Source: Leptospirillum sp.
GTDB taxonomy: Bacteria; Nitrospirota; Leptospirillia; Leptospirillales; Leptospirillaceae
Reading direction: 5' to 3'
NCBI GenBank assembly: GCA_027315205.1
Contig: DAHUYM010000003.1
Coordinates: 1-64,000, forward strand
DNA: 64,000 nt
The position numbers and the translations under genes were made by a program. Each line of letters opens with the position of its first letter. Position 1 is the first letter of the stretch. The notes beneath the pieces are model-generated. The model saw only the letters and a list, made by a program, of their open reading frames with translations. It was not told where the DNA came from and did not search any database. Of this stretch, positions 1-64,000 are shown in pieces.

Positions 1-98
1 TCCAAGAAATCGGACTAAATTCATGGGGCGATTCTAGCGACCGCACCCTCCTCTGTCAAGGACGCGATCCTCTTTCAATCAAGAATGAAGACAAGATA

Positions 99-962
99 TT
101 ACTGAAAGATCGGATTTTCTCCTGTCTTTCGGCAATGGGCGACTTTCCAGATGGAATAACTCAAGACCGGCAAAGCCACGCCAACCATAATCAAGGCGAT
201 CAGGACATTCCCGACGTCGACGGATTTGCCGAATGAAAGCTGGACGAACGAGTAAACTCCCCCCAGGAAAAATATCAGTCCCCCCCAAAGAAGAGTTTGG
301 CTTCCCGTGTTGAATCCGATCGTACGGATTTCTTCTTCGTTGAATCGGCGTGTTACGCGGAGAGCGGTCCCGAAGATCCCTCCGAGGACCATCAGCATGA
401 TCATTGTTCCGAGTCCGAACAAAAGCCCCGGCAAGAATCCTGTCCAGGACGAAGACATGCGGGGCGCCGCGGTCGTATAGATGAATAGTGCGAACGGTCC
501 GAAACCGAAACCTGCGATAAACCCGTGTATCAGTGCCCAATGGGGAGGAATCGCATCGTTCCCGGAACCGTTTGAAGAGCGGTGCAGAAATGAAAAGATG
601 GACCTGTTTTGTTCAACGGCTTCGGTCTGTTCGTGATGGTGTCCCAGAAAGTGGAGATGAGGGTATTTCTTTTTCCGGATAATGTACCAGCCCGCCAGTG
701 CCATGACGGCCCCCACAAGAATGTCGACAGCCGGGTTCGTGGCTTCTTTGGTCAACCAGGGAGCCAAGAGCAGGTAAGCAAATTCCGAAGCGATGGCGCG
801 TTGAATCATGAATGCCAGGGAAAAAAAGAATCCGGACCTTACGCCTTGGCGCCCCGTGGCGTTTCCAATAGCGTAGCTGAATGTGATCGGCCATGTATGT
901 TCATCCGGTAGCAAACCATGCAGGAGGCCGTATCCAAGGGATTCCAAAAGGAGTAAAATCAT
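99..962 (-). CDS. NicO/UreH-like polytopic membrane protein (putative metal transporter)
   Basis: Inner-membrane protein of 287 residues with about seven hydrophobic segments. A motif at residues 15-22 (HGLLPDEH) in the first helix resembles the His-Asp-His signature of NicO/UreH nickel-cobalt transporters, and a histidine-rich loop at about residues 102-110 fits metal binding. Substrate and direction are inference; an efflux or uptake role for Ni or Co is the best guess. I chose the ATG at 962 because a GAGGGAA ribosome site lies about 8 bases upstream. An ATG at 986 would add eight residues but has no visible ribosome site. It is transcribed alone, divergently from uvrD, and nothing recognisable follows it before the window edge. 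Confidence 0.7.
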   Translation of the reverse strand: MILLLLESLGYGLLHGLLPDEHTWPITFSYAIGNATGRQGVRSGFFFSLAFMIQRAIASEFAYLLLAPWLTKEATNPAVDILVGAVMALAGWYIIRKKKYPHLHFLGHHHEQTEAVEQNRSIFSFLHRSSNGSGNDAIPPHWALIHGFIAGFGFGPFALFIYTTAAPRMSSSWTGFLPGLLFGLGTMIMLMVLGGIFGTALRVTRRFNEEEIRTIGFNTGSQTLLWGGLIFFLGGVYSFVQLSFGKSVDVGNVLIALIMVGVALPVLSYSIWKVAHCRKTGENPIFQ

Positions 963-1006
963 CGGGCCGTTCCCTCTGTTGTTCATGCGAATTCAGGATC
1001 TCTGAA

Positions 1007-1035
1007 ATGATACCAACTATCACTTCCGGACACAA
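1007..1035 (-). promoter_or_regulatory. putative sigma-70 promoter of the NicO-like gene
   Basis: On the minus strand, TTGTGT (1035-1030) and TATCAT (1012-1007) are separated by 17 bases. The -10 matches the consensus in five of six positions; the -35 is weak. The start point would fall near base 1000, leaving a short leader before the ATG at 962. Confidence 0.4.
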
Positions 1036-1125
1036 ATGTCGCGTGTTTTTGTAAGGGGTTTTTCTGCATCGATCATTCGATAGTCATTGTGACGACCACC
1101 ATTGTAGGAACGATCGGGATTCTTG

Positions 1126-3072
1126 GTGAACAAAAGCGCCATTGAAGGATTGAACCATGAGCAAAAAGAGGCCGTCATGGCCCCGGACGGACCTTCATTG
1201 GTCCTGGCCGGAGCGGGTTCGGGAAAAACGAGGGTCCTGACGCACCGGGTCGCCTATCTGCTGGAAAAAGGTGTTCCCTCACACCGTATCCTGGTCCTTA
1301 CGTTCACGAAGAAAGCCTCCCGCGTCATGCAAACCCGCCTGGCCGACCTATTGTCGACCCCACAGGCCCTGATCTGGTCTGGAACGTTCCACCACGTCGG
1401 GTATCGTCTGATCCGGGAGTTTGGTGTCCGCATAGGGATTTCCGGCGCTCCAACCGTGATCGACCGGGAAGATCAGATCGATCTATTGAAGAGCCTTCTC
1501 GACCAGTTTCCGGAGGCAACGCGTAAAGCGTTTCCACCGACTGCAACGTTCTTGAACGCGATCAGCCTTTCCAATAACCTAGGAAGCGAAATCGGGGACC
1601 TGGTCTACGACAGGTTCCATTCCCTGATCCCTTTCAGGGACGAGTTGCCCATGCTCATGAAGACCTACGAAGATCGAAAAAGGGAATTCCGCTTTCTCGA
1701 TTTCGATGATCTTCTTTTGTTCTGGTTGCGGCTTCTTGAAACGGACCCTGAAGTTCTCTCCCTTCTCCAGAATCGGTTCCGGTTCATACTGGTCGACGAA
1801 TATCAGGACACCAATCCCCTCCAGTCTCGGATTCTCGATCTCCTGGCCAAGTCTCACGGGAGCCTTTTCGTCGTTGGGGACGACAGCCAGAGCATTTATT
1901 CCTTCCGGGGAGCCCATGTCGAGAATATCCTCACGTTTTCCGACAGGTATCCCGAGACGCGGATTTTCCGACTGGAAACGAACTATCGGTCGACACCCCC
2001 GATTCTCGATCTCGCGAACCGGATCATCCAGTCCAACGAACGACGGCTCGACAAGACCTTGCGTCCATTCTTCACGGAAGGAGGCGAGGTTCCCGTTCGG
2101 GTCAACCTTTATTCCGATTCGGACCAGGCGCATTTCATCGCCTCGACGATCGGCAACATGATCGACCGGGGCGTATCCCCTGGAGAGATCGCCGTATTGT
2201 ACCGCTCCCACTTCCTGAGTCTACCGGTTCAATTTGAGCTGGCCCGGAGGAAAATTCCTTTTGGCGTCACGTCGGGACTCAGGTTTTACGAGCAGGCCCA
2301 CATCAAGGATATACTTTCCCATCTGAGGCTCCTGGAAAATCCTCAGGATCCTCTGTCCCTGAACCGGCTTCTTCGCATGATCCCGAAGGTGGGGAACCGT
2401 TCCTCGGAGAAAATTATCGGACTTCTTCGGGAAACGTCCGACCCGTTCGAAGGACTGCAAGAGGAGACGCTTCTCGGAAAATCTCCCGCGGCCGCCCGGG
2501 ACAGCATCCGAAAGCTCGGGAAAAGGATGGTTGCCTTGAGAAAAGCCTATCAGGATGGCATGAGCATTGGGGGACTCGTCATGGAGGTTCTCGAAAGCGG
2601 GTACCGGAAGGACCTTTACGATCTCAGGGAGAATCCGGAAGACCGGGAAGACGATCTTTCCGCCTTTGCGGAACAGCTGTCCGGACAGACCGATCTCGCG
2701 AATTTCCTTGGGGAGATCACCCTGCTCGAGAATCTTGAAGAGATCGCTCTGTCGGGTACAAACGACTACGAGCGCGTCAATTTGTCCACGATCCATCAGG
2801 CGAAAGGCCTGGAATGGAACACGGTTTTTGTCCTTTCTCTGAATGAAGGATTGTTTCCCTCGGAACGATCCCTTGAACGGCAGGGAGATCTCGAAGAAGA
2901 ACGGAGACTGTTCTATGTCGCGACGACAAGGGCGCGGCGGGATCTCTATTTGTGCGTTCCCGAAAGCTCGACCTCAAGGGGGAGGGGGGAATTCCTCTAC
3001 CCTTCCCGATTCCTTTCCGAAATCGGGGAAGAATTCGTCCGTGAGCAACGGTACGAAGCGTGGCATCTGTGA
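1126..3072 (+). CDS. uvrD: UvrD/PcrA-family superfamily 1 DNA helicase
   Basis: ATP-dependent 3'-5' helicase of the UvrD/Rep/PcrA type, about 648 residues, slightly shorter than typical UvrD (about 720). All SF1A motifs can be read in order: Walker A AGAGSGKT near residue 28, Walker B LVDEYQDTNP, motif III GDDSQSIYSFRGA, motif IV ETNYRS, motif V TIHQAKGLEWN and motif VI YVATTRAR. Likely roles are nucleotide excision and mismatch repair, or removal of RecA and stalled complexes. The start is unclear: GTG at 1126 has GGGA six bases upstream, and a TTG at 1123 is also possible. dnaE follows on the same strand after 47 bases, so the two are probably co-transcribed. Confidence 0.93.
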   Translation: MNKSAIEGLNHEQKEAVMAPDGPSLVLAGAGSGKTRVLTHRVAYLLEKGVPSHRILVLTFTKKASRVMQTRLADLLSTPQALIWSGTFHHVGYRLIREFGVRIGISGAPTVIDREDQIDLLKSLLDQFPEATRKAFPPTATFLNAISLSNNLGSEIGDLVYDRFHSLIPFRDELPMLMKTYEDRKREFRFLDFDDLLLFWLRLLETDPEVLSLLQNRFRFILVDEYQDTNPLQSRILDLLAKSHGSLFVVGDDSQSIYSFRGAHVENILTFSDRYPETRIFRLETNYRSTPPILDLANRIIQSNERRLDKTLRPFFTEGGEVPVRVNLYSDSDQAHFIASTIGNMIDRGVSPGEIAVLYRSHFLSLPVQFELARRKIPFGVTSGLRFYEQAHIKDILSHLRLLENPQDPLSLNRLLRMIPKVGNRSSEKIIGLLRETSDPFEGLQEETLLGKSPAAARDSIRKLGKRMVALRKAYQDGMSIGGLVMEVLESGYRKDLYDLRENPEDREDDLSAFAEQLSGQTDLANFLGEITLLENLEEIALSGTNDYERVNLSTIHQAKGLEWNTVFVLSLNEGLFPSERSLERQGDLEEERRLFYVATTRARRDLYLCVPESSTSRGRGEFLYPSRFLSEIGEEFVREQRYEAWHL

Positions 3073-3119
3073 AAAAGCGTTTCGTCACAATCGAACTTTC
3101 GGTTCTTTAAGGATAGCCC

Positions 3120-6100
3120 ATGTCATCGACGGACCAATTCGTTCATCTGCACGTCCATACCCAATACAGTCTTCTTGACGGCGCCAACAAGATCGAACCA
3201 TTGATGCAGAAAACCAAGGCATACAATATGCCGGCGATCGCCATGACCGACCACGGAAATCTATTCGGTGCCGTTGAGTTTTTCCAGGCCGCCAGGAAAC
3301 ACGGGGTAAAGCCGATCATCGGCTGCGAGGTCTATATCACGCCTCGATCGCGTTTCGAGCGTCAGGACCTTCATTTCCTGGGGGACGGCGTCCACCAGGG
3401 GAAAAAAATCAACAACGCGTCGTTTCATCTGATTCTTCTGGCCCGAAATGCCGCAGGATACAAGAATCTTCTGAAAATCGTCTCTTTGTCCCATCTGGAA
3501 GGGTTCTATTATCGGCCCAGAATTGATTTCGACCTTTTGTCCCAATACAGGGACGGACTGATCGCTCTGTCCGGCTGTCTAAAGGGGCAGATCGCCTATA
3601 TGCTGACGAGGGGTGACGAAGATCGCGCCTATGCGACAGCGGGCCTCTTCCGGGATCTGTTCGGGGCGGAAAATTATTTTCTCGAAATCCAGGGAAATGG
3701 CCTGGAAGACCAGCTTTCGGCCAATAAAGAAATCGTTTCGATGTCCAGGAAAATGGGCATTCCGCTTGTTGCCACCAACGACTGTCATTACCTTGAGCAG
3801 GGAGACGCGGTTCCCCACGACATTCTCCTCTGCCTCCAGACTGGCAAGACGATGGGGGATCCCAACCGTCTCAGGTTCGGGTCGCATGAGTTCTACCTGA
3901 AATCCCCCCAGGAAATGGTTCGTTCGTTTTCGGAACTCCCCGAAGCCGTCCTGAACACTCTTGAGATTTCAGAACGGGTCGATCTCGACATCGACCTGCA
4001 TTCCATCCATATGCCGGCGTACAAGATCGATTCCGAAGGGGCTGGAACCACGAGCATCCCGGAGCTTTTTGTGCGCGTCAGCCATGACGGTTTGCTCGAA
4101 CGTTTCAAAGAGCTCGACCTGTCAGAGGATCAGGAAAATTTCTATTCGGAGCGGCTGGAGAGGGAGATCTCGGTCATCCAGAGCATGGGGTATGAAGGAT
4201 ATTTCCTGATTGTCTGGGATTTCATCAGAAAGGCCCGGGAACTGGGAATTTCTGTCGGGCCTGGACGTGGTTCCGCGGCCGGATCCCTCGTGGCCTATTC
4301 TCTCAGGATCACGAATATCGATCCGATCCGTTTTGGCCTCCTGTTCGAGCGATTTCTGAATCCAGAACGCGTGAGCCTGCCTGATATCGACGTGGATTTC
4401 TGCATGAACCGGCGCGGAGAGGTCATTCAGTACGTCGTCGGGAAATACGGCATGGATCGGGTCGGGATGATCGCGACATTCGGGACGATGGGTGCCAAGG
4501 GCTCCATCCGCGATGTGGGCAGGGTTCTTGGAATGACCTATGCCGAAGTGGACAAGGTGGCAAAAATGATCCCGAATGCTCTTGAAATGACGCTTGAAAA
4601 GGCCCTGGAAGAGAATCCCGAGCTTCGGAACCTCGTCGGTAACGATCCGAGGATCCAGGAACTCTTCTCCCTTTCGATGAAGCTCGAGGGAATTACCCGG
4701 CACAGCTCCGTCCATGCGGCCGGGGTCGTCATTTCAAAGGACCCCCTGATGGAACATGTTCCACTCATGAGGGGGGCGAACGGGGAAATCGTCACTCAGT
4801 TCACCAAAGACGACATTGAAAAGGTCGGCCTGGTCAAATTCGACTTTCTCGGCCTGACCACCCTGACTCTCGTTCAGGATGCGGAAACCCGCATCCGACT
4901 CATCGATCCAAAGTTTTCGATCGACCGGATCCCCCTGGACGATCCCAAGACTTACCGTCTTCTGTCGGAAGGAAAATCCCTCGGGATTTTCCAGCTTGAA
5001 TCGCGCGGGATGACCGATCTCATTGTCAAGATGCAGCCGGAAACCTTTGAGGACTTGATCGCTCTCCTGGCCCTTTACCGTCCCGGTCCGATCAATAGCG
5101 GCATGGTGGACGACTTCATCAAGAGAAAAAGATCTCCGGCGGAGATCCGGTACGAACTCCCGGAACTCGAGCCCGTCCTGAAAGAGACCTATGGGGTCAT
5201 CGTCTATCAGGAACAGGTCATGCAGATCGCCAACGTCCTCGCGGGCTTCACTTTTGGAGAAGCCGATCTCCTACGGCGCGCCATGGGGAAGAAAAAACCC
5301 GAAGAGATGGCAAAGATGCGCGACAAGTTCATCGAGGGTGCTGTCCTTAAAGGAATCCCAAGGGAAAAAGCCGATCATGTTTTTGAACTGATGGCCTATT
5401 TCGCGGGGTATGGTTTTAACAAGTCGCATAGCGCGGCGTATGCCCTCATCTCCTACCAGACGGGCTACCTGAAGGCCCATCACCCCGTAGAGCTATGGGC
5501 GGCCCTCCTTACGAACGCTTTGGACGACACGGAGAAGATCGGTGTTTTTCTGGTCGGAGCGAAAGAGATGGGCATCCAGGTCCTTCCACCGGATGTCAAC
5601 GAAAGCGATTTCGATTTTACGATCAAGCCCGGGGCCAGGATCCTGTTCGGACTGGGTGCGGTCAAGAACGTAGGAAAACAGGCCGTGGACGTTATCGTCG
5701 AAAATCGACGCTTGGAAGGACCGTTCCTGGATTTTCCCGATTTCCTGTTCCGGATGGAAGGGAAAAAGGTCAACCGGAGAATCGTCGAAGCCTTGATTCG
5801 TTCGGGCGCCTTCCGGTCGCTCAATGTCCGGAGATCGGTCGCGATGGAGTCTTTAGACGAGATCATGGCGTGGGCGGAGAAGAAAAAATCCGGGAAAGGG
5901 GCTCCGAAGAAATCCCTTTTCAAAGATTATGTCGATCCTGACAGCGAATGCCCCCAACTCAAAGATCTTCCCGAATGGGACGAACGGACCCTTCTCCGCG
6001 AAGAACGGGAAGCCCTGGGATTCTACCTGACCTCTCACCCGATGGCGCGGTACGGTGACCTGATCCTGAAACTCGATACCCGTACGACCCGGAACCTCGA

Positions 6101-6731
6101 AACCGTCACCGAAGGGGAAGTCGTCCGCATCTTCGGTGTCGTGGGGCCGGTCCGTGAAGTGAAGACCCGGAAGGGCGACAAGATGGCCCAGTTCAGCCTT
6201 ATGGATTTGGAGGGAGGGATCGATGTCGTTTTATTCCCCGACCTTTACTCGCGCTTCCAGACGCTTCTCGAACCCGACATCCCCATTCTTGTGACCGGAA
6301 CCCTGGAACGGAATGATTTCGGAAGCAAGATCCGGGCGATGCGCGTGGAGGCAGTGGCCCAGGTGACCGAAAGTCTTGTCCAGACGGTCAGCATACACCT
6401 GCAGAGCGACGGACTGACAAAGGATGACCTGGTCGACTTGAAAAAGGTCATGGCAGAGTTTCCGGGTTCCGTCCCTGCGCTGCTCGAGCTCAAGATCATG
6501 TCCAGGCCTTACCCGATCGTCGTGATTCCCCTCCATGTCAACGTGTCCCCTTCCGAAGAGCTCGAAAGGCGATTGGTTTCCCGATTCGGAAAAGGAGCTG
6601 TGACCTACCGGGAGCAGTTTGACACGGATCTCAAGAATTACCTGATCGAACAGAAGAGGCGAAACGGAACGATGACCGGACGATCAAAAAGCGCGGAAAG
6701 CGATCAGGAAGGAAAAATTCAGGTCATGTGA
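3120..6731 (+). CDS. dnaE: DNA polymerase III alpha subunit
   Basis: Replicative polymerase of the DnaE1 type, 1203 residues. An N-terminal PHP domain (about 1-280) keeps the histidine clusters of the metal site (HLHVHTQYS near residue 10, TDHGNLFG, TNDCHYL). The polymerase core carries the catalytic PDIDVDF motif near residue 421. A helix-hairpin-helix region and an OB fold starting near residue 1000 follow. The ATG at 3120 has an AAGGAT site upstream. It follows uvrD by 47 bases. Its last eight bases overlap the 3' end of convergent accA, so there is no room for a terminator between them. Confidence 0.97.
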   Translation: MSSTDQFVHLHVHTQYSLLDGANKIEPLMQKTKAYNMPAIAMTDHGNLFGAVEFFQAARKHGVKPIIGCEVYITPRSRFERQDLHFLGDGVHQGKKINNASFHLILLARNAAGYKNLLKIVSLSHLEGFYYRPRIDFDLLSQYRDGLIALSGCLKGQIAYMLTRGDEDRAYATAGLFRDLFGAENYFLEIQGNGLEDQLSANKEIVSMSRKMGIPLVATNDCHYLEQGDAVPHDILLCLQTGKTMGDPNRLRFGSHEFYLKSPQEMVRSFSELPEAVLNTLEISERVDLDIDLHSIHMPAYKIDSEGAGTTSIPELFVRVSHDGLLERFKELDLSEDQENFYSERLEREISVIQSMGYEGYFLIVWDFIRKARELGISVGPGRGSAAGSLVAYSLRITNIDPIRFGLLFERFLNPERVSLPDIDVDFCMNRRGEVIQYVVGKYGMDRVGMIATFGTMGAKGSIRDVGRVLGMTYAEVDKVAKMIPNALEMTLEKALEENPELRNLVGNDPRIQELFSLSMKLEGITRHSSVHAAGVVISKDPLMEHVPLMRGANGEIVTQFTKDDIEKVGLVKFDFLGLTTLTLVQDAETRIRLIDPKFSIDRIPLDDPKTYRLLSEGKSLGIFQLESRGMTDLIVKMQPETFEDLIALLALYRPGPINSGMVDDFIKRKRSPAEIRYELPELEPVLKETYGVIVYQEQVMQIANVLAGFTFGEADLLRRAMGKKKPEEMAKMRDKFIEGAVLKGIPREKADHVFELMAYFAGYGFNKSHSAAYALISYQTGYLKAHHPVELWAALLTNALDDTEKIGVFLVGAKEMGIQVLPPDVNESDFDFTIKPGARILFGLGAVKNVGKQAVDVIVENRRLEGPFLDFPDFLFRMEGKKVNRRIVEALIRSGAFRSLNVRRSVAMESLDEIMAWAEKKKSGKGAPKKSLFKDYVDPDSECPQLKDLPEWDERTLLREEREALGFYLTSHPMARYGDLILKLDTRTTRNLETVTEGEVVRIFGVVGPVREVKTRKGDKMAQFSLMDLEGGIDVVLFPDLYSRFQTLLEPDIPILVTGTLERNDFGSKIRAMRVEAVAQVTESLVQTVSIHLQSDGLTKDDLVDLKKVMAEFPGSVPALLELKIMSRPYPIVVIPLHVNVSPSEELERRLVSRFGKGAVTYREQFDTDLKNYLIEQKRRNGTMTGRSKSAESDQEGKIQVM

Positions 6732-7617
6732 GAAGGGAAGCCGGAGGAAAATGTGTACGGGCATTTTCCCGATACGCCACCATCCCCTGGAATTTCTGGT
6801 ATCTTTCGTCGAGGAGTTCCCGGGGAGTTTTCGCCGAGAGAGATTCGATCGTTTCAGAAATGAGGGCCTTCATCGTGGAGAGAGTCTTGTTCATGTCTTT
6901 ATGCACTCCTCCTTCCGCTTCGGGAACGATGCCGTCGATGATCCCGAGCCTCAGGAGATCCGGCGCCGTCATCTGGAGCCGCTCCGCCGCTTCTGGCGCA
7001 CGGGTTGAGTCGCCCCAAAGGATTGTGGCGCACGCTTCAGGGGAAATCACGGAATAGACGGCGTTTTCCAGCATGTACACCCTGTCCCCTACCCCGATGG
7101 CCAGCGCTCCGCCACTTCCACCTTCCCCGATGACGAACACGATGATCGGAACTTTGACATCGAAGGCTTCCATGATGTTTCGGGCCACGGCTTCCACCTG
7201 TCCACGCTCTTCCGCCTCAATTCCCGGATAGGCCCCCGGTGTGTCGACGAAAGAAACGATCGGCATGTGGAACCGCTCGGCCAGGCGCATGATCCGGAGT
7301 GCTTTTCGATACCCTTCGGGGTGTGACATGCCGAAGTTTCTTGTCACGCGGTCCTTGAAGCTCTTGCCTTTCTGATGTCCGATGATCGCAACGCTCTTCC
7401 CTTCAAAGGAGGCGATTCCCGAAAGGATCGACGGATCGTCCCGAAAATTCCGGTCGCCGTGAAGTTCAACGAACTGGGTGAAAAGACGCTGGATAAAGTC
7501 CATTGCCGTCGGCCGCTCCTGGGAGCGGGCCAGCAATAGTCGTTCCCAAACGGAAAGCTTGTTTTCCTGTTGCGGTATGTTTCGTTTGCTATTTTTTTTC
7601 AGCTTCGTTTCAGTCAT
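6724..7617 (-). CDS. accA: acetyl-CoA carboxylase carboxyltransferase subunit alpha
   Basis: Carboxyltransferase alpha subunit, 297 residues (E. coli 319). With AccD it transfers the carboxyl group from biotin to acetyl-CoA, the first step of fatty acid synthesis. Visible family features are the N-terminal stretch with RPTAMDF and FVELHGDR, the IIGHQKG segment, FVDTPGAYPG, and the glycine-rich GEGGSGGALAIG and SPEACATILW segments. AAGGAAGG lies just before the ATG at 7617. It is the last gene of a minus-strand run (LpoA-like, M50 protease, trpS, dehydrogenase). accD is not in this window. Confidence 0.96.
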   Translation of the reverse strand: MTETKLKKNSKRNIPQQENKLSVWERLLLARSQERPTAMDFIQRLFTQFVELHGDRNFRDDPSILSGIASFEGKSVAIIGHQKGKSFKDRVTRNFGMSHPEGYRKALRIMRLAERFHMPIVSFVDTPGAYPGIEAEERGQVEAVARNIMEAFDVKVPIIVFVIGEGGSGGALAIGVGDRVYMLENAVYSVISPEACATILWGDSTRAPEAAERLQMTAPDLLRLGIIDGIVPEAEGGVHKDMNKTLSTMKALISETIESLSAKTPRELLDERYQKFQGMVAYRENARTHFPPASLLT

Positions 7618-7671
7618 GGACCTTCCTTAAGTGAACGCACGTTCTGATGAGCACGGAACGGGCGTCCCTGA

Positions 7672-8907
7672 TCATTCGGACCACTCTTCCTTTGCCGATT
7701 GGGCTTCAGATACCTTCCGGACAGCCGAGAGATAGGCGGCATCCCGAAGGGTGACCCGGTGTTTCCGGGCCGTTTCCCAGACTGATCGCGTCGTCTCTTC
7801 CATCCGATCGAGCAATGTTTGGCGCAGCCGGTCGGAGGACCACCCTTCCCCGGATCGGTTCAGGAACCACTCGAAATAAGATACGGTAACTCCTCCTGCA
7901 TTGACAAGAATATCCGGTACGATCCCGATGCCCTTTTTGGCGAGGGAGTTTTCGGCTTCCATTGTCACCGGGGCATTGGCGGCCTCGATGACGTATCGGC
8001 ACTTGAGCGTTTCAGCCCGATTCGAGGTCACGGAGTCGGAAAGGGCGGCAGGCACAAAAAGATCCGCTTCGATAGCGTCGAAGCGTTCACGGGAAAGCGT
8101 TTCCCCCAAATCAGCGTGGTCCACCCGGTGGGTTTGTCGTTTCCTGGCGATCAGGGCTTCGATATCGATCCCTTTAGTGTTCAGGAGTCCGGACCGGCTG
8201 TCTTGTATGGCCACGACCTTTATTCCCTTTTCGGAAAGATGCTGGGCAAGGTTCTGTCCCACGTTCCCGAAGCCTTCGATGACACAGGACATTCCGTGAA
8301 CCGTTTCTCCGTTGAGCCGGAGAACGGTTTCGACGACCTTGGCGGCTCCCAGCCCCGTGGCTTCTTCCCGCACATCCAGTCCGCCAAGCGAAGGAGGCTT
8401 ACCCGACGCAGAGTCCGGGGTCCATGAACCGCACCGTTCGGAGAGAGCCGTTGCGATCCAGCCCATCATTGCCGCATCGACATTGATGTCAGGTCCGGGG
8501 ATGTCGGTTCCCGGGCCGAGGACATCGAAGAACCGGTTCGCATATTCTGTCGCCAGGCGATAACGTTCCTGCCGAGAGAAATTCGACGGATCCACCCGTA
8601 TCCCTCCTTTGGCCCCACCAAACGGAAGGTCCAGCAAGGCGCATTTCCACGTCATCAGCTTTGCGAGCACTTCGAGTTCAGGGCCGTTGACCGAAGGATG
8701 GATCCTGAGACCTCCTTTGTAGGGTCCCCGTGCGTTGTTGTGCTGGACGCGGAATCCCTTCAGGAAAAGGATCTCCCCGTCGTCTTTTTTTAGTGGGATT
8801 AGGCATTCGGTCGACCGGTCCACTTCCATGAGCCTGCGGGACAGGACGGAAGATCGGTCCAGAAGAGCGAAGGCCCGTCCGACGGCGGAATCGACGATCC
8901 CGGTCAT
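7672..8907 (-). CDS. Glu/Leu/Phe/Val family amino acid dehydrogenase
   Basis: NAD(P)-dependent amino acid dehydrogenase, 411 residues, most like hexameric glutamate dehydrogenase. The catalytic-lysine region GPYKGGLRIHP and the dimer segment LLDLPFGGAKGGI are intact, and a Rossmann domain with GFGNVGQN follows. It would interconvert glutamate and 2-oxoglutarate plus ammonia. Substrate choice between glutamate and a branched-chain acid cannot be settled by eye. The ATG at 8907 overlaps the trpS stop as ATGA, so translation is probably coupled. accA follows after 54 bases. Confidence 0.9.
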   Translation of the reverse strand: MTGIVDSAVGRAFALLDRSSVLSRRLMEVDRSTECLIPLKKDDGEILFLKGFRVQHNNARGPYKGGLRIHPSVNGPELEVLAKLMTWKCALLDLPFGGAKGGIRVDPSNFSRQERYRLATEYANRFFDVLGPGTDIPGPDINVDAAMMGWIATALSERCGSWTPDSASGKPPSLGGLDVREEATGLGAAKVVETVLRLNGETVHGMSCVIEGFGNVGQNLAQHLSEKGIKVVAIQDSRSGLLNTKGIDIEALIARKRQTHRVDHADLGETLSRERFDAIEADLFVPAALSDSVTSNRAETLKCRYVIEAANAPVTMEAENSLAKKGIGIVPDILVNAGGVTVSYFEWFLNRSGEGWSSDRLRQTLLDRMEETTRSVWETARKHRVTLRDAAYLSAVRKVSEAQSAKEEWSE

Positions 8908-9926
8908 GAAAGGCCTTCCTGGGGAAGCTTCATGGCATCCCTGACAATGGCGAGGGTTTTTTTGGCTTCTGACCGGGCTTTCTGGGCCCCTTCCCTGAGG
9001 ACTTTCTCCAGGAAGGCCGAATCGGATTCGATTTCCGAACGACGTTTGCGCGTTTCCCCCAGGAGGACCTCGACATTCTCCTTCAGGTAACCTTTGCATT
9101 CGATGCATCCGATCCCCGCCGAACGGCATCCCGAATCGATCAGCTTTCGGGTCGGTTCATCCGTGAAGACCTTGTGAAGGTCGAAGACAGGACACACGTC
9201 CGGATTGCCCGGGTCTTTTCTTCGGACGCGTTGAGGATCGGTCACCATGGTCCGGAGTTTGTCCCAGACGACTTCGGCGCTGTCGGAGATGAAGATACAA
9301 TTTCCATAGCTCTTGCTCATCTTCCGTCCGTCCAGGCCGGGAAGTTTGGGAGTCCGGGTCAGGAGGGGAAGCGGCTCGGGAATGACCGGTCCGTAAAGAT
9401 GATGGAACCTCCGGACGATCTCCCGGGCCAGTTCGAGATGGGGCAACTGGTCGGCGCCGATGGGCACGTGATCCGCCCGGTACATCAGGATGTCGGCGGT
9501 CTGGAGGACCGGATAGCCCAGGAAGCCGTACATCGCGAGATCCCGATTTTCGATCTGTTCCTGCTGGTCCTTGTACGTGGGATTCCGGAGCAGCCACGAG
9601 ACGGGCGTGATCATACCGAACAGAAGATACAGCTCGGCATGTTCCCGAACGTCGGATTGCAGGAAAATCGCGCTTTTTGCCGGATCGAGTCCGAGAGAGA
9701 TCCAGTCGATCAGCATTTCCCGAATGTTGGTTCTCAGGGACCCGGTATGCTCGTAATTCGTGGACAGGGCATGCCAGTCGGCGATGAAATAAAAGCATTC
9801 ATAGCGGTCCTGCAACTCGATCCAGTTGCGGAGTGCCCCCATGTAGTTGCCAAGGTGCAGTTTTCCCGACGGCTGAATCCCGCTGACGATCCTTCCGATC
9901 TCGGATGGCAAAGCCGATGCCGTCAT
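8904..9926 (-). CDS. trpS: tryptophanyl-tRNA synthetase
   Basis: Class I aminoacyl-tRNA synthetase charging tRNA-Trp, about 340 residues. It has the HIGH-type motif as SGKLHLGNY near the N-terminus and the KMSKS loop as RKMSKSYGN. Near the C-terminus is a cysteine-containing segment (GCRSAGIGCIECK) seen in several bacterial TrpS proteins. Start choice: the ATG at 9926 fits the family length but has no ribosome site. A TTG at 9953 has AAAGGA seven bases upstream and would add nine residues; the TTG may be the true start. It follows the M50 protease gene and overlaps the dehydrogenase by ATGA. Confidence 0.95.
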   Translation of the reverse strand: MTASALPSEIGRIVSGIQPSGKLHLGNYMGALRNWIELQDRYECFYFIADWHALSTNYEHTGSLRTNIREMLIDWISLGLDPAKSAIFLQSDVREHAELYLLFGMITPVSWLLRNPTYKDQQEQIENRDLAMYGFLGYPVLQTADILMYRADHVPIGADQLPHLELAREIVRRFHHLYGPVIPEPLPLLTRTPKLPGLDGRKMSKSYGNCIFISDSAEVVWDKLRTMVTDPQRVRRKDPGNPDVCPVFDLHKVFTDEPTRKLIDSGCRSAGIGCIECKGYLKENVEVLLGETRKRRSEIESDSAFLEKVLREGAQKARSEAKKTLAIVRDAMKLPQEGLS

Positions 9927-9976
9927 AACCGTTGGGTCGGGTTTTCCTGTCAAGCCGAATCCTTTGTCCTTTAAGG

Positions 9977-10705
9977 TTAGGTAGAGAGAGGTCCTACGGC
10001 CCACCCGAGGAGCGTCTTCGAGACAAGGTCGACAACGGGCCAAACAAATCGGGACATGATCCCGAGGTACGGGTCGAGGAGGACCAGCCCGAAGAGGATC
10101 CAGATTCCATAAGGTTCCAGTTTCCCCAGGATTCGGGCCGCACCCATGGGAAGGAAGCCGGTCGCAACCCTGCCTCCGTCTAGGGGGGGGATCGGAATCA
10201 GGTTGAAAACGAACAAGACAGAATTCACTATGATCCCCATTTTAAACAAAGTTGCCAAGAGTCTTGCGAGCGAGTTCATGAAGGGGCTGGATCCGTCCCA
10301 TGCCGACGACATCAGGGTGTAGGCGAACAGATGGAGAAGACTCATGTAGACCAAGGCCTGGAGTAGGTTGGAGACAGGTCCGGCCAGTGCGACAAGAGCC
10401 ATGTCTCTCCTGGGGTTTCCCAAGTTGTGGGGATCGATCGGGACCGGTTTTGCGTAACCGAACATGAATCCCGAATGCGAGAAATAGAGGAGGAGCGGGA
10501 GAAGAACCGTACCGAACGGATCGACATGGGGAAAAGGATTCAGTGTCAGCCGCCCCAACATCCTTGCCGTGTGATCTCCCAGCCGGTCTGCGATGGCGCC
10601 ATGGGCCACTTCGTGCAACGTGACAGCCAGGAGAAGGGGTATCCCTATCGTCGTCAGCTGAAACCCCACCTGTGTCAGGTACTGGACACCCGAATTCATC
10701 GACAC
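9977..10705 (-). CDS. site-2 protease family (M50) membrane metalloprotease
   Basis: Integral membrane zinc metalloprotease homologue, 242 residues, of the small YwhC-like M50B group. The zinc motif HEVAHG is near residue 31, and the second metal-ligand motif appears as NLIPIPPLDGGR near residue 170. Hydrophobic segments surround both. Substrates are unknown; related proteins cut transmembrane substrates or have housekeeping roles. The GTG at 10705 is preceded by AAAAGGAG ten bases upstream; an ATG two codons later is also possible. It lies between the LpoA-like gene and trpS on the same strand. Confidence 0.9.
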   Translation of the reverse strand: MSMNSGVQYLTQVGFQLTTIGIPLLLAVTLHEVAHGAIADRLGDHTARMLGRLTLNPFPHVDPFGTVLLPLLLYFSHSGFMFGYAKPVPIDPHNLGNPRRDMALVALAGPVSNLLQALVYMSLLHLFAYTLMSSAWDGSSPFMNSLARLLATLFKMGIIVNSVLFVFNLIPIPPLDGGRVATGFLPMGAARILGKLEPYGIWILFGLVLLDPYLGIMSRFVWPVVDLVSKTLLGWAVGPLST

Positions 10706-10754
10706 GGATTGAACGCTCCTTTTCTAGAGTTTTCTGAGGCACAAAGATGTTGCA

Positions 10755-12839
10755 TTATGGTTGCTCGGGAGGCGGATAGGACACTTCGATCTTGTCCGTC
10801 GGAACCCAACGATTTTTGGAAAGACGGTAAATCCCCACGGTTTTTCTGAATTTTCCTGGTCCGTCCCACGAGAGGTCCCCGGAGCGTCCCTGGAACGACG
10901 GGTGTGATTTCATGTATGTCAAAAAGCTCCGGCTATCCTTTGCGCCGTTCTTGGCAGCGGCGTACAGGACGGAAAGGGCGTCATACGTTTGAAGGGAAAA
11001 AAGAGCGGTTGGCCGGGAGATGGCCCGCCGGTCAAAGCTTCCCGGGTTCGGAGAAGTGGGGACCCCTGTGGCATAGACCGAGACATGGAGGTCTTCGACC
11101 CCGTTCAGGTTGCGGGTCAACATGAAGGTTTCGTTCCCGAACACGGAAATGTTCTGGATATTCTTGTAGGCCAGTTCCCTCAGGATGGCAGAAGGATGCA
11201 TGGACGTGTCAGGAATGTAGAGCGCGTTGAACGCCGGGTAGAACAGAAAATACCCGGTGACTCCCTTGATGGTCTTCTGGTTCAGGTAATACATTTTATT
11301 CCCGACCATGACAGCATCCTCGGAAACGCGCGAGGTCCCTGCCGGGAGAGGACGGTCTTTCTTGATCCTGAGGACTTTCCCGTATTTCTTCAGCTTTTCG
11401 AGCGTAGCCTGATGATCCGGGTGGTCGGTCCGGTACGGCACCATGGCGAGAATGCGCCCTCCACCCGACTGGACGATCTCCCCGTAAGCGCGGGAAACGG
11501 TTTTTCCGTAAATCTGGTCCGGGTAGAGGATGACGACGGAAGGCGAGGAAATTTTCCTCTGTGTCTCGATCGCGGCAGCGGATGCCATCATTTCCGGGAG
11601 GGTTGCCGTACTGAACAGGGTTGGCAGGGAAATACTGGGAGGCAACGTCGGTGTCAGGCTCGGATAGTGCCGGTTTCGCAGGTTTTTCCGGATCGCCTTC
11701 AGATCGTCCGTGAAAAAAGGTCCGATCAATGCGATCAGATGGCGATTGTCGAAAAATTCTTCGTATTTTTTTCGATATTCGAGGGAATTCTTTGCAAACC
11801 GTATAATGATTCTTGGCGCGTCTTCATGTATGCGGTAAAAGGATTCGACGCCCGTAAGGATGGAATGTGCGAACGGACCCCTGATGCGGTCCGACAAAGG
11901 CGGGAGAATCATGCCGACAGACGGTGCGTCGCCCGAATAGACGAGACTGTTCAGCCGGTCCTGGATCGACGAGAGAAAGAGCGATGAAGGGTATTCGACG
12001 AGAACTTCCAGGAGGTTCTGTTCGGCGTTCTCGGTGTGTCCGGCTTCAGCCTCGAGGAGTGCGATCCTGAAGAGGGCGTAATCCCCCGGAAATTCGTGGG
12101 GAAAGGATCGATGGAGCGAGTCAAGGTCGCTTTTCGAACGGATCCGGTCGTGGATGAGGTCGAGCGCCATCGACAGGATCTTCTTTTGGTGGGACGGATC
12201 CAGTTTGTCGAGGGACCCTCCCATCAACTGGACTCCCAAGAGAGGATTCGTCCGGCTGAAATAGGGTTTCAGCGCGGTGGAAGCTTCATAGATCTGGTCG
12301 GGTCTTTCGAGCGACGTGAAGACCGGGATCAGGAATCGTTCCGTTCCCGTGTCGTTGTGAAGCATGGCATCGGCGATCCCGAGCTCGAACATGTATTGTA
12401 TCTTCTCGTCAGGATCGGACAGGGCGAGCTTCTGCGATTTGAGGAGAGGAAGGAGCGTGATGACCGACATGTTCGGCTGGTTCAACCTTCTGTACGCTTT
12501 CGATAGGCCCAGGTAAAGGTCGAGGGGGATCTTGTCGGGGGGGTAATCCAGCAGAATCCCCTGGAATATCTGCAACGCGTGCGAAGCGTTTCCGGCATCG
12601 AGAGCCTTCAGTCCGTCGCTGAAGGAAATCTGCAACGAGACGTCCGATTCCTGTGGAAGGTTGTGCTTTTCGCTGTTGATGACGGGTACGGCAGGCATTT
12701 CCAATGCGGGAATCGACCCGCTGTCGGCCCCGTATGAAAGGTTTCGAGTCCCCGCCGGAAAGAGGGCAAAGAAGGCGAAGAGAAAAAATACTCTGAGAGT
12801 GTTCAAGAGCAGGCTGCATCCCTTCATCGAAATTGGCAC
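10755..12839 (-). CDS. LpoA/LppC-like periplasmic protein: TPR plus type I binding-protein fold
   Basis: Large exported protein, 694 residues. An N-terminal hydrophobic segment (about residues 10-30) looks like a signal peptide. Then come TPR-like helices (DGLKALDAGNASHALQIFQGIL and later repeats) and, from about residue 310, a type I periplasmic binding-protein fold (VGMILPPLSDRIRG, then VVILYPDQIYGKTVSRAYG). This layout resembles LpoA/LppC, the outer-membrane activator of penicillin-binding protein 1A, and the amino-acid ABC receptor family. No clear lipobox is visible. A cell-wall role is inference, supported by the divergent amidase gene. The GTG at 12839 and an ATG at 12827 are both possible starts. 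Confidence 0.72.
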   Translation of the reverse strand: MPISMKGCSLLLNTLRVFFLFAFFALFPAGTRNLSYGADSGSIPALEMPAVPVINSEKHNLPQESDVSLQISFSDGLKALDAGNASHALQIFQGILLDYPPDKIPLDLYLGLSKAYRRLNQPNMSVITLLPLLKSQKLALSDPDEKIQYMFELGIADAMLHNDTGTERFLIPVFTSLERPDQIYEASTALKPYFSRTNPLLGVQLMGGSLDKLDPSHQKKILSMALDLIHDRIRSKSDLDSLHRSFPHEFPGDYALFRIALLEAEAGHTENAEQNLLEVLVEYPSSLFLSSIQDRLNSLVYSGDAPSVGMILPPLSDRIRGPFAHSILTGVESFYRIHEDAPRIIIRFAKNSLEYRKKYEEFFDNRHLIALIGPFFTDDLKAIRKNLRNRHYPSLTPTLPPSISLPTLFSTATLPEMMASAAAIETQRKISSPSVVILYPDQIYGKTVSRAYGEIVQSGGGRILAMVPYRTDHPDHQATLEKLKKYGKVLRIKKDRPLPAGTSRVSEDAVMVGNKMYYLNQKTIKGVTGYFLFYPAFNALYIPDTSMHPSAILRELAYKNIQNISVFGNETFMLTRNLNGVEDLHVSVYATGVPTSPNPGSFDRRAISRPTALFSLQTYDALSVLYAAAKNGAKDSRSFLTYMKSHPSFQGRSGDLSWDGPGKFRKTVGIYRLSKNRWVPTDKIEVSYPPPEQP

Positions 12840-13275
12840 ATCCCTTCGCTCCGGCTTTCATTCCAAAAGACAGTGACGCTTTTCTGTCCCTCGGACGGAA
12901 TCAGCCCTGCGATCTTAGGTTCCCGGGAATGGGCACGGTATGTCTGGGTGAGTGTGTTCAAGGGGACAATTCAATCTGCCGCACGTTTTCCGATCCATTT
13001 GCCTACGAGATCCAGGAACGGATTTCGATCCTTGGAGAAGGCTTGTATTGAGAGTATCAATATTCACGAGAACAGTTCAATCAATCATCACGTTCAAGTT
13101 CCTTTGGGGCTTCCGGTTTCCGGATCGCCGTTCGCCTGATGAGGGAAATAAAGGGTTTTAAATGGAGAATGGGCGATTTCCTCTTGTTCTTTTTTTAAAA
13201 ATGGAATAGATTGCCTTCTATCTGATGAAACTCTCTGTTTCTTTTACATAGAGAGGGAACAAGAAAGGAATCGAA
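12840..13275. other. 436-base divergent intergenic region without a gene
   Basis: This region separates the minus-strand LpoA-like gene and the plus-strand amidase gene, so it must hold two promoters. The half near the amidase is AT-rich (about 13140-13260), with oligo-T and oligo-A runs. TTGCCT at about 13211 and TACATA at about 13246 are promoter-like, but their spacing is poor, so I do not call a promoter. AAGAAAGGAA just before 13276 is the amidase ribosome site. I see no conserved short protein, tRNA or clear RNA structure. Confidence 0.5.
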
Positions 13276-14589
13276 ATGAGACATACGTTTTTGACAGGTT
13301 GCATCATCGGAAGCCTCGCCGCTTTCATGTTGGGAATCCTGTCTCCCGAGATCTCAAAAGCTGAAAACGTCCCGGGATTCATAAAGAAAGTCCGGATCGG
13401 GCTTCATTCGGACAAGGTTCGCCTCGTTGTCGAACTGGATGCGCCGTTCACGGGAAAGCCCGACTATACGCCTGGAACGGTGGGAAAACTCGTCTTTAAG
13501 GGGGTGATGCCCTCTCCCACGCTTCACGAGCGTTTGGTGATCCAATCGAAAGAGCTGAAAAAACATCTTCGGAGAATCGTGATCCACTATCTTCCTCAGA
13601 GCCGTGCAACCGTTTTCACGGTCGAAGGACAGGTAGCGGATTCTTCGCCCCGCTCCTTTTCCCTTTTGAGGCCGAACCGGATCGTCGTCGATTTCCCATT
13701 TTCCGCATTGTTGTCCGGACACGCGAAACCGAAGACGACCCCTGCCGAAACCCATTCCCAATCCGAAGGCCCCAACCCGACACGCCCGGGACAGAAAGTT
13801 TACGTCATACCGGGCAAGAAACTTAGCGGAAGCGAGACGTCTCCTTCCGTTCTGGCATCCAAAAAAACGGTCGGGTTCGATTCTGTTTCGCCGCGTTTCA
13901 GGGTCGTTCTGGATCCCGGTCATGGCGGCAAGGATTGCGGAACAAAGAGTGTGGACGGGAGGTGCGAAAAAGACCTCGTTCTGGATATTGCCCAGAGGCT
14001 CGCCACGCTCCTTCACGACGACAACCGTTTTTCCGTGTTCCTGACACGGGACAGCGATGTGTTCATTCCCCTCAGGGATCGCACCCGGATGGCCAACAAC
14101 TGGAAGGGGGACCTCTACCTTTCGATTCATGCCAATGCCGATCCCGATCCGTCCGTACGGGGCATCGAGACCTTTCTGCTGAATCTCAGATCGAGCGATC
14201 CGAGGGCTCGCGAAGTCGCAGAAAGGGAGAACAGCGAACTTGGGCTCTCGAGCGGAGATCTCGGTGCGATCCTCCTGACGCTTCGTGTCAACCACAAGAA
14301 GAAGCATTCCTGGGAATTCGCCCAGGACGTCGATTTGAAGCTTTCCGAAACGCTGTCGGGAAAATACCCGAGCGTCAAGGATTTGGGGATACGCCAGGCT
14401 CCGTTTTATGTGATCATGGGTACGGCGATGCCGGCCGTTCTGACCGAGATCAATTTCTTGAGCAACCGGAGCGATGCCCGGCTGATGTCCGACAGCGGCT
14501 ACCGTGAACATGTTGCGGTGGGGCTCTACCATGGTATCGTCCAATACTACCGTCGGGTGCATCCTGAAATGCAGGCCCAGAATCAATAA
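13276..14589 (+). CDS. amiC: N-acetylmuramoyl-L-alanine amidase (AMIN + Amidase_3)
   Basis: Periplasmic cell-wall amidase of 437 residues that cuts the bond between MurNAc and the stem peptide, typically during daughter-cell separation. A signal peptide covers about residues 1-30. An AMIN domain (about 35-135, VRIGLHSDKVRLVVELD) targets the septum or cell wall. After a Pro/Ser-rich linker comes a zinc Amidase_3 domain from about residue 210: LDPGHGGKDCG with the first zinc His, SIHANAD with another, and LTEINFLSN with the catalytic Glu. The AmiA/B/C paralogue cannot be told by eye. AAGAAAGGAA precedes the ATG. Confidence 0.93.
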   Translation: MRHTFLTGCIIGSLAAFMLGILSPEISKAENVPGFIKKVRIGLHSDKVRLVVELDAPFTGKPDYTPGTVGKLVFKGVMPSPTLHERLVIQSKELKKHLRRIVIHYLPQSRATVFTVEGQVADSSPRSFSLLRPNRIVVDFPFSALLSGHAKPKTTPAETHSQSEGPNPTRPGQKVYVIPGKKLSGSETSPSVLASKKTVGFDSVSPRFRVVLDPGHGGKDCGTKSVDGRCEKDLVLDIAQRLATLLHDDNRFSVFLTRDSDVFIPLRDRTRMANNWKGDLYLSIHANADPDPSVRGIETFLLNLRSSDPRAREVAERENSELGLSSGDLGAILLTLRVNHKKKHSWEFAQDVDLKLSETLSGKYPSVKDLGIRQAPFYVIMGTAMPAVLTEINFLSNRSDARLMSDSGYREHVAVGLYHGIVQYYRRVHPEMQAQNQ

Positions 14590-14602
14590 ATCCGTTCCCG
14601 AC

Positions 14603-14630
14603 AGGACCTTTGTGAAATCCTCTTTGTTTT
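14603..14630 (+). terminator. possible weak intrinsic terminator after the amidase gene
   Basis: AGGA and TTT can pair with AAA and TCCT around a GTG loop with a two-base bulge, followed by the T-rich run CTTTGTTTT. The stem is only seven pairs, so this is tentative. Confidence 0.25.
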
Positions 14631-14702
14631 GACTGTTGAACCTGTGTTAGGCTGAGAACGTGCCAATCGTTTCACTATTTGACCCAGCGAAAGGTTTTCG
14701 AT

Positions 14703-14873
14703 ATGGATTCCAACGAAGAAGTCGATCCGATGGACGATTTTGAACTGCCTCTCGTCATTCCCAAGAAGAACGGTCCCGACTGCCCGTTCTGCGGTGATCC
14801 GACTCTTGCAGTTGACGGGGATTATGTCTGCATCGACTGCAATGGGACATGGTACGGGCCGAATATCGGCTAA
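14703..14873 (+). CDS. small CxxC zinc-ribbon protein
   Basis: A 56-residue acidic protein ending in a four-cysteine zinc ribbon, CPFCG followed by CIDCNGTWYG. The N-terminal half is rich in Asp and Glu. I chose the ATG at 14703 because AAAGG lies eight bases upstream; a TTG at 14679 is in frame but unsupported. No function can be assigned; such ribbons often bind nucleic acids or partner proteins. It sits between the amidase gene and tRNA-Arg on the same strand. Confidence 0.65.
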   Translation: MDSNEEVDPMDDFELPLVIPKKNGPDCPFCGDPTLAVDGDYVCIDCNGTWYGPNIG

Positions 14874-14885
14874 ATCCCCCGCCTC

Positions 14886-14914
14886 TTGACCCCTTTCTCT
14901 TTTTACTGTGAAAT
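14886..14914 (+). promoter_or_regulatory. putative promoter of tRNA-Arg
   Basis: TTGACC (14886-14891) and TGAAAT (14909-14914) are separated by 17 bases. The -35 is good and the -10 matches in four of six positions. The start would lie about 13 bases before the mature tRNA 5' end. Confidence 0.45.
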
Positions 14915-14933
14915 GATCCCCTCCTCCCTGCGG

Positions 14934-15010
14934 GCCCCCGTAGCTCAGGTGGACAGAGCAGAGGTTTCCTAAACCTTTGGCCGGGTGTTCAAATCACCCC
15001 GGGGGCACCA
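14934..15010 (+). tRNA. tRNA-Arg (anticodon CCT)
   Basis: A full cloverleaf can be drawn. The acceptor stem is GCCCCCG/CGGGGGC, the D arm GCTC/GAGC, and the anticodon stem GAGGT/ACCTT with loop TTCCTAA giving anticodon CCT. The T arm is GGGTG/CACCC with loop TTCAAAT. The 3' ACCA is encoded. It reads AGG codons. Confidence 0.95.
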
Positions 15011-15190
15011 ATATCACCGTCGCTGATTCACCAATTCTCCGGATAATTGTCTGATACCAACGTAAAGAAGGCAGCTCGTTCGCACCTTCAAGCCCTCTCC
15101 TCGAAAAAGTCTGTTTTGATGGATGTCTTTCGTGGGTGTTTGGTCCGCCCTTTCGTGTGGAATGGAATTCGGGTCTTGACGCTAGGGAAA

Positions 15191-16411
15191 CTAACCCCGG
15201 CAGTGCTTGATGATGAATGTTTCGATGGAAACAGGAGTGCCGATCAGGGTCTCCATTCGGGCCATGAACGAGGGTCTGACCTTGTTTTCGGCATTGTCTA
15301 GCGAGGTGTTCCTGAGAAGAACCCAGGCCTGTTCCTCCCGTTCGTCCCAGAAAAACGGCTCGTCCATACGGGTCTTGCGGGCGAATTCCTTCAAGTTCTT
15401 GACATTGGTATGGACCGGAATGATCGAAGCCGATTCCCGTGAATGCGCCACCATGTCGATGATCCGTTCGGCTTGTCGAATATCGTACCCGGCCGACGGG
15501 AGCCATTGTTTTGCGTATCGATACTGTTCGGACCATGTGAAGAGTTTTGCGCACTCCAGGATCCTCTCCGACATCCGGACGAGGGCCTTTCGAAAGAGAG
15601 AGATTCCGATATTCCTGATGGCTTCGGCACTGGCCGACACCGTGACGACGGGGAGAACTCTGGCGCATCGTAGCGTGGTATGGACCCATACGTCCGATGG
15701 GTCCGTCGAACCGTCGACCAGGGTCCCCCACCAACGTCCCATTCCGGCTTGATCTTTGGGGGCCTGGGGAATTCGGCTCTGGTCCGCTTGTTGAGGAAGG
15801 TTCAGGATCGTGCCCCTGACCGACCGGATCACGATATCGCGAAGAGTCTGGTTTTGGGTTTCTTCTTTAAGGATATCCAAAGCCACATTCGCGAATGTCC
15901 CCTCGTCGACGATTTCCATCCAATCGGAGATCTTCGACAGGATTTGCCGGTCCCCCGAGAAAAATCCCGGTTTCAGGACAAAGTCTGCCTCCGAGACTTT
16001 GCCGTCGGGAACGAAAACGAGGTGATATCCTTCGTCGGTTTTGCGCGACGCGACACCGACCTTTGGGGGCGAATTCAGGTCCCTTCGGAATACCTTCAAG
16101 ATCGCTGAGGACTTTGGTTCCGTAAAGATTTTTGCCCGGAACGGGTCCAGTTCTTTTCCGTTCGGGGCGTTGACGAACTGGTCGAGTTCGGCGGAAAAGG
16201 AATCGAACCCCTTGATCGTCGGGAGCTTCTGAAAGGACGGTGGAAGGTTGTCGGTCCAGTAAAGAAGATCCCCGGATTTCGAGAAACCGATGTGCCAAGA
16301 TTCCCTGGGAAGTCCCAGAGTCGGATCGACAAGCGCGTCTTCAATAGACTGGGGGCCGAAGTTGCGACGATCTTCACCCAACAGGGGATGGTTGGAAGAG
16401 ACGATTTTCAT
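15191..16411 (-). CDS. orphan protein of unknown function, 406 residues
   Basis: I do not recognise this protein. It is soluble by appearance, with no signal peptide or membrane helix, and its composition is mixed and normal-looking. The N-terminal part has Trp/Phe-rich segments (RESWHIGFSKSGDLLYWTD); the C-terminal third is helical with many charged residues. It stands alone between tRNA-Arg and the aldo/keto reductase gene, facing the tRNA. AAGG lies four bases before the ATG at 16411, and a good promoter lies about 100 bases upstream, so it is probably expressed. Its position beside a tRNA gene is compatible with acquisition, but I find no integrase or flanking repeat. Confidence 0.7.
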   Translation of the reverse strand: MKIVSSNHPLLGEDRRNFGPQSIEDALVDPTLGLPRESWHIGFSKSGDLLYWTDNLPPSFQKLPTIKGFDSFSAELDQFVNAPNGKELDPFRAKIFTEPKSSAILKVFRRDLNSPPKVGVASRKTDEGYHLVFVPDGKVSEADFVLKPGFFSGDRQILSKISDWMEIVDEGTFANVALDILKEETQNQTLRDIVIRSVRGTILNLPQQADQSRIPQAPKDQAGMGRWWGTLVDGSTDPSDVWVHTTLRCARVLPVVTVSASAEAIRNIGISLFRKALVRMSERILECAKLFTWSEQYRYAKQWLPSAGYDIRQAERIIDMVAHSRESASIIPVHTNVKNLKEFARKTRMDEPFFWDEREEQAWVLLRNTSLDNAENKVRPSFMARMETLIGTPVSIETFIIKHCRG

Positions 16412-16511
16412 CGGACCTTATCTGCCGTCTCGTTTGGGGCGTAGCGGAAACGGCGGTTTAAAGTGAACGTTTTTTCAAAATAGGCATTCAAATATTCATC
16501 AAATAAACTTT

Positions 16512-16540
16512 ATTAGAAATGACCTGAACTTGAGAATCAA
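16512..16540 (-). promoter_or_regulatory. sigma-70-like promoter of the orphan gene
   Basis: On the minus strand, TTGATT (16540-16535) and TCTAAT (16517-16512) are exactly 17 bases apart; the -10 matches in five of six positions. Surrounding DNA is AT-rich. The predicted leader to the ATG at 16411 is about 95 bases and contains an oligo-A run. Confidence 0.55.
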
Positions 16541-16577
16541 GAGGGGATGGAAAGATTGTCGATTGGGAAAGGGTGTT

Positions 16578-17546
16578 CTATTGGTAAAAGTTCCGTTCCC
16601 ATGCGTGTTTCGAGAGTTTTTCCAGAAGACCCGGCGACAGTTTCGGCTTCCCGGAATAGCCCGCGTTTAAAGACACGTGTGCGGATTTTCGCATCCCCGG
16701 TATCACCGTCGACACAGCCTCGGGAGACAGGCAGAAACGGACCGCCATCTCAGGGAGGCTCATCCCTTCTGATCGGGAAACCGTCTCGAGAACTCCGGCT
16801 CTTTTGACGGTATCCCCCAGCCGATTCCCGCGGAAATACGCGTGCCGGAAGTCGCCTTTGTCGAACCGGGTCTTTTCGTTCAAGGCTCCCGATAGTCCTC
16901 CTTCGTCCAGGGGAACGCGGACAATGACCCCCACGTCGTGTTCCCGGCAGGCGCCGAAGAGGTTTTCCAGGGGGGACTGGTCGAAAAGATTGAAGATGAC
17001 CTGAACGGAATCGATGCGATCGGAGCGCACAAGATCGAGCGCCGTGTCCGGTTCATGGTCGTTGATGGAAATACCCATGAAACGGATTTCGCCGGAGGCT
17101 TTCAGGCGTTCGAGGGGTGCCAGGAATTCTGGATCGGCCAGCCAGCCTGGATCGTAGACGTGGAGCTGTATGAGGTCGAGGGTTCCGACACCCAGGTTTT
17201 TGAGGGATTCACGGACGCATTTTTCGATCCAGTATCCCGGAAACACCCGGTCGAGCGGAATGCCCGGACTGGCGGGCCATTCCCAGTTCATGGGAGGGAT
17301 TTTCGTCGCGACGGTGATCCGTCCTCCGAACTCACGGACGGCATCGCCCACCCGTTTTTCGCTGGTACCGTCCCCGTAGGCCAGGGCGGTATCGACAAAG
17401 GTGATTCCGTGCTCAAAAGCGTTCCGCAAAACGGCCCGGGATTCTCCGTCCGATATCGGGCCCCACAGCGAACCCCCCAATCCCCAGGCACCGAATCCGA
17501 TCTCCGAGACGGATAGTCCTGTTTTTCCGAGCATTCGCGAATTCAT
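16578..17546 (-). CDS. aldo/keto reductase
   Basis: NAD(P)H-dependent oxidoreductase with a TIM-barrel fold, 322 residues. The catalytic tetrad is readable: Asp in FVDTALAYG, Tyr in the same motif, Lys in VATKIPP and His in LIQLHVYDP. The C-terminal cofactor segment with ARFCLS- and STVIPGM-type motifs is also present. Substrate is unknown. The ATG at 17546 has AAGGG six bases upstream. It is the last gene of the nadE-rib-pur run and begins 16 bases after the asparaginase stop. Confidence 0.9.
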   Translation of the reverse strand: MNSRMLGKTGLSVSEIGFGAWGLGGSLWGPISDGESRAVLRNAFEHGITFVDTALAYGDGTSEKRVGDAVREFGGRITVATKIPPMNWEWPASPGIPLDRVFPGYWIEKCVRESLKNLGVGTLDLIQLHVYDPGWLADPEFLAPLERLKASGEIRFMGISINDHEPDTALDLVRSDRIDSVQVIFNLFDQSPLENLFGACREHDVGVIVRVPLDEGGLSGALNEKTRFDKGDFRHAYFRGNRLGDTVKRAGVLETVSRSEGMSLPEMAVRFCLSPEAVSTVIPGMRKSAHVSLNAGYSGKPKLSPGLLEKLSKHAWERNFYQ

Positions 17547-17562
17547 GAGAAACCCTTTTTCG

Positions 17563-18474
17563 TCAGGTTGTGGCTTCGAGGATCCGCCGCCCTGCCTCAT
17601 TCCATGTGTCGGTGATCTCGAAGAGATCTTCCCTGGCAGACCAGACTCCGGCGAGCATCGGAGCCGGGGAATGAAAGATGAACGGGCCGTTTTTCCGGGA
17701 GATGAGGATTCCCCCGGCGCGTCCTCCTGTCCGTCCAAGGATTTCTTCCAGGAAAAGAGGCCCTTCTCTGGCGGCATGCTCCCTCGAGGGTGCCGAATCC
17801 GAGAGCGACAGAAGGCGATACCCGGCAATGGTTTTCAGGATGCTCTCTCCTTCTCCCGTCATTGAAACCGCACCGATCCTGTCGTCGGCGTAATAACCCG
17901 CCCCGGGAATGGCACTGTCCCCGATCCGGCCGGGCCGCATTTTGCCCGCCCCTCCCGTCGAAGTGGTTGCCGCGTGGCGGCCTTCCTGATCCCTGACGAC
18001 GGCGCCGACCGTACCGGTTCCGGTACTTTCCTTCGGTGCGTTCCAATACGAAAGGGATTCCTGGGGGAAAGCCGGATCGACCGGCAGGTCAGACAGGTGG
18101 CGGCTTCGGGTCCAACGGGATACGGACTCTCCGGAAAGGAGGACGTGTTTCGTGTTCCGGAAGAGGTCCGGCAGGATCCGGCTCGGACAGGAGACATTCA
18201 CGATGGCCGGGATGCCGAGGCTTTTAAGGGTTGTTCCCTCCATCGTGCCGACGTCCCTCCGGACGATTCCGTCTTCCTGGGGTATGGCTCCTTTACCGGC
18301 GTTGAAGAGTCCCGATTCTTCCATCCGTTCCACCAGATACCAGGAGGTTTCGAGGGCGGAGGTACCCGTCCGGAGTCTCCGGCTTCCCTCCTCGAGCAGT
18401 GAACGGATGACTTGAACGGCTTCCGGTTCCAGACGGGAACCCAGGCCGGCGTGGACCAGGATCAAGGGAAACAT
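17563..18474 (-). CDS. Ntn-hydrolase asparaginase / isoaspartyl peptidase (type 2)
   Basis: Plant-type L-asparaginase or beta-aspartyl peptidase, 303 residues, made as a precursor that cuts itself before a threonine. The likely nucleophile is Thr155 in GTGTVGAV, and the substrate-binding segment TSTGGAGKMRPGRIGDSAIPGAG follows the family pattern. It would release aspartate from asparagine or from isoaspartyl dipeptides. The ATG at 18474 overlaps the stop of the c-heme gene by one base (TGATG), implying coupled translation. The aldo/keto reductase gene follows. Confidence 0.88.
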   Translation of the reverse strand: MFPLILVHAGLGSRLEPEAVQVIRSLLEEGSRRLRTGTSALETSWYLVERMEESGLFNAGKGAIPQEDGIVRRDVGTMEGTTLKSLGIPAIVNVSCPSRILPDLFRNTKHVLLSGESVSRWTRSRHLSDLPVDPAFPQESLSYWNAPKESTGTGTVGAVVRDQEGRHAATTSTGGAGKMRPGRIGDSAIPGAGYYADDRIGAVSMTGEGESILKTIAGYRLLSLSDSAPSREHAAREGPLFLEEILGRTGGRAGGILISRKNGPFIFHSPAPMLAGVWSAREDLFEITDTWNEAGRRILEATT

Positions 18475-19829
18475 CAGGTTTCGTCTTGGGGAGTGTGGAT
18501 CACGGGCAGGCCCCGGACCATACCGATAATGGCTCTCAACTCAGCGTGCAGCTGTTTCAAGGATTTCTGGAGTTCTTCGACCCAGATCTTGTCGGTTTCC
18601 GGAAGAGATTCGAAGTTCGGGGAATGGCGGATCGGAACGATGTCGATTTCTTCGAGGACGGTATTCATTTCAATGGCGCTGTTTTTGAGTTCATCGAGTT
18701 TTGCCAGGGCTTTGGCCACGGTCGGATCCTTTAGGACCTCTTCGCGTGCTTTCAAGTCCAGGATCAGGATCTCGACCTGATCAGTCCACTCGGAAAATCG
18801 TTCGCGCGTCTCCCGGGTCTTTTCTTCTTTGCCGAGATCCGGCTGCTTTTGAATCCCTGCGCGAGGGAGGCTTTCGATGTCTTTTTCAAGAGCCCGGTCC
18901 AATGTTTGAAGTCGTGAAATAAGGGTCGACTTGTTCTCCTCCGAGACAACGGGGAGGTCGTCATTCGAGCCTGAGGGAGTCGCCATTCCTTCCTTTTCGG
19001 CGGAAAAGGTCAGCCCTTTGGAATCGTCCTTCGATTTTCCCTTGTCCGGCGACAGGGCCTCGGAGAGTTTCCTGAACGAATGGGAAAGCTTGTACGAATC
19101 CATGAATACGAGCCCGAACCCCAACAGAAGGACGATCCCCGAGACCAGTCCGAGGATGATTTTCTGGCTCATTTCCGGCAATGGCCAGAATCCCCAGACC
19201 GAAGTCTTCAGATAGTCCGGAAGAAAAGACGGTACGGGGACGAAGGCGACCATGTGCCCCAAGATTTCCGAATCGAACCCGTGGCATTGTGCGCAGGACG
19301 GCGTGTTCGGAATCGGAAGAGACCATACGGCGATTCCTCCGACCGGCTGGATGGGCGTCAGCTGGCCTTCCCGGTTCGTCAGGACGTGATGTTCTCCCTT
19401 CAGGGAGGACATCTGGGCGATCTGGTCGGCCAGCCTCTCGGGAATGGAAGAGGGTGGCCAGGGAAAGATGAGGGGGCCGTGGGGCGACCTGAACCATTCC
19501 TTGGGGACCGGCGAGATCGTCTGCATTTTTTCGAGAGTCCGGGAATTCCTGTACGACGGCTTTCGAGAGGCGTCCAGGAGGACGATCTTGCCGCCCATTC
19601 CCCTTCCGATGCCGCGGACCTGGCTTGGAAAGGATTCTGGCATTCTCGATTCCATCAGGACTTCCAGGAGATTCAAGGACGCCAGGTCCAGTTGTCGGGC
19701 TTTCCTGAGGGCCGTGGTTTCGGCGGACATCATCAGGAAAAAAAGGAAAAGGACACCGAGCAGGAAGGCCCCCGTACCAGCCAGGAACAGACGGGAAAGT
19801 GTGAACAATGGGGGCTTCCGTTTGGCCAT
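18474..19829 (-). CDS. two-helix membrane protein with one periplasmic c-heme site, sensor-like
   Basis: A 451-residue inner-membrane protein of unrecognised family. TM1 spans about 13-34 and TM2 about 222-243. The loop between them (about 35-215) should be periplasmic and carries one c-type heme motif, CAQCH at 179-183, preceded by VWSLPIPNTP, a pattern seen in periplasmic heme sensor domains. The cytoplasmic part (245-451) is charged and probably coiled-coil, with no kinase, HAMP, GGDEF or methyl-accepting domain that I can see. The topology suggests a redox or gas sensor that signals through the coiled coil; this is inference. Its ATG overlaps the purS stop by one base (TGATG) and its stop overlaps the asparaginase ATG by one base, so it is embedded in the purine operon. 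Confidence 0.72.
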   Translation of the reverse strand: MAKRKPPLFTLSRLFLAGTGAFLLGVLFLFFLMMSAETTALRKARQLDLASLNLLEVLMESRMPESFPSQVRGIGRGMGGKIVLLDASRKPSYRNSRTLEKMQTISPVPKEWFRSPHGPLIFPWPPSSIPERLADQIAQMSSLKGEHHVLTNREGQLTPIQPVGGIAVWSLPIPNTPSCAQCHGFDSEILGHMVAFVPVPSFLPDYLKTSVWGFWPLPEMSQKIILGLVSGIVLLLGFGLVFMDSYKLSHSFRKLSEALSPDKGKSKDDSKGLTFSAEKEGMATPSGSNDDLPVVSEENKSTLISRLQTLDRALEKDIESLPRAGIQKQPDLGKEEKTRETRERFSEWTDQVEILILDLKAREEVLKDPTVAKALAKLDELKNSAIEMNTVLEEIDIVPIRHSPNFESLPETDKIWVEELQKSLKQLHAELRAIIGMVRGLPVIHTPQDET

Positions 19830-20125
19830 CACACGCTCATGGGTTGTTGTCGGACGGGTTCGATTCCCTGGATTTCGTAGTTTTCGACAAGGGGATTGGC
19901 AAGGATCCTGTCGCACCATAGACGGACCTTTTCTTCCGTATCTTCCGACGATGGAAGGAAAATTTCAATGATTTTCCCGATCCGGATCGTAAAGACGTCG
20001 TTCTCGCCCATGTCGTGCAGGGCCTGGCATACCGCTTGTCCCTGGGGGTCAAGTATCCCTTCGCGGATCCGTACGAGGACCGTGACTTTGGTCAGGGAAC
20101 GGGAAGCTTCAGAATTCTGGGTCAT
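19829..20125 (-). CDS. purS: phosphoribosylformylglycinamidine synthase subunit PurS
   Basis: Small subunit of the PurS-PurQ-PurL FGAM synthase complex, 98 residues including an extra N-terminal tail of about 12 (family about 80-85). The start of the fold, KVTVLVRIREGILDPQGQAV, and the segment VFTIRIGKIIEI are typical. The ATG at 20125 has AGGAGA ten bases upstream and overlaps the end of purC by 17 bases. purQ and purL, which normally follow, are absent here; instead the c-heme membrane protein gene follows with a one-base overlap. Confidence 0.92.
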   Translation of the reverse strand: MTQNSEASRSLTKVTVLVRIREGILDPQGQAVCQALHDMGENDVFTIRIGKIIEIFLPSSEDTEEKVRLWCDRILANPLVENYEIQGIEPVRQQPMSV

Positions 20126-20843
20126 GTCCAACGACTCTCCTGAAAAGTTCGAGATAATGTTCTTCCACTTGGCCAAGATCCTGCCGGAACCGGTCCTTGT
20201 CCATCTTGTCCAATGTTTTTGAGTCCCAGAAACGGCACGTGTCTGCGCTGATTTCATCTCCAAGGCAGACTTTGCCGGATTCCCCGACACCGAATTCGAG
20301 CTTCATGTCGACCAAAAGGATATCCTTCCCGGCGAAAAAAGGAACCAGAACGTCGTTTGTTTTCCGCGCCAGGCGTTCCACTTCCGCAAGGACTGCATGG
20401 GAGGCGAGCCGGAGAACATCGATATGATCCCTGTTGACGATGGGATCCCCGAGGTCGTCCCGTTTGTAATACCATTCGAGGACGGGATGAAGGAGCTCCG
20501 TCCCTTCGTTCAAACCCAGACGCTTTACGAGGGATCCCGCGACGCGGTTTCTCACCACGACTTCCAGGGGAACCATTTTCAGCCGGCGTATCTTCATTGC
20601 GTTTGGTGCAACCCTTCCGAGAAAATGCGTCGGTATCCCCTTGTTTTCGAGCATGGGAAAAAGCGTCGAAGAGAATTGGCAATTGATTGGGCCTTTGTGA
20701 AGAATCGTGCCCTTTTTGAGGGCATTGAACGCCGTAGCGTCATCCTTGAAAGACTGGACGAAGGACTCGCTTTCGCCTGTCTCATAGAGAATCTTGGCCT
20801 TGCCTTCGTAAATACGGGTCCATTCCACGTGGGAACTCCTCAT
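20109..20843 (-). CDS. purC: SAICAR synthetase
   Basis: Phosphoribosylaminoimidazole-succinocarboxamide synthase, 244 residues, joining CAIR and aspartate using ATP. The nucleotide-binding start IYEGKAKILYETGE is clear, and the SAICAR signature appears as DMKLEFGV. The ATG at 20843 lies two codons after a GTG that could also start the gene. Neither has a good ribosome site, so translation may depend on coupling with purB, whose stop is about 28 bases upstream. Confidence 0.95.
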   Translation of the reverse strand: MRSSHVEWTRIYEGKAKILYETGESESFVQSFKDDATAFNALKKGTILHKGPINCQFSSTLFPMLENKGIPTHFLGRVAPNAMKIRRLKMVPLEVVVRNRVAGSLVKRLGLNEGTELLHPVLEWYYKRDDLGDPIVNRDHIDVLRLASHAVLAEVERLARKTNDVLVPFFAGKDILLVDMKLEFGVGESGKVCLGDEISADTCRFWDSKTLDKMDKDRFRQDLGQVEEHYLELFRRVVGHDPEF

Positions 20844-20870
20844 GGTCACGCCGGTCGGGTTTTAGCCCTT

Positions 20871-22172
20871 TTACTCTCCGAGGACCCTTTTGTACAGGGC
20901 GTCGATATTGTGCATGTATTGCTCCGGGTCGAAAGCTTTCTCCAATACGGAGGATACGAGTCCGTCCGGAAAATCGGGATGACGCGCGAGAGTTTCCCTG
21001 AAACTTCCTTCCCCGCTCCACGTCTGCATGGCCGCGTCCTGAACGATCTTGTAGGCTTTTTCCCGCGAGAGTCCGGTTTTGACCAGGGCCAGAAGGACCG
21101 ACTGGGAATACACGAGCCCCCCGGTGAGGTCGAGATTCGATCTCATCCGTTCCGGGTAAACGACGAGATTTTCCAGGATCTCTCCGAGTCGGTCCAGCAT
21201 GTAGTCGAGAAGCTGGAACGAATCCGGGAGAATGACCCGTTCGACGGACGAATGGCTGATATCCCTCTCGTGCCAAAGGGCGACATTCTCGAAAGCGGCC
21301 TGTGCATAGGATCTGAGGAGTCGGGCCAATCCCGAGATGTTCTCCGTTCCGATAGGATTCCGCTTGTGGGGCATTGCGGAAGACCCTTTTTGACCTTTTC
21401 GGAAGGGTTCTTCCACTTCATGAACTTCCGTTCTCTGAAGGTGCCGGATCTCGACCGCGATTTTTTCAAGGGTCGTACCGATCAGGGCGAGCATGGAAAT
21501 AAGTTCCGCGTGGCGGTCCCTCGAAACGACCTGGGTCGCCATGTCCTCCGGTTTCAACCCCAGGCTTTCGAGGATGTCGGACTCGATATCGGGTGCGATA
21601 TGAACGGCCGTGCCCATGGCCCCGGACATTTTTCCCACCCTCATGTTTTCCCGGGCCTGCTTCAGGCGTCCTGTATGTCTCTGGAATTCCGAGTGCCATG
21701 CCAGAAACTTGACTCCGAACACAATCGGTTCTCCGTGGATTCCATGTGAACGGCCGACCATGAGCGTCTTTCGATGCTCGAGCGCTTTGATCCGGAGGAT
21801 TTCCATGAACCGTTCCATATCCTTGTAGATAAGATCCACGGCATCAAGAAGAACCAGGCTTTGAGCGGTATCGACCAGGTCCTGGCTCGTCATTCCGAAG
21901 TGGAGGATCGCACGGGCTTCCTGCGGCAATTTTTCGGAGACCATCGTCAAAAAAGCGATGACATCGTGACGTGTCTCCTCTTCGATCTCTTCCATCCTCC
22001 GGATATCCGGCTCGACTTTTGAATCCAGGAACAATCGGGCGTTTTCCGGTTCGACGATGCCCTGTCGTGCAAGCACCCTGGTCGCGGCTTTTTCGACCTC
22101 CAGCCAGACATCGAGGCGATGACTGGGGGCGAACAGCTCCTTCATCCTTTTGCGGGCATAGCGGTCGATCAT
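20871..22172 (-). CDS. purB: adenylosuccinate lyase
   Basis: Fumarase/aspartase-family lyase of 433 residues acting twice in purine synthesis: SAICAR to AICAR and adenylosuccinate to AMP. The family signature GSSAMPHKRNP is near residue 265. The opening MIDRYARKRMKELF and the TSQDLVDT segment with its active-site region are typical. It precedes purC and follows the 178-residue unknown gene by 35 bases. Confidence 0.96.
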   Translation of the reverse strand: MIDRYARKRMKELFAPSHRLDVWLEVEKAATRVLARQGIVEPENARLFLDSKVEPDIRRMEEIEEETRHDVIAFLTMVSEKLPQEARAILHFGMTSQDLVDTAQSLVLLDAVDLIYKDMERFMEILRIKALEHRKTLMVGRSHGIHGEPIVFGVKFLAWHSEFQRHTGRLKQARENMRVGKMSGAMGTAVHIAPDIESDILESLGLKPEDMATQVVSRDRHAELISMLALIGTTLEKIAVEIRHLQRTEVHEVEEPFRKGQKGSSAMPHKRNPIGTENISGLARLLRSYAQAAFENVALWHERDISHSSVERVILPDSFQLLDYMLDRLGEILENLVVYPERMRSNLDLTGGLVYSQSVLLALVKTGLSREKAYKIVQDAAMQTWSGEGSFRETLARHPDFPDGLVSSVLEKAFDPEQYMHNIDALYKRVLGE

Positions 22173-22207
22173 GAGTATGTCTTCTCCGTTCCCCGGTTAC
22201 GTCCCCC

Positions 22208-22744
22208 CTAAAGGGACGTCCGGACGACATTCGGATGGGTGGTGGCTCCGGACGGATTTCGGATCAGGCATGAAGCAGGGATGTCCGAAGGATCCGAGAT
22301 ATGAAACATATTGCCACCCGGTCGGGTTTTCGGTGTATCGAGTTCTTTCAAAAGCTCCGGAGTCAGCGTCGTACAATCGATGATGACGCGTTCGCTTTTA
22401 AGATTGGAAACGATTTCCTGAAGCTTTCCGGACAAGCCGGCAATTCGGGATGGATGGTAGGGTACGATAAGAAAGCCGTTCGCAAGCGGCGGGCGTGATG
22501 GAAAAAATAGAAAAGATTCGGGAAAATCCGTCCCGGTCCTGTAAAAGGTTTTCAGGCTCCGGGTGAGAATGCCCGAGTACCAGAGGTCCAGCCAACCCAG
22601 AATTCCGTTCAGGACCGACCGGGTGCAGTCGAGAAAATAGATTCGGAGCGGATTGGGTTCCCCGAATAGCCCCCCTTCCCAGACCGGAAGAGAGTCGGCG
22701 GGTTGATCCCGGGTCGCGGCCGAAATCGAATCATCCGGTTTCAT
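22208..22744 (-). CDS. unknown protein, 178 residues, between nusB and purB
   Basis: I do not recognise this protein. It has no signal peptide or convincing membrane helix. The centre has an aromatic stretch (IYFLDCTRSVLNGILGWLDLWY) and the rest alternates short beta-like segments with Pro-rich loops. The ATG at 22744 has GGGGGGAA about five bases upstream and overlaps the end of nusB by 14 bases, which argues for genuine coupled translation. An in-frame ATG at 22777 would lie deeper inside nusB. Confidence 0.6.
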   Translation of the reverse strand: MKPDDSISAATRDQPADSLPVWEGGLFGEPNPLRIYFLDCTRSVLNGILGWLDLWYSGILTRSLKTFYRTGTDFPESFLFFPSRPPLANGFLIVPYHPSRIAGLSGKLQEIVSNLKSERVIIDCTTLTPELLKELDTPKTRPGGNMFHISDPSDIPASCLIRNPSGATTHPNVVRTSL

Positions 22745-23252
22745 CGTTTTCCCCCCGATTGTTGAGGGTGACTTCAAGCCCTTCCGGAGCCCCTACGGAC
22801 ACTTTTCCGGGATTCAATCGAACCCCGACCTGGTGGAGGATCCCGTTTATAAAAGAAACCGCCTCGGGATCCGAGAATTGGTGGGCCAATTCCAGCGATT
22901 CGTCAATGCTGACCCTGAACGGAATCGTTTCCTCATAGAGAATTTCATACGTTCCGATCCGGAGGATATTCCTGTCGACACGGCTCATCCGCTCCAGGGA
23001 CCACTGGGACGACAGCGAACGAATCACTTCATCGATATGGGGCTTTTGTTCCTGAATTCCCTGCCATAGGCGATTCCGGAGGTCCCCGCTCTGGTCAGGC
23101 ACCTGGCGATCGTGTGGAAAAGGGGCGTGTTCGTTTTTCCGTCCGGGAAGGTACTCATCCGCATAAAGGGCTTGGAGGACATCGATCCTTGCCTTTCGGA
23201 ACTGCTTTCGGCGTTCGATCTGCCGGTCCCGTCTCTCCGGACGGTCGGTCAT
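22731..23252 (-). CDS. nusB: transcription antitermination factor NusB
   Basis: All-helical RNA-binding factor, 173 residues, which binds boxA RNA with NusE (S10) during rRNA antitermination. The N-terminus is basic (RRDRQIERRKQFRKARIDVLQALYA), and the C-terminal half has the typical RVDRNILRIGTYEILY and IDESLELAHQFSD segments followed by FINGILH. The ATG at 23252 has AAGGGGAG six bases upstream and overlaps the ribH stop as ATGA. The ribH-nusB order is common in bacteria. Confidence 0.95.
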   Translation of the reverse strand: MTDRPERRDRQIERRKQFRKARIDVLQALYADEYLPGRKNEHAPFPHDRQVPDQSGDLRNRLWQGIQEQKPHIDEVIRSLSSQWSLERMSRVDRNILRIGTYEILYEETIPFRVSIDESLELAHQFSDPEAVSFINGILHQVGVRLNPGKVSVGAPEGLEVTLNNRGENDETG

Positions 23253-23740
23253 CTCGAGCTCCCCTTGGAATAGGCCCTGAAAAGGCACGCCATACGGAGA
23301 GCCGTCTCGCCGGCTTCATGGCCTTTATGGCCTGCGATCCCCCCCACCCGGTCCAGCGCCTGTTTCAGGCTGTCGACCGTCAGGATTCCGAAAACGACGG
23401 GAATGCCGTGGAGCTGGCTTTGCCGTACGATGCCTTCCGTGGCACCCTGGACGACGGCGTCGTAGTGCCCCGTTTCGCCTCGTATGACACATCCGAGAGC
23501 GATGGCCGCTCCGTAGGAAGAATCCGGAAGAAGAAGGGAGAGCGTCTCGGGAATCTCGAGCGCGCCCGGGACGCGGACTATATCCGTTCGATCGACGGGT
23601 GGATCGGCGGATGCGAGAGTTTCCATGCATCCTGACAGGAGCCGTTCCGTGATCAACGCGTTGAATTCGCTCATGACGACAAGGATCTTCAGCGGATCGT
23701 CTCTACGGGATGGCTTGGCAGTGAGGTTTCGGATCTCCAA
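23249..23740 (-). CDS. ribH: 6,7-dimethyl-8-ribityllumazine synthase
   Basis: Lumazine synthase, 163 residues, condensing the RibBA product 3,4-dihydroxy-2-butanone 4-phosphate with the ribityl pyrimidine. Family segments are SEFNALIT, VPGALEIP, GCVIRGETGHYD with the catalytic His, and FGILTVDSLKQA. The start is a TTG at 23740 with AAGGA five bases upstream, giving a family-typical N-terminus; the first in-frame ATG would remove the first strand. It begins 11 bases after the ribBA stop. Confidence 0.94.
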   Translation of the reverse strand: MEIRNLTAKPSRRDDPLKILVVMSEFNALITERLLSGCMETLASADPPVDRTDIVRVPGALEIPETLSLLLPDSSYGAAIALGCVIRGETGHYDAVVQGATEGIVRQSQLHGIPVVFGILTVDSLKQALDRVGGIAGHKGHEAGETALRMACLFRAYSKGSSR

Positions 23741-23751
23741 ACGAATCCTTG

Positions 23752-24954
23752 CTAGATTTTGCTCAGCAAATGGCCGAGCTTGTCTTTTTTGGTTTTCAGG
23801 TATTGCCTGTTTTTTTCCCTGGGTGCAATTTCCACTGGGACCCTGTCCACCATTTCGAGGCCGTATCCGGTGAGTCCGACGATCTTTCTGGGGTTGTTCG
23901 TCATAAGCCTCAACTTCCGGGCGCCCAGCTGGTAGAGGATCTGTGCGCCGATTCCGTAATCCCTGAGGTCGTCCTTGAACCCGAGCTTCAGGTTCGCCTC
24001 CACCGTATCGTATCCCTGGTCCTGGAGTTTGTAGGCCTTGATCTTGTTCGCCAAGCCTATCCCGCGGCCTTCCTGGTTCATGTACAGAAGAATCCCCGTT
24101 CCTTCTTTTTCGATCATCCGCATGGCCTCTCTCAGCTGGGGACCGCAATCGCAGCGATGGGAGTGAAAGACATCGCCGGTCAGGCAGCTGGAGTGGACCC
24201 TTACCAGGACAGGCTTCGAGGGGTCGATGGTGCCTTTCACGAGGGCCATATGGGGTCCCAGTCCCACCTTGTCCTCGAAAACGACCGTGCGGAAATCGCC
24301 GAATTCCGTCGGAAGTTCGGCTTCGGCGACCTGGTGCACCAGTTTTTCCCGGCGCATCCGGTACGCGATGAGGTCCCGGATCGTAGCGATGGGGATCTCG
24401 TGTTCCTCGGAGACTTTCTCGAGGTCCGGGAAACGGGCCATCGTGCCGTCTTCGTTCAGGATTTCGCAAATCACGCCGATCGGGATGATTCCGGCCAGGA
24501 CCGCGAGATCCACAGAGCCTTCGGTCTGTCCGGCCCTTTTCAGGACGCCGCCTTCCTTGGCGCGGATCGGAAAGATGTGCCCTGGGCGCACGAGGTCCGT
24601 GGACTTGGCATCGGGGTGGACAATGGTCTGGATCGTATGGGCACGGTCGAAGGCGGAAATCCCCGTCGAGATCCCATCCCGAGCATCGACGGAAATCGTG
24701 AAGTCCGTTCCGTACGAGGCTTCGTTGACCGTTGTCATGGGTTCAAGCCTCAGGGATTCCGCTTTTTCCTTCGTCAGGGTGACACAAATCAGGCCTCTCC
24801 CGTATTTTGCCATGAAGTTGATCGCCTCAGGCGTCGCGAATTGGCCCCCGATGACAAAATCTCCCTCGTTTTCCCGATCCTCGTCGTCGGTCAGGATGAT
24901 CATTTGTCCGTTCCGGATGCGTTCGATGGCATCTTCAATGGTGATTGTGGACAA
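23752..24954 (-). CDS. ribBA: bifunctional DHBP synthase / GTP cyclohydrolase II
   Basis: Two-domain riboflavin enzyme of 400 residues. The N-terminal RibB domain (about 1-205) has [11 protein letters not shown] and [13 protein letters not shown] and makes 3,4-dihydroxy-2-butanone 4-phosphate. The C-terminal RibA domain has the zinc-binding [17 protein letters not shown] and the GTP-binding NQEGRGIGL and opens the GTP ring. The start is a TTG at 24954 with AAAGGAG seven bases upstream, an excellent ribosome site. ribH and nusB follow; nadE lies 43 bases upstream. Confidence 0.96.
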
Positions 24955-24997
24955 GAGGGAACTCCTTTGTTTCGGAATCCTTAGCTTCCGATAATCA

Positions 24998-26764
24998 TCA
25001 GATGTCTTTGAACCGGTTCGTGATCGGGACTCTCCAATCCTTTCCAAACGCTCTCATCGTGATCTTGACGCCGGGAGGCGACTGGCGCCTCTTGTACTCG
25101 CTTTTGTCGATCAGCCTGAGAACATTCGAAACCGTTCGAGGATCAAATCCTTTGGCGATGATTTCGTCGAACCCCTGATCGTCCTCGACATAGGATTCCA
25201 TGATCGGGTCGAGGATTTCATAGGGCGGCAAGGAATCGATATCCTTCTGGTTGGGACGAAGCTCCGCGGTCGGGGCTTTATCGATAATCCGGTCCGGTAT
25301 CGTGTCCGGTCTCCGGATGTTCAGGAAATCGGCGATGTCGTAGACCATGGTCTTCGGAACATCCTTCAATACCGCGAATCCTCCGGCCATATCTCCATAA
25401 AGGGTCTGGTACCCGACGCTCATCTCGCTCTTGTTTCCGGTCGTGAGGACCAGCCAGTGGAATTTGTTGGACAGGGCCATCATCAGGAGTCCGCGTATCC
25501 GGGACTGGAGATTCTCCTCAGTCGTATCCCGTTCGCGTCCTTCGAACAGCGGGGACAAGCATTGGAGAAACTGTTCGAAGATAGGGCCGATCGGGATGGT
25601 CTCCAACGGGATCCGAAGAGAGGATGTCAGTTTCAGGACGTCTTCGTAGCTTTCCTTTGAAGTATACATCGAAGGCATGAAAAGTCCGTGCACCTGTTCC
25701 GGGCCGAGGGCATCCGCAGCGACTGCAGCGACGATCGAGGAGTCGATGCCGCCGGAAAGGCCGATCAGGACATCCCGAAACTGATTTTTTCGGACGTAGT
25801 CCCGGACTCCGAGCACAAGCGCCTCATAGATTTCTTCCATCTTGCCCATGGGTTCGGAAAGAGCGCTTTTTCGAAGGGCAGTCTTTTCTTTTTCCGGGGA
25901 TCCGGCGCGTTGTGTCTCCTCGATGGACCATACGGAAAGCGAATCCGGATTCCAGTGCGTCGGCCCATAGGTTTGGCTCAACTTGTCCTTTCGTCGCCTG
26001 GGGTCGTGCAATCGAACCCTGAAGACGTGGTCCAGATCGATCTCGGTGAAGAGAAAGTCCTCCTGGAACGCCTTTCCGCGGCTTTCGATTCCGCCTTCGG
26101 GACTGATGACGAGGCTCTGCCCGTCGAAGACCAGCTCGTCCTGTCCGCCGACCATATTGACGTAGGCGATATAGCAGGCGTTATCCGCCGCCCGTGTTTT
26201 GAGCATCCCTTCGCGAACCTCGCGCTTTCCGGCATAGAAAGGGGAAGCGGAAAGATTGACGATACATTCGGCGTCCCCGAGCAGGGCTTGGGTGTAGAGC
26301 GGACCTTTGGGATACCAGATGTCTTCGCAGATGTTGATGCCGATCCGCATCGACCGATAATGGATGACCGGAGAATCGGTTCCTTCCTGGAAATACCGGT
26401 TCTCGTCGAAGACCCCGTAATTGGGAAGGTACTGTTTCCGGTAGACACCCTGGATCTTGCCTGCGTAAAGGACGGCCGCGGCATTGTAGATATCGTCTCT
26501 CTTGTCGACGAATCCCACCATCACGAGAATGTCCGGAGCGAAGGAAACGAGCTCGTATAGCGCTTTCAGGTTTTTCTCGATAAAGGTGGGCTTCAGAAGG
26601 AGGTCCTCCGGCGGATACCCCGTGAGAGCCAGTTCCGGAAACGCGATGATGTCCGCGTGTTCGGAGCGGGCATGCTGGATCATGTCCCGTATGTGGGAAA
26701 GATTACCGTCGATGTCGCCGACCGTAGGGTTCATCTGCCCCAATCCCAGCTTGAGCTTTCTCAT
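24998..26764 (-). CDS. nadE: glutamine-dependent NAD+ synthetase
   Basis: Last step of NAD synthesis, 588 residues. The N-terminal nitrilase-like glutaminase domain (about 1-265) keeps the Glu-Lys-Cys triad: Glu in [10 protein letters not shown], Lys in YRKQYLPN and Cys in [10 protein letters not shown]. The C-terminal synthetase domain has the PP-loop LSGGIDSSI near residue 339 and the NKSEMSVGY segment. The ATG at 26764 overlaps the stop of the thioredoxin-like gene as ATGA. Confidence 0.96.
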
Positions 26765-27378
26765 TGGATCGTTTCCCGGGGGGTGGAAGGAATGGATTTC
26801 TCCGTCGCCTTCGGCAACAGGGACCCCATGAGCTTCAAGGCTTCGGGACTTTCCCAGTTTCTCGGACCTGACGCTTTGCCGATGAGGTAGCCGTCGGGAT
26901 CGATCAGGTAGGTCTGAGGGAGTCCGAGACCGAAATACCTGTCATCAACCTTCCCGTTCCTGCCCGTCAGAACCAGATAATCGATCGGAACTTTTTTCAT
27001 GAACGCATGGATGCGTCCGATGTTGTGATCCATCGCGATACTGGCGAGGACGAAGGGCATCCCGGACATTTTTTGGCTGAGAACGTTCAGGGTGGGAATT
27101 TCCTTCCGGCAGGGCACACACCATGTCGCCCAGAAATTCAGGAGGACCAGGCGGCCCCGGTAGTCCGAAAGGCTGACAGTCTTTCCCGAAAGGTCCGGGA
27201 TGGAAAAGTTTGGCGCTTTCTCCCGGTCGTCGAAGAGAATGAAACCCATTTTTTTGAAAAGGCTTTTCTGGAGATTCACCGGCACTTCCGATCCCCACGA
27301 GACGACAGGGAACGGCACAGCAGAAAGAAGTAAAACCATGACCCAGAAGAGGATAGATGCTGATCCGGTTTTTCGCAT
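26761..27378 (-). CDS. TlpA/ResA-like exported thioredoxin
   Basis: Periplasmic thiol-disulfide oxidoreductase, 205 residues. An N-terminal hydrophobic segment (about 8-27) is a signal peptide or anchor. The thioredoxin fold has the active site WCVPC in LNFWATWCVPCRKE, and the cis-proline region reads LPQTYLID. Such proteins often keep cysteines reduced for cytochrome c maturation. AGGA lies seven bases before the ATG at 27378. It heads the nadE-rib-pur run and has a plausible promoter upstream. Confidence 0.9.
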   Translation of the reverse strand: MRKTGSASILFWVMVLLLSAVPFPVVSWGSEVPVNLQKSLFKKMGFILFDDREKAPNFSIPDLSGKTVSLSDYRGRLVLLNFWATWCVPCRKEIPTLNVLSQKMSGMPFVLASIAMDHNIGRIHAFMKKVPIDYLVLTGRNGKVDDRYFGLGLPQTYLIDPDGYLIGKASGPRNWESPEALKLMGSLLPKATEKSIPSTPRETIQ

Positions 27379-27464
27379 TTGGTTTTCCTAAATTTTCCTG
27401 TCAAACGATGATGTTCGGCATTTCAAGAGTATTCATTTATCGCTTCCAGATCCTTCTTATATTA

Positions 27465-27493
27465 ATGATACACAAGGATCGGCACCGAACCAA
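27465..27493 (-). promoter_or_regulatory. putative promoter of the tlpA-like/nadE/rib/pur run
   Basis: On the minus strand, TTGGTT (27493-27488) and TATCAT (27470-27465) are 17 bases apart. The -10 matches in five of six positions; the -35 only in three. It lies in the 129-base gap behind rlmB, about 90 bases before the ATG at 27378. Confidence 0.4.
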
Positions 27494-27507
27494 GCAAATA
27501 TGGGGGC

Positions 27508-28239
27508 TTACGGGCTCTGTTTCGTTTGGGCGTATAAAAAGATCCCGGCGGCGACGGAAAGGTTCAGGGAAGCGACCTTGCCGTGCATCGGCAACGACAC
27601 GATCCAGTCCGAAAGCTGGAGGACAGGACGGGAAACCCCTTTTTCCTCAGATCCGACGACCACGACAAAGGGATGGGGGAAGGCTTCCCGGAAATGTGTC
27701 TCGCCCCCCAGGGCCAGGGATAGAACGCCATACCCCCTCTTCTTGAGGAAAAGAAGGGTCTGGGACATGTTTCCCACCCGTATCAGGGGAAGAGTGAACA
27801 GGGCTCCCGCAGACGTTTTTGCACAGGTTGCGGAGAGCGGGGCGACGCGGCGCTTGGGAAGGAGAACGCCCTTGACTCCCGAGGCGTCGCAGGTCCTGAG
27901 AAGGGCTCCAAGGTTTCTCGGATCCTGCACGCCGTCGACCGCGACAAGCGGCGATGGGTCTTCCGGAAGGGTGTCGAGAAACGACCCGAGCTCCCACAGG
28001 GCGATCGGTTCGAGTGCGGCATAGACGCCCTGATGGACAATGTCTCCGGCCATCCGGTCGAGCGACGTTCTCGGAACAAAATCGACCGGAATGGCATTTT
28101 GGCGCGCCCGTTGAAGAATCTCACCCCGTCTCGAGTCGGGCCGCGAATCGTCCTTCAGGTACAGGCGCGCGATCTGACGAGGGTTGTTCCTCAGCAGTTC
28201 AAGAACGACATGGAGGCCCCCGATACCGTCGGGGGTCTC
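27508..28239 (-). CDS. rlmB: RlmB/TrmH-family rRNA 2'-O-methyltransferase lacking a canonical start codon
   Basis: SPOUT methyltransferase homologue, 243 residues if started as below (E. coli RlmB 243). The substrate-binding N-terminus (GLHVVLELLRNNPRQIARLYL) and the SPOUT motifs (DGVQDPRNLGALLRT, VVVVGSEEKGVS, SLPMHGKVASLNLSVAAG) are intact. The frame is open from inside cysS but holds no ATG, GTG or TTG before 28053, which would cut off the N-terminal domain. A GGAGG site overlapping the end of cysS is followed, after five bases, by the in-frame codon GAG at 28239-28237, exactly where a GTG would be expected. I annotate from there: either a start codon mutated or misread by one base, or unusual initiation. 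It may be translated poorly or only as the fragment from 28053. Confidence 0.8.
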   Translation of the reverse strand, partial: ETPDGIGGLHVVLELLRNNPRQIARLYLKDDSRPDSRRGEILQRARQNAIPVDFVPRTSLDRMAGDIVHQGVYAALEPIALWELGSFLDTLPEDPSPLVAVDGVQDPRNLGALLRTCDASGVKGVLLPKRRVAPLSATCAKTSAGALFTLPLIRVGNMSQTLLFLKKRGYGVLSLALGGETHFREAFPHPFVVVVGSEEKGVSRPVLQLSDWIVSLPMHGKVASLNLSVAAGIFLYAQTKQSP

Positions 28240-29684
28240 TAAATCCTCCGGATTCGTGGCATCCCCCCGGGGTTGTCTTCGAGAAGAAAACCCGCTTTTT
28301 TCAGGCGATCGCGAATCTGGTCAGCCTTCTCGAAGTTCCGCTCCTTCCTGGCCTTTTCCCGATCGAGAACCAGTGCCTCCATCATCTCCGGCGAAAGCGG
28401 CTCGTTTTCTTCCCTTTCGGATCCCTTCCCGTAGACCCACCGTTCCGGAGGAACGGACAGGAGGCCAAGAATATTCCTGGCGTGCCGGACGGTCGCCCAG
28501 GCATCGGCCCTGTCGGTTTCCGGCAAGTCTTTCCCCCGGCTCAAGGCAGGGTTCAAGCGGTTTTTCTGTTCATGCAGGATACGGAGCCCCACGGGCGTAT
28601 CGAGGTCATGCGAAAGAGCTCCCATGAATTCACCGGCTCCCTTTCCCCCCCCTTGTTGGTCATTCGAAAGCTCCGGACACCCGTTCAGGAGATTCAGGTA
28701 GAGGTAGAGGCTGTCCAGGGCATTCTTCGCATGGGAGAGCGTTTCGTCCGATATGTCGACGGGCGAGCGGTAATGGGTCGATAGAAGGAAATAGCGCAAC
28801 CATTCCCTCGTCACCTCTTCAGGAAAAGGCGACGTCTCGAAAAAGGTCCGGATTCGAAAGATATTCCCCAGGGACTTCGACATCTTTTCGTCATGGATCG
28901 TCACAAACCCGTTGTGGATCCAAGTCCGGACGAACGTTTTACCCGTAACCGACTCGCTTTGGGCCCGTTCGTTCTCGTGGTGGGGAAACATGAGGTCCAT
29001 CCCCCCGCCATGGATATCGAGAATCTCGCCGAGTTCGGAAAGCGCCATGGCAGAACATTCGATATGCCAACCCGGTCGGCCGGGACCGAACGAGGCCTCG
29101 TAGCTGGGTTCATTGGGCTTGGCGGCTTTCCACAAGGCAAAATCCAGGGGATCTTCCTTCCCTTCGTCTGCCTGGACACGGGCTCCCGCCAGAAGTTCAT
29201 CGATCTTTTGGTGCGAAAGTTCCCCGTAATGCCTGTAGTTTCGGACCCGAAAATAAACGTCCCCGTTTTTTTTGTAGGCGGCCCCCTTGCGAAGCATCGT
29301 TTCGATCAGGGAAATCATCCTATCGAGGTACTGTGTGGCCCTGGGCTCCGAAGTGGGTGAGCGGATCCCGAGCCGTGCCATGTCATTATGGAACGAGTCG
29401 ATATAGAAGGAGGTAATCTCTCCGATCGTACGTCCCGTTTCCCTGGCTTTATGGATGATCTTGTCGTCGATGTCGGTGATATTCCTGACATAATGGACAT
29501 CGAGGCTGTGAGCCGCCAGGAGGCGATTCAGGGTGTCGAAGACGATTTGGCTGCGTGCGTGTCCCAGATGGCAGTCGTCGTAGACCGTAACGCCGCAGAC
29601 ATACATGTTGACCTGCCCCGGTCGGACCGGGACGAAAGGTTCGATCGTCTGAGTGAGGGTGTTGTAAAAAGCGAGATCACCCAC
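28239..29684 (-). CDS. cysS: cysteinyl-tRNA synthetase
   Basis: Class I synthetase charging tRNA-Cys, 481 residues. The HIGH motif reads HLGHA near residue 40 and the KMSKS motif KMSKSLGN near residue 270. Zinc ligands are the first Cys of CGVTVYDDC, the Cys of WHIECSAM, and the His/Glu of MFPHHENE. The GTG at 29684 overlaps the end of the pcm-like gene by eight bases. Its TAG stop shares one base with the codon where rlmB should start. Confidence 0.96.
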   Translation of the reverse strand: MGDLAFYNTLTQTIEPFVPVRPGQVNMYVCGVTVYDDCHLGHARSQIVFDTLNRLLAAHSLDVHYVRNITDIDDKIIHKARETGRTIGEITSFYIDSFHNDMARLGIRSPTSEPRATQYLDRMISLIETMLRKGAAYKKNGDVYFRVRNYRHYGELSHQKIDELLAGARVQADEGKEDPLDFALWKAAKPNEPSYEASFGPGRPGWHIECSAMALSELGEILDIHGGGMDLMFPHHENERAQSESVTGKTFVRTWIHNGFVTIHDEKMSKSLGNIFRIRTFFETSPFPEEVTREWLRYFLLSTHYRSPVDISDETLSHAKNALDSLYLYLNLLNGCPELSNDQQGGGKGAGEFMGALSHDLDTPVGLRILHEQKNRLNPALSRGKDLPETDRADAWATVRHARNILGLLSVPPERWVYGKGSEREENEPLSPEMMEALVLDREKARKERNFEKADQIRDRLKKAGFLLEDNPGGMPRIRRI

Positions 29685-30249
29685 CTGGAACTACTCTTTC
29701 CAACCCTTTCGAGAGAATCCATATGCGATAGTTCGCCGGGGGGATCGGAGGGTCCGCCTCTCCGGGGAGTTGGGTGGAGGGATCCCTCTCTCCGAGGGAA
29801 ATGAAGTAACGGAAGGGTTCCCGGTCTTCCTTTATCTTGTCGTAGGAAAATGCGAAGCGGACGTAGGGGTGTCCGAGATCCGACATAGCGATTCTCATCG
29901 TTCGGAGCATATCGCCATTTTCCTCGATCAGCGTGACGCGGTGAGTCATCTCGAGCAACAAAAGCAGAAAATAGGGATCGGTGGGCCTGTACACCGCGAC
30001 GCGGTCTCCGGGTTGGAGTTCGAGTTCTCCAAGGATTCGAAGGGTTTCTTTCACGGTCGGGACCGGACGATTCCCCCAGCCTGTCTGACGACGGTCGGAA
30101 AAAAGAACCTCTATGGGATCACCAGGAAAGAAAGGGGAACGGGGAATCCGGATGGCGGCGGAGAGGAGTTTCGGGGAAATACCTGGGATTTCGGAGAGAA
30201 TCTCCTGAATGATCCTGTCCTTATGGGGCCGTTCGGGGTCGGTCTTCAT
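29677..30249 (-). CDS. degenerate Pcm-like protein (isoaspartate methyltransferase homologue without SAM motif)
   Basis: A 190-residue protein whose layout follows L-isoaspartate O-methyltransferase (family about 205-220). LLSAAIRIPRSPFFPGD matches the N-terminal segment, LELQPGDRVAVY precedes the expected SAM site, and HRVTLIEENGDM matches the Glu-containing second motif. Two key parts are changed: the GQTISQP active-site segment reads GNRPVPTV, and the glycine-rich EIGTGSGY motif is replaced by YRPTDPYF. Methyl transfer is therefore unlikely. Position supports the homology: its ATG overlaps the surE stop as ATGA, and surE-pcm pairs are common. It may be a repurposed binding protein or decaying gene. 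I infer homology by eye only. Confidence 0.6.
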   Translation of the reverse strand: MKTDPERPHKDRIIQEILSEIPGISPKLLSAAIRIPRSPFFPGDPIEVLFSDRRQTGWGNRPVPTVKETLRILGELELQPGDRVAVYRPTDPYFLLLLLEMTHRVTLIEENGDMLRTMRIAMSDLGHPYVRFAFSYDKIKEDREPFRYFISLGERDPSTQLPGEADPPIPPANYRIWILSKGLERVVPGG

Positions 30250-31064
30250 GCGTCCTCCGAATCTCCAGATGAAAAAGAATTCTCCTCTGCCCACTCTTTC
30301 ATCTGATGGATGGACGGATAGTGCGTAAGATCAAGGTGCAGGGGGGTCACCGATACGAAGCCCTGATCGATCGCATGGAGGTCCGATTGGGGATCGGGTT
30401 CGAAATCCTTGGGGCCCATGCCGATCCAATAATACGGGCGCCCTCTCGGATCTTCCTTTCGAATGATGTTCGTCTCGTTGATGATTCTTTTGCCAAGCCG
30501 GGTCACCTGGACTCCTTTCACGGCGCTCAGGGGACGGTTTGGGATATTGATCGAGAGCAGGACCGAGGAATCGTGCGGGTATTTGAGCTGGCGTTCGACC
30601 AGTTTTCGGGCGTAATGGCGGGCCGTTTTAAATTGAAACGGAAGGGTGTCCGACTCCGGGGCTTCCAGGGAGAAGGCCATCGACAGGGTCCCCAGGATGG
30701 AACCTTCAAAGGCTGCGGATACCGTTCCGGAATAGGTGACGTCGTCGGCAAGGTTGCTTCCGTGGTTGATTCCGGAAACGATCAGGTGGGGTTTTCTCGG
30801 AAGAATCACATACAGTCCGAAATTGATGCAATCGGTCGGAGTTCCGTTGATCGAAAAGTGCCTGGGATCCCGTTCGTTGATCCGAAGGGGTTTGTGAAGC
30901 GTCAGGGCGTGCGAGGCGGCGGATCGTTCTTCGTCTGGAGCGACGACGTAAATGTCTCCCAGATCGCGGACGGCTTCCTCGAGGGTTTTTATCCCCTCCG
31001 AGTCGATGCCATCGTCATTGGACAGGAGGATAAGGGGACGGGTCAATGTTTTTTTGGAAGGCAA
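30246..31064 (-). CDS. surE: 5'/3'-nucleotidase SurE
   Basis: Metal-dependent nucleoside monophosphate phosphatase, 272 residues. The metal-binding start [13 protein letters not shown], the [14 protein letters not shown] segment and the [22 protein letters not shown] motif are all intact. Start choice is weak: TTG at 31064 or TTG at 31046, neither with a good ribosome site; the second gives a more typical N-terminus. It lies 59 bases after tRNA-Pro and is coupled to the pcm-like gene. Confidence 0.94.
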
Positions 31065-31123
31065 CCGAGGTCTACCGTGGAGGATCTCGTCTTAGGGGTG
31101 AAGGTTCAGTCGTACGCGATTCG

Positions 31124-31200
31124 TGGTCGGGGCGAAAGGATTTGAACCTTCGACCACTCCCACCCCAAGGGAGTGCGCTACCAGGCTGCGCTACGCCCCG
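31124..31200 (-). tRNA. tRNA-Pro (anticodon GGG)
   Basis: On the minus strand the acceptor stem is CGGGGCG/CGCCCCG, the D arm GCGC/GCGC, and the anticodon stem CTCCC/GGGAG with loop TTGGGGT giving anticodon GGG. The T arm is intact with GTTCGAA-type loop, and 3' ACCA is encoded. Its first ten bases overlap the end of merR. It is probably processed out of the surrounding operon transcript. Confidence 0.95.
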
Positions 31201-31541
31201 ATCTCTGCGTCCGTTTTTTCCATGATTTGAAGGGCCTTTCTGACCTCCACCAGAAGCTCTCCCGCAAGATGGGACGCTTCGATGGGCAAGGAACCATCCA
31301 GAAACGACTGTGCTCCTTTCAGAGAGCGCCCTTCCACTTTCAAAAGCCCGACAATTTTTCCGAGAAAATTCAGGTCTTCCTCGGAATATTCTCGTTGTCC
31401 CCCCCGGGTCTTCTGGGGTGAAAGAACCGGGAACATTTTCTCCCAGTATCGCAAGGTGGCCGGTGTTACTCCAAGTATCTGACAGGCCTCTCCGATGCGG
31501 TACTTTTTCGGGATTTTCGAGACATTGGACGGGATCGTTAT
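31191..31541 (-). CDS. MerR-family regulator lacking a canonical start codon
   Basis: Small MerR-type DNA-binding protein, 116 residues as annotated. The winged helix is complete: [22 protein letters not shown], then [12 protein letters not shown]. No effector domain is visible. The frame is open into the end of the HU/IHF gene but has no ATG, GTG or TTG before the TTG at 31454, which lies inside the recognition helix and cannot be the real start. AAGGG ends eight bases before an in-frame ATA at 31541, so I start there; it is one base from ATG. The stop codon TAG lies inside tRNA-Pro. A MerR gene behind ihfA and before surE is a conserved order in other phyla. Confidence 0.72.
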
Positions 31542-31545
31542 TCTT

Positions 31546-31842
31546 TTATCCCTTTTTCTTCCCGGATTCCTTCTTGAAGAAGGAACGGCTCGGATGAAAC
31601 AGGACCGTGTGATGAGCAGGAATCACGACTGGTTCCCCCGTTTTGGGATTCCGCCCCGGTCGATCCTTGATCCTGCGAACGATAAACGATCCGAAGCCCG
31701 ATATTTTTACGTCTTCGCCATTTTCCAGCGAAGAGGAAATTTCTTCGAGGAATCCGTCAAAAACACGACCGACGGTTTTGGCGTTGTGTGTCTTTCTATC
31801 AGGTTTCTGCAGGATAAGGCGAACGATGTCAAGTCTTTTCAC
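31546..31842 (-). CDS. HU/IHF-family DNA-bending protein (IHF alpha-like)
   Basis: Histone-like protein, 98 residues. The central VKISGFGSF motif and the DNA-inserting arm with GRNPKTGEPVVIP are typical; the basic tail KKESGKKKG adds charge. Gene order with merR suggests IHF alpha rather than HU. The GTG at 31842 has AGGG six bases upstream. It begins 23 bases after the lpxA stop. Confidence 0.9.
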   Translation of the reverse strand: MKRLDIVRLILQKPDRKTHNAKTVGRVFDGFLEEISSSLENGEDVKISGFGSFIVRRIKDRPGRNPKTGEPVVIPAHHTVLFHPSRSFFKKESGKKKG

Positions 31843-31865
31843 TTTTTTCCCTGGGTAGAAGATGA

Positions 31866-32678
31866 TCAATCATAGTCACTTGCGGAGGCTCTGTCAATAA
31901 ATCCGCTGGATTGGCAAATACCTCTCTTGCTGGAAAGGATAAAAGACGCGATTTCCCGGACGATCGGAATGTCGCTTCCGGTCAGGGTTCCGAGCAACGC
32001 CCGGTCGAGGGATCTCTGCCGAAATATCTCGCGGAATGCTTTTCTGAGCTCATCGATCTCCCGGGCCGAATAACCCGCCCTTCTCAGGCCGATCCGGTTC
32101 AGGGTCCTGACCGTGTGCGTTCCGTCGACGATGCAGAACGGAGGTACATCCCGGCTGGTACGTGCCCCACCCCTCAGAAGGGAGAGACGGCCGATACGGA
32201 CGAATTGGTGTACAAGGACGGCCCCCGAAAGGAAGACTTGATCCTCGATGACGACATGGCCGGCCAGAAGGGCGCCATTCGCCATGATGATGCGGTTACC
32301 CAAGTGGCAATTGTGGGCAACATGGGATTGGGCCATCAGGAGATTCTCGTCGCCGAGGACGGTTTCGGTCCCTTCTTTCGTGGCCCGGTGGATCGTGACA
32401 TACTCCCGTATCTCGTTTCTGTCTCCGATCCGGGTTTTCGTGATCTGTCCCTTGTAGGCCCGGTCCTGAGGTTCATGTCCGATGACCGCACCCATGTGAA
32501 TCCGGTTCTCCCGCCCAAGCTCGACGCCCGGTCCGATGGAGACTCTTTCCATGATTTCGGTTCCGTCCCCGATACGGGACGGGGCGCGGAGGACGCAATA
32601 AGGGCCGATCGAAACCCCTTCCCCCAGTTCCACTCCGGATTCGATGATCGCGGTAGCGTGAATGTCAGACGCGTTCAA
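31866..32678 (-). CDS. lpxA: UDP-N-acetylglucosamine acyltransferase
   Basis: First enzyme of lipid A synthesis, 270 residues. The N-terminal two thirds are hexapeptide repeats forming a left-handed beta helix (VSIGPYCVLRAP, VSIGPGVELG and so on). The catalytic His lies in AQSHVAHNCHLGN. The C-terminal helical domain contains LRRAGYSAREIDELRKAFR. The TTG start at 32678 overlaps the cimA stop as TTGA, so translation is coupled. The usual neighbours lpxD, fabZ and lpxB are not in this window. Confidence 0.95.
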   Translation of the reverse strand: MNASDIHATAIIESGVELGEGVSIGPYCVLRAPSRIGDGTEIMERVSIGPGVELGRENRIHMGAVIGHEPQDRAYKGQITKTRIGDRNEIREYVTIHRATKEGTETVLGDENLLMAQSHVAHNCHLGNRIIMANGALLAGHVVIEDQVFLSGAVLVHQFVRIGRLSLLRGGARTSRDVPPFCIVDGTHTVRTLNRIGLRRAGYSAREIDELRKAFREIFRQRSLDRALLGTLTGSDIPIVREIASFILSSKRGICQSSGFIDRASASDYD

Positions 32679-34303
32679 AATGGCTTTATACCGGATTTGA
32701 GAAGCCAGTAGTCGATGCTGTCCTTCAAGGCCATCAGACTTGCGGTGATCACGTTCTCAGAAACCCCCACCGTCCCCCATTTTTGGGAGGACGAACCGGA
32801 CTCGATCAAAACCCGGACCCGGGATGCGGTCCCGTCGTTTCCGCTCAAGACACGAACTTTATAGTCGAGGAGATTGATCGAGGAGACCTCCGGATAGAAA
32901 GCCGAAAGTGCTTTCCTTAGACAATTGTCGAGGGCATTGACCGGACCGTTTCCCAAAGCGGCGGTATGTTCATGGCGGTTCCCGACCCGGACCCGGATCG
33001 TCGCCTCGGATAAGCCTTCCGAATCGTGTCCTTTCTGGTCCATCAGGATGTGGAAGAATTCGATCTCGAAATACGGCCTGAAATCGCCCGACCCGGACCT
33101 CATGAGGAGTTCGAAGGAGGCTTCCGCGCCTTCGAACTGGTACCCCTGATTTTCGAGCTTTTTCAATATCTCCAGGAGACGAGCGATCTCCGGACTGTCC
33201 GAATCGAGGGGAACTCCGTACTGGCGGGCTTTTTCGATCAGGTTGCTCCGGCCAGACTGTTCCGAAAGAAGAATCCTTTGGGTATTTCCCACCGCTTCGG
33301 GAGAGATATGCTCGTAGGCACGGCTGTTCTTTCGAATGGCGTGGACGTGAACCCCCGCCTTATGGGCGAAGGCCGAATCTCCGACGAAGGCCTGATTTTT
33401 CGGGAGCGGGCGGTTCTGAAGTTCGAAAAGAAACGAAGCCACGTGGCGCAGGTTTTTCAGGTTCTTCGGGGAGACCCCTCCCCGGTCCATTTTGAGGACA
33501 AGGTTTGCCATCACAGAAATCAGATTGGCATTTCCGCAACGTTCCCCGATTCCGTTTATGGTTCCATGGATCTGACGGGCCCCATTGTTCACGGCAATGA
33601 GGGAGTTCGCCACGGCTAGTTCTCCATCGTTGTGGGCGTGTATCCCGATAGGGACCCGGATTTCCCGGGCGACCGCGCGCACCGCTCTTTCGACGTTCCA
33701 GGGAAGGCTTCCTCCATTCGTGTCGCAAAGGACGATCCAGTCCGCCCCACCCTCTTCGGCCGCCTTGAGGGTTTTTAGGGCGAATTCCGGGTCGTCATTG
33801 AATCCATCGAAAAAATGCTCCGCATCGTAGACGACCTCCCTACCTGACTGTTTCAGAAAGTCGACGCTTTCCCGGATCATTTCGATATTCGTCGCGGGAG
33901 AAATGTCCAGGATGTCCTTTACGTGGAGGGACCAGGACTTTCCGAAGATCGTGACCACCGGTGTCCCGGCGGCGATCAACGCTTTCAGGACGGGGTCGTG
34001 CGATGTCTTGCTGGTCGCTTTTCGGGTGGAACCAAAGGCGGCGATCCGGCTGTTGTGCAGCGGGACCGTGCGTATCCTCCGGAAAAACTCGATATCTTTC
34101 GGATTGGCACCAGGCCATCCCCCTTCGATGTAGTCGACTCCGAGCCGATCGAGTTCTCCCACGATTCGAAGCTTGTCTTCCATCGTAAAGTGGATATCTT
34201 CGGATTGGCTTCCGTCCCTGAGAGTGGTGTCGTAGAGAGAGACCCGGTTCTTGTCCGGCGCGGAATCCGATTTTTTTTTTGCAGAAGGACGGGATGTCTT
34301 CAC
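32675..34303 (-). CDS. cimA: citramalate synthase
   Basis: Homologue of 2-isopropylmalate synthase that condenses pyruvate and acetyl-CoA to (R)-citramalate, the entry to threonine-independent isoleucine synthesis. It has 542 residues. The opening [19 protein letters not shown] gives the metal and substrate motif; the DTNGGSLPW and [14 protein letters not shown] segments follow. A C-terminal LeuA-like regulatory domain ([12 protein letters not shown]) is present. The GTG at 34303 overlaps the lysC stop as GTGA, with AAAGGGGA upstream. Confidence 0.94.
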
Positions 34304-35529
34304 GAGCCATCCCCTTTCGTGTCGAGCCGAAATTCCGCGTGGAGGGATTTTATCGAGAGATCGGAGTATTTTTCATCGATAAGGCAGGAGATTTTGATTT
34401 CGGATGTCGAGATCATCAGGATGTTGATTCCTTCACGGGCAAGGGCCGAGAACATCTGGGCCGCCACGCCCGAATGGGATCGCATCCCGACCCCGACGAT
34501 CGAAATCTTCACGATGTCGTCCTTGATCCGGACTTCTCCGGCACCGATTTCGGTCGCGACGGTCGTAGCCAATCGTTCCGCCTTCCTGGCGTCCGATCTT
34601 GGAACGGTGAAAGAGATGTCGGTAAGGCCGTCCTGGCCGACGTTCTGGACGATCATGTCGACGATGATCGATTGGTTCGAGATGGTTTCGAAGAGACGGG
34701 CCGCGAGACCGGGTTTATCGGGAACGTCCTGGACGGTGATCTTCGCCTGATTCCGGTCAAGGGTGATTCCCGAAACGACAATATGTTCCATCCGTTTTTC
34801 CTCCTCCGTCACGAGGGTACCGGGGTCTTCGGAGAATGTCGAGCGGACCCGGACAGGCATTTTGTATTTCATGGCGAATTCCACGGATCGGGTCTGGAGA
34901 ACTTTCGCTCCCAAGGAAGCCATTTCAAGCATTTCCTCATAGGAGACCCAGTCCAGTTTTCGGGCCTTGGGAACGAGGTTTGGGTCGGCGGTATAAACCC
35001 CGAGGACATCGGTATAGATATCGCAACGGTCTGCTTTCACCGCGACGGCCAGCGCGACAGCGGTCGTGTCGGATCCGCCCCTGCCAAGCGTGGTGACGTT
35101 CTCTTCGGAAGAGATCCCCTGGAATCCCGCGACGATCGGAATAAAGCCACCTTCGAGGGTCTCAAGGAGCCTGTCCGCAGAGATGCTTTCGATCCGGGCT
35201 CTTGTATGGACATTGTCGGTACGGATTCCGACCTGTCGACCGGTCATCGAACGTGCGGGAATATCTATTTCGTTGAGGGCGATGGCCAGGAGGGCGCTGG
35301 TGACCCTCTCACCCGAAGAAAGAAGCATATCGAGTTCCCGCTCGTTGGGTTCGGGTGAAATCTCCTGCGCCAGACGAACCAGCCGGTCGGTTTCCCCGCT
35401 CATCGCCGAGACGACGACAACGATCCGGTGTCCCATTTCGCGGGATTTTCGCACGATGTTCGCCACGTTCTTGATCCGGTCGATCGATCCGACGGATGTT
35501 CCGCCAAATTTCTGGACAATTAACGCCAT
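34300..35529 (-). CDS. lysC: aspartate kinase
   Basis: Aspartokinase, 409 residues, first step toward lysine, methionine and threonine. The start [15 protein letters not shown] and the segment [13 protein letters not shown] are typical, and two C-terminal ACT domains for feedback control by lysine or threonine are visible (from about residue 265). It is monofunctional; homoserine dehydrogenase is a separate gene upstream. AAGAAG precedes the ATG at 35529. Confidence 0.96.
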
Positions 35530-35554
35530 GGTCTTCTTTTGTCTTCTCCGAATG

Positions 35555-36724
35555 TCATTCGAGTGCCCTGTTCCAATCCGCGAGGCTCATCCGGTTTCCA
35601 AGATAAGCATCGTCTTCTGAAAAGCGGTGATTTTTCCCGCCAATTTCCGTGGGGCCGACATGGAGATACGGAACGGGACCGACTGCATGATCCCCCGTCC
35701 GCGGAGAACTTAAATGATCGCTTGTAATCCATACGTCGTCCAGCAATCCGTTTGCGAGCCAATCCAGAAGACCGGGAGAGATTGTACGGTCGAAGCGTTC
35801 GAGAAACTCTCTCTTCTGTGAGGGTAAACGGCGGTGACTCGCCATGTCGAACCCTTCGATGTGGCAAAAAACATGGGAGACATGCGGGGTCTGGAGAGCG
35901 CAATGGATCGCTTCTCTCTTGTTTTCCAGGGAGGTGTTCACATCCCCGGTCCCTCCAGGAACGCCCTGGGTGTGCCAACCCAGCGAACGTCCGATCCCGA
36001 TCGCCAGCGGAACGGCCCCGATCATCCATTTAGCGGGGTTTGGATCCGAGTTCGGGGAGCGTGTTTCCGGATGCCATTTTCCCATGCCCCAGGGCCACAC
36101 GCAATTAAATTCGCTGTTCGGAGGAACCAATCTCCCGGACAGGGATACGAGCATGGCAGCCAGTCCTTGTCCGGGAATCTGGAGCCCTCTCGAGGGAGGG
36201 AAGCACTTTCCGGGATCATCGCCTGTGTCCCGGGAAAAGGCGAGGACACGGGGCAGCATCCCGTCCGATCCCCTCAACGGTACGAACGTGAATTCAGAAG
36301 CGGCCGGATCGAGCGCCGCCCTCCGGAGAAATTCTTCCCAAAAAAGAGCTCCCGGAGAGTTTTCCACGTATCGCTCGAGACGGTTTCCCGATATTTTTGC
36401 CGGATTCAGAAGCCAGACCCAGTGGGGACAATCGAACGAGAGGGGCTTGTCCAGCGTTTGGGTCAGCAAGAGTGCCCGGGAAGGAACCGTTTCATCGGCC
36501 GGCCATCCGCATAGGGAAAGGATCCCTCGCTCCGAGGTCGGTTGGGTCGGCTCGCCTTCCCTGTCGCACGGCTGAACGTCCAGGAGCCCCACGGACCCCT
36601 TTTGGGCGAGTCGATCCAAATAGGGCGTCTTTGCCCTTTGAAGGGTCGAAGGGGAGTCCGGCTCGGCAAGACCGTCGAGAATCAGGACCAGTCGTTTTCT
36701 CATCCGGGACGATGCATTGTTCAT
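35555..36724 (-). CDS. apgM: cofactor-independent phosphoglycerate mutase, archaeal type, or homoserine kinase-type homologue
   Basis: Alkaline-phosphatase superfamily protein, 389 residues. The start [28 protein letters not shown] follows the ApgM pattern. The nucleophile serine is likely in [13 protein letters not shown], and metal ligands are visible in [10 protein letters not shown] and in [17 protein letters not shown]. Members next to hom and thrC have been proposed to act as homoserine kinase (ThrB replacement); no thrB is in this window, which fits that idea. The choice between the two roles is inference. It begins nine bases after the thrC stop. Confidence 0.82.
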
Positions 36725-36733
36725 GGATGGGGA

Positions 36734-37798
36734 TCAGGAGAAACCGAGCACGCGCAAAACGGCTTCTTTTCCGGGAGGAACAGAGATTTGTGAATGAGGG
36801 GTCGAAAGAGCCGTTTCGGGGTCCTTCAATCCGTGGCCCGTCAAGGTGCAGACCACGATTTCCCCACTGGAAAAATGCCCGTTCCGTGCATACTCGATGA
36901 CTCCTGCAAGGGATGCCGCAGAAGCCGGCTCGCAGAAGATCCCCTCTTCTTTCGCGAGCATCCGGTAGGCGTCGAGAATTTTTTCATCAGAAAGAGCGAT
37001 GATCTCCCCTTTCGACTCGGAAGCGGCTTTAACGGCCCCCTGCCATGAGGCCGGATTGCCTATCCGGATCGCCGAGGCGACGGTTTCGGGTTTTTCGATG
37101 ACATGTCCTCTCACGATGGGGGCGGCACCTTCGGCCTGGACACCGACCATCCGGGGAAGGTCCCGCAGTTTTCCAGCCATTTTGTATTCGCGATATCCCA
37201 TCCAGCTGGCCGTGATATTGCCGGCATTTCCGACGGGCAGAAAATGAAAATGGGGGCCCTGTCCCAGGACATCGCATATTTCGAACGCGACCGTTTTTTG
37301 TCCTTCGAGACGGTCAGGGTTGACTGAATTGACGAGTGCGACGGGATGGGTTTCGGAGATGTCGCGGACGACCTGAAGGGCTTCGTCGAAAAGTCCCTTG
37401 ATCTGGATGACGACCGATTGGTGCATGACGGCCTGGGCCATCTTTCCCCTGGCGATTTTTCCTTCGGGGACGACAACATACACCTTGAGTCCCGCCCTGG
37501 CCCCATAAGCCGCCGCAGAAGCCGATGTATTGCCCGTGGATGCGCAGATCAGGGCTTTTGCACCTCTTTCCTGGGCTTTGGTGACGGCCAGAGTCATTCC
37601 CCGGTCCTTGAAACTTCCCGTCGGGTTCTGACCTTCGATCTTCGCATACAGGACGATTTTGGCACCGATCAGGCCAGGGATTCTGTCAAGGGGAACGAGT
37701 GGTGTCCCGCCTTCATAAAGGGTAACGGGCCTGGTATGAGGGAGTACCGGGAGGAATTCCCTGTAATGGTCGATGATTCCGGGCCAGTCCAAACGCAT
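36734..37798 (-). CDS. thrC: threonine synthase
   Basis: PLP enzyme converting O-phosphohomoserine to threonine, 354 residues, the shorter class. The PLP lysine lies in PTGSFKDRGM near residue 60 and the phosphate-binding glycine loop in PVGNAGNITA. The ATG at 37798 overlaps the hom stop by one base (TAATG), so the two are translationally coupled. Confidence 0.95.
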   Translation of the reverse strand: MRLDWPGIIDHYREFLPVLPHTRPVTLYEGGTPLVPLDRIPGLIGAKIVLYAKIEGQNPTGSFKDRGMTLAVTKAQERGAKALICASTGNTSASAAAYGARAGLKVYVVVPEGKIARGKMAQAVMHQSVVIQIKGLFDEALQVVRDISETHPVALVNSVNPDRLEGQKTVAFEICDVLGQGPHFHFLPVGNAGNITASWMGYREYKMAGKLRDLPRMVGVQAEGAAPIVRGHVIEKPETVASAIRIGNPASWQGAVKAASESKGEIIALSDEKILDAYRMLAKEEGIFCEPASAASLAGVIEYARNGHFSSGEIVVCTLTGHGLKDPETALSTPHSQISVPPGKEAVLRVLGFS

Positions 37799-39123
37799 TA
37801 TTCGGTCTTTCCTTCCACACGTATCAAGACGGTCGGTTCTGTCACGTGAGCAGAATGGTCAATGGCGCGGAGAGCCGCCTGAATGCTTGCTTCGGTGGCC
37901 GTATGCGTCTGTATGACGACCGGAACGCTTCCTCCCTTTTGTCGACCCTTCTGGATGACGGATTCGATGCTGATCCCATGATCTCCCAGAACTCCGGAAA
38001 GGTAGGAAAGCGTTCCCGGTTGGTCGTGCGCCATGAAGCGCAGATAGTATTCGCTCCGGATATCGGCGAGTCCGGTCATCGGCCTGGGTTTTCGTTCATT
38101 CCAGGAAAATCCGAGCGGAGGAACCTGGTGAAAACATCCCGTGTGTATGGCACGGGCCAACTCCATGACGTCTCCCATAACCGCCGTCGCAGTCGGATCG
38201 GCACCGGCTCCCCTCCCATAAAACAGGACGGGTCCAAGGGCATCGCCCGTTACTTCGACGGCGTTGAAGACACCGTCCACCTTGGCGAGCAATGATTCCT
38301 CGGGGAGAAAAGCCGGATGAACCCTGAGATCGATCGAGTGTCCATGATCTTTTGCGATGCCAAGGAGCTTAAGGACATACCCGAGTTCCCGGCCGAACTC
38401 GATATCGATCGTCTGGATCTCGCGTATGCCCTGGACAGGGATGGCGGAAAATTCTATCGGAGCTCCAAAGGAAAGGGTCCCCAAAATGGCAAGCTTGTGG
38501 GCGGCGTCCATTCCGTCGATATCGAGGGACGGGTCGGCCTCTGCATAACCGAGGGCCTGGGCGTCTTCAAGGGCCGACGCGAAATCGAGATGATCGTAGT
38601 TCATGCGGGTGAGGATATAGTTCGATGTCCCGTTGATGATGCCTTTAATGGACAGGATCCGATTGCCCCCGATTCCTTCCCGGAGGGAACGGAGGATCGG
38701 GATGCCACCACCGACTGCGCCTTCGAATGCCAGATCGGTTTTTGACGCGTGTACGGCCGAAAAGAGTTCTTCCCCGTGAAGGGCGAGAAGGGCTTTGTTT
38801 GCCGTCACAACAGACTTTCTCTTCCGAATGGATTCGAGAAGGATCGAACGCGCCGGCTCGATTCCTCCGATCAGTTCGATGACGATCTGCACTTCCGGGT
38901 CTTCGACAATCTCGTTGGGGTCCGGGGTCAGATGGATTCCGTTCAGGTCGGAACCGGATTTGCTCCCGATGCGTCGGTCGGCAATGGATTTAAGATGGAG
39001 GGGAAAACCAAGTCGCCGCTCCAAAAGCTTTTGTTCTTTCAGGAGAAGCTTCAGGAAGCCGGATCCGACGGTTCCGAGGCCGATAAGCCCAAGAACAACC
39101 GGGGACGGGCTGAGCGATTTCAT
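37798..39123 (-). CDS. hom: homoserine dehydrogenase
   Basis: NAD(P)-dependent reduction of aspartate semialdehyde to homoserine, 441 residues. The Rossmann start GLIGLGTVGSGF, the VTANKALLALHG segment and the GGGIPILRSLREGIGGNRI motif are intact, and a C-terminal ACT domain (QPGTLSYLSGVLGDHGISIES) gives threonine feedback. AAGGAAATC precedes the ATG at 39123. thrC follows with a one-base overlap. Confidence 0.96.
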   Translation of the reverse strand: MKSLSPSPVVLGLIGLGTVGSGFLKLLLKEQKLLERRLGFPLHLKSIADRRIGSKSGSDLNGIHLTPDPNEIVEDPEVQIVIELIGGIEPARSILLESIRKRKSVVTANKALLALHGEELFSAVHASKTDLAFEGAVGGGIPILRSLREGIGGNRILSIKGIINGTSNYILTRMNYDHLDFASALEDAQALGYAEADPSLDIDGMDAAHKLAILGTLSFGAPIEFSAIPVQGIREIQTIDIEFGRELGYVLKLLGIAKDHGHSIDLRVHPAFLPEESLLAKVDGVFNAVEVTGDALGPVLFYGRGAGADPTATAVMGDVMELARAIHTGCFHQVPPLGFSWNERKPRPMTGLADIRSEYYLRFMAHDQPGTLSYLSGVLGDHGISIESVIQKGRQKGGSVPVVIQTHTATEASIQAALRAIDHSAHVTEPTVLIRVEGKTE

Positions 39124-39207
39124 CGATTTCCTTGCAAAAGGATGATCATAATTTACATGTTCCCGGGCATCTCCTGCATCAGGCGGTCAGAGGATCCCGG
39201 GCGACCT

Positions 39208-39867
39208 TTACTGCATAAACGGATTTTTCAACGGAAGAGGGATGGTTTTTCCTTCGTCGACAAGTACGGAACGATAGGCCCGCAAGTACGCGGCCACCGG
39301 TGCGTCAATCCAGGTATTCGGGGCATGGGGGTCGATGTTGAACACAAGGACCTGGAGTTCCCGGTCCTTGTAGTCCCAGATTAAAACGGCATCGTTCGGA
39401 AGCCGGATACCCTTTTTATCCTTGAGTTCCCTGGAGGCCACCACACGGGGAGGGACCGTCTTCAGTTCGTCCGGAAGGATATCGCGCAAGGTCCAGTAGG
39501 GTCTATGGCTGGTTCCCGAATAAGGCGCCGTGACAAGAACCGCCTGAAGGGCTCCGCGGCGGAATTCGAACTGGAATTCAGGAGTAAACTTTCCCGAAGA
39601 AAGCCGAAACGGAGAAAAAAACAGATAACGATCTCCCGGGCGGGCATCGAAATCCGTGAAGATTCCGCAAGGCAATGCTGTCGAATACCCTTCCCGAGGT
39701 TTGATGGTCTTGTCGCCCTTGTGGAAGATCGTCAGTATCTGCTGCGGCGTGTCGCCCAGTTTCCAGCTCCACCCCCAGGCTTTTCCGGGCGACAGGAAAA
39801 CAAGGGCGAACGTGGCTACGATCAGAGCCATGTGAATAGGGCTTTTCGTAAGTTTCATCGGAGTCAA
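39208..39867 (-). CDS. exported protein of unknown function
   Basis: A 219-residue protein with an N-terminal signal peptide (about residues 8-31, ending in AWG) and a mature part rich in aromatic and charged residues. I do not recognise the family. The TTG at 39867 overlaps the aminotransferase stop as TTGA and has GGGAGAG six bases upstream, better than the in-frame ATG at 39858. It lies between the aminotransferase and hom and is probably co-expressed with them, although an envelope protein has no obvious role in threonine synthesis. Confidence 0.68.
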   Translation of the reverse strand: MTPMKLTKSPIHMALIVATFALVFLSPGKAWGWSWKLGDTPQQILTIFHKGDKTIKPREGYSTALPCGIFTDFDARPGDRYLFFSPFRLSSGKFTPEFQFEFRRGALQAVLVTAPYSGTSHRPYWTLRDILPDELKTVPPRVVASRELKDKKGIRLPNDAVLIWDYKDRELQVLVFNIDPHAPNTWIDAPVAAYLRAYRSVLVDEGKTIPLPLKNPFMQ

Positions 39868-41063
39868 CCGGTCTCTCCCACCCCGGCCTTTTCGGTCCGG
39901 GAAAGGAAGCGTTTGATGTTCATTGTGGCCTGGCGGATACGATTTTCATTTTCCACGAGGGCGAACCTGACAAACTCGTCGCCTTCCGTCCCGAACCCGA
40001 TACCGGGGGAGACGCCTACCTGGGCTTCCGCCATGAGGAGTTTCGAAAACTCGAGGGAACCCATCGATCGATGTGCCTGGGGAATCTGGGCCCAAAGGAA
40101 CATGGAACCTTTCGGCATCGTCACTGCCCACCCGCTCCTGTTGAGTCCTTCGACGAGGACATGGCAACGTTTTTCGTAAACCTGCGAAATATGGAGGGGA
40201 ACGTCGTCCATCTGGTTCAAGGCGAGAATGCTTGCGATCTGTATCGGCTGGAACATGCCGTAATCCAGATAACTCTTCAAGCGGGTCAAGGCTCCGACGA
40301 TCTGGCTGTTTCCCACGAGGAACCCGACCCTCCATCCTGGCATATTGTACGATTTGGACAAAGTAAAGAATTCCGCTCCGATATCGCGGGCTCCGGGAAC
40401 GGAGAGAAAGCTGGGGGCCTTGTAATCGCCGAACGTGATGTCGGCGTATGCCAGGTCATGGATCACGAAAAAGCCGCGTTCATGGGCGAGAGCCACGACT
40501 TTTTCGAAAAAACCATCCTGGACCGTCAGGGTTGTCGGATTATGCGGGTAACAGAGCAGAACCGCTTTCGGGAACCCGCCCATCCGTTCGAGGGCGTCGT
40601 GGAAATCCGCCCAGGCATCCCGGTCCGGTCGCATGGGAAAAGAACACACATGGGCTCCGGCAAGCGTAAAGCTGAACGCGTGAATCGGGTAAGTCGGATT
40701 GGGAACGATTACCTTGTCACCGTGATCGATGGTCGCAAGCGCCAGATGGGCTATTCCCTCTTTCGAACCGATGGTGACGACCGCTTCGGATTCAGGGTTC
40801 AGTGCCACCCCGTATTTGCGAAGGTACCATGCGCAAACGGCTTCTCTCAGCCTGGGGATACCCTTGGAAGCCGAGTAGCGATGATTTCTTGGGTTTCTGG
40901 CGGCTTCGATGAGTTTTTCCACGATGGGAGGCGGGGTCGGGAGATCGGGATTCCCCATTCCGAGGTCGATGATGTCTTCTCCCCGTCTTCGAGCCTCGAT
41001 CTTCATCTCGTTGACGATACTGAAAACATATGGGGGCAATTGATTGATTCTCTTGAATTCCAT
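39864..41063 (-). CDS. class I/II PLP aminotransferase (AlaC / LL-DAP aminotransferase-like)
   Basis: PLP aminotransferase, 399 residues. The start FKRINQLPPYVFSIVNEMK, the PNPTYPIHAF segment, the CYPHNPTT motif and the PLP lysine in TLSKSYNMPGWRVG are typical of the AlaC/DapL-like group commonly found before hom. It may make alanine from pyruvate and glutamate or act on another keto acid. The ATG at 41063 has GAGG seven bases upstream, and a near-consensus promoter lies about 85 bases upstream, so this is the first gene of the long minus-strand operon. Confidence 0.9.
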   Translation of the reverse strand: MEFKRINQLPPYVFSIVNEMKIEARRRGEDIIDLGMGNPDLPTPPPIVEKLIEAARNPRNHRYSASKGIPRLREAVCAWYLRKYGVALNPESEAVVTIGSKEGIAHLALATIDHGDKVIVPNPTYPIHAFSFTLAGAHVCSFPMRPDRDAWADFHDALERMGGFPKAVLLCYPHNPTTLTVQDGFFEKVVALAHERGFFVIHDLAYADITFGDYKAPSFLSVPGARDIGAEFFTLSKSYNMPGWRVGFLVGNSQIVGALTRLKSYLDYGMFQPIQIASILALNQMDDVPLHISQVYEKRCHVLVEGLNRSGWAVTMPKGSMFLWAQIPQAHRSMGSLEFSKLLMAEAQVGVSPGIGFGTEGDEFVRFALVENENRIRQATMNIKRFLSRTEKAGVGETG

Positions 41064-41146
41064 AATGGTCCTCGGACCCTCCGTGGGTTCGCCGCCTTTG
41101 TGCCTACAGAGATTTAATGTCGAGCAGAACAAAATCGCATCGTGAA

Positions 41147-41175
41147 ATTATCGCAATATGCAGGAAATCTTTCAA
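41147..41175 (-). promoter_or_regulatory. strong sigma-70-like promoter of the hom/thr/lys/cimA/lpxA operon
   Basis: On the minus strand, TTGAAA (41175-41170) and GATAAT (41152-41147) are 17 bases apart and each matches the consensus in five of six positions. It is the best promoter before a 13-kb run of same-strand genes with overlaps or short gaps. Confidence 0.6.
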
Positions 41176-41205
41176 CGTCGTCTCCCTCTCGACAACGGAC
41201 TCCGA

Positions 41206-41568
41206 TCAGGATTTCTTTAGCGTCTTGATGTAGGCGATGACATCGCGTATCTGATCCGGCGAAAGGGATTCTGACCACCCAGGCATCTGGCCGATCCCAT
41301 TCGAGATGACATGGGCGAGAAAGGTGTCGGTTTTGTTTTTCCAGAATTCCGGATCCGTAAAGTTCGCTGGAGGGGGGGACATCCCGGATGCTCCGATCCC
41401 TTGCCCGTTCCCCCCTGCACCGTGGCAAACTGAGCAATTTTGGCTGAAAATCGCTTTTCCATTCTCAAGGTTCCCGTTGCTGTCCTGTGCGAGAAGACCG
41501 TTTCCAGGTGTGTAAAAAATTAAAGCGAAAAAAACGGAAAGAAAGATGTTTTTTTTGGCCATGCGCAT
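41206..41568 (-). CDS. monoheme c-type cytochrome
   Basis: Periplasmic cytochrome c of 120 residues with a signal peptide (about residues 1-28). The heme site is CSVCH in FSQNCSVCHGAGGNGQG; the likely axial methionine is in GQMPGWSESLS, and the family end IRDVIAYIKTL is present. It should carry electrons in the periplasm; partners are not in this window. GAGGGAGG lies three bases before the ATG at 41568 and nine before a second ATG at 41562, so either may start it. Confidence 0.9.
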   Translation of the reverse strand: MRMAKKNIFLSVFFALIFYTPGNGLLAQDSNGNLENGKAIFSQNCSVCHGAGGNGQGIGASGMSPPPANFTDPEFWKNKTDTFLAHVISNGIGQMPGWSESLSPDQIRDVIAYIKTLKKS

Positions 41569-41727
41569 CGTCCTCCCTCGGGCAAGCACTTCTTGTTCGC
41601 TTGGGTATTCGTTTTTTCCGCTCATTACTATGATTTCAAAGTGATTGATTTACGTCCTTTTTTACCATATACGGAAAAATTTTTCACCGAATCGTCATTC
41701 TGTATATGTTCTATTCGATTTTGAATT

Positions 41728-41736
41728 TGTTATGAT
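41728..41736 (+). promoter_or_regulatory. extended -10 promoter element
   Basis: TGTTATGAT is an extended -10 (TG, one base, then TATGAT). No good -35 is visible 17 bases upstream. If real, transcription starts near 41743 and the two overlapping ATG codons here belong to the promoter, not to the gene. Confidence 0.4.
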
Positions 41737-41788
41737 GTTGCGATGCTTGGACAGGGAGACAAAGCACGGAAAACCATGCGGGGAATGT

Positions 41789-42415
41789 GTGAACGGACGG
41801 GCTTTTCTCAGATCGATTCGATATTTTCTTTCCGAACAGATCAGTCTTTTACGGGACATCGCAACCCGGGTCGGTGAGATGTTGCGTCCCCGTATCAAAC
41901 AGCTCCAGATCGGACTGAAGAAAATCCAGGTGGAGAGCCAGAGGGAAGAGTATCTCGAAACACTGGGAAAAATGGCTCACGGCCAATCATCCCCGAATGG
42001 CGACTTGATGGCCCGGTTGAAAGAATCTGAAAAGATACAATCGATTGTCAAGAAAATAGAAGTGATCGATCGACTCGAAAAAAAACTTCAGGGGGATTTC
42101 CAGTTTCTCGAAGAAACCCAGCTGATATGGGTCCTTTCGAACCTATCGGCTGAACTCGCTTCCCAGCGGCTTGAAGTGGGGGCCCACTGGATTCGTGACG
42201 ATTCCCCTTTCAAGGGATGGACGCTGAACGACATTCGACAGCAGACCGATGAACCGGGATTCATGGCTTTGGGTGCCCTAAAAAACGGATATCCAGTCCA
42301 GCTTTCCCAGGATACTCCCCTGCAGGATTCGGATATCCTCATCTATCTCGTTCCAGCCCAGAAAGAGGTATCTGTAATCGGAGGTCCCCGCTGGAGGCTG
42401 CATTCCAATACATGA
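41789..42415 (+). CDS. unknown protein with helical N-terminus and RCK_C-like C-terminal domain
   Basis: About 208 residues. The N-terminal two thirds are helical and charged (FLSEQISLLRDIATRVGEML, IKQLQIGLKKIQVESQREE), probably coiled-coil. The last 70 residues resemble an RCK_C/TrkA_C ligand-binding domain (GWTLNDIRQQTDEPGFMALGALKNGYPV, then PLQDSDILIYLVP). No membrane helix is visible. The GTG at 41789 has GGGGAA upstream and lies behind the extended -10; ATGs at 41732 and 41735 would add about 19 residues. Binding of a small ligand or nucleotide is inference. It opens the plus-strand run leading to miaB and lpt. Confidence 0.65.
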   Translation: MNGRAFLRSIRYFLSEQISLLRDIATRVGEMLRPRIKQLQIGLKKIQVESQREEYLETLGKMAHGQSSPNGDLMARLKESEKIQSIVKKIEVIDRLEKKLQGDFQFLEETQLIWVLSNLSAELASQRLEVGAHWIRDDSPFKGWTLNDIRQQTDEPGFMALGALKNGYPVQLSQDTPLQDSDILIYLVPAQKEVSVIGGPRWRLHSNT

Positions 42416-42454
42416 CCTTTGTGAAGAGAATCTGACAGATCGGGAGGGGACACT

Positions 42455-43030
42455 ATGCCGCATCTTTTCGACCCCAAAAATATCGAACGGCTCGAAGATC
42501 CCGAAAGAACGGATTTCCAGAATCCGTCTGTCGTGCTCGATCTCATGGCGTTCAACCTGGGAGGGGGCTTCTTGGACTTCGGGTCCGGGTCCGGTTATTT
42601 CACGTTCCCAGCCTATGACAGGTTCTCTGACCATGGCCCTTTCTATGCGGCGGACATTCAGACGGAAATGATCCAAATATTCAAGAAAAAAAGTCTGGAA
42701 AAATACGGCAAGGAACCGATCTCCCCTCTCGTGATCCAGGATCATAAGATTCCTCTGCCGGAGATGGCAATCGAAAATGTCCTCATGGTCAATGTCTTCC
42801 ATGAGCTGGACAACCCGAAATCAGTATTGGCCGAAATTTTTCGGATCCTGAAAGCGGGCGGATCCCTTTTCGTTGTCGACTGGAAAAAAGAAAAGACTCC
42901 CAAAGGCCCCCCTCCGGAAGAACGGGCGGATGAAGTCGATATCTACGATGATCTCTTGTCGGCGGGATTTATGAAAATCCGTTCGTGGGACGTCTATTCC
43001 TGGCACATCGTCGTACAGGCCATACGTTAA
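42455..43030 (+). CDS. class I SAM-dependent methyltransferase
   Basis: Cytoplasmic methyltransferase, 191 residues. The SAM motif I reads FLDFGSGSGYFTFP near residue 40, and later motifs follow as ENVLMVNVFHELDN and ILKAGGSLFVVDW, like the UbiE/COQ5 group. The substrate is unknown. GGAGGGG lies five bases before the ATG. It is followed by the DUF5069 gene. Confidence 0.88.
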   Translation: MPHLFDPKNIERLEDPERTDFQNPSVVLDLMAFNLGGGFLDFGSGSGYFTFPAYDRFSDHGPFYAADIQTEMIQIFKKKSLEKYGKEPISPLVIQDHKIPLPEMAIENVLMVNVFHELDNPKSVLAEIFRILKAGGSLFVVDWKKEKTPKGPPPEERADEVDIYDDLLSAGFMKIRSWDVYSWHIVVQAIR

Positions 43031-43049
43031 CCTGCAAAAGGCCGACCGG

Positions 43050-43385
43050 ATGTCCAACGAGGATTTCATCCCAAGAGACGGACGCTATCAGATGGCCGGA
43101 CTTCCTTGGCTTGCCCGCATGATCGACAAAGGCCGGGCATCCCTTTCCGGCACTCTAGGCGAGTATGAATTTCCGTGCTCCATGGACGAGAGTCTTCTGA
43201 ACTTCCTCGGGCTGGATGCGGGAACGTTCCTCGAATTATTGAAATCGTGTCCGGGAGATCGCGAACTGTTGGAAGCCCTGGGGCTCCATGGACGAGATCC
43301 CGTTGAAAAGGTTCCCTGGTCCGATGTGTTCCTGATACGCTATTCAAGGCTTTTGGACGCGCAAGAAAATGAGGAGCATGGATAA
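43050..43385 (+). CDS. DUF5069-type protein
   Basis: A 111-residue soluble protein matching the DUF5069 pattern: the segment LARMIDKGRASLSGTLGEYEFPCSMDESLLNFLG is characteristic. No function is established for the family. AAAAGG lies eight bases before the ATG at 43050. Its stop abuts the miaB ATG, so the two are probably co-translated. Confidence 0.75.
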   Translation: MSNEDFIPRDGRYQMAGLPWLARMIDKGRASLSGTLGEYEFPCSMDESLLNFLGLDAGTFLELLKSCPGDRELLEALGLHGRDPVEKVPWSDVFLIRYSRLLDAQENEEHG

Positions 43386-44777
43386 ATGATTCCTTCCGAA
43401 CCGGAAAAGTTGAATTTGAACACGAAAGAATCACGATCAGGGGCGCCACACCCGAAAACATTCTTCATCAAAACGTTCGGATGCCAGATGAACGTCCACG
43501 ATTCGGAACGCATGTCCGGTCTTCTGATGGATTCGGGTGCGATACCGGTCGAGAATCCGGAAGAGGCGGAAATCATTCTGGTCAATACGTGCACGATTCG
43601 CGACAAGGCCGATCAGAAAGCCCTGTCCGACCTGGGACGCCTAAGAAGGATCCGTAAAGAGGGAGGGATACTCGCCGTCACAGGGTGCATGGCGCAAAGG
43701 GAAGGCGAAGAGCTTTTCCGCATGGTACCGGATGTAGACCTTCTGCTGGGGCCGTCCCAGATCCGCAATCTTATCCCGTTGATCGAACGCACGTCTTCGG
43801 GAGAAAAGCATGTGGATGGGACTGTCCTTCCGCTACCGGAGATGACGACTCCACCAGCATTCCGTCCCGAAGGGGCGACCGCATTCGTGACCGTTCAGGA
43901 AGGGTGCGACAAGGCGTGCGCGTACTGCGTCGTTCCTTCGACCCGCGGGCCTGAGAGAAGCCGTCCCGTTGAGGATATCCTTCAGGAAATACGGGATCTC
44001 GTCAATCTCGGATATCGGGAAATCACTCTTCTGGGACAGAATGTAAACGGATACGGGAAAAAGGAGATGAACGGGAACGGCGCCTTTTTTACCCTGCTTC
44101 AGAAGATTCATGAAATTCCGGGGCTGAAGCGAATCCGGTTTACGACCTCCCACCCAGTCGACATGAGCGAGGCGTTGGTGGAGACGATGAAATCGTTCCC
44201 CCGGATCATGCCCCACCTCCACCTTCCTCTCCAGTCCGGGTCGGATTCCGTCCTTTGCCGGATGCGCCGGGGATATACGGTGGAGGAATACCGATACTGG
44301 GCGAAACTCCTTCGTCGCGAGATCCCCGGGATCTCGCTCACCACCGATCTGATCGTCGGATTTTGCGGGGAGACTGAAGAGGAGTTTCTGGAAACCTGCC
44401 GGGCGGTCGAAGAGTTCCGGTTCGACGGGGCGTTTTCATTTATTTATTCCCCCCGTCCCTCCACGCCGGCATATGCCTTGGACACTATGCCGCCAAGGGA
44501 TGTGTCGGTGAAGCGTCTCGAGCGTCTTCAGGCCCAGATCGAAAGCCAATCCTCGGAAATAAACCGGTTGATGGAAGGATCCATCGTCGAAGTCCTGGTC
44601 GAAAAATGGGACCCCGAAACCGGAGTGGCCATCGGGAGGACCCCTCAATTCAGAAACGTAAAAACTAAAGTATCCGGGTACACCCCGCCCCCTTTTCCTG
44701 GAGATCTGATTTCGGTACGGATCGAAAGCTCGTCCAAGACCGGGATCAGGGGAACAGCGATCCGGATCATCGGGTAG
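43386..44777 (+). CDS. miaB: tRNA-2-methylthio-N6-dimethylallyladenosine synthase
   Basis: Radical SAM methylthiotransferase, 463 residues, adding a methylthio group to i6A37 of tRNA. The N-terminal domain supplies three cysteines for one cluster (FGCQMN, VNTCTIRD, VTGCMAQ). The radical SAM motif is GCDKACAYCVVPSTRGPERSR near residue 170, the usual MiaB form. A C-terminal TRAM domain (about 395-460) binds RNA. GAGGAG lies nine bases before the ATG. Confidence 0.96.
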   Translation: MIPSEPEKLNLNTKESRSGAPHPKTFFIKTFGCQMNVHDSERMSGLLMDSGAIPVENPEEAEIILVNTCTIRDKADQKALSDLGRLRRIRKEGGILAVTGCMAQREGEELFRMVPDVDLLLGPSQIRNLIPLIERTSSGEKHVDGTVLPLPEMTTPPAFRPEGATAFVTVQEGCDKACAYCVVPSTRGPERSRPVEDILQEIRDLVNLGYREITLLGQNVNGYGKKEMNGNGAFFTLLQKIHEIPGLKRIRFTTSHPVDMSEALVETMKSFPRIMPHLHLPLQSGSDSVLCRMRRGYTVEEYRYWAKLLRREIPGISLTTDLIVGFCGETEEEFLETCRAVEEFRFDGAFSFIYSPRPSTPAYALDTMPPRDVSVKRLERLQAQIESQSSEINRLMEGSIVEVLVEKWDPETGVAIGRTPQFRNVKTKVSGYTPPPFPGDLISVRIESSSKTGIRGTAIRIIG

Positions 44778-44827
44778 GTGTTCATGACGATCATCCCTTC
44801 CCCATCAGGATGCCGGAAGAGTGCGGC

Positions 44828-45958
44828 TTGAAGATTATCGACCGGTACGTGTTCCTGGAACTTCTCCCCCCTTTCGCGATCGGCCTTTTGGTTCTTGTCG
44901 TCCTGATCCTGACGCAACAGACTCTCATGATCATGAACCTTCTCGTAAACAAGGGACTGTCCGTTCAAACGGTTTTCAGGCTTGTCCTCGCCATTTTTCC
45001 ACAATTTCTCACGATGATCATACCGGTATCGGTTCTTGCGGCATCGACCGCAACGTTCCACCGGCTGGCGTCGGACGGAGAAATAACGGCCCTGAAAGCC
45101 TCGGGGATCGGATTGTCCCGCCTTCTACTGCCGCTGTTTTTCTTTGCGCTCTTAGGTTTCCTCGGAAGTTTCTATATGTCCGCCAAAGCCCTGGAAACCC
45201 AGGGGATGTCCCTGCAGGACATGCTTATCCGGGTTCTCCAGAACAAGCTTTCCCTGGGAATAAAACCCCAGGTTTTCAATAACTTCATGGACCGTTTCGT
45301 CATCTACGTTGACCGGATGCCGACCTTCTCCAGTCTCCAGGGGGTTTTTATCTATAAAAAACCTGCGAAAGGCGAGTCCAAGACAATTATCATGGCCCAA
45401 CAAGGCGAGCTCCTTAATGAAAAATCTCCCCCGGGGATTCGTCTGAAACTCAAGTCGGGAACCTTGTTCCGTTCCGGAAAATCCCAGCAGTTCGTTCGAT
45501 TTCAGACATACGACCTGACGATAATCGGGCATTTTTCCCAAACGGACAGGACCGGCCCACGGACCATCGCTTCGTTGAAACGACAGATCGGAAAGGACTC
45601 CCACCCGGACAGTGCACTCCTCAGGTCCCTGGAAGATGCCTACAAGAATTATACATATCCGTTTTCCTGCCTGATCTTTGCCTTTCTCGGCATTCCGTTC
45701 GGCATTTATGCCAAGCGGTCCGGAAAACTGGCGGGGTTCGTCTTTGCGACCGCCTCGGTGATTCTTTTCTATGTCTTGAACACGCTCGACGATCTCATGG
45801 TGGCCAGGCGCATGATCAGTCCTTTTCTGGGATCTCTCGCTCCGGATATTGTCCTTGGATCCCTGATGATCGTCCTTCTGACCCTGGTCTTCAAGGAAAT
45901 CACCCTGACCCTTCCGGCTTTTTTCTGGCCGTTTCGAATCCAGTCGCCGCGTCCGTGA
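44828..45958 (+). CDS. lptF: LPS export ABC transporter permease LptF
   Basis: Inner-membrane permease of the LptB2FGC machine that pulls LPS to the outer membrane, about 376 residues. Hydrophobic segments at the N-terminus and C-terminus flank a periplasmic beta-jellyroll domain, as in the YjgP/YjgQ family. I prefer the TTG at 44828 (GGAAGAG six bases upstream), which gives the typical start KIIDRYVFLE; an ATG at 44810 would add six residues. lptG follows with a GTGA overlap. Confidence 0.93.
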   Translation: MKIIDRYVFLELLPPFAIGLLVLVVLILTQQTLMIMNLLVNKGLSVQTVFRLVLAIFPQFLTMIIPVSVLAASTATFHRLASDGEITALKASGIGLSRLLLPLFFFALLGFLGSFYMSAKALETQGMSLQDMLIRVLQNKLSLGIKPQVFNNFMDRFVIYVDRMPTFSSLQGVFIYKKPAKGESKTIIMAQQGELLNEKSPPGIRLKLKSGTLFRSGKSQQFVRFQTYDLTIIGHFSQTDRTGPRTIASLKRQIGKDSHPDSALLRSLEDAYKNYTYPFSCLIFAFLGIPFGIYAKRSGKLAGFVFATASVILFYVLNTLDDLMVARRMISPFLGSLAPDIVLGSLMIVLLTLVFKEITLTLPAFFWPFRIQSPRP

Positions 45959-47043
45959 AGATTCTCACCCGCTATATCGCTTTTGAATTGATCAAGATCT
46001 TTCTTCTTTGCTTCGTGGCTCTGGAAGCCATATATGGGGTCATCGACTCCGTTGAGAAGATCAAGGATTTTTTAAGCCATCACGCGCCGATCGGCCTTAT
46101 GGGGCAATATTTCGCCTACCGCTTTCTGATCGTGAGTTTTCGGGTCCTTCCCATGGCAGGACTGTTGTCCACACTTCTGACATTGGGAATTCTCTCAAAA
46201 AACCAGGAGCTGACCGCAATCCGGGCGGCCGGGATCAGTCTTCTGAAGGCAACGAAGCCCTTTCTGGCACTGGGTGCATTCATATCCCTTCTTTCTCTTG
46301 GAATGAACTATCAGTTAATCCCCAAAGCTTACCGGATGACGGACTACATCAAGGATGTCCGAATCGACGCTGGCCGTTCAGGGGAAATCGCCATCGAGCT
46401 GGACAATGTCTGGTTCCGTCATGGAAACCATGATATTTACGGTGCCCACCGAATCCGAAACAGGGGACAAGACATCGACGATGTTGTTTTGTACCATGTG
46501 GACAAAGGATTCCATCTGGTCTGGCAGATTCAGGCAAGAGAACTCCTCTACAGGGATGGGCGTTGGTTTTTCAAGCGGGGGCGGCGCGTGTCGTTCGCCA
46601 AGGACGGTTCTCTCGAGGTCGCGACGTTCGCGCAACTGGAGAGTCCCCTAAGGAGAAGTCCGGTCGACTTCACGTACGAAAAAACACGGGTCAACCATTT
46701 GTCCTATCCGGAATTGAAGCGGTATATTGCTCTTCTCAGGGAAAGCCACCTTCCGGTGCAAACCTTCGAGGTGACCCGGAACGGGATGGTGGCATTTCCC
46801 ATGGCGGCCTTCCTCATGATCCTGATGGCAATACCGTTTGGAATCCGGGAAGGTCGCCAGGTCGGTATCGCAAAGGGTTTCGGGATAAGTCTCCTCCTTT
46901 CGATGGCGTACTGGACCATATATTCCCTTGGGCTGGCATTGGGCGAGGGAGGGGTCTTGACTCCCTGGATCAGCGCCTGGTTTGCCAACATTATCGTTTT
47001 TGGAGCATCCATGGTGCAGTTCCTCCTTTTAAGCCGGAGCTGA
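45955..47043 (+). CDS. lptG: LPS export ABC transporter permease LptG
   Basis: Partner permease of LptF, 362 residues, with the same layout of three helices, periplasmic domain, three helices. The start KILTRYIAFELIKIFLLCF and the LSKNQELTAIRAAGIS segment of the coupling region are family-typical. The GTG at 45955 overlaps the lptF stop as GTGA. hemH follows by eight bases. Confidence 0.93.
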   Translation: MKILTRYIAFELIKIFLLCFVALEAIYGVIDSVEKIKDFLSHHAPIGLMGQYFAYRFLIVSFRVLPMAGLLSTLLTLGILSKNQELTAIRAAGISLLKATKPFLALGAFISLLSLGMNYQLIPKAYRMTDYIKDVRIDAGRSGEIAIELDNVWFRHGNHDIYGAHRIRNRGQDIDDVVLYHVDKGFHLVWQIQARELLYRDGRWFFKRGRRVSFAKDGSLEVATFAQLESPLRRSPVDFTYEKTRVNHLSYPELKRYIALLRESHLPVQTFEVTRNGMVAFPMAAFLMILMAIPFGIREGRQVGIAKGFGISLLLSMAYWTIYSLGLALGEGGVLTPWISAWFANIIVFGASMVQFLLLSRS

Positions 47044-47050
47044 GAAGGTT

Positions 47051-48154
47051 ATGACGATGACGCCTGACACGACTGCCACTACGTCTTCCTCCGATTCACA
47101 TGCCCGGGTGGGGGTCCTTCTTTTCAACCTCGGAGGCCCGGAAACCCTCGAGGACGTACATCCGTTCCTTCTGAACCTGTTCAGCGATCCCGAGATTTTT
47201 CGTGTTCCCCGCCGGATCCAGCCGATCATCGCAAAAGTCATTGCGTGGAGGCGGACTTCCAAAAGCCGGGAATACTATCGGCAAATCGGGGGAGGGTCCC
47301 CGTTGAGACGGATCACGGAAGATCAGGCCCGCCTTCTCGAGAACGAACTCAATTCGGGTTCGAAGGAAATGGGATTCCGGGTTCTCACCGGGATGAGATA
47401 TGCAGGTCCGAGAACGAATACGGCTCTCGACGAACTCCTGTTATTCAATCCGGATCGACTGGTTCTCCTCCCCCTCTACCCCCAACGTTCGCGGACGACG
47501 ACCGGATCGTCGTTCCGGGAAGCGGCCGCCCTCCTGGAAGTCAAGGATCCGAACCTCCCCGTTCTCGCTGTACCCGCGTACCCGGAATATCCTCCATATA
47601 TCGAAGCCCTGGCAGACACAATTCTTGAAGGGCTTTCGAAAATGCCCGACGGGGAGCCCGTGCACCTTGTTTTTTCGGCCCACGGGATTCCCCAGTTTTT
47701 GGTGGACAAAGACAAGGACCCCTATCAAATCGATACGGAAAGGACATTCGGATCGGTCATGAAGCGTCTGGCCGAAATCCTTCCCCAAAGAACTTTGAGG
47801 GCCACTCTTTCTTACCAAAGCCGCGTCGGTCCCCTCAAATGGCTCGGACCGGACACGAAGTCGGAACTGGCCAGGCTCGCCGCCGCCGGAATAAAAAACA
47901 TCCTGATGATTCCCGTCAGTTTCGTTTCCGATCATCAGGAAACCCTCTACGAAATGGATATCCTTTACGGGCAGATGGCCGATGCCCTCCGGATACCGAG
48001 GTTTGTCAGGGCTCCCGCCCTCAATACCCGCCCGATTTTCATACGAGCTCTCGCGTCCCTCGTTCGGGATTGTCTCTCTTCGGAACGCGTGGCTTCGGCA
48101 GAATGTCCGTGCCGGTGCGGTGTCTGCCCGTCCTATTCTTGCCCAACGCAGTGA
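47051..48154 (+). CDS. hemH: ferrochelatase with C-terminal cysteine cluster
   Basis: Inserts ferrous iron into protoporphyrin IX (or coproporphyrin III), 367 residues. The start VGVLLFNLGGPETLEDVHPFL, the catalytic His in VFSAHGIPQ and the glutamate in SFVSDHQETLYEMD are intact. The C-terminus has five cysteines at 352, 354, 356, 359 and 364, compatible with the [2Fe-2S] cluster known in some bacterial ferrochelatases. The ATG at 47051 and a second at 47057 are both possible; AAGG suits the second. It follows lptG by eight bases. Confidence 0.94.
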   Translation: MTMTPDTTATTSSSDSHARVGVLLFNLGGPETLEDVHPFLLNLFSDPEIFRVPRRIQPIIAKVIAWRRTSKSREYYRQIGGGSPLRRITEDQARLLENELNSGSKEMGFRVLTGMRYAGPRTNTALDELLLFNPDRLVLLPLYPQRSRTTTGSSFREAAALLEVKDPNLPVLAVPAYPEYPPYIEALADTILEGLSKMPDGEPVHLVFSAHGIPQFLVDKDKDPYQIDTERTFGSVMKRLAEILPQRTLRATLSYQSRVGPLKWLGPDTKSELARLAAAGIKNILMIPVSFVSDHQETLYEMDILYGQMADALRIPRFVRAPALNTRPIFIRALASLVRDCLSSERVASAECPCRCGVCPSYSCPTQ

Positions 48155-50203
48155 ATGACGACCTTGAACTCCCTTCCGCTTCCCGGACGCGTCCGAATGT
48201 CCCGCCAGGAACTCGAGGATCCGGAGTTCGCCGAAAAGCGTGAGTGGTGGCTTCAAACCGGTGACGGCGGATATCTGTCCGGGTCTGTGATCCAGTCTCG
48301 AAGCCGAGGTTATCATGGATTATCCGTGGTGGCCGTTCACCCGCCGCTTGCAAGGCGCCTCGTCTGGGCCAAATGGGATGCTTGCGTGCAGGACGGGGAC
48401 CAGGAAATTCCCCTTTCGAGCAATTTATGGCGGGATGGCTCCCGTTCTCCGGAGGGCCATAACTTTCTTGCCTCTTTTTGCCTGGAAGGACGTCTTCCCC
48501 TCTGGACCTACATCTGGAAAGACAGGGTCCTGCGCCAGAGAATCTGGTTCGACCGTGCACTCCGTTCGGTAGTCCTTTCCCTCGTCCTTGAGAGTCCTGA
48601 ACCACTCTCCATCACCGCCAAAATCCTGGTGACCTGCCGGGACCACCACGGAATCACCCGTGGAGAGATTCCGGTACCCGATTTAAAGATCCGCGAAGAA
48701 GGACTCTGCATCTCATATCCCGAACTCTCCCTGCATTTCCAATGCCCGGGAGGATTCTTCCAGCCTGAGCATTCGGCATACAGGGGGTTTTCGCTTCCCC
48801 TGGAACGTGAAAGGGGACTGAACGACTGGGAAGACCTTCTTCTCGTGTCGACCGTTCGATGGGATCTTTTGCCGGGGATTGAATCGGGTCTTATGTGTTC
48901 AAGCACGGGATTTCAGGAGAATATGGGAAAAGACTCCGTCACGGTATCGCGGAGCGAGACCCTTGCCCTTGACAGTTCCCACCTGAATCGCGCTTTCCTG
49001 CGTTTTCCCCATTGGAAATCGGCTCCGGACTGGATCCATCACCTGATCCTATCGGCGGACACGTTCCTTTCAGATCGCCCGGCACAGGACACCGGGGCAA
49101 CGTCCCGAACGATCCTTGCGGGACTGCCCTGGTTCGGCGACTGGGGCCGCGATACGATGGTCTCCCTCCCCGGCCTGCTTCTCGCCACGGGACGTTTCGA
49201 GGAAGCGCGGGATGTTCTATTGACGTTCGGCCGAACCATCCGGAACGGTCTCCTTCCAAATTATTTTCCGGAAGACGGAGGGACGCCCCTCTACAATTCA
49301 GCCGACGCCTCTCTCTGGTTTTTGAGGGCGTGGGTCCACTATGTCCGGGCATCGAGCGACATAGCGACTCTCAGGACCGTATTCCCCTCTCTCAAGGGGA
49401 TCATCATGTCTTATATCGAGGGTACGGATTTCGGAATCGGCATCGACGCCTCCGATCACCTTGTCCGTATCGGCCCGCACAGAGCCGCATTGACCTGGAT
49501 GGATGCCGTCGTCGACGGAACTCCCGTGACACCGAGGACGGGAAAACCCGTAGAACTCTCCGCCCTTTGGTTTGACGCGTTGAAGGGAATGTCGTTTCTC
49601 TGCCGGAGACTTCGTGAATCGTCCTCGTTTTATGAACGTGAAGCCGAGAAAACCCGGGAAGGGTTCCAAAGGTTCTGGAATCCCGGAACCGGTTCGCTCT
49701 GGGATATACTGGACGGCCCGACGGGAGATATTCCCGCGATAAGGCCGAACCAGGTCTTTGCATTAAGCCTGGACCATACACCTCTTGACCGGCCGAAACA
49801 GGAGAGGATCCTCGAAGAAATCGACAGCCACCTCCTCACTCCGTATGGTCTTCGTTCCTTGTCTCCCCGGGATCCGGAATACCGGGGGCGATACGAAGGA
49901 TCCCCGCTGGAAAGGGACCGGGCCTACCATCAGGGCACCGTCTGGGGATGGCTTCTCGGACACTATGCTCTGGCGCACTTTCGTCTTCACGGCGACAAGC
50001 GAAAGTCCCTTTCGGTATTTTGTTCGATCGAAGACCACCTTTCGGATGCCGGACTCGGGGGGATCAGCGAAATATTTGACGGCGAACCGCCGCATACACC
50101 CCGTGGATGCCCTTTTCAGGCTTGGTCCGTGGGCTGTGTTCTTGAAGCGTACGACCGGATCTCCCGAGCGCCGGAATCCGGTATTCCGATGGACATTCCT
50201 TGA
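48155..50203 (+). CDS. glycogen debranching enzyme-like glucosidase (GDE N- and C-domains)
   Basis: Amylo-alpha-1,6-glucosidase homologue, 682 residues. The N-terminal domain (about 25-270) starts with EWWLQTGDGGYLSGSV, close to the bacterial/archaeal GDE_N pattern. The C-terminal (alpha/alpha)6 domain has the hallmark GLPWFGDWGRDTMVSLPGLLL near residue 325 and YHQGTVWGW near residue 590. It would hydrolyse branch points of glycogen or related glucans. It starts directly behind the hemH stop and overlaps the mtnA TTG start. No other glycogen gene is in the window. Confidence 0.9.
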   Translation: MTTLNSLPLPGRVRMSRQELEDPEFAEKREWWLQTGDGGYLSGSVIQSRSRGYHGLSVVAVHPPLARRLVWAKWDACVQDGDQEIPLSSNLWRDGSRSPEGHNFLASFCLEGRLPLWTYIWKDRVLRQRIWFDRALRSVVLSLVLESPEPLSITAKILVTCRDHHGITRGEIPVPDLKIREEGLCISYPELSLHFQCPGGFFQPEHSAYRGFSLPLERERGLNDWEDLLLVSTVRWDLLPGIESGLMCSSTGFQENMGKDSVTVSRSETLALDSSHLNRAFLRFPHWKSAPDWIHHLILSADTFLSDRPAQDTGATSRTILAGLPWFGDWGRDTMVSLPGLLLATGRFEEARDVLLTFGRTIRNGLLPNYFPEDGGTPLYNSADASLWFLRAWVHYVRASSDIATLRTVFPSLKGIIMSYIEGTDFGIGIDASDHLVRIGPHRAALTWMDAVVDGTPVTPRTGKPVELSALWFDALKGMSFLCRRLRESSSFYEREAEKTREGFQRFWNPGTGSLWDILDGPTGDIPAIRPNQVFALSLDHTPLDRPKQERILEEIDSHLLTPYGLRSLSPRDPEYRGRYEGSPLERDRAYHQGTVWGWLLGHYALAHFRLHGDKRKSLSVFCSIEDHLSDAGLGGISEIFDGEPPHTPRGCPFQAWSVGCVLEAYDRISRAPESGIPMDIP

Positions 50204-51282
50204 CCCATGCGATGCCAGCTATTACAATTTCGCTCATGGTCGATGCCGTGAAATGGGTGAAGAACCCCGATGGTACACACGAGGTCCATTTGCTGGACCA
50301 GAGAGCCCTTCCCGTCCGAACGGAGTTTTTCGTATGCCGCGACCATGACGACATGGCGAAAGGCATCAGGGATATGGTCGTCCGCGGCGCCCCCGCGATC
50401 GGAATTTCCGCGGCCTTCGGGGTGGCTCTGGGGGCTCAGTCCTTCCTCAGAAAATCCCTTCAGGACGCATTCGTTCCCTACATGGAGGACGTCTCCTCGA
50501 TTCTTGCGGGTACCCGTCCGACGGCCGTCAATCTTTTCTGGGCCATCCAAAGAATGAGGCCTTTTTGGGAAAAAGGAAGCCGGCAAACCGCCCCGGAGAT
50601 CACGGAGGGACTTTTCAAGGAAGCCCAACGGATCAAGGAAGAGGATATTCATCTCAACAGACGCATGGGAGGGCACGGTCAGGAGCTGATTCGGGATGGT
50701 TCGACGATCCTGACCCATTGCAATGCCGGAGCCCTTGCGACAGGCGGATACGGGACGGCCCTGGGCGTCATCAGGGCCGCCGTGGAAGCCGGCAAAACGA
50801 TACGGGTCTTTGCCGACGAGACCCGGCCGTATCTTCAGGGGGCGAGACTCACCGCCTACGAGCTTGTGGAAGACGGGATCCCTACGACCCTCATCACCGA
50901 CGGAATGGCGGCTTCCCTAATGGCCATGAAGAAGATCGACGCCGTCATCGTGGGGGCCGACCGGGTCACCGCAAACGGTGATGTCGCCAACAAGATCGGC
51001 ACCTATGGTCTGGCCGTGTTGGCCAAAGCGCACGGGATTCCGTTCTACGTGGCGGTCCCGTTTTCGACCATCGATTTCGATATGTCTTCCGGTTCCCAGA
51101 TTCCCATCGAGCAACGATCTCCTGACGAGGTGACGCATATCGGTCCTGGCGTCCGGATCGCTCCCGAAGGGGTTTCGGTCTACAACCCCGCGTTCGACGT
51201 GACTCCGGCCGACCTCGTTACGGCACTCATCACCGAAAAAGGGGTCTTCAAGCCGTCCGAATTACGGTCCAAGGCGTTCTGA
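50200..51282 (+). CDS. mtnA: methylthioribose-1-phosphate isomerase
   Basis: Methionine salvage enzyme of the eIF2B-like fold, 360 residues, converting methylthioribose-1-phosphate to methylthioribulose-1-phosphate. The substrate site MVVRGAPAIGISAAFG, the catalytic Cys in ILTHCNAGALATGGYGTA and the Asp in IVGADRVTANGDVANKIGT are intact. The TTG at 50200 overlaps the debranching enzyme stop as TTGA; ATGs at 50212 and 50236 are alternatives. Other mtn genes are not in this window. Confidence 0.94.
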   Translation: MTHAMPAITISLMVDAVKWVKNPDGTHEVHLLDQRALPVRTEFFVCRDHDDMAKGIRDMVVRGAPAIGISAAFGVALGAQSFLRKSLQDAFVPYMEDVSSILAGTRPTAVNLFWAIQRMRPFWEKGSRQTAPEITEGLFKEAQRIKEEDIHLNRRMGGHGQELIRDGSTILTHCNAGALATGGYGTALGVIRAAVEAGKTIRVFADETRPYLQGARLTAYELVEDGIPTTLITDGMAASLMAMKKIDAVIVGADRVTANGDVANKIGTYGLAVLAKAHGIPFYVAVPFSTIDFDMSSGSQIPIEQRSPDEVTHIGPGVRIAPEGVSVYNPAFDVTPADLVTALITEKGVFKPSELRSKAF

Positions 51283-51307
51283 TTTTTCCCCTACCCGAGA
51301 GAATAGC

Positions 51308-52834
51308 GTGAGCGAAGAAGAGAATCAGAACCCCCGTTCGGCTGAATTTTCCGAACAGGAAAGAGTCCGCCGCGAAAAAAGAGACCGATTGCTGCAGGCG
51401 GGAAAGAATCCCTACGGGGATCCCTTCCCGGGACGGGAAACGATCTCGGGGCTCAGGGAAAGAATCACCCCGTTTCTTTGCGGAGGCCTTCCCGAAACTC
51501 CCATCGAATCCCGAATCGCGGGAAGAATCGTTCTCCTTCGGAGATTCGGGAAAGCCTTTTTCGCCACTCTTCTGGATGCCACGGGCCGTTTTCAGGTATA
51601 CGTCCGGCAGGACCGGGTCGGGGAGGGGGAATATGCCCTCCTGAGCGATGCTCTGGACATAGGCGACCATATCGGGGTCGACGGGACCTTCTTTATCACC
51701 AAGACCGGGGAGCCGACCCTCGAAGCGCTCAAGGTCACGTTCCTTGCGAAATCGCTCCACCCGCTTCCCGAAAAATGGCACGGGCTGACCGATATCGAAC
51801 AGCGATACCGTCAACGCTATATCGACCTTATCGTCAATCCGGAGGTAAGGGATGTTTTCTATCGCCGCGCCCGAGTTCTGCAGCGTGTCCGGAAATACAT
51901 GGACGGTGAAGGGTTCATCGAAGTCGAAACGCCGATGATGCACCCGGCTCCCGGGGGAGCGCTGGCCCGTCCATTCGTCACCCACCACAACACGCTCGGG
52001 GTCGATCTCTATCTCAGGATCGCTCCGGAATTGTATCTTAAAAGACTTATCGTCGGGGGGTTCGAAAAGGTCTACGAAATCAACAGGAATTTTCGAAACG
52101 AAGGGTTCAGTCCGCGCCACAATCCCGAATTCACGATGATGGAATTCTATATGGCCTACCACTCTCCGGAGGACCTGATGATCCTGACGGAGACCCTTTT
52201 CGAGCACCTCGCGGTAGACCTCCACGGAACATCCCGGGTTCCTTTCGGAGAGCACGAGATCGAATTGAAGGGCCCCTATAGAAGAATCTCCTATTTTGAG
52301 GCGCTACGGGATACCTATACACTCGATCAGGTCCGCCTTTCGGATGAAAAAGTCCTGATCCGGCTCCTGGAAGAACGGAAGCTCCAGGCACCCCCGAGAC
52401 GCGCAGGTAAGCCCTATGTCGCCGATCTCCAGAACTTCCTCTTCGAAGAGGCGATCGAAAAAACCCTCATCCAGCCGACCTTTGTGACGGGTTATCCTCG
52501 CGCAATCTCTCCGCTCGCCCGTTCGTCCAAAGAGGACCTTGAAATTACCGACCGCTTCGAACTTTTTGTCGCAGGGGTGGAGATCGCCAACGGTTTTATG
52601 GAACTCAACGATCCCGACGAGCAGCTGACACGTTTCATGGAGCAACAGAAATCCCGTCTTTCCGGCGATCTCGAAGCCCCTCCTCCCGATCTGGACTACA
52701 TCCGTGCGCTCGAGATCGGACTCCCTCCCACAGCGGGCGAAGGCATCGGAATCGACCGGCTTGTGATGCTTTTGACCAACCAGACGTCGATCCGCGATGT
52801 TCTCCTTTTCCCGCAGATGAGGCCGGAACAGTGA
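51308..52834 (+). CDS. lysS: lysyl-tRNA synthetase, class II
   Basis: Class II synthetase for tRNA-Lys, 508 residues. An N-terminal OB fold (about 65-165) recognises the anticodon. Motif 1 is in FIEVETPMMHPAPGGALARPF, motif 2 in NRNFRNEGFSPRHNPEFTMME and motif 3 in GEGIGIDRLVMLLTNQ. The GTG at 51308 has GAGAGA upstream. Its stop overlaps the start of lolC/E as GTGA; lysS-lolC-lolD is a common order. Confidence 0.97.
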   Translation: MSEEENQNPRSAEFSEQERVRREKRDRLLQAGKNPYGDPFPGRETISGLRERITPFLCGGLPETPIESRIAGRIVLLRRFGKAFFATLLDATGRFQVYVRQDRVGEGEYALLSDALDIGDHIGVDGTFFITKTGEPTLEALKVTFLAKSLHPLPEKWHGLTDIEQRYRQRYIDLIVNPEVRDVFYRRARVLQRVRKYMDGEGFIEVETPMMHPAPGGALARPFVTHHNTLGVDLYLRIAPELYLKRLIVGGFEKVYEINRNFRNEGFSPRHNPEFTMMEFYMAYHSPEDLMILTETLFEHLAVDLHGTSRVPFGEHEIELKGPYRRISYFEALRDTYTLDQVRLSDEKVLIRLLEERKLQAPPRRAGKPYVADLQNFLFEEAIEKTLIQPTFVTGYPRAISPLARSSKEDLEITDRFELFVAGVEIANGFMELNDPDEQLTRFMEQQKSRLSGDLEAPPPDLDYIRALEIGLPPTAGEGIGIDRLVMLLTNQTSIRDVLLFPQMRPEQ

Positions 52835-54066
52835 CCGGACGTTTTGAATGGAAGGTCGCTCTCCGTTATCTCAGGTCCAACCGGCGCTCCAGGACCCTTT
52901 CCCTGCAGACAATCATCTCCGTTAGCGGCGTGACAGTGGGAGTGGCGGCCCTGATGGCCACGCTTGCCGTCATGACCGGGTTCCAGCACAAGCTCAGATC
53001 CAAGATTCTGGGCATCAATTCCCATATCGTCCTGACGGACGGACGCGGGATACCCATCTCCCGTCCGGAGGTCCTGATTGCCCGTATCAAAGGAACGCCC
53101 GGCATCACCCACGTAGCCCCGTTTATCCTGGGACAAGCCATGCTTTCCGCGGACAAGATCGTCTCGGGTTCGGTTTTGAGGGGTATCGATCCCGGAGCGG
53201 AAAAATCGGTCACCAGCCTGGACCGGTACATGATCCGGGGGCGGCTATCCGACCTCGTTCCCTCCAAGAAGCCCGCCAGGCCCGGCATCATACTTGGTAA
53301 GGATCTCGCAGATCGCCTGAACCTGGGGCTGGGAGATTCCGTGGACGTGATCAGTCCCAACGGGACCCCTTCCGCATTCGGACTGATCCCCAAAATCCGG
53401 CATTTTTCGGTCGTCGGGATATTCAAGTCCGGACTTTACGAGTACGACAACACCCTCGCCCTTCTTTCTTTGCCGGACGCTGCCCGTTTCCTGGGATTGC
53501 CCGCCGGCTCGGTGAGCGGACTCGAGATCCAGGTGACCCATATCATGAAAGCCTCCGAGATCGCCCGCAGCCTTTCCGACCGGCTTGGCTATCCCTACTG
53601 GCCCAGGTCCTGGCTCCAGATGAACAAGAACCTGTTCTCGGCCCTGTTCCTCGAAAAAACTGTGATGTTTGTCATCCTCGTCCTGATCGTTCTTGTCGCA
53701 TCCTTCAATATCGTGAGCACGTTGACGATGATCGTCATGGACAAGGGCAAGGAGATCGCCATCTTGAAGACCATGGGCGCCACCCAAAGGCAGATCCGGC
53801 GAATTTTCATGATCGACGGCCTCCTGATCGGAGTTGTCGGCACGGTTTTGGGGTTACCGATCGGCTATCTGATCTGTTTCATGCTGGAGCATTTCTACCG
53901 GCTTCCGAATGACGTGTATTTCGTCAGCCATATCCCGGTCATCATCCGGGCGTCGGATATCCTGGCGGTTTCGTTCTCGGCCATCGGGATCAGTTTCCTG
54001 GCGACACTCTATCCCGCCACTCAGGCCTCGAGCCTGGACCCCATCCAGGCTCTCAGATACGAATGA
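52831..54066 (+). CDS. lolC: lipoprotein-releasing ABC transporter permease LolC/LolE
   Basis: Inner-membrane permease that extracts lipoproteins for transfer to LolA, 411 residues. One N-terminal helix, a large periplasmic domain (about 50-270) and three C-terminal helices follow the MacB/LolC layout; KGKEIAILKTMGATQRQIRRIFM is the coupling region. Only one permease is present, so it may act as a homodimer (LolF-like); LolC versus LolE cannot be decided. The GTG at 52831 overlaps lysS, and the stop overlaps lolD as ATGA. Confidence 0.93.
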   Translation: MTGRFEWKVALRYLRSNRRSRTLSLQTIISVSGVTVGVAALMATLAVMTGFQHKLRSKILGINSHIVLTDGRGIPISRPEVLIARIKGTPGITHVAPFILGQAMLSADKIVSGSVLRGIDPGAEKSVTSLDRYMIRGRLSDLVPSKKPARPGIILGKDLADRLNLGLGDSVDVISPNGTPSAFGLIPKIRHFSVVGIFKSGLYEYDNTLALLSLPDAARFLGLPAGSVSGLEIQVTHIMKASEIARSLSDRLGYPYWPRSWLQMNKNLFSALFLEKTVMFVILVLIVLVASFNIVSTLTMIVMDKGKEIAILKTMGATQRQIRRIFMIDGLLIGVVGTVLGLPIGYLICFMLEHFYRLPNDVYFVSHIPVIIRASDILAVSFSAIGISFLATLYPATQASSLDPIQALRYE

Positions 54067-54767
54067 TGACGGGAATCACGGTCCGGACGGAAAACCTGAC
54101 CAAATCGTATCCGATGGGTTCGACAGAACTTCCCGTTCTCAAGGGAATTTCCCTTTCGATCGAGGCGGGATCCCTGGTGGCTTTGACGGGAGTTTCGGGT
54201 GCGGGTAAAAGCACTCTTCTCCACCTCATCGGCACGATCGATCGCCCGACGTCGGGAAAAATTCTCCTGGGTGACTGGGACATGTCCGAACGTACTGAAG
54301 GGGAAAGAGCCCTGATCCGCAATCGTTCGATCGGTTTCGTATTCCAGTTTCATCATTTGCTGCCGGAGTTCTCCGCCATCGAAAACGTCCTGATGCCGGT
54401 CGCGATCGGAGGGGAGGACGAACGCGCTTACGAAGAAAGAGCCCGTCGTCTTCTGGAGAGAATGAACATGGGGGGGAGACTTAAACACAAGCCGGCGGAA
54501 CTGTCGGGAGGAGAACAACAGCGGGTCGCCATCGCGCGAGCCTTGATCCGTCATCCGAGTCTTGTGCTGGCTGACGAACCGACAGGAAATCTCGACTCTC
54601 ATACGAGCGGGGACGTGTTCCATCTCCTGAAAGAACTGAACCAGGAGGAAGGAATGACCCTCATCATGGCGACCCACAATGAAGCTCTCGCCAATTTTGC
54701 CGACCGGATCATTCACATGGAGGATGGATTGGTGATCGAAAAAGGACCGGGGCCGATCCTTTCATGA
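54063..54767 (+). CDS. lolD: lipoprotein-releasing ABC transporter ATPase LolD
   Basis: ABC ATPase, 234 residues, powering the Lol permease. Walker A is GVSGAGKST near residue 43, the signature LSGGEQQRVAIARAL near residue 145 and Walker B LVLADEPTGNLD directly after. Two ATG codons (54063 and 54066) are possible; the first overlaps the permease stop as ATGA. The gene ends five bases before the convergent FmdB gene. Confidence 0.95.
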   Translation: MMTGITVRTENLTKSYPMGSTELPVLKGISLSIEAGSLVALTGVSGAGKSTLLHLIGTIDRPTSGKILLGDWDMSERTEGERALIRNRSIGFVFQFHHLLPEFSAIENVLMPVAIGGEDERAYEERARRLLERMNMGGRLKHKPAELSGGEQQRVAIARALIRHPSLVLADEPTGNLDSHTSGDVFHLLKELNQEEGMTLIMATHNEALANFADRIIHMEDGLVIEKGPGPILS

Positions 54768-54772
54768 GATCC

Positions 54773-55084
54773 TCAGGCGGATTTGGCCTCTGTGGGAGAA
54801 GAGCTTTTTTCCCCCGAAGAAGCCCCTTCCGAAGGTGAACTTTCCTTAGGAGCCGGTGCAGGGCTTTTTTCTTCTTTAGACTCTCCGGACGATTCGGATC
54901 CGGTTTTTTTCACATAATCCGTGATATAGAAACCGCTCCCCTTGAACTGCAGGGCCGGCTTTCCAAGCAGTTTGACCAGGGGGCCGCCGCACACCTCGCA
55001 ATCGGTCAGGATCGGATCGGAGAATTTCTGGATTTTTTCGATTACGGTGTTGCACTTATCGCACCGATATTCATATATCGGCAT
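54773..55084 (-). CDS. FmdB-family zinc-ribbon protein
   Basis: A 103-residue protein. The first half is an FmdB/CxxC_CXXC_SSSS zinc ribbon: MPIYEYRCDKCNTVIE, later CEVCGGPLVKLL and FKGSGFYITDYVKK. The second half is a low-complexity tail of Ser, Glu, Pro, Ala and Lys. Function is unknown for the family; it was named from a formamidase regulator. GAGGAGG lies five bases before the ATG at 55084. It follows aspC by 116 bases on the same strand. Confidence 0.88.
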   Translation of the reverse strand: MPIYEYRCDKCNTVIEKIQKFSDPILTDCEVCGGPLVKLLGKPALQFKGSGFYITDYVKKTGSESSGESKEEKSPAPAPKESSPSEGASSGEKSSSPTEAKSA

Positions 55085-55200
55085 CAAATCCTCCTCTTCC
55101 GGAACCAACATTCTCACATTCCAATCGTCTTCCACTAGTAAAAATAAACCAGTCGCAAGATACGTTCAAGTTTTTTCCAGTGTGTTCCGGGAGTTTCCGA

Positions 55201-56412
55201 TCAGTCCAGCTGACCTGTCGCCTGCTTGATCCGTTGTGCCCCCTTCTCCAGAACCTCGAGGGAAGCGGCAAAAGACATGCGCATATGTCGGTCGGTACCA
55301 AACGGCGCTCCCGGGACAATCGCCACACGCGCAACATCCAGAAAAAACTCCGCAAGTTCATAGACGTTCAGGAGCGGGTGTCCCCGGTAGGAACGGCCCA
55401 GGACTCCGGAAATGTTCGGAAATGCATAAAACGCCCCGTCCGGGTTGAGGCATGTAACGCCTGGAACGTCGTTCAAGGCTGCAACGATCCGGGAACGCCG
55501 GTTCCTGTATTCGTTCAGCATCGGCTGAAAGTATTTGTCGCCGGATTCGATCGCGAAGGCCGCCGCTTTCTGGGAAATGGAGGTCGGGTTCGAGGTGGTC
55601 TGGCTCTGGATCGTTTCGACCGCATTCATGATTTCCCTTGGACCCGCCGCGTAACCGATGCGCCACCCGGTCATGGCGTATGTTTTTGAGACTCCGTTGA
55701 CAATGATCGTCGATTCCTTAAGGCGTTTGTCCAGAGAGGCGAGAGAAATCGGAAGGTTTCCGTCGAAGACGATCTTCTCGTAAATTTCGTCGGAAATGAC
55801 GATCAGTCCGTATTTCAGGACAATTTCCCCGATCCGTTCCAGCTCTCTCTTACCGATGATGGCTCCGGTCGGGTTGTTTGGAGAGTTGAGGACGAGAATT
55901 TTCGAGCGCGGGGTGATCGACGCCTCGAGAGCGTCGGGATTCAGGCGAAAGCCATCTTCCTCCCTGCAAGGGATCAGGATCGGCTCGCCTCCGTTCAAGA
56001 GAATCTGGTCGGGGTAGGATACCCAGGCAGGAGTGGGTAGGAGGATTTGATCCCCCGGGTTAACCAGGGCCTGGAATATCTGGAACAGTGAGTGTTTTGC
56101 GCCGCAGGAGACAACGATTTCTTTCGGGACGAACGACAGATTCTGATCCCGCTGGAATTTTTCGATGATCGCACTTTTGAGTTCGGTGATGCCTCCGACG
56201 GCCGTGTACTTCGTGTACCCTTCCCGGATCGCCTGAATGGCTTTTTCCCGGATCGGATCCGGAGTATTGAAATCGGGCTCTCCCCCGGAGAAGTCGAGTA
56301 TGTCGATCCCCTGTTCCTTCAATTCGCGGGCTCTCGCTGCGAGTTGCAGGGTGGGGGATGGCTTGAGGAGCGTAAGCCGGCTTGCAAGAGGGAATTTACT
56401 GGGAACGGTCAT
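55201..56412 (-). CDS. aspC: aspartate aminotransferase (class I, PLP)
   Basis: PLP aminotransferase, 403 residues, transferring the amino group between aspartate and 2-oxoglutarate. The start LTLLKPSPTLQLAARARELK and FSGGEPDFNTP, the LNSPNNPTGA motif and the PLP lysine in VNGVSKTYAMTGWRIGYAAGP match the thermophile-type (Ib) AspAT. Activity on prephenate cannot be excluded. The ATG at 56412 overlaps the coaD stop as ATGA. Confidence 0.93.
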   Translation of the reverse strand: MTVPSKFPLASRLTLLKPSPTLQLAARARELKEQGIDILDFSGGEPDFNTPDPIREKAIQAIREGYTKYTAVGGITELKSAIIEKFQRDQNLSFVPKEIVVSCGAKHSLFQIFQALVNPGDQILLPTPAWVSYPDQILLNGGEPILIPCREEDGFRLNPDALEASITPRSKILVLNSPNNPTGAIIGKRELERIGEIVLKYGLIVISDEIYEKIVFDGNLPISLASLDKRLKESTIIVNGVSKTYAMTGWRIGYAAGPREIMNAVETIQSQTTSNPTSISQKAAAFAIESGDKYFQPMLNEYRNRRSRIVAALNDVPGVTCLNPDGAFYAFPNISGVLGRSYRGHPLLNVYELAEFFLDVARVAIVPGAPFGTDRHMRMSFAASLEVLEKGAQRIKQATGQLD

Positions 56413-56906
56413 TCCGAATGTCTCCGGGAAAATTTTTCCTTGAGTGCCCTCTCTACTGGTCCAGGAACGAACATGGAAAGGTCCCCTCCCAGTTCCGAGA
56501 CTTCCCTGATCATCGTCGATGTGATGAACATGTATTTTTCGCTGGGCATCAAAAAGACGGTTTCGATATCCCTGGCCAACGTCTGGTTGATGAGGGCCAT
56601 TCTGAGTTCATAATCGAAATCGGATACGGCCCTGACTCCTCGCAATATGACGTGGCAATCGTTTTCACGAACGAAATCAACGAGAAGGGAATGGAATCCC
56701 ACCACAGAAACAACGGGCGGAGGAGACGGGGCTACCTGCCTGATGAGGGCAATGCGTTCGTCGACCGAGAAGAGGGGAAATTTTCTAGGGTTTTCGGCAA
56801 CGGCGATAAGAATCTCGTCGAAAATTGTGAGTGCCCGGTTCAACATGTCGAGGTGACCAAAGGTCACCGGGTCGAACGTGCCGGGGTAGACTGCTTTTTT
56901 TTTCAC
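56409..56906 (-). CDS. coaD: phosphopantetheine adenylyltransferase
   Basis: Fourth step of coenzyme A synthesis, 165 residues. The nucleotidyltransferase motif is YPGTFDPVTFGHLDML and the C-terminal motif is ITSTMIREVSELGGDLSMFVP, an ISSTxxR-type signature. The GTG at 56906 overlaps the rsmD stop as GTGA. The rsmD-coaD pair is conserved across bacteria. Confidence 0.96.
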   Translation of the reverse strand: MKKKAVYPGTFDPVTFGHLDMLNRALTIFDEILIAVAENPRKFPLFSVDERIALIRQVAPSPPPVVSVVGFHSLLVDFVRENDCHVILRGVRAVSDFDYELRMALINQTLARDIETVFLMPSEKYMFITSTMIREVSELGGDLSMFVPGPVERALKEKFSRRHSE

Positions 56907-57475
56907 GCGAAACGCCGTTTGATCAAGGCAACCCGGCTTTCGCCATAGGCGTACATTTTAATGAGCTCGAGATCGTATGTGGCCAATAAATCGGCCGTAT
57001 AAAAGTCTTTGTGATGAAACTCCAGGATGAAGCGGGTATTGGCCCCTACTATAGCACTAGAGTGAAGACGGGACAAGAGTTCCCTCTTCCGGATGTAGCC
57101 GTAGGGTGGATCGATCGTGAGAATGTCGGCCGGACCTTCTTGCCAGTTTTCCAGAAACGACAAGACATCTCCGGTAACAAAACGAAGGTCGATTTGTTTC
57201 GGGATCCGATCGATTGCCCTCAGGGTTTGTTCGAGTTCCCGAGTGAAGTTTTTATTCTTCTCGACCCAGATGATTCTGTTCGATCCATTGGACAGGGCTT
57301 CAAGACCGTATCCGCCCGTACCCGAAAAAAGATCGACGACAAAGGCGCCCTGCCAATCATCGCGAAAAATACTCGCAACGGCTTCTCGCACCTTGTTCGT
57401 CGTGGGACGCGTTTGGGTCCCCGGACGGAACGGAAATGCCATACCCTTTAACGATCCAGTCTGGATACGAATCAT
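56903..57475 (-). CDS. rsmD: 16S rRNA (guanine(966)-N2)-methyltransferase
   Basis: Methylates G966 of 16S rRNA, 190 residues. The start IRIQTGSLKG, the TRPTTNKVREAVASIF segment, SAM motif VVDLFSGTGGYGLEALSNG and catalytic ILTIDPPY are intact. The ATG at 57475 is the only family-compatible start, yet it lies five bases behind the T-run of an intrinsic terminator and has no ribosome site. Its transcript may be leaderless or depend on terminator read-through. coaD and aspC follow with overlaps. Confidence 0.93.
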   Translation of the reverse strand: MIRIQTGSLKGMAFPFRPGTQTRPTTNKVREAVASIFRDDWQGAFVVDLFSGTGGYGLEALSNGSNRIIWVEKNKNFTRELEQTLRAIDRIPKQIDLRFVTGDVLSFLENWQEGPADILTIDPPYGYIRKRELLSRLHSSAIVGANTRFILEFHHKDFYTADLLATYDLELIKMYAYGESRVALIKRRFA

Positions 57476-57480
57476 CGGCA

Positions 57481-57511
57481 AAAAAAAAGGGGCCAAATGG
57501 CCCCCTTTTTT
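57481..57511 (-). terminator. intrinsic terminator after the peptidoglycan-binding gene
   Basis: On the minus strand GGGGCC pairs with GGCCCC around an ATTT loop and is followed by eight T. An A-run before the stem makes it potentially bidirectional. It ends the peptidoglycan-binding gene (stop at 57527) and sits immediately before the rsmD start codon. Confidence 0.85.
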
Positions 57512-57526
57512 GGGAATAAAAGGATA

Positions 57527-57931
57527 TTAAAGTCCCAAAGCCTTCTTCGTCGCAGCATCCACGTGCCCGGTTGCCTTCAGCTTGTGGGTCTTCTGGAACG
57601 CCACGATGGCTTTCCGGGTCGCAGGGCCAAAGAAACCATCTGCCTTGATCTTGGCACCCTTTGCGATCAGAGCCTTTTGAACCTTCATCGTGAAGGCGGA
57701 GGGCTTCCTCTTGCCCATCTTCATCCGCTTCATCGATTTCTTGGCTTTTTTCGCCTTCTTCATAGGAGCAGGCTTCATTGGAGCAGGCGCAGCCGCCGGC
57801 GTGCTCGGAGCCGCTGCGGGCTGATCCGCAAAAGCACCATTGACGGGCATGCCAAAAGCAACAATACCCATCATGAATCCACCAAGGGCCGTTGCCGCCA
57901 TGATCTTAAATGACCGACCTTTCGTCTCCAT
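57527..57931 (-). CDS. exported peptidoglycan-binding protein (PG_binding_1)
   Basis: A 134-residue exported protein. A signal peptide covers about residues 1-35. A linker of Ala, Pro, Met and Lys (about 36-75) is strongly basic. A C-terminal PG_binding_1 three-helix domain follows (FTMKVQKALIAKGAKIKADGFFGPATRKAIVAFQ). No enzymatic domain is present, so it probably decorates or crosslinks the cell wall. It is a single-gene unit with a near-consensus promoter, a full-length ribosome site and an intrinsic terminator, suggesting strong expression. Start ATG at 57931. Confidence 0.9.
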   Translation of the reverse strand: METKGRSFKIMAATALGGFMMGIVAFGMPVNGAFADQPAAAPSTPAAAPAPMKPAPMKKAKKAKKSMKRMKMGKRKPSAFTMKVQKALIAKGAKIKADGFFGPATRKAIVAFQKTHKLKATGHVDAATKKALGL

Positions 57932-57937
57932 CGTTCG

Positions 57938-57950
57938 AATCACCTCCTTT
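57938..57950 (-). promoter_or_regulatory. full-length Shine-Dalgarno sequence
   Basis: AAAGGAGGTGATT on the minus strand is complementary to almost the whole 3' tail of 16S rRNA, ending six bases before the ATG at 57931. A short inverted repeat (GACTC/GAGTC) lies just upstream of it. Confidence 0.8.
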
Positions 57951-58013
57951 GACTCCCAAAAATCCGAGTCGGGTTGACTGGCCAGCCCAGAAAACAGGCT
58001 TGTACGGTTCAGG

Positions 58014-58042
58014 ATCATAACAATACGATGATTGAGTGTCAA
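58014..58042 (-). promoter_or_regulatory. near-consensus sigma-70 promoter of the peptidoglycan-binding gene
   Basis: On the minus strand, a perfect TTGACA (58042-58037) and TATGAT (58019-58014) are separated by 17 bases. This is the strongest promoter I find in the window. The leader is about 75 bases. Confidence 0.8.
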
Positions 58043-58055
58043 GAAATGTCGAACA

Positions 58056-58712
58056 TTAGACAATCTTCGCGCAATTCTCCCGAAAAGAAGCCCGCGGGGA
58101 CCAAATAGAACCCCCCTCCCGGATGACGATCGGGGTTCCATACCGGACATCGACGACGGCGGAAACGGGTTTGCCGGGTTTGAATCCTCCATCGATGACG
58201 GCATCGAGGGTCGGGAAGACGAGGGAGGCCTCCCGGACTTCGGTGATCGGTTCTTTTCCCGAAATATTCAGGCTGGTCCCCGAAACCGGGGTTCCCAGGA
58301 ACAAAAGAAAACGGCGAAGGAGGGTCTGATGGGGAATACGAAACGAGACACCATCCCTCGATGCCATTCCGAGTCGAATGGCCAGGGGTTTCGCCCTCAG
58401 GACAAGAGTCTGGAATGCCGGCCAACGGAAAGCAAGCCGGCATCCGATTGTACTGGAGGGAAGGCATGCGAATCGCTCGACGATCCCGAGGGAACCGGCA
58501 AGATAAAGAACGGGTTTACTGGAATCCCTTTCCTTCAGCCGGTAGATCCGGCTGTTTCTTTCCCAGGGGAATAACGCCGGATTGCCCCATTCAGGCGCTT
58601 CTGAAAGGGCATAGGAAAACTCGGTCGGAAGGGCCAGAATCCCGCCTTTTTTAAGGATCCCCTTCGCAGCGGACCATGTCGAGGCATCCGACAGGGGAAG
58701 CACCGGAATCAT
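58056..58712 (-). CDS. Sua5/YciO/YrdC-family protein (TsaC-like)
   Basis: YrdC-fold protein, 218 residues, likely L-threonylcarbamoyladenylate synthase for t6A37 of tRNA. The KxR-type motif reads RLKERDSSKP near residue 58, and SGTSLNISG matches the S-x-x-S-x-N-x-SG motif. The start ILKKGGILALPTEFSYAL differs from the usual PTET.YGL, so substrate handling may vary; a YciO-type paralogue is an alternative. The ATG at 58712 overlaps the purD stop as ATGA. Confidence 0.85.
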   Translation of the reverse strand: MIPVLPLSDASTWSAAKGILKKGGILALPTEFSYALSEAPEWGNPALFPWERNSRIYRLKERDSSKPVLYLAGSLGIVERFACLPSSTIGCRLAFRWPAFQTLVLRAKPLAIRLGMASRDGVSFRIPHQTLLRRFLLFLGTPVSGTSLNISGKEPITEVREASLVFPTLDAVIDGGFKPGKPVSAVVDVRYGTPIVIREGGSIWSPRASFRENCAKIV

Positions 58713-59986
58713 CGTGGATTGACGATTCCGATATCGCGTCGGTACTGTCCCCCTTCAAGCCGGATTTTCCCGATGGCTTCGTACGCGACCCGTCGGGCAT
58801 CCGGAAGGAGTGCCCCTTCCCCCGTCGCCGTTAGGACACGACCTCCGGAACTGACAATCCGGCCGTCTTTTATCGAAACGCCGGCGGTATAGATCCTCGC
58901 ACCCTTGATTTGACGAGCTGTGTCGAGACCATCCAGGAAGTATCCCGTTTCAGGATTTTCAGGGTACCCCCGGGATGCCATCACAACGGCGACCCGGGGA
59001 TCAGCGATCATCCGGTGGCCCGTATCCAGGGTTCCGGATGCGGTCGACATCAGCATGTCGCAATAGGAATCTCCGGCGGCGGGAATAAGAACCTGGGCCT
59101 CCGGATCCCCGAAACGGGCGTTGAACTCAAGGACCCGAAGACCTTCCTCCGTCTTCATCAGGCCGGCATAGAGAAAGCCCACGAATGGCGACCCGACTTT
59201 GGAAAGGGACCAAAGGCACCGTTCGACAATATGACAGGCCTCGCTCTGGTCCCCATCGGTCCAGAAATCAAGCGGCGTCACAGCCCCCATCCCACCGGTA
59301 TTGGGTCCCCTGTCGTCCTCTCCGATTCTTTTATAGTCACGGGCCACCGGAAAAGGGATAAATTTTTTGCCGTCCGTAAGAACGATGAAAGAGGCTTCGG
59401 GACCGGAGAGCCCTTTTTCCAGATAAATGAGATCCTGGGCTTCCTTGAACTCCCGTTTCACGAAGAAACGTTCGATGGCGTCTTCGAGTCCATCCGGATC
59501 CTGGATGACCGAGACCCCTTTTCCTTGTGCCAGCCCATCGGCTTTCAGGACGACCGGAAATCCCCAGGTCCGGCAGAGCTCCCGGGTCTCTTCCGGGTTG
59601 GAGACGACCTGGTACTGGGCCGTAGGAATGCCAGCGGCCTGCATTCTCTTTTTGGCAAACACCTTGGAGGATTCAATCCGTGCCGCTTCCCTTGTCGGAC
59701 CGACAACGGGAATCTTCCTCTCCTTCAGGAGATCTCCCAACCCCTGGGAAAGAGGCTTTTCCGGTCCTATGACAACAAGGTCCGGTTCCAGGGAGGCGAT
59801 CCATTCCGCGCCTTCGGCGACGTCTTCCGGAATATCGGAACGAACAGTGACATCCTCCGACATCCCCGGGTTTCCCGGAGCGACGATCACGTCCCGATCG
59901 TTCTCCCCCGACCGGATTCCCATTGCTATGGCGTGTTCCCGAGCCCCCGATCCGACGACAAGAATGCGCTTTCCGGCTTTTTCCAT
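58709..59986 (-). CDS. purD: phosphoribosylamine-glycine ligase
   Basis: GAR synthetase, 425 residues, ATP-grasp fold. The start RILVVGSGAREHAIA, the ATP-grasp segment VVLKADGLAQGKGV and the GGMGAVTPLDF and VLEFNARFGDPEAQVL motifs are intact. It follows purH by 13 bases and overlaps the YrdC-family gene. Together with purBCS near 20 kb, the purine pathway is split over two loci here. Confidence 0.96.
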   Translation of the reverse strand: MEKAGKRILVVGSGAREHAIAMGIRSGENDRDVIVAPGNPGMSEDVTVRSDIPEDVAEGAEWIASLEPDLVVIGPEKPLSQGLGDLLKERKIPVVGPTREAARIESSKVFAKKRMQAAGIPTAQYQVVSNPEETRELCRTWGFPVVLKADGLAQGKGVSVIQDPDGLEDAIERFFVKREFKEAQDLIYLEKGLSGPEASFIVLTDGKKFIPFPVARDYKRIGEDDRGPNTGGMGAVTPLDFWTDGDQSEACHIVERCLWSLSKVGSPFVGFLYAGLMKTEEGLRVLEFNARFGDPEAQVLIPAAGDSYCDMLMSTASGTLDTGHRMIADPRVAVVMASRGYPENPETGYFLDGLDTARQIKGARIYTAGVSIKDGRIVSSGGRVLTATGEGALLPDARRVAYEAIGKIRLEGGQYRRDIGIVNPR

Positions 59987-59999
59987 CGATTTCTCCCGT

Positions 60000-61556
60000 T
60001 CAGTGGCGGAAATGACGCATGCCGGTCAGTATCATGAACATATGATGCTCGCGGACCGCCTCGAACACTTCGGAATCCCGGATGGATCCGCCCGGCTGTA
60101 TGATGCCGGCTACACCAAGACGAGCGGCTTCGTCAATGCCGTCCCGAAAAGGGAAGAAGGCGTCCGATGCCAAAATCGATCCCTTGGTGTCTCGTGTGGC
60201 TTTCATCCCGGAGAGTCTCACGGAGTCGACCCGGCTCATCTGTCCGGCCCCGATGCCGACCGTGGTTCCGTCCTTGGCCAAGACGATCGCGTTCGATTTG
60301 ACGTGTTTGGCCACGGAAAAGGCGAACAACGCATCCCGGATCTGGCTTTCGGTCGGGAGCGGGGAGCCTTCGAAGCGAAGCTCCGAGGCGGGGTCGGTGA
60401 CGACCCGGTCCGGAGACTGTATTAGGACACCACCCGAAATCGTCCGGATTTCCGGTACCGCATCGTATGACGGTTCCGGAGTTGACACTTCGAGAAGCCG
60501 GATATCCTTCTTTTTCATAAGGATTTCCTTGGCTTCGGGAGAAAATTCCGGTGCGGCAACAACTTCGAGAAAGATTTTTGCCATTTCCTCGGCGAGGGCG
60601 CGGTCGACCGACCTGTTGACGGCCACGACACCCCCGAACGAAGAAACCGGGTCGGTATCCCTGGCTTTTTGATAGGCTTCCCTGGCGTCTTGTCCGAGCG
60701 ACACTCCGCAGGGATTGTTATGCTTCACGATGACCACCGCGGGTTCCGTGAATTCCCAGACCAGCTTGAAGGCTGCGTCGGCATCGAGAAAATTATTGTA
60801 GGACATCTCCTTGCCCCAGATTTTCCGGGATCCGGCAATGCCGGCGGGCGGATTTCCTCTGTAAGAGTACAACGCGGCTTTCTGGTGGGGGTTCTCTCCG
60901 TAGCGAAGGGTCTGTTCGCGGGAAAGGAGGATCTCCGTGCGGGACGGGAAGGTTTCCTTCGGTTCAGAAAGGCCTTCGAAGTAATCGGAAATCATGCGGT
61001 CGTAGTCCGAAGTCATCCGAAATGCTTTCAACGCGAGTGCCCGGCGTCTTTCGGGTGTGATTTCTTCACCCCGTTCGAGAGAGCTGAGAATCCCGTCGTA
61101 ATCCTCCGGATCCGTGACAACGACGACAAACGCGTGATTCTTTGCCGACGACCGGACCATCGACGGTCCTCCGATGTCGATCTGTTCGATGGCCTCGTCC
61201 GTGGTCACCCCGACCTTACGGATCGTCTCGGAAAAAGGATAGAGGTTCACGAAGACAAGATCGATCGGTTCGATCCCGTGGGTTTCCATGGCTTTTTGGT
61301 GCTCCGGAAGATCCCGTTTTCCGAGAAGGGCACCATGGATCTTGGGATGAAGCGTTTTGACCCGGCCATCCATGATTTCCGGGAACCCGGTGATTTTGGA
61401 TACGTCCATGACGGGAACATTTCTCTCGCGGAGGTATTTCGAGGTACCCCCAGTTGACAGGATTTCGATTCCGAGGGCCGACAGGCGCTTTCCAAGACTC
61501 TCGAGCCCAGTCTTATCCGAAACGCTGATTAACGCACGACGATTGGAGTTTCTCAT
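60000..61556 (-). CDS. purH: AICAR formyltransferase / IMP cyclohydrolase
   Basis: Bifunctional enzyme for the last two steps to IMP, 518 residues. The N-terminal MGS-like cyclohydrolase domain starts RALISVSDKTGLESL; the C-terminal formyltransferase domain has RYGENPHQKAALY and VKHNNPCGVS, with the catalytic Lys-His pair. AGGAG lies five bases before the ATG at 61556. purD follows immediately. Confidence 0.96.
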   Translation of the reverse strand: MRNSNRRALISVSDKTGLESLGKRLSALGIEILSTGGTSKYLRERNVPVMDVSKITGFPEIMDGRVKTLHPKIHGALLGKRDLPEHQKAMETHGIEPIDLVFVNLYPFSETIRKVGVTTDEAIEQIDIGGPSMVRSSAKNHAFVVVVTDPEDYDGILSSLERGEEITPERRRALALKAFRMTSDYDRMISDYFEGLSEPKETFPSRTEILLSREQTLRYGENPHQKAALYSYRGNPPAGIAGSRKIWGKEMSYNNFLDADAAFKLVWEFTEPAVVIVKHNNPCGVSLGQDAREAYQKARDTDPVSSFGGVVAVNRSVDRALAEEMAKIFLEVVAAPEFSPEAKEILMKKKDIRLLEVSTPEPSYDAVPEIRTISGGVLIQSPDRVVTDPASELRFEGSPLPTESQIRDALFAFSVAKHVKSNAIVLAKDGTTVGIGAGQMSRVDSVRLSGMKATRDTKGSILASDAFFPFRDGIDEAARLGVAGIIQPGGSIRDSEVFEAVREHHMFMILTGMRHFRH

Positions 61557-61639
61557 TTCCGCTCCTGATAATGTTTTTGACCGGACACTTTTGCAGATGA
61601 CCGATGGGGGGAAGGAACCCACCCATGTTGCCACAAACT

Positions 61640-63157
61640 CTACGGCGGGGAAAATCCGTCCCGGAAGGATGGGATCAGAAAGACATCGACTTCATAAACC
61701 GGAACGGAGGACGATGCCCATTTTCGCGGAATCGAGAGGCTTGTCAGATATTTTGGTGTCCCCCAAAGCCCGCTGAGTTCCTTGTAGAACCCTCCCATGG
61801 GGCCGTTCTGGACGAGAAGTACGGGCTTTCCGACAAGGAGACGGGCCTCTTCGGGTGTTATCTTGCTCGTCCTGAAGGGTCTTTTTGGATGTATCTGGTA
61901 AACGGGTGTTGTCCCGTACTCGAGGAACTTGAGCCCGGCCGCATTCTGATAACCGTCGACGACCCATGCGACCGGTTTTTTCTGGGTTCCCAAATGCGAT
62001 GTCACCCTCCGGATCTCCCTGTCCATTGCAATCATCCCGTGCACTCTTCCGGTTCCGTCGACTCTCGGATCGATCGGCAGGATGGGGTAGAGGGCCTGGA
62101 CAAAAACGACCAGAACCATCAACCCCCCGATCGCCGCACTCCCCAGGGTCAGACGTCTCCAGTATGCGCTCCGTTCGAAATTCTCCGAAAGGAAAATCCC
62201 TGCCAGGACGAATGCCGTAAGATACCCTTCGACCGGCCAGTTCGCTTCGACCTTGGCCTTGAAGCTCGAATAGGCAAAAAAAAGAAGGACGGGGTACGAA
62301 GTCACCCATAGAAGGGTCTGTCCTGGGGATCGGGATCGCCAGATCATTGGCAGAGCGACGATTCCGGCCCAGAGGACGATCAGGTAGATCCCGGGACTGA
62401 TGACAAGGAGCTGGCCTCCCAGGTATTCGAGAAATGTGGAAAAAGGGGTGGCCTGATGGGCCTCCATTCCGTGATGCCACTGGAAGAGAAACGAAACCCA
62501 GTGATGTTCCCTGTTCCAGAGAATGTCCGGAAGAAAAATCAGGATGGACAAAACAAGCGCGATCCAGAGGACCGGACGTTTCAGCCAGTGCCGTTTTTCT
62601 GGAACGAGCAGAAGATAGAGAAGGAGGAGAGGTCCGAGGAGCACCATCGTGTATTTGGTCATGAGTCCAAGGCCAAAGAAGACCCCGGCCACCAATATCC
62701 AGATTCCGCTTTCTTTCTGGATCCCCTGGTAAAAAGCCCAGACGGTGGCGAGATAGAAAAGAACCTGGGGCGTATCGGGAGTCAGGAGAAATCCCCCGGC
62801 CGCAAACAGGATATTGGCATTGACCAGGACAACCGTCCAGAAGCCGGCCCAGCGATCCCGTCCGATCGATTTCGCCAGCTGGTAGAGGAGAAAGGACAGG
62901 ATGACGCCGGAAAGGAGGGGAAGGATGCGTATTGCCAGCCGGTTGACCCCGAAAAGATGGGTTGTCGCCCAAAGGATCCAGCCGGTAAAGGGAGGGTGGT
63001 CGAAGTATCCCATCGCGGGGTGCAGGGACCAGGTCCAGTAATAGGCTTCATCCGCGGCGAGTTCCGTGGTGAAAGCCAGTATGGTGTGGATGGCGAGCCC
63101 GGCCACCGCGACAAGGATGGCGAGGTTCCCGGGTTGTTTTCTCAAAAGGCGGTTCAC
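61640..63157 (-). CDS. ArnT/PMT-like glycosyltransferase (GT39/GT83 fold)
   Basis: Polytopic membrane glycosyltransferase, 505 residues, about ten hydrophobic segments. The first periplasmic loop has the catalytic-type acidic motif LAADEAYYWTWSLHPAMGYFDHPP near residue 33. Such enzymes transfer a sugar from a polyprenyl phosphate to lipid A or to proteins. The GTG at 63157 overlaps the stop of the upstream GT2 gene as GTGA, so that gene likely supplies the polyprenyl-phosphate sugar. purH follows 83 bases later. Confidence 0.88.
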   Translation of the reverse strand: MNRLLRKQPGNLAILVAVAGLAIHTILAFTTELAADEAYYWTWSLHPAMGYFDHPPFTGWILWATTHLFGVNRLAIRILPLLSGVILSFLLYQLAKSIGRDRWAGFWTVVLVNANILFAAGGFLLTPDTPQVLFYLATVWAFYQGIQKESGIWILVAGVFFGLGLMTKYTMVLLGPLLLLYLLLVPEKRHWLKRPVLWIALVLSILIFLPDILWNREHHWVSFLFQWHHGMEAHQATPFSTFLEYLGGQLLVISPGIYLIVLWAGIVALPMIWRSRSPGQTLLWVTSYPVLLFFAYSSFKAKVEANWPVEGYLTAFVLAGIFLSENFERSAYWRRLTLGSAAIGGLMVLVVFVQALYPILPIDPRVDGTGRVHGMIAMDREIRRVTSHLGTQKKPVAWVVDGYQNAAGLKFLEYGTTPVYQIHPKRPFRTSKITPEEARLLVGKPVLLVQNGPMGGFYKELSGLWGTPKYLTSLSIPRKWASSSVPVYEVDVFLIPSFRDGFSPP

Positions 63158-63972
63158 ACGAACGTTCCTGACCGGTAGCTCTTGCGGAACAGAAGCATCT
63201 TCTTGAGGCTGTCTCGCAGGATTTTGCCGTTCAGGGTGGATTGGCCCAGGATCCTGTCGCGAAAGGTGATCGGAATTTCCCTCAGACGGTAACCCCGTAG
63301 ACACAGAATATAGAGAATCTCCTGAAGGACGGACGGGCCCCGGCTCACAAGTCGGTTCCACGGGATGGTTTTCAGGACCTCGTTTCTGAAAATGCGGAAG
63401 CCCGACGTGATATCCCGGTATTTCATTCCGAGGACGATCCGGATATAGATGTTCGCCATCCGCGTCAGAAGAGTCCGGGAAAAAGGCCTGCCCTCCTCTT
63501 TCCCTCCGGGTACGAGTCGTGAGCCGATCACTCCGTCGTGCCCCAAGATTCCGGTCATCAACGCGGGAATGTCTTCCGGGGCATGAGAGCCGTCGGCATC
63601 CATTTCCCCGATGAAGGGAATCCCCATTTCGAGCGCTTTCTGGAACCCCTCGATACCCGAAGGACCCCTCCCCCGGTCGTGGAATCTGTGCAGGAGGTAG
63701 ACATGGGATTTATGGGTTTTCTGGTAGTTTTCGATGATGGCCCATGTTTTATCCGGAGAGTGGTCGTCGACCACGAGAACCCCATAATCCGGAGACAACG
63801 CGAGGATGCGCTCAATGAGGGGAACGATGTTCTCGGATTCGTTGTAGGTCGGGATGATCATCAGGAGCGTGAGCGGACCGTCGGGAACCTGGTGCGGTCC
63901 GGAAAAGACCGGTGAAGGTGCGGTCGATGCGTTTCGGTCAGACCTCTCGACCAATTCTTCAGGCTCCGACAA
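63154..63972 (-). CDS. polyprenol-phosphate glycosyltransferase (GT2, DPM1-like)
   Basis: Soluble-type GT2 enzyme of at least 272 residues, resembling dolichol/polyprenol-phosphate mannose synthase. The start of the domain IIPTYNESENIVPLIERIL, the DDHSPDKT segment, the metal motif GEMDADGSHAPED and the RGYRLREIPITFRDR segment are typical. No C-terminal membrane helices are present. The TTG at 63972 has no ribosome site, and the frame stays open to the window edge, so the true start may lie outside. Confidence 0.88.
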   Translation of the reverse strand: MSEPEELVERSDRNASTAPSPVFSGPHQVPDGPLTLLMIIPTYNESENIVPLIERILALSPDYGVLVVDDHSPDKTWAIIENYQKTHKSHVYLLHRFHDRGRGPSGIEGFQKALEMGIPFIGEMDADGSHAPEDIPALMTGILGHDGVIGSRLVPGGKEEGRPFSRTLLTRMANIYIRIVLGMKYRDITSGFRIFRNEVLKTIPWNRLVSRGPSVLQEILYILCLRGYRLREIPITFRDRILGQSTLNGKILRDSLKKMLLFRKSYRSGTFV

Positions 63973-64000
63973 GACGGGATGCGGATAGTTGACGTCGGAC

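Follow-up and report, generated by a model that had tools for sequence, protein, structure and literature searches.

The closest described relatives of the protein reported here are c-heme Cache sensors, which were recently defined (sCache_heme, PMC12889525). Sensors of the Geobacter GSU0582/GSU0935 type (PF21563, Mcp40H-20_sensor; PF11845, Tll0287-like) carry a periplasmic domain between two transmembrane helices, with a CxxCH motif before the last strand. The crystal dimer of GSU0935 has two hemes, and at one of them Met60 was seen as a distal ligand. This residue binds the reduced heme, is freed on oxidation and is displaced by NO or CO (PMC8396549). Orphan sCache_heme–HAMP proteins, such as Target 2 of P. 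azotoformans (PMC12889525) and a protein from another Nitrospirota family (locus L067), have two membrane helices and a c-heme Cache-type domain, end in HAMP and have no enzymatic output. The L067 gene (1231–2085 of that locus) encodes 284 amino acids with a HAMP domain (E 8e-9) and adjoins a thiamine-phosphate synthase-like gene. Tll0287 and the stand-alone sCache_heme protein of P. putida also possess a c-heme Cache domain, with a distal Cys ligand and no membrane–cytoplasm part. The Cys-ligated stand-alone P. putida protein showed redox-like behavior, and slow NO release was found for the Cys-less type (PMC12889525).

The locus studied here lies in a window of 64,000 nucleotides, the whole stretch of Leptospirillum sp. 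DNA that was analyzed (contig DAHUYM010000003.1). On the minus strand, as for all parts of this gene, positions 18474–19829 form an open reading frame that encodes 451 amino acids and for which homologues were found. The N-terminus of the protein is basic (MAKRK) and predicted to be cytoplasmic. It is followed by a first transmembrane helix (residues 8–35, 19725–19808), a periplasmic heme Cache-like domain (residues 36–216, 19182–19724) and a second transmembrane helix (residues 217–245, 19095–19181) that runs on to about residue 258. Long helices at residues 8–60 and 218–258 of the AlphaFold2 model hold both hydrophobic stretches. The cytoplasmic part comprises a linker (residues 246–296, 18942–19094) and a four-helix region (residues 297–440, 18510–18941). 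A predicted heme c attachment site, CAQCH, is located at residues 179–183 (19281–19295), and its Cys179 and Cys182 are the only cysteines of the protein. Thus, the two-helix layout with a periplasmic CAQCH, which had been proposed in the first-pass annotation, was recovered. Pfam and NCBIfam scans of the 451-residue protein gave no family above the cut-off, and sub-threshold Pfam matches of the protein or its 18 members to Mst1_SARAH and ZapB were regarded as coiled-coil noise. No paper on this protein was found in the literature. The CxxCH motif is invariant in all 18 homologous sequences that reach this position, and dN/dS is about 0.05–0.2 in both folded parts. The protein and its features are therefore not due to chance.

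We compared the periplasmic domain with known heme sensors. Pfam scanning of the 18 members touched PF21563 in two cases, both below threshold (E 0.026 or worse). For profile comparison by hhalign, sensor domains were taken from PF21563 proteins of Nitrospirota, which are heme chemoreceptors. The family profile matched these sensors at a probability of 97.7% (single-comparison E 2e-12) and the periplasmic part alone with 97.2%. With the CxxCH segment masked, a modest match of 75.9% over 100 columns was obtained. As controls, column shuffles stayed below 1%, and shuffles that kept the motif reached 27–67%, only over 12–30 columns. A second profile alignment against the heme chemoreceptor sensors gave 96.4%. 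A subset of sensors with an insertion like that of the window protein was matched with 96.5% over 138 columns. With the motif masked, this value was 54% compared to 47% for a motif-only control, and the subset therefore adds little beyond the motif. Searched against PDB sequences, the periplasmic profile returned nothing significant. Searching 350,542 PDB chains with the AlphaFold2 model by Foldseek placed 3b42 (GSU0935) at rank 1 and 3b47 (GSU0582) at rank 4, with weak scores (E 0.03–0.4). The model has the helix–strand–(CxxCH)–strand order of the Cache fold, and its confidence is below 50 near the heme site.

Based on the profile–profile matches and on the ranks of GSU0935 and GSU0582 in Foldseek, the periplasmic domain, which has a dN/dS of 0.05–0.21, is best interpreted as a divergent c-heme Cache relative (sCache_heme, PMC12889525) and not as a new fold. 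The c-heme sensor-like character suggested by the first-pass annotation is thereby upheld at the level of homology, with a fold match of weak score. The same annotation knew of no described family with this architecture. That statement no longer applies to the sensor part, which belongs with the described PF11845/PF21563 sCache_heme superfamily (PMC12889525), whereas the whole architecture and the cytoplasmic domain do appear undescribed. In contrast to sensors of the GSU0582/GSU0935 type, the window protein has an addition of about 40 residues ahead of the CxxCH half, including the invariant W112, H117, P119, F122 and W124. It also remains below every Pfam cut-off and lacks a HAMP, MCP, kinase or GGDEF output. 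The c-heme Cache sensors thus extend to proteins that current profiles miss.

Two sides of the putative heme site were considered. Heme c would be bound covalently at Cys179 and Cys182, and His183 is the predicted proximal ligand. On the distal side, Met59 (codon 19653–19655) is invariant among the homologues and aligned with the Met within 'TMLEG', a motif of the heme chemoreceptors. When aligned to 3b42, the same sensor column corresponds to chain residue 26, which is Met60 provided that His144 is chain residue 110. The conserved Met of the first helix therefore stands at the place of the distal heme ligand Met60 of GSU0935 (PMC8396549), and from the sequence it probably ligates the heme here as well. 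His117 is likewise invariant, and judged by conservation it is the main alternative candidate for the distal ligand. In contrast to the Tll0287/P. putida type, the window protein has only the two CxxCH cysteines. Without a third cysteine, the Cys-ligated stand-alone redox type is excluded. The host genome encodes cytochrome c assembly proteins and two other heme-bearing MCP-type proteins.

The cytoplasmic part differs from what had been annotated. Instead of the long coiled coil described on first reading, AlphaFold2 predicts a disordered linker of about 40 residues, with low confidence at residues 260–293 approximately, followed by four helices at residues 297–439. The same four helices were obtained when the cytoplasmic tail was modeled in isolation. 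Among homologues the linker varies in length from 34 to 58 residues and has a dN/dS of 0.16–0.73, compared to 0.06–0.17 for the four-helix bundle. Hence, purifying selection is strong on the periplasmic domain and on the bundle and weaker on the linker. The combination of a constrained domain and a loose tether suggests that the bundle serves for docking and not as a rigid relay. HAMP receptors signal by a continuous helix, and the disordered linker is unlike such a helix. Where the orphan sCache_heme proteins end in HAMP, the window protein has the flexible linker and the four-helix region.

The absence of a known output domain, as claimed before, held up in Pfam, PDB sequence, Foldseek and MCP hairpin comparisons. 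No HAMP or other output domain and no Pfam match were found for the cytoplasmic domain in the 18 members scanned, the PDB sequence search gave no relative, and Foldseek of the bundle returned generic helix bundles only. Searched across the phylum, the domain was found only in the Leptospirillum family, except for three weak matches in another family (E 0.003–0.009). These matches were rejected as relatives, being short YtxH-like membrane or coiled-coil proteins with no pur neighbors seen. In the window protein, a cytoplasmic domain that was so far unrecognized replaces HAMP, kinase or chemotaxis outputs.

A local similarity to 'QTNLLALNAAIEA' raised the question of a degenerate MCP hairpin. 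The protein would then be a heme chemoreceptor that has lost HAMP and whose signaling hairpin has eroded past recognition. Its sensor is indeed related to those of heme MCPs, and a heme MCP-like protein encoded in the same genome is itself weakened, with a divergent hairpin. However, hhalign of the cytoplasmic part against MCP hairpins gave 0.1–0.3%, which is the level of shuffled columns; in addition, HAMP is missing and the linker is predicted to be disordered. We consider an eroded chemoreceptor very improbable. The weakened protein (L039 880–2703; contig C41 of the same genome, approximately 70872–72692) is an MCP-like protein of 607 amino acids encoded after an lgt gene. It has a periplasmic CESCH and a HAMP match below threshold, its MCP hairpin is weakened (PF00015 E 2e-14), and at least two relatives in the largest genus (L095, L100) are without any CxxCH. 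Just downstream of a CheB-like gene lies the gene for a heme MCP whose sensor is of the PF21563 type, with CYLCH (L038 1135–2808; contig C22 of the same genome, approximately 143.8 kb).

Taken together, we favor, with modest confidence, a membrane receptor in which a divergent periplasmic c-heme Cache domain with a Met59 switch controls how the bundle meets a cytosolic partner. Following the proposal for Geobacter GSU0582/GSU0935, Met59 on helix 1 would be a reversible distal ligand, on the reduced heme and off upon oxidation or NO binding. Helix 1 would shift as a result and, in a dimer, displace the membrane helices, and this movement would make the tethered four-helix bundle engage or release its partner. 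Several points speak against a receptor, namely the disordered and variable linker, the lack of HAMP or another output, the Foldseek E of 0.03, the low model confidence near the heme site, the modest profile match with the motif masked and the insertion subset, which hardly exceeds its motif-only control.

The chief alternative is a monoheme cytochrome or redox scavenger anchored in the membrane, acting as electron carrier or NO sink, in which the bundle would be a mere scaffold and no signal would be passed. The missing output domain and a flexible, variable linker that is ill-suited to rigid signal transfer fit such a protein. Furthermore, about half of the sCache_heme proteins are stand-alone, and the one tested was of redox type (PMC12889525). 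On the other hand, selection constrains the bundle as much as the periplasmic domain, the protein lacks the axial Cys found in the tested redox type, and in chemoreceptor sensors the Met aligned here acts as the switch ligand. We regard a non-signaling cytochrome or scavenger as rather unlikely. If the protein does signal, it would give periplasmic heme sensing a new route of output in iron oxidizers, for which redox state is central.

The gene is embedded between purS (19829–20128, minus strand) upstream and an Asparaginase_2/isoaspartyl peptidase gene (17563–18474, minus strand) downstream. Both junctions read TGATG. The purS stop (19831–19829) has one base in common with the ATG of the gene (19829–19827), as has the stop of the gene (18476–18474) with the asparaginase ATG (18474–18472), which agrees with the one-base overlaps noted in the first-pass annotation. 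Pfam confirmed the neighbors in the window as Lyase_1/ADSL_C (purB), SAICAR_synt (purC), PurS (E 3e-22), Asparaginase_2 (E 1.5e-48) and an aldo/keto reductase. In a survey of homologues, the gene directly followed purS in 18 of 18 other loci. The refuting condition named in the first-pass annotation, that homologues never occur near pur genes, thus does not refute its proposal. Where the contig extends far enough, the order was nadE-ribBA-ribH-nusB-orf-purB-purC-purS-gene-asparaginase. The distance from the purS stop to the gene is -1 in three genera and 0 in one. The largest genus has a gap of 39 to 70 bases and the gene has its own purine-rich ribosome-binding site. In-frame purS fusions, apparent at four loci, proved to be an artefact of aligning beyond a stop.

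Two other Nitrospirota families have the gene order purC-purS-purQ. The purQ-purL-purF genes form a separate cluster on another contig of the host genome (C1, 19.0–23.6 kb; L138), and purS is therefore split from its complex partners in the Leptospirillum family. PurQ and PurL are the complex partners of PurS. Since the gene stands after purS where those two families have purQ, a single ancestral rearrangement is suggested, and this is most likely what its place in the purine operon reflects.

These data bear on a further reading, in which a redox/NO receptor directly regulates purine or asparagine/aspartate metabolism and its bundle binds PurS, PurC, PurB or asparaginase. The constant position beside purS, the asparaginase gene next to it wherever the contig extends, and the purS spacing of -1 or 0 bases seen in four of five genera would fit this. 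However, adjacency to purS is not specific evidence of a purine link, because the whole block from nadE to asparaginase is conserved. The largest genus separates the gene from purS with its own ribosome-binding site, PurQ and PurL are encoded elsewhere, and the bundle sequence hints at no binding partner. A functional link of the protein to purine or asparagine metabolism is possible, while for a direct role it is adjacency, and nothing else, that speaks. We regard such direct regulation as unlikely. We rate as equally unlikely the related proposal that a heme redox/NO receptor with a new tethered output domain directly tunes purine (PurS/PurC/PurB) or asparagine metabolism and so couples respiratory redox to nucleotide synthesis in acidophilic iron oxidizers. 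Because the gene is always placed behind purS, a connection of redox state with nucleotide synthesis is open to direct test.

We also determined how widely the protein is distributed. Of 61 related genomes searched in full, 21 belong to the same family, and 19 of these, counting the window's own, encode the protein. It was not detected in the remaining 40 of the phylum. Pattern scanning of 84,980 species genomes gave 16 loci, all from metagenome-assembled genomes labeled Leptospirillum sp. or Nitrospirae bacterium. Every homologue found belongs to the Leptospirillum family. In the two genomes of this family that lack the gene, purS had no match either, a coincidence that would suit direct purine regulation. 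As purS is missing as well, absent contigs are indicated, and true gene loss was rejected in favor of what look like assembly gaps.

Three further reading frames were seen in the window. An open reading frame for 406 amino acids (15191–16411, minus strand) had no Pfam match and was not seen around the corresponding blocks in relatives. A zinc-ribbon-like protein of 64 amino acids (14679–14873, plus strand), with sub-threshold Pfam matches only, lies near the asparaginase gene in many relatives. Between nusB and purB, a protein of 189 amino acids (22208–22777, minus strand) without a Pfam or NCBIfam match is present family-wide with 29–44% identity.
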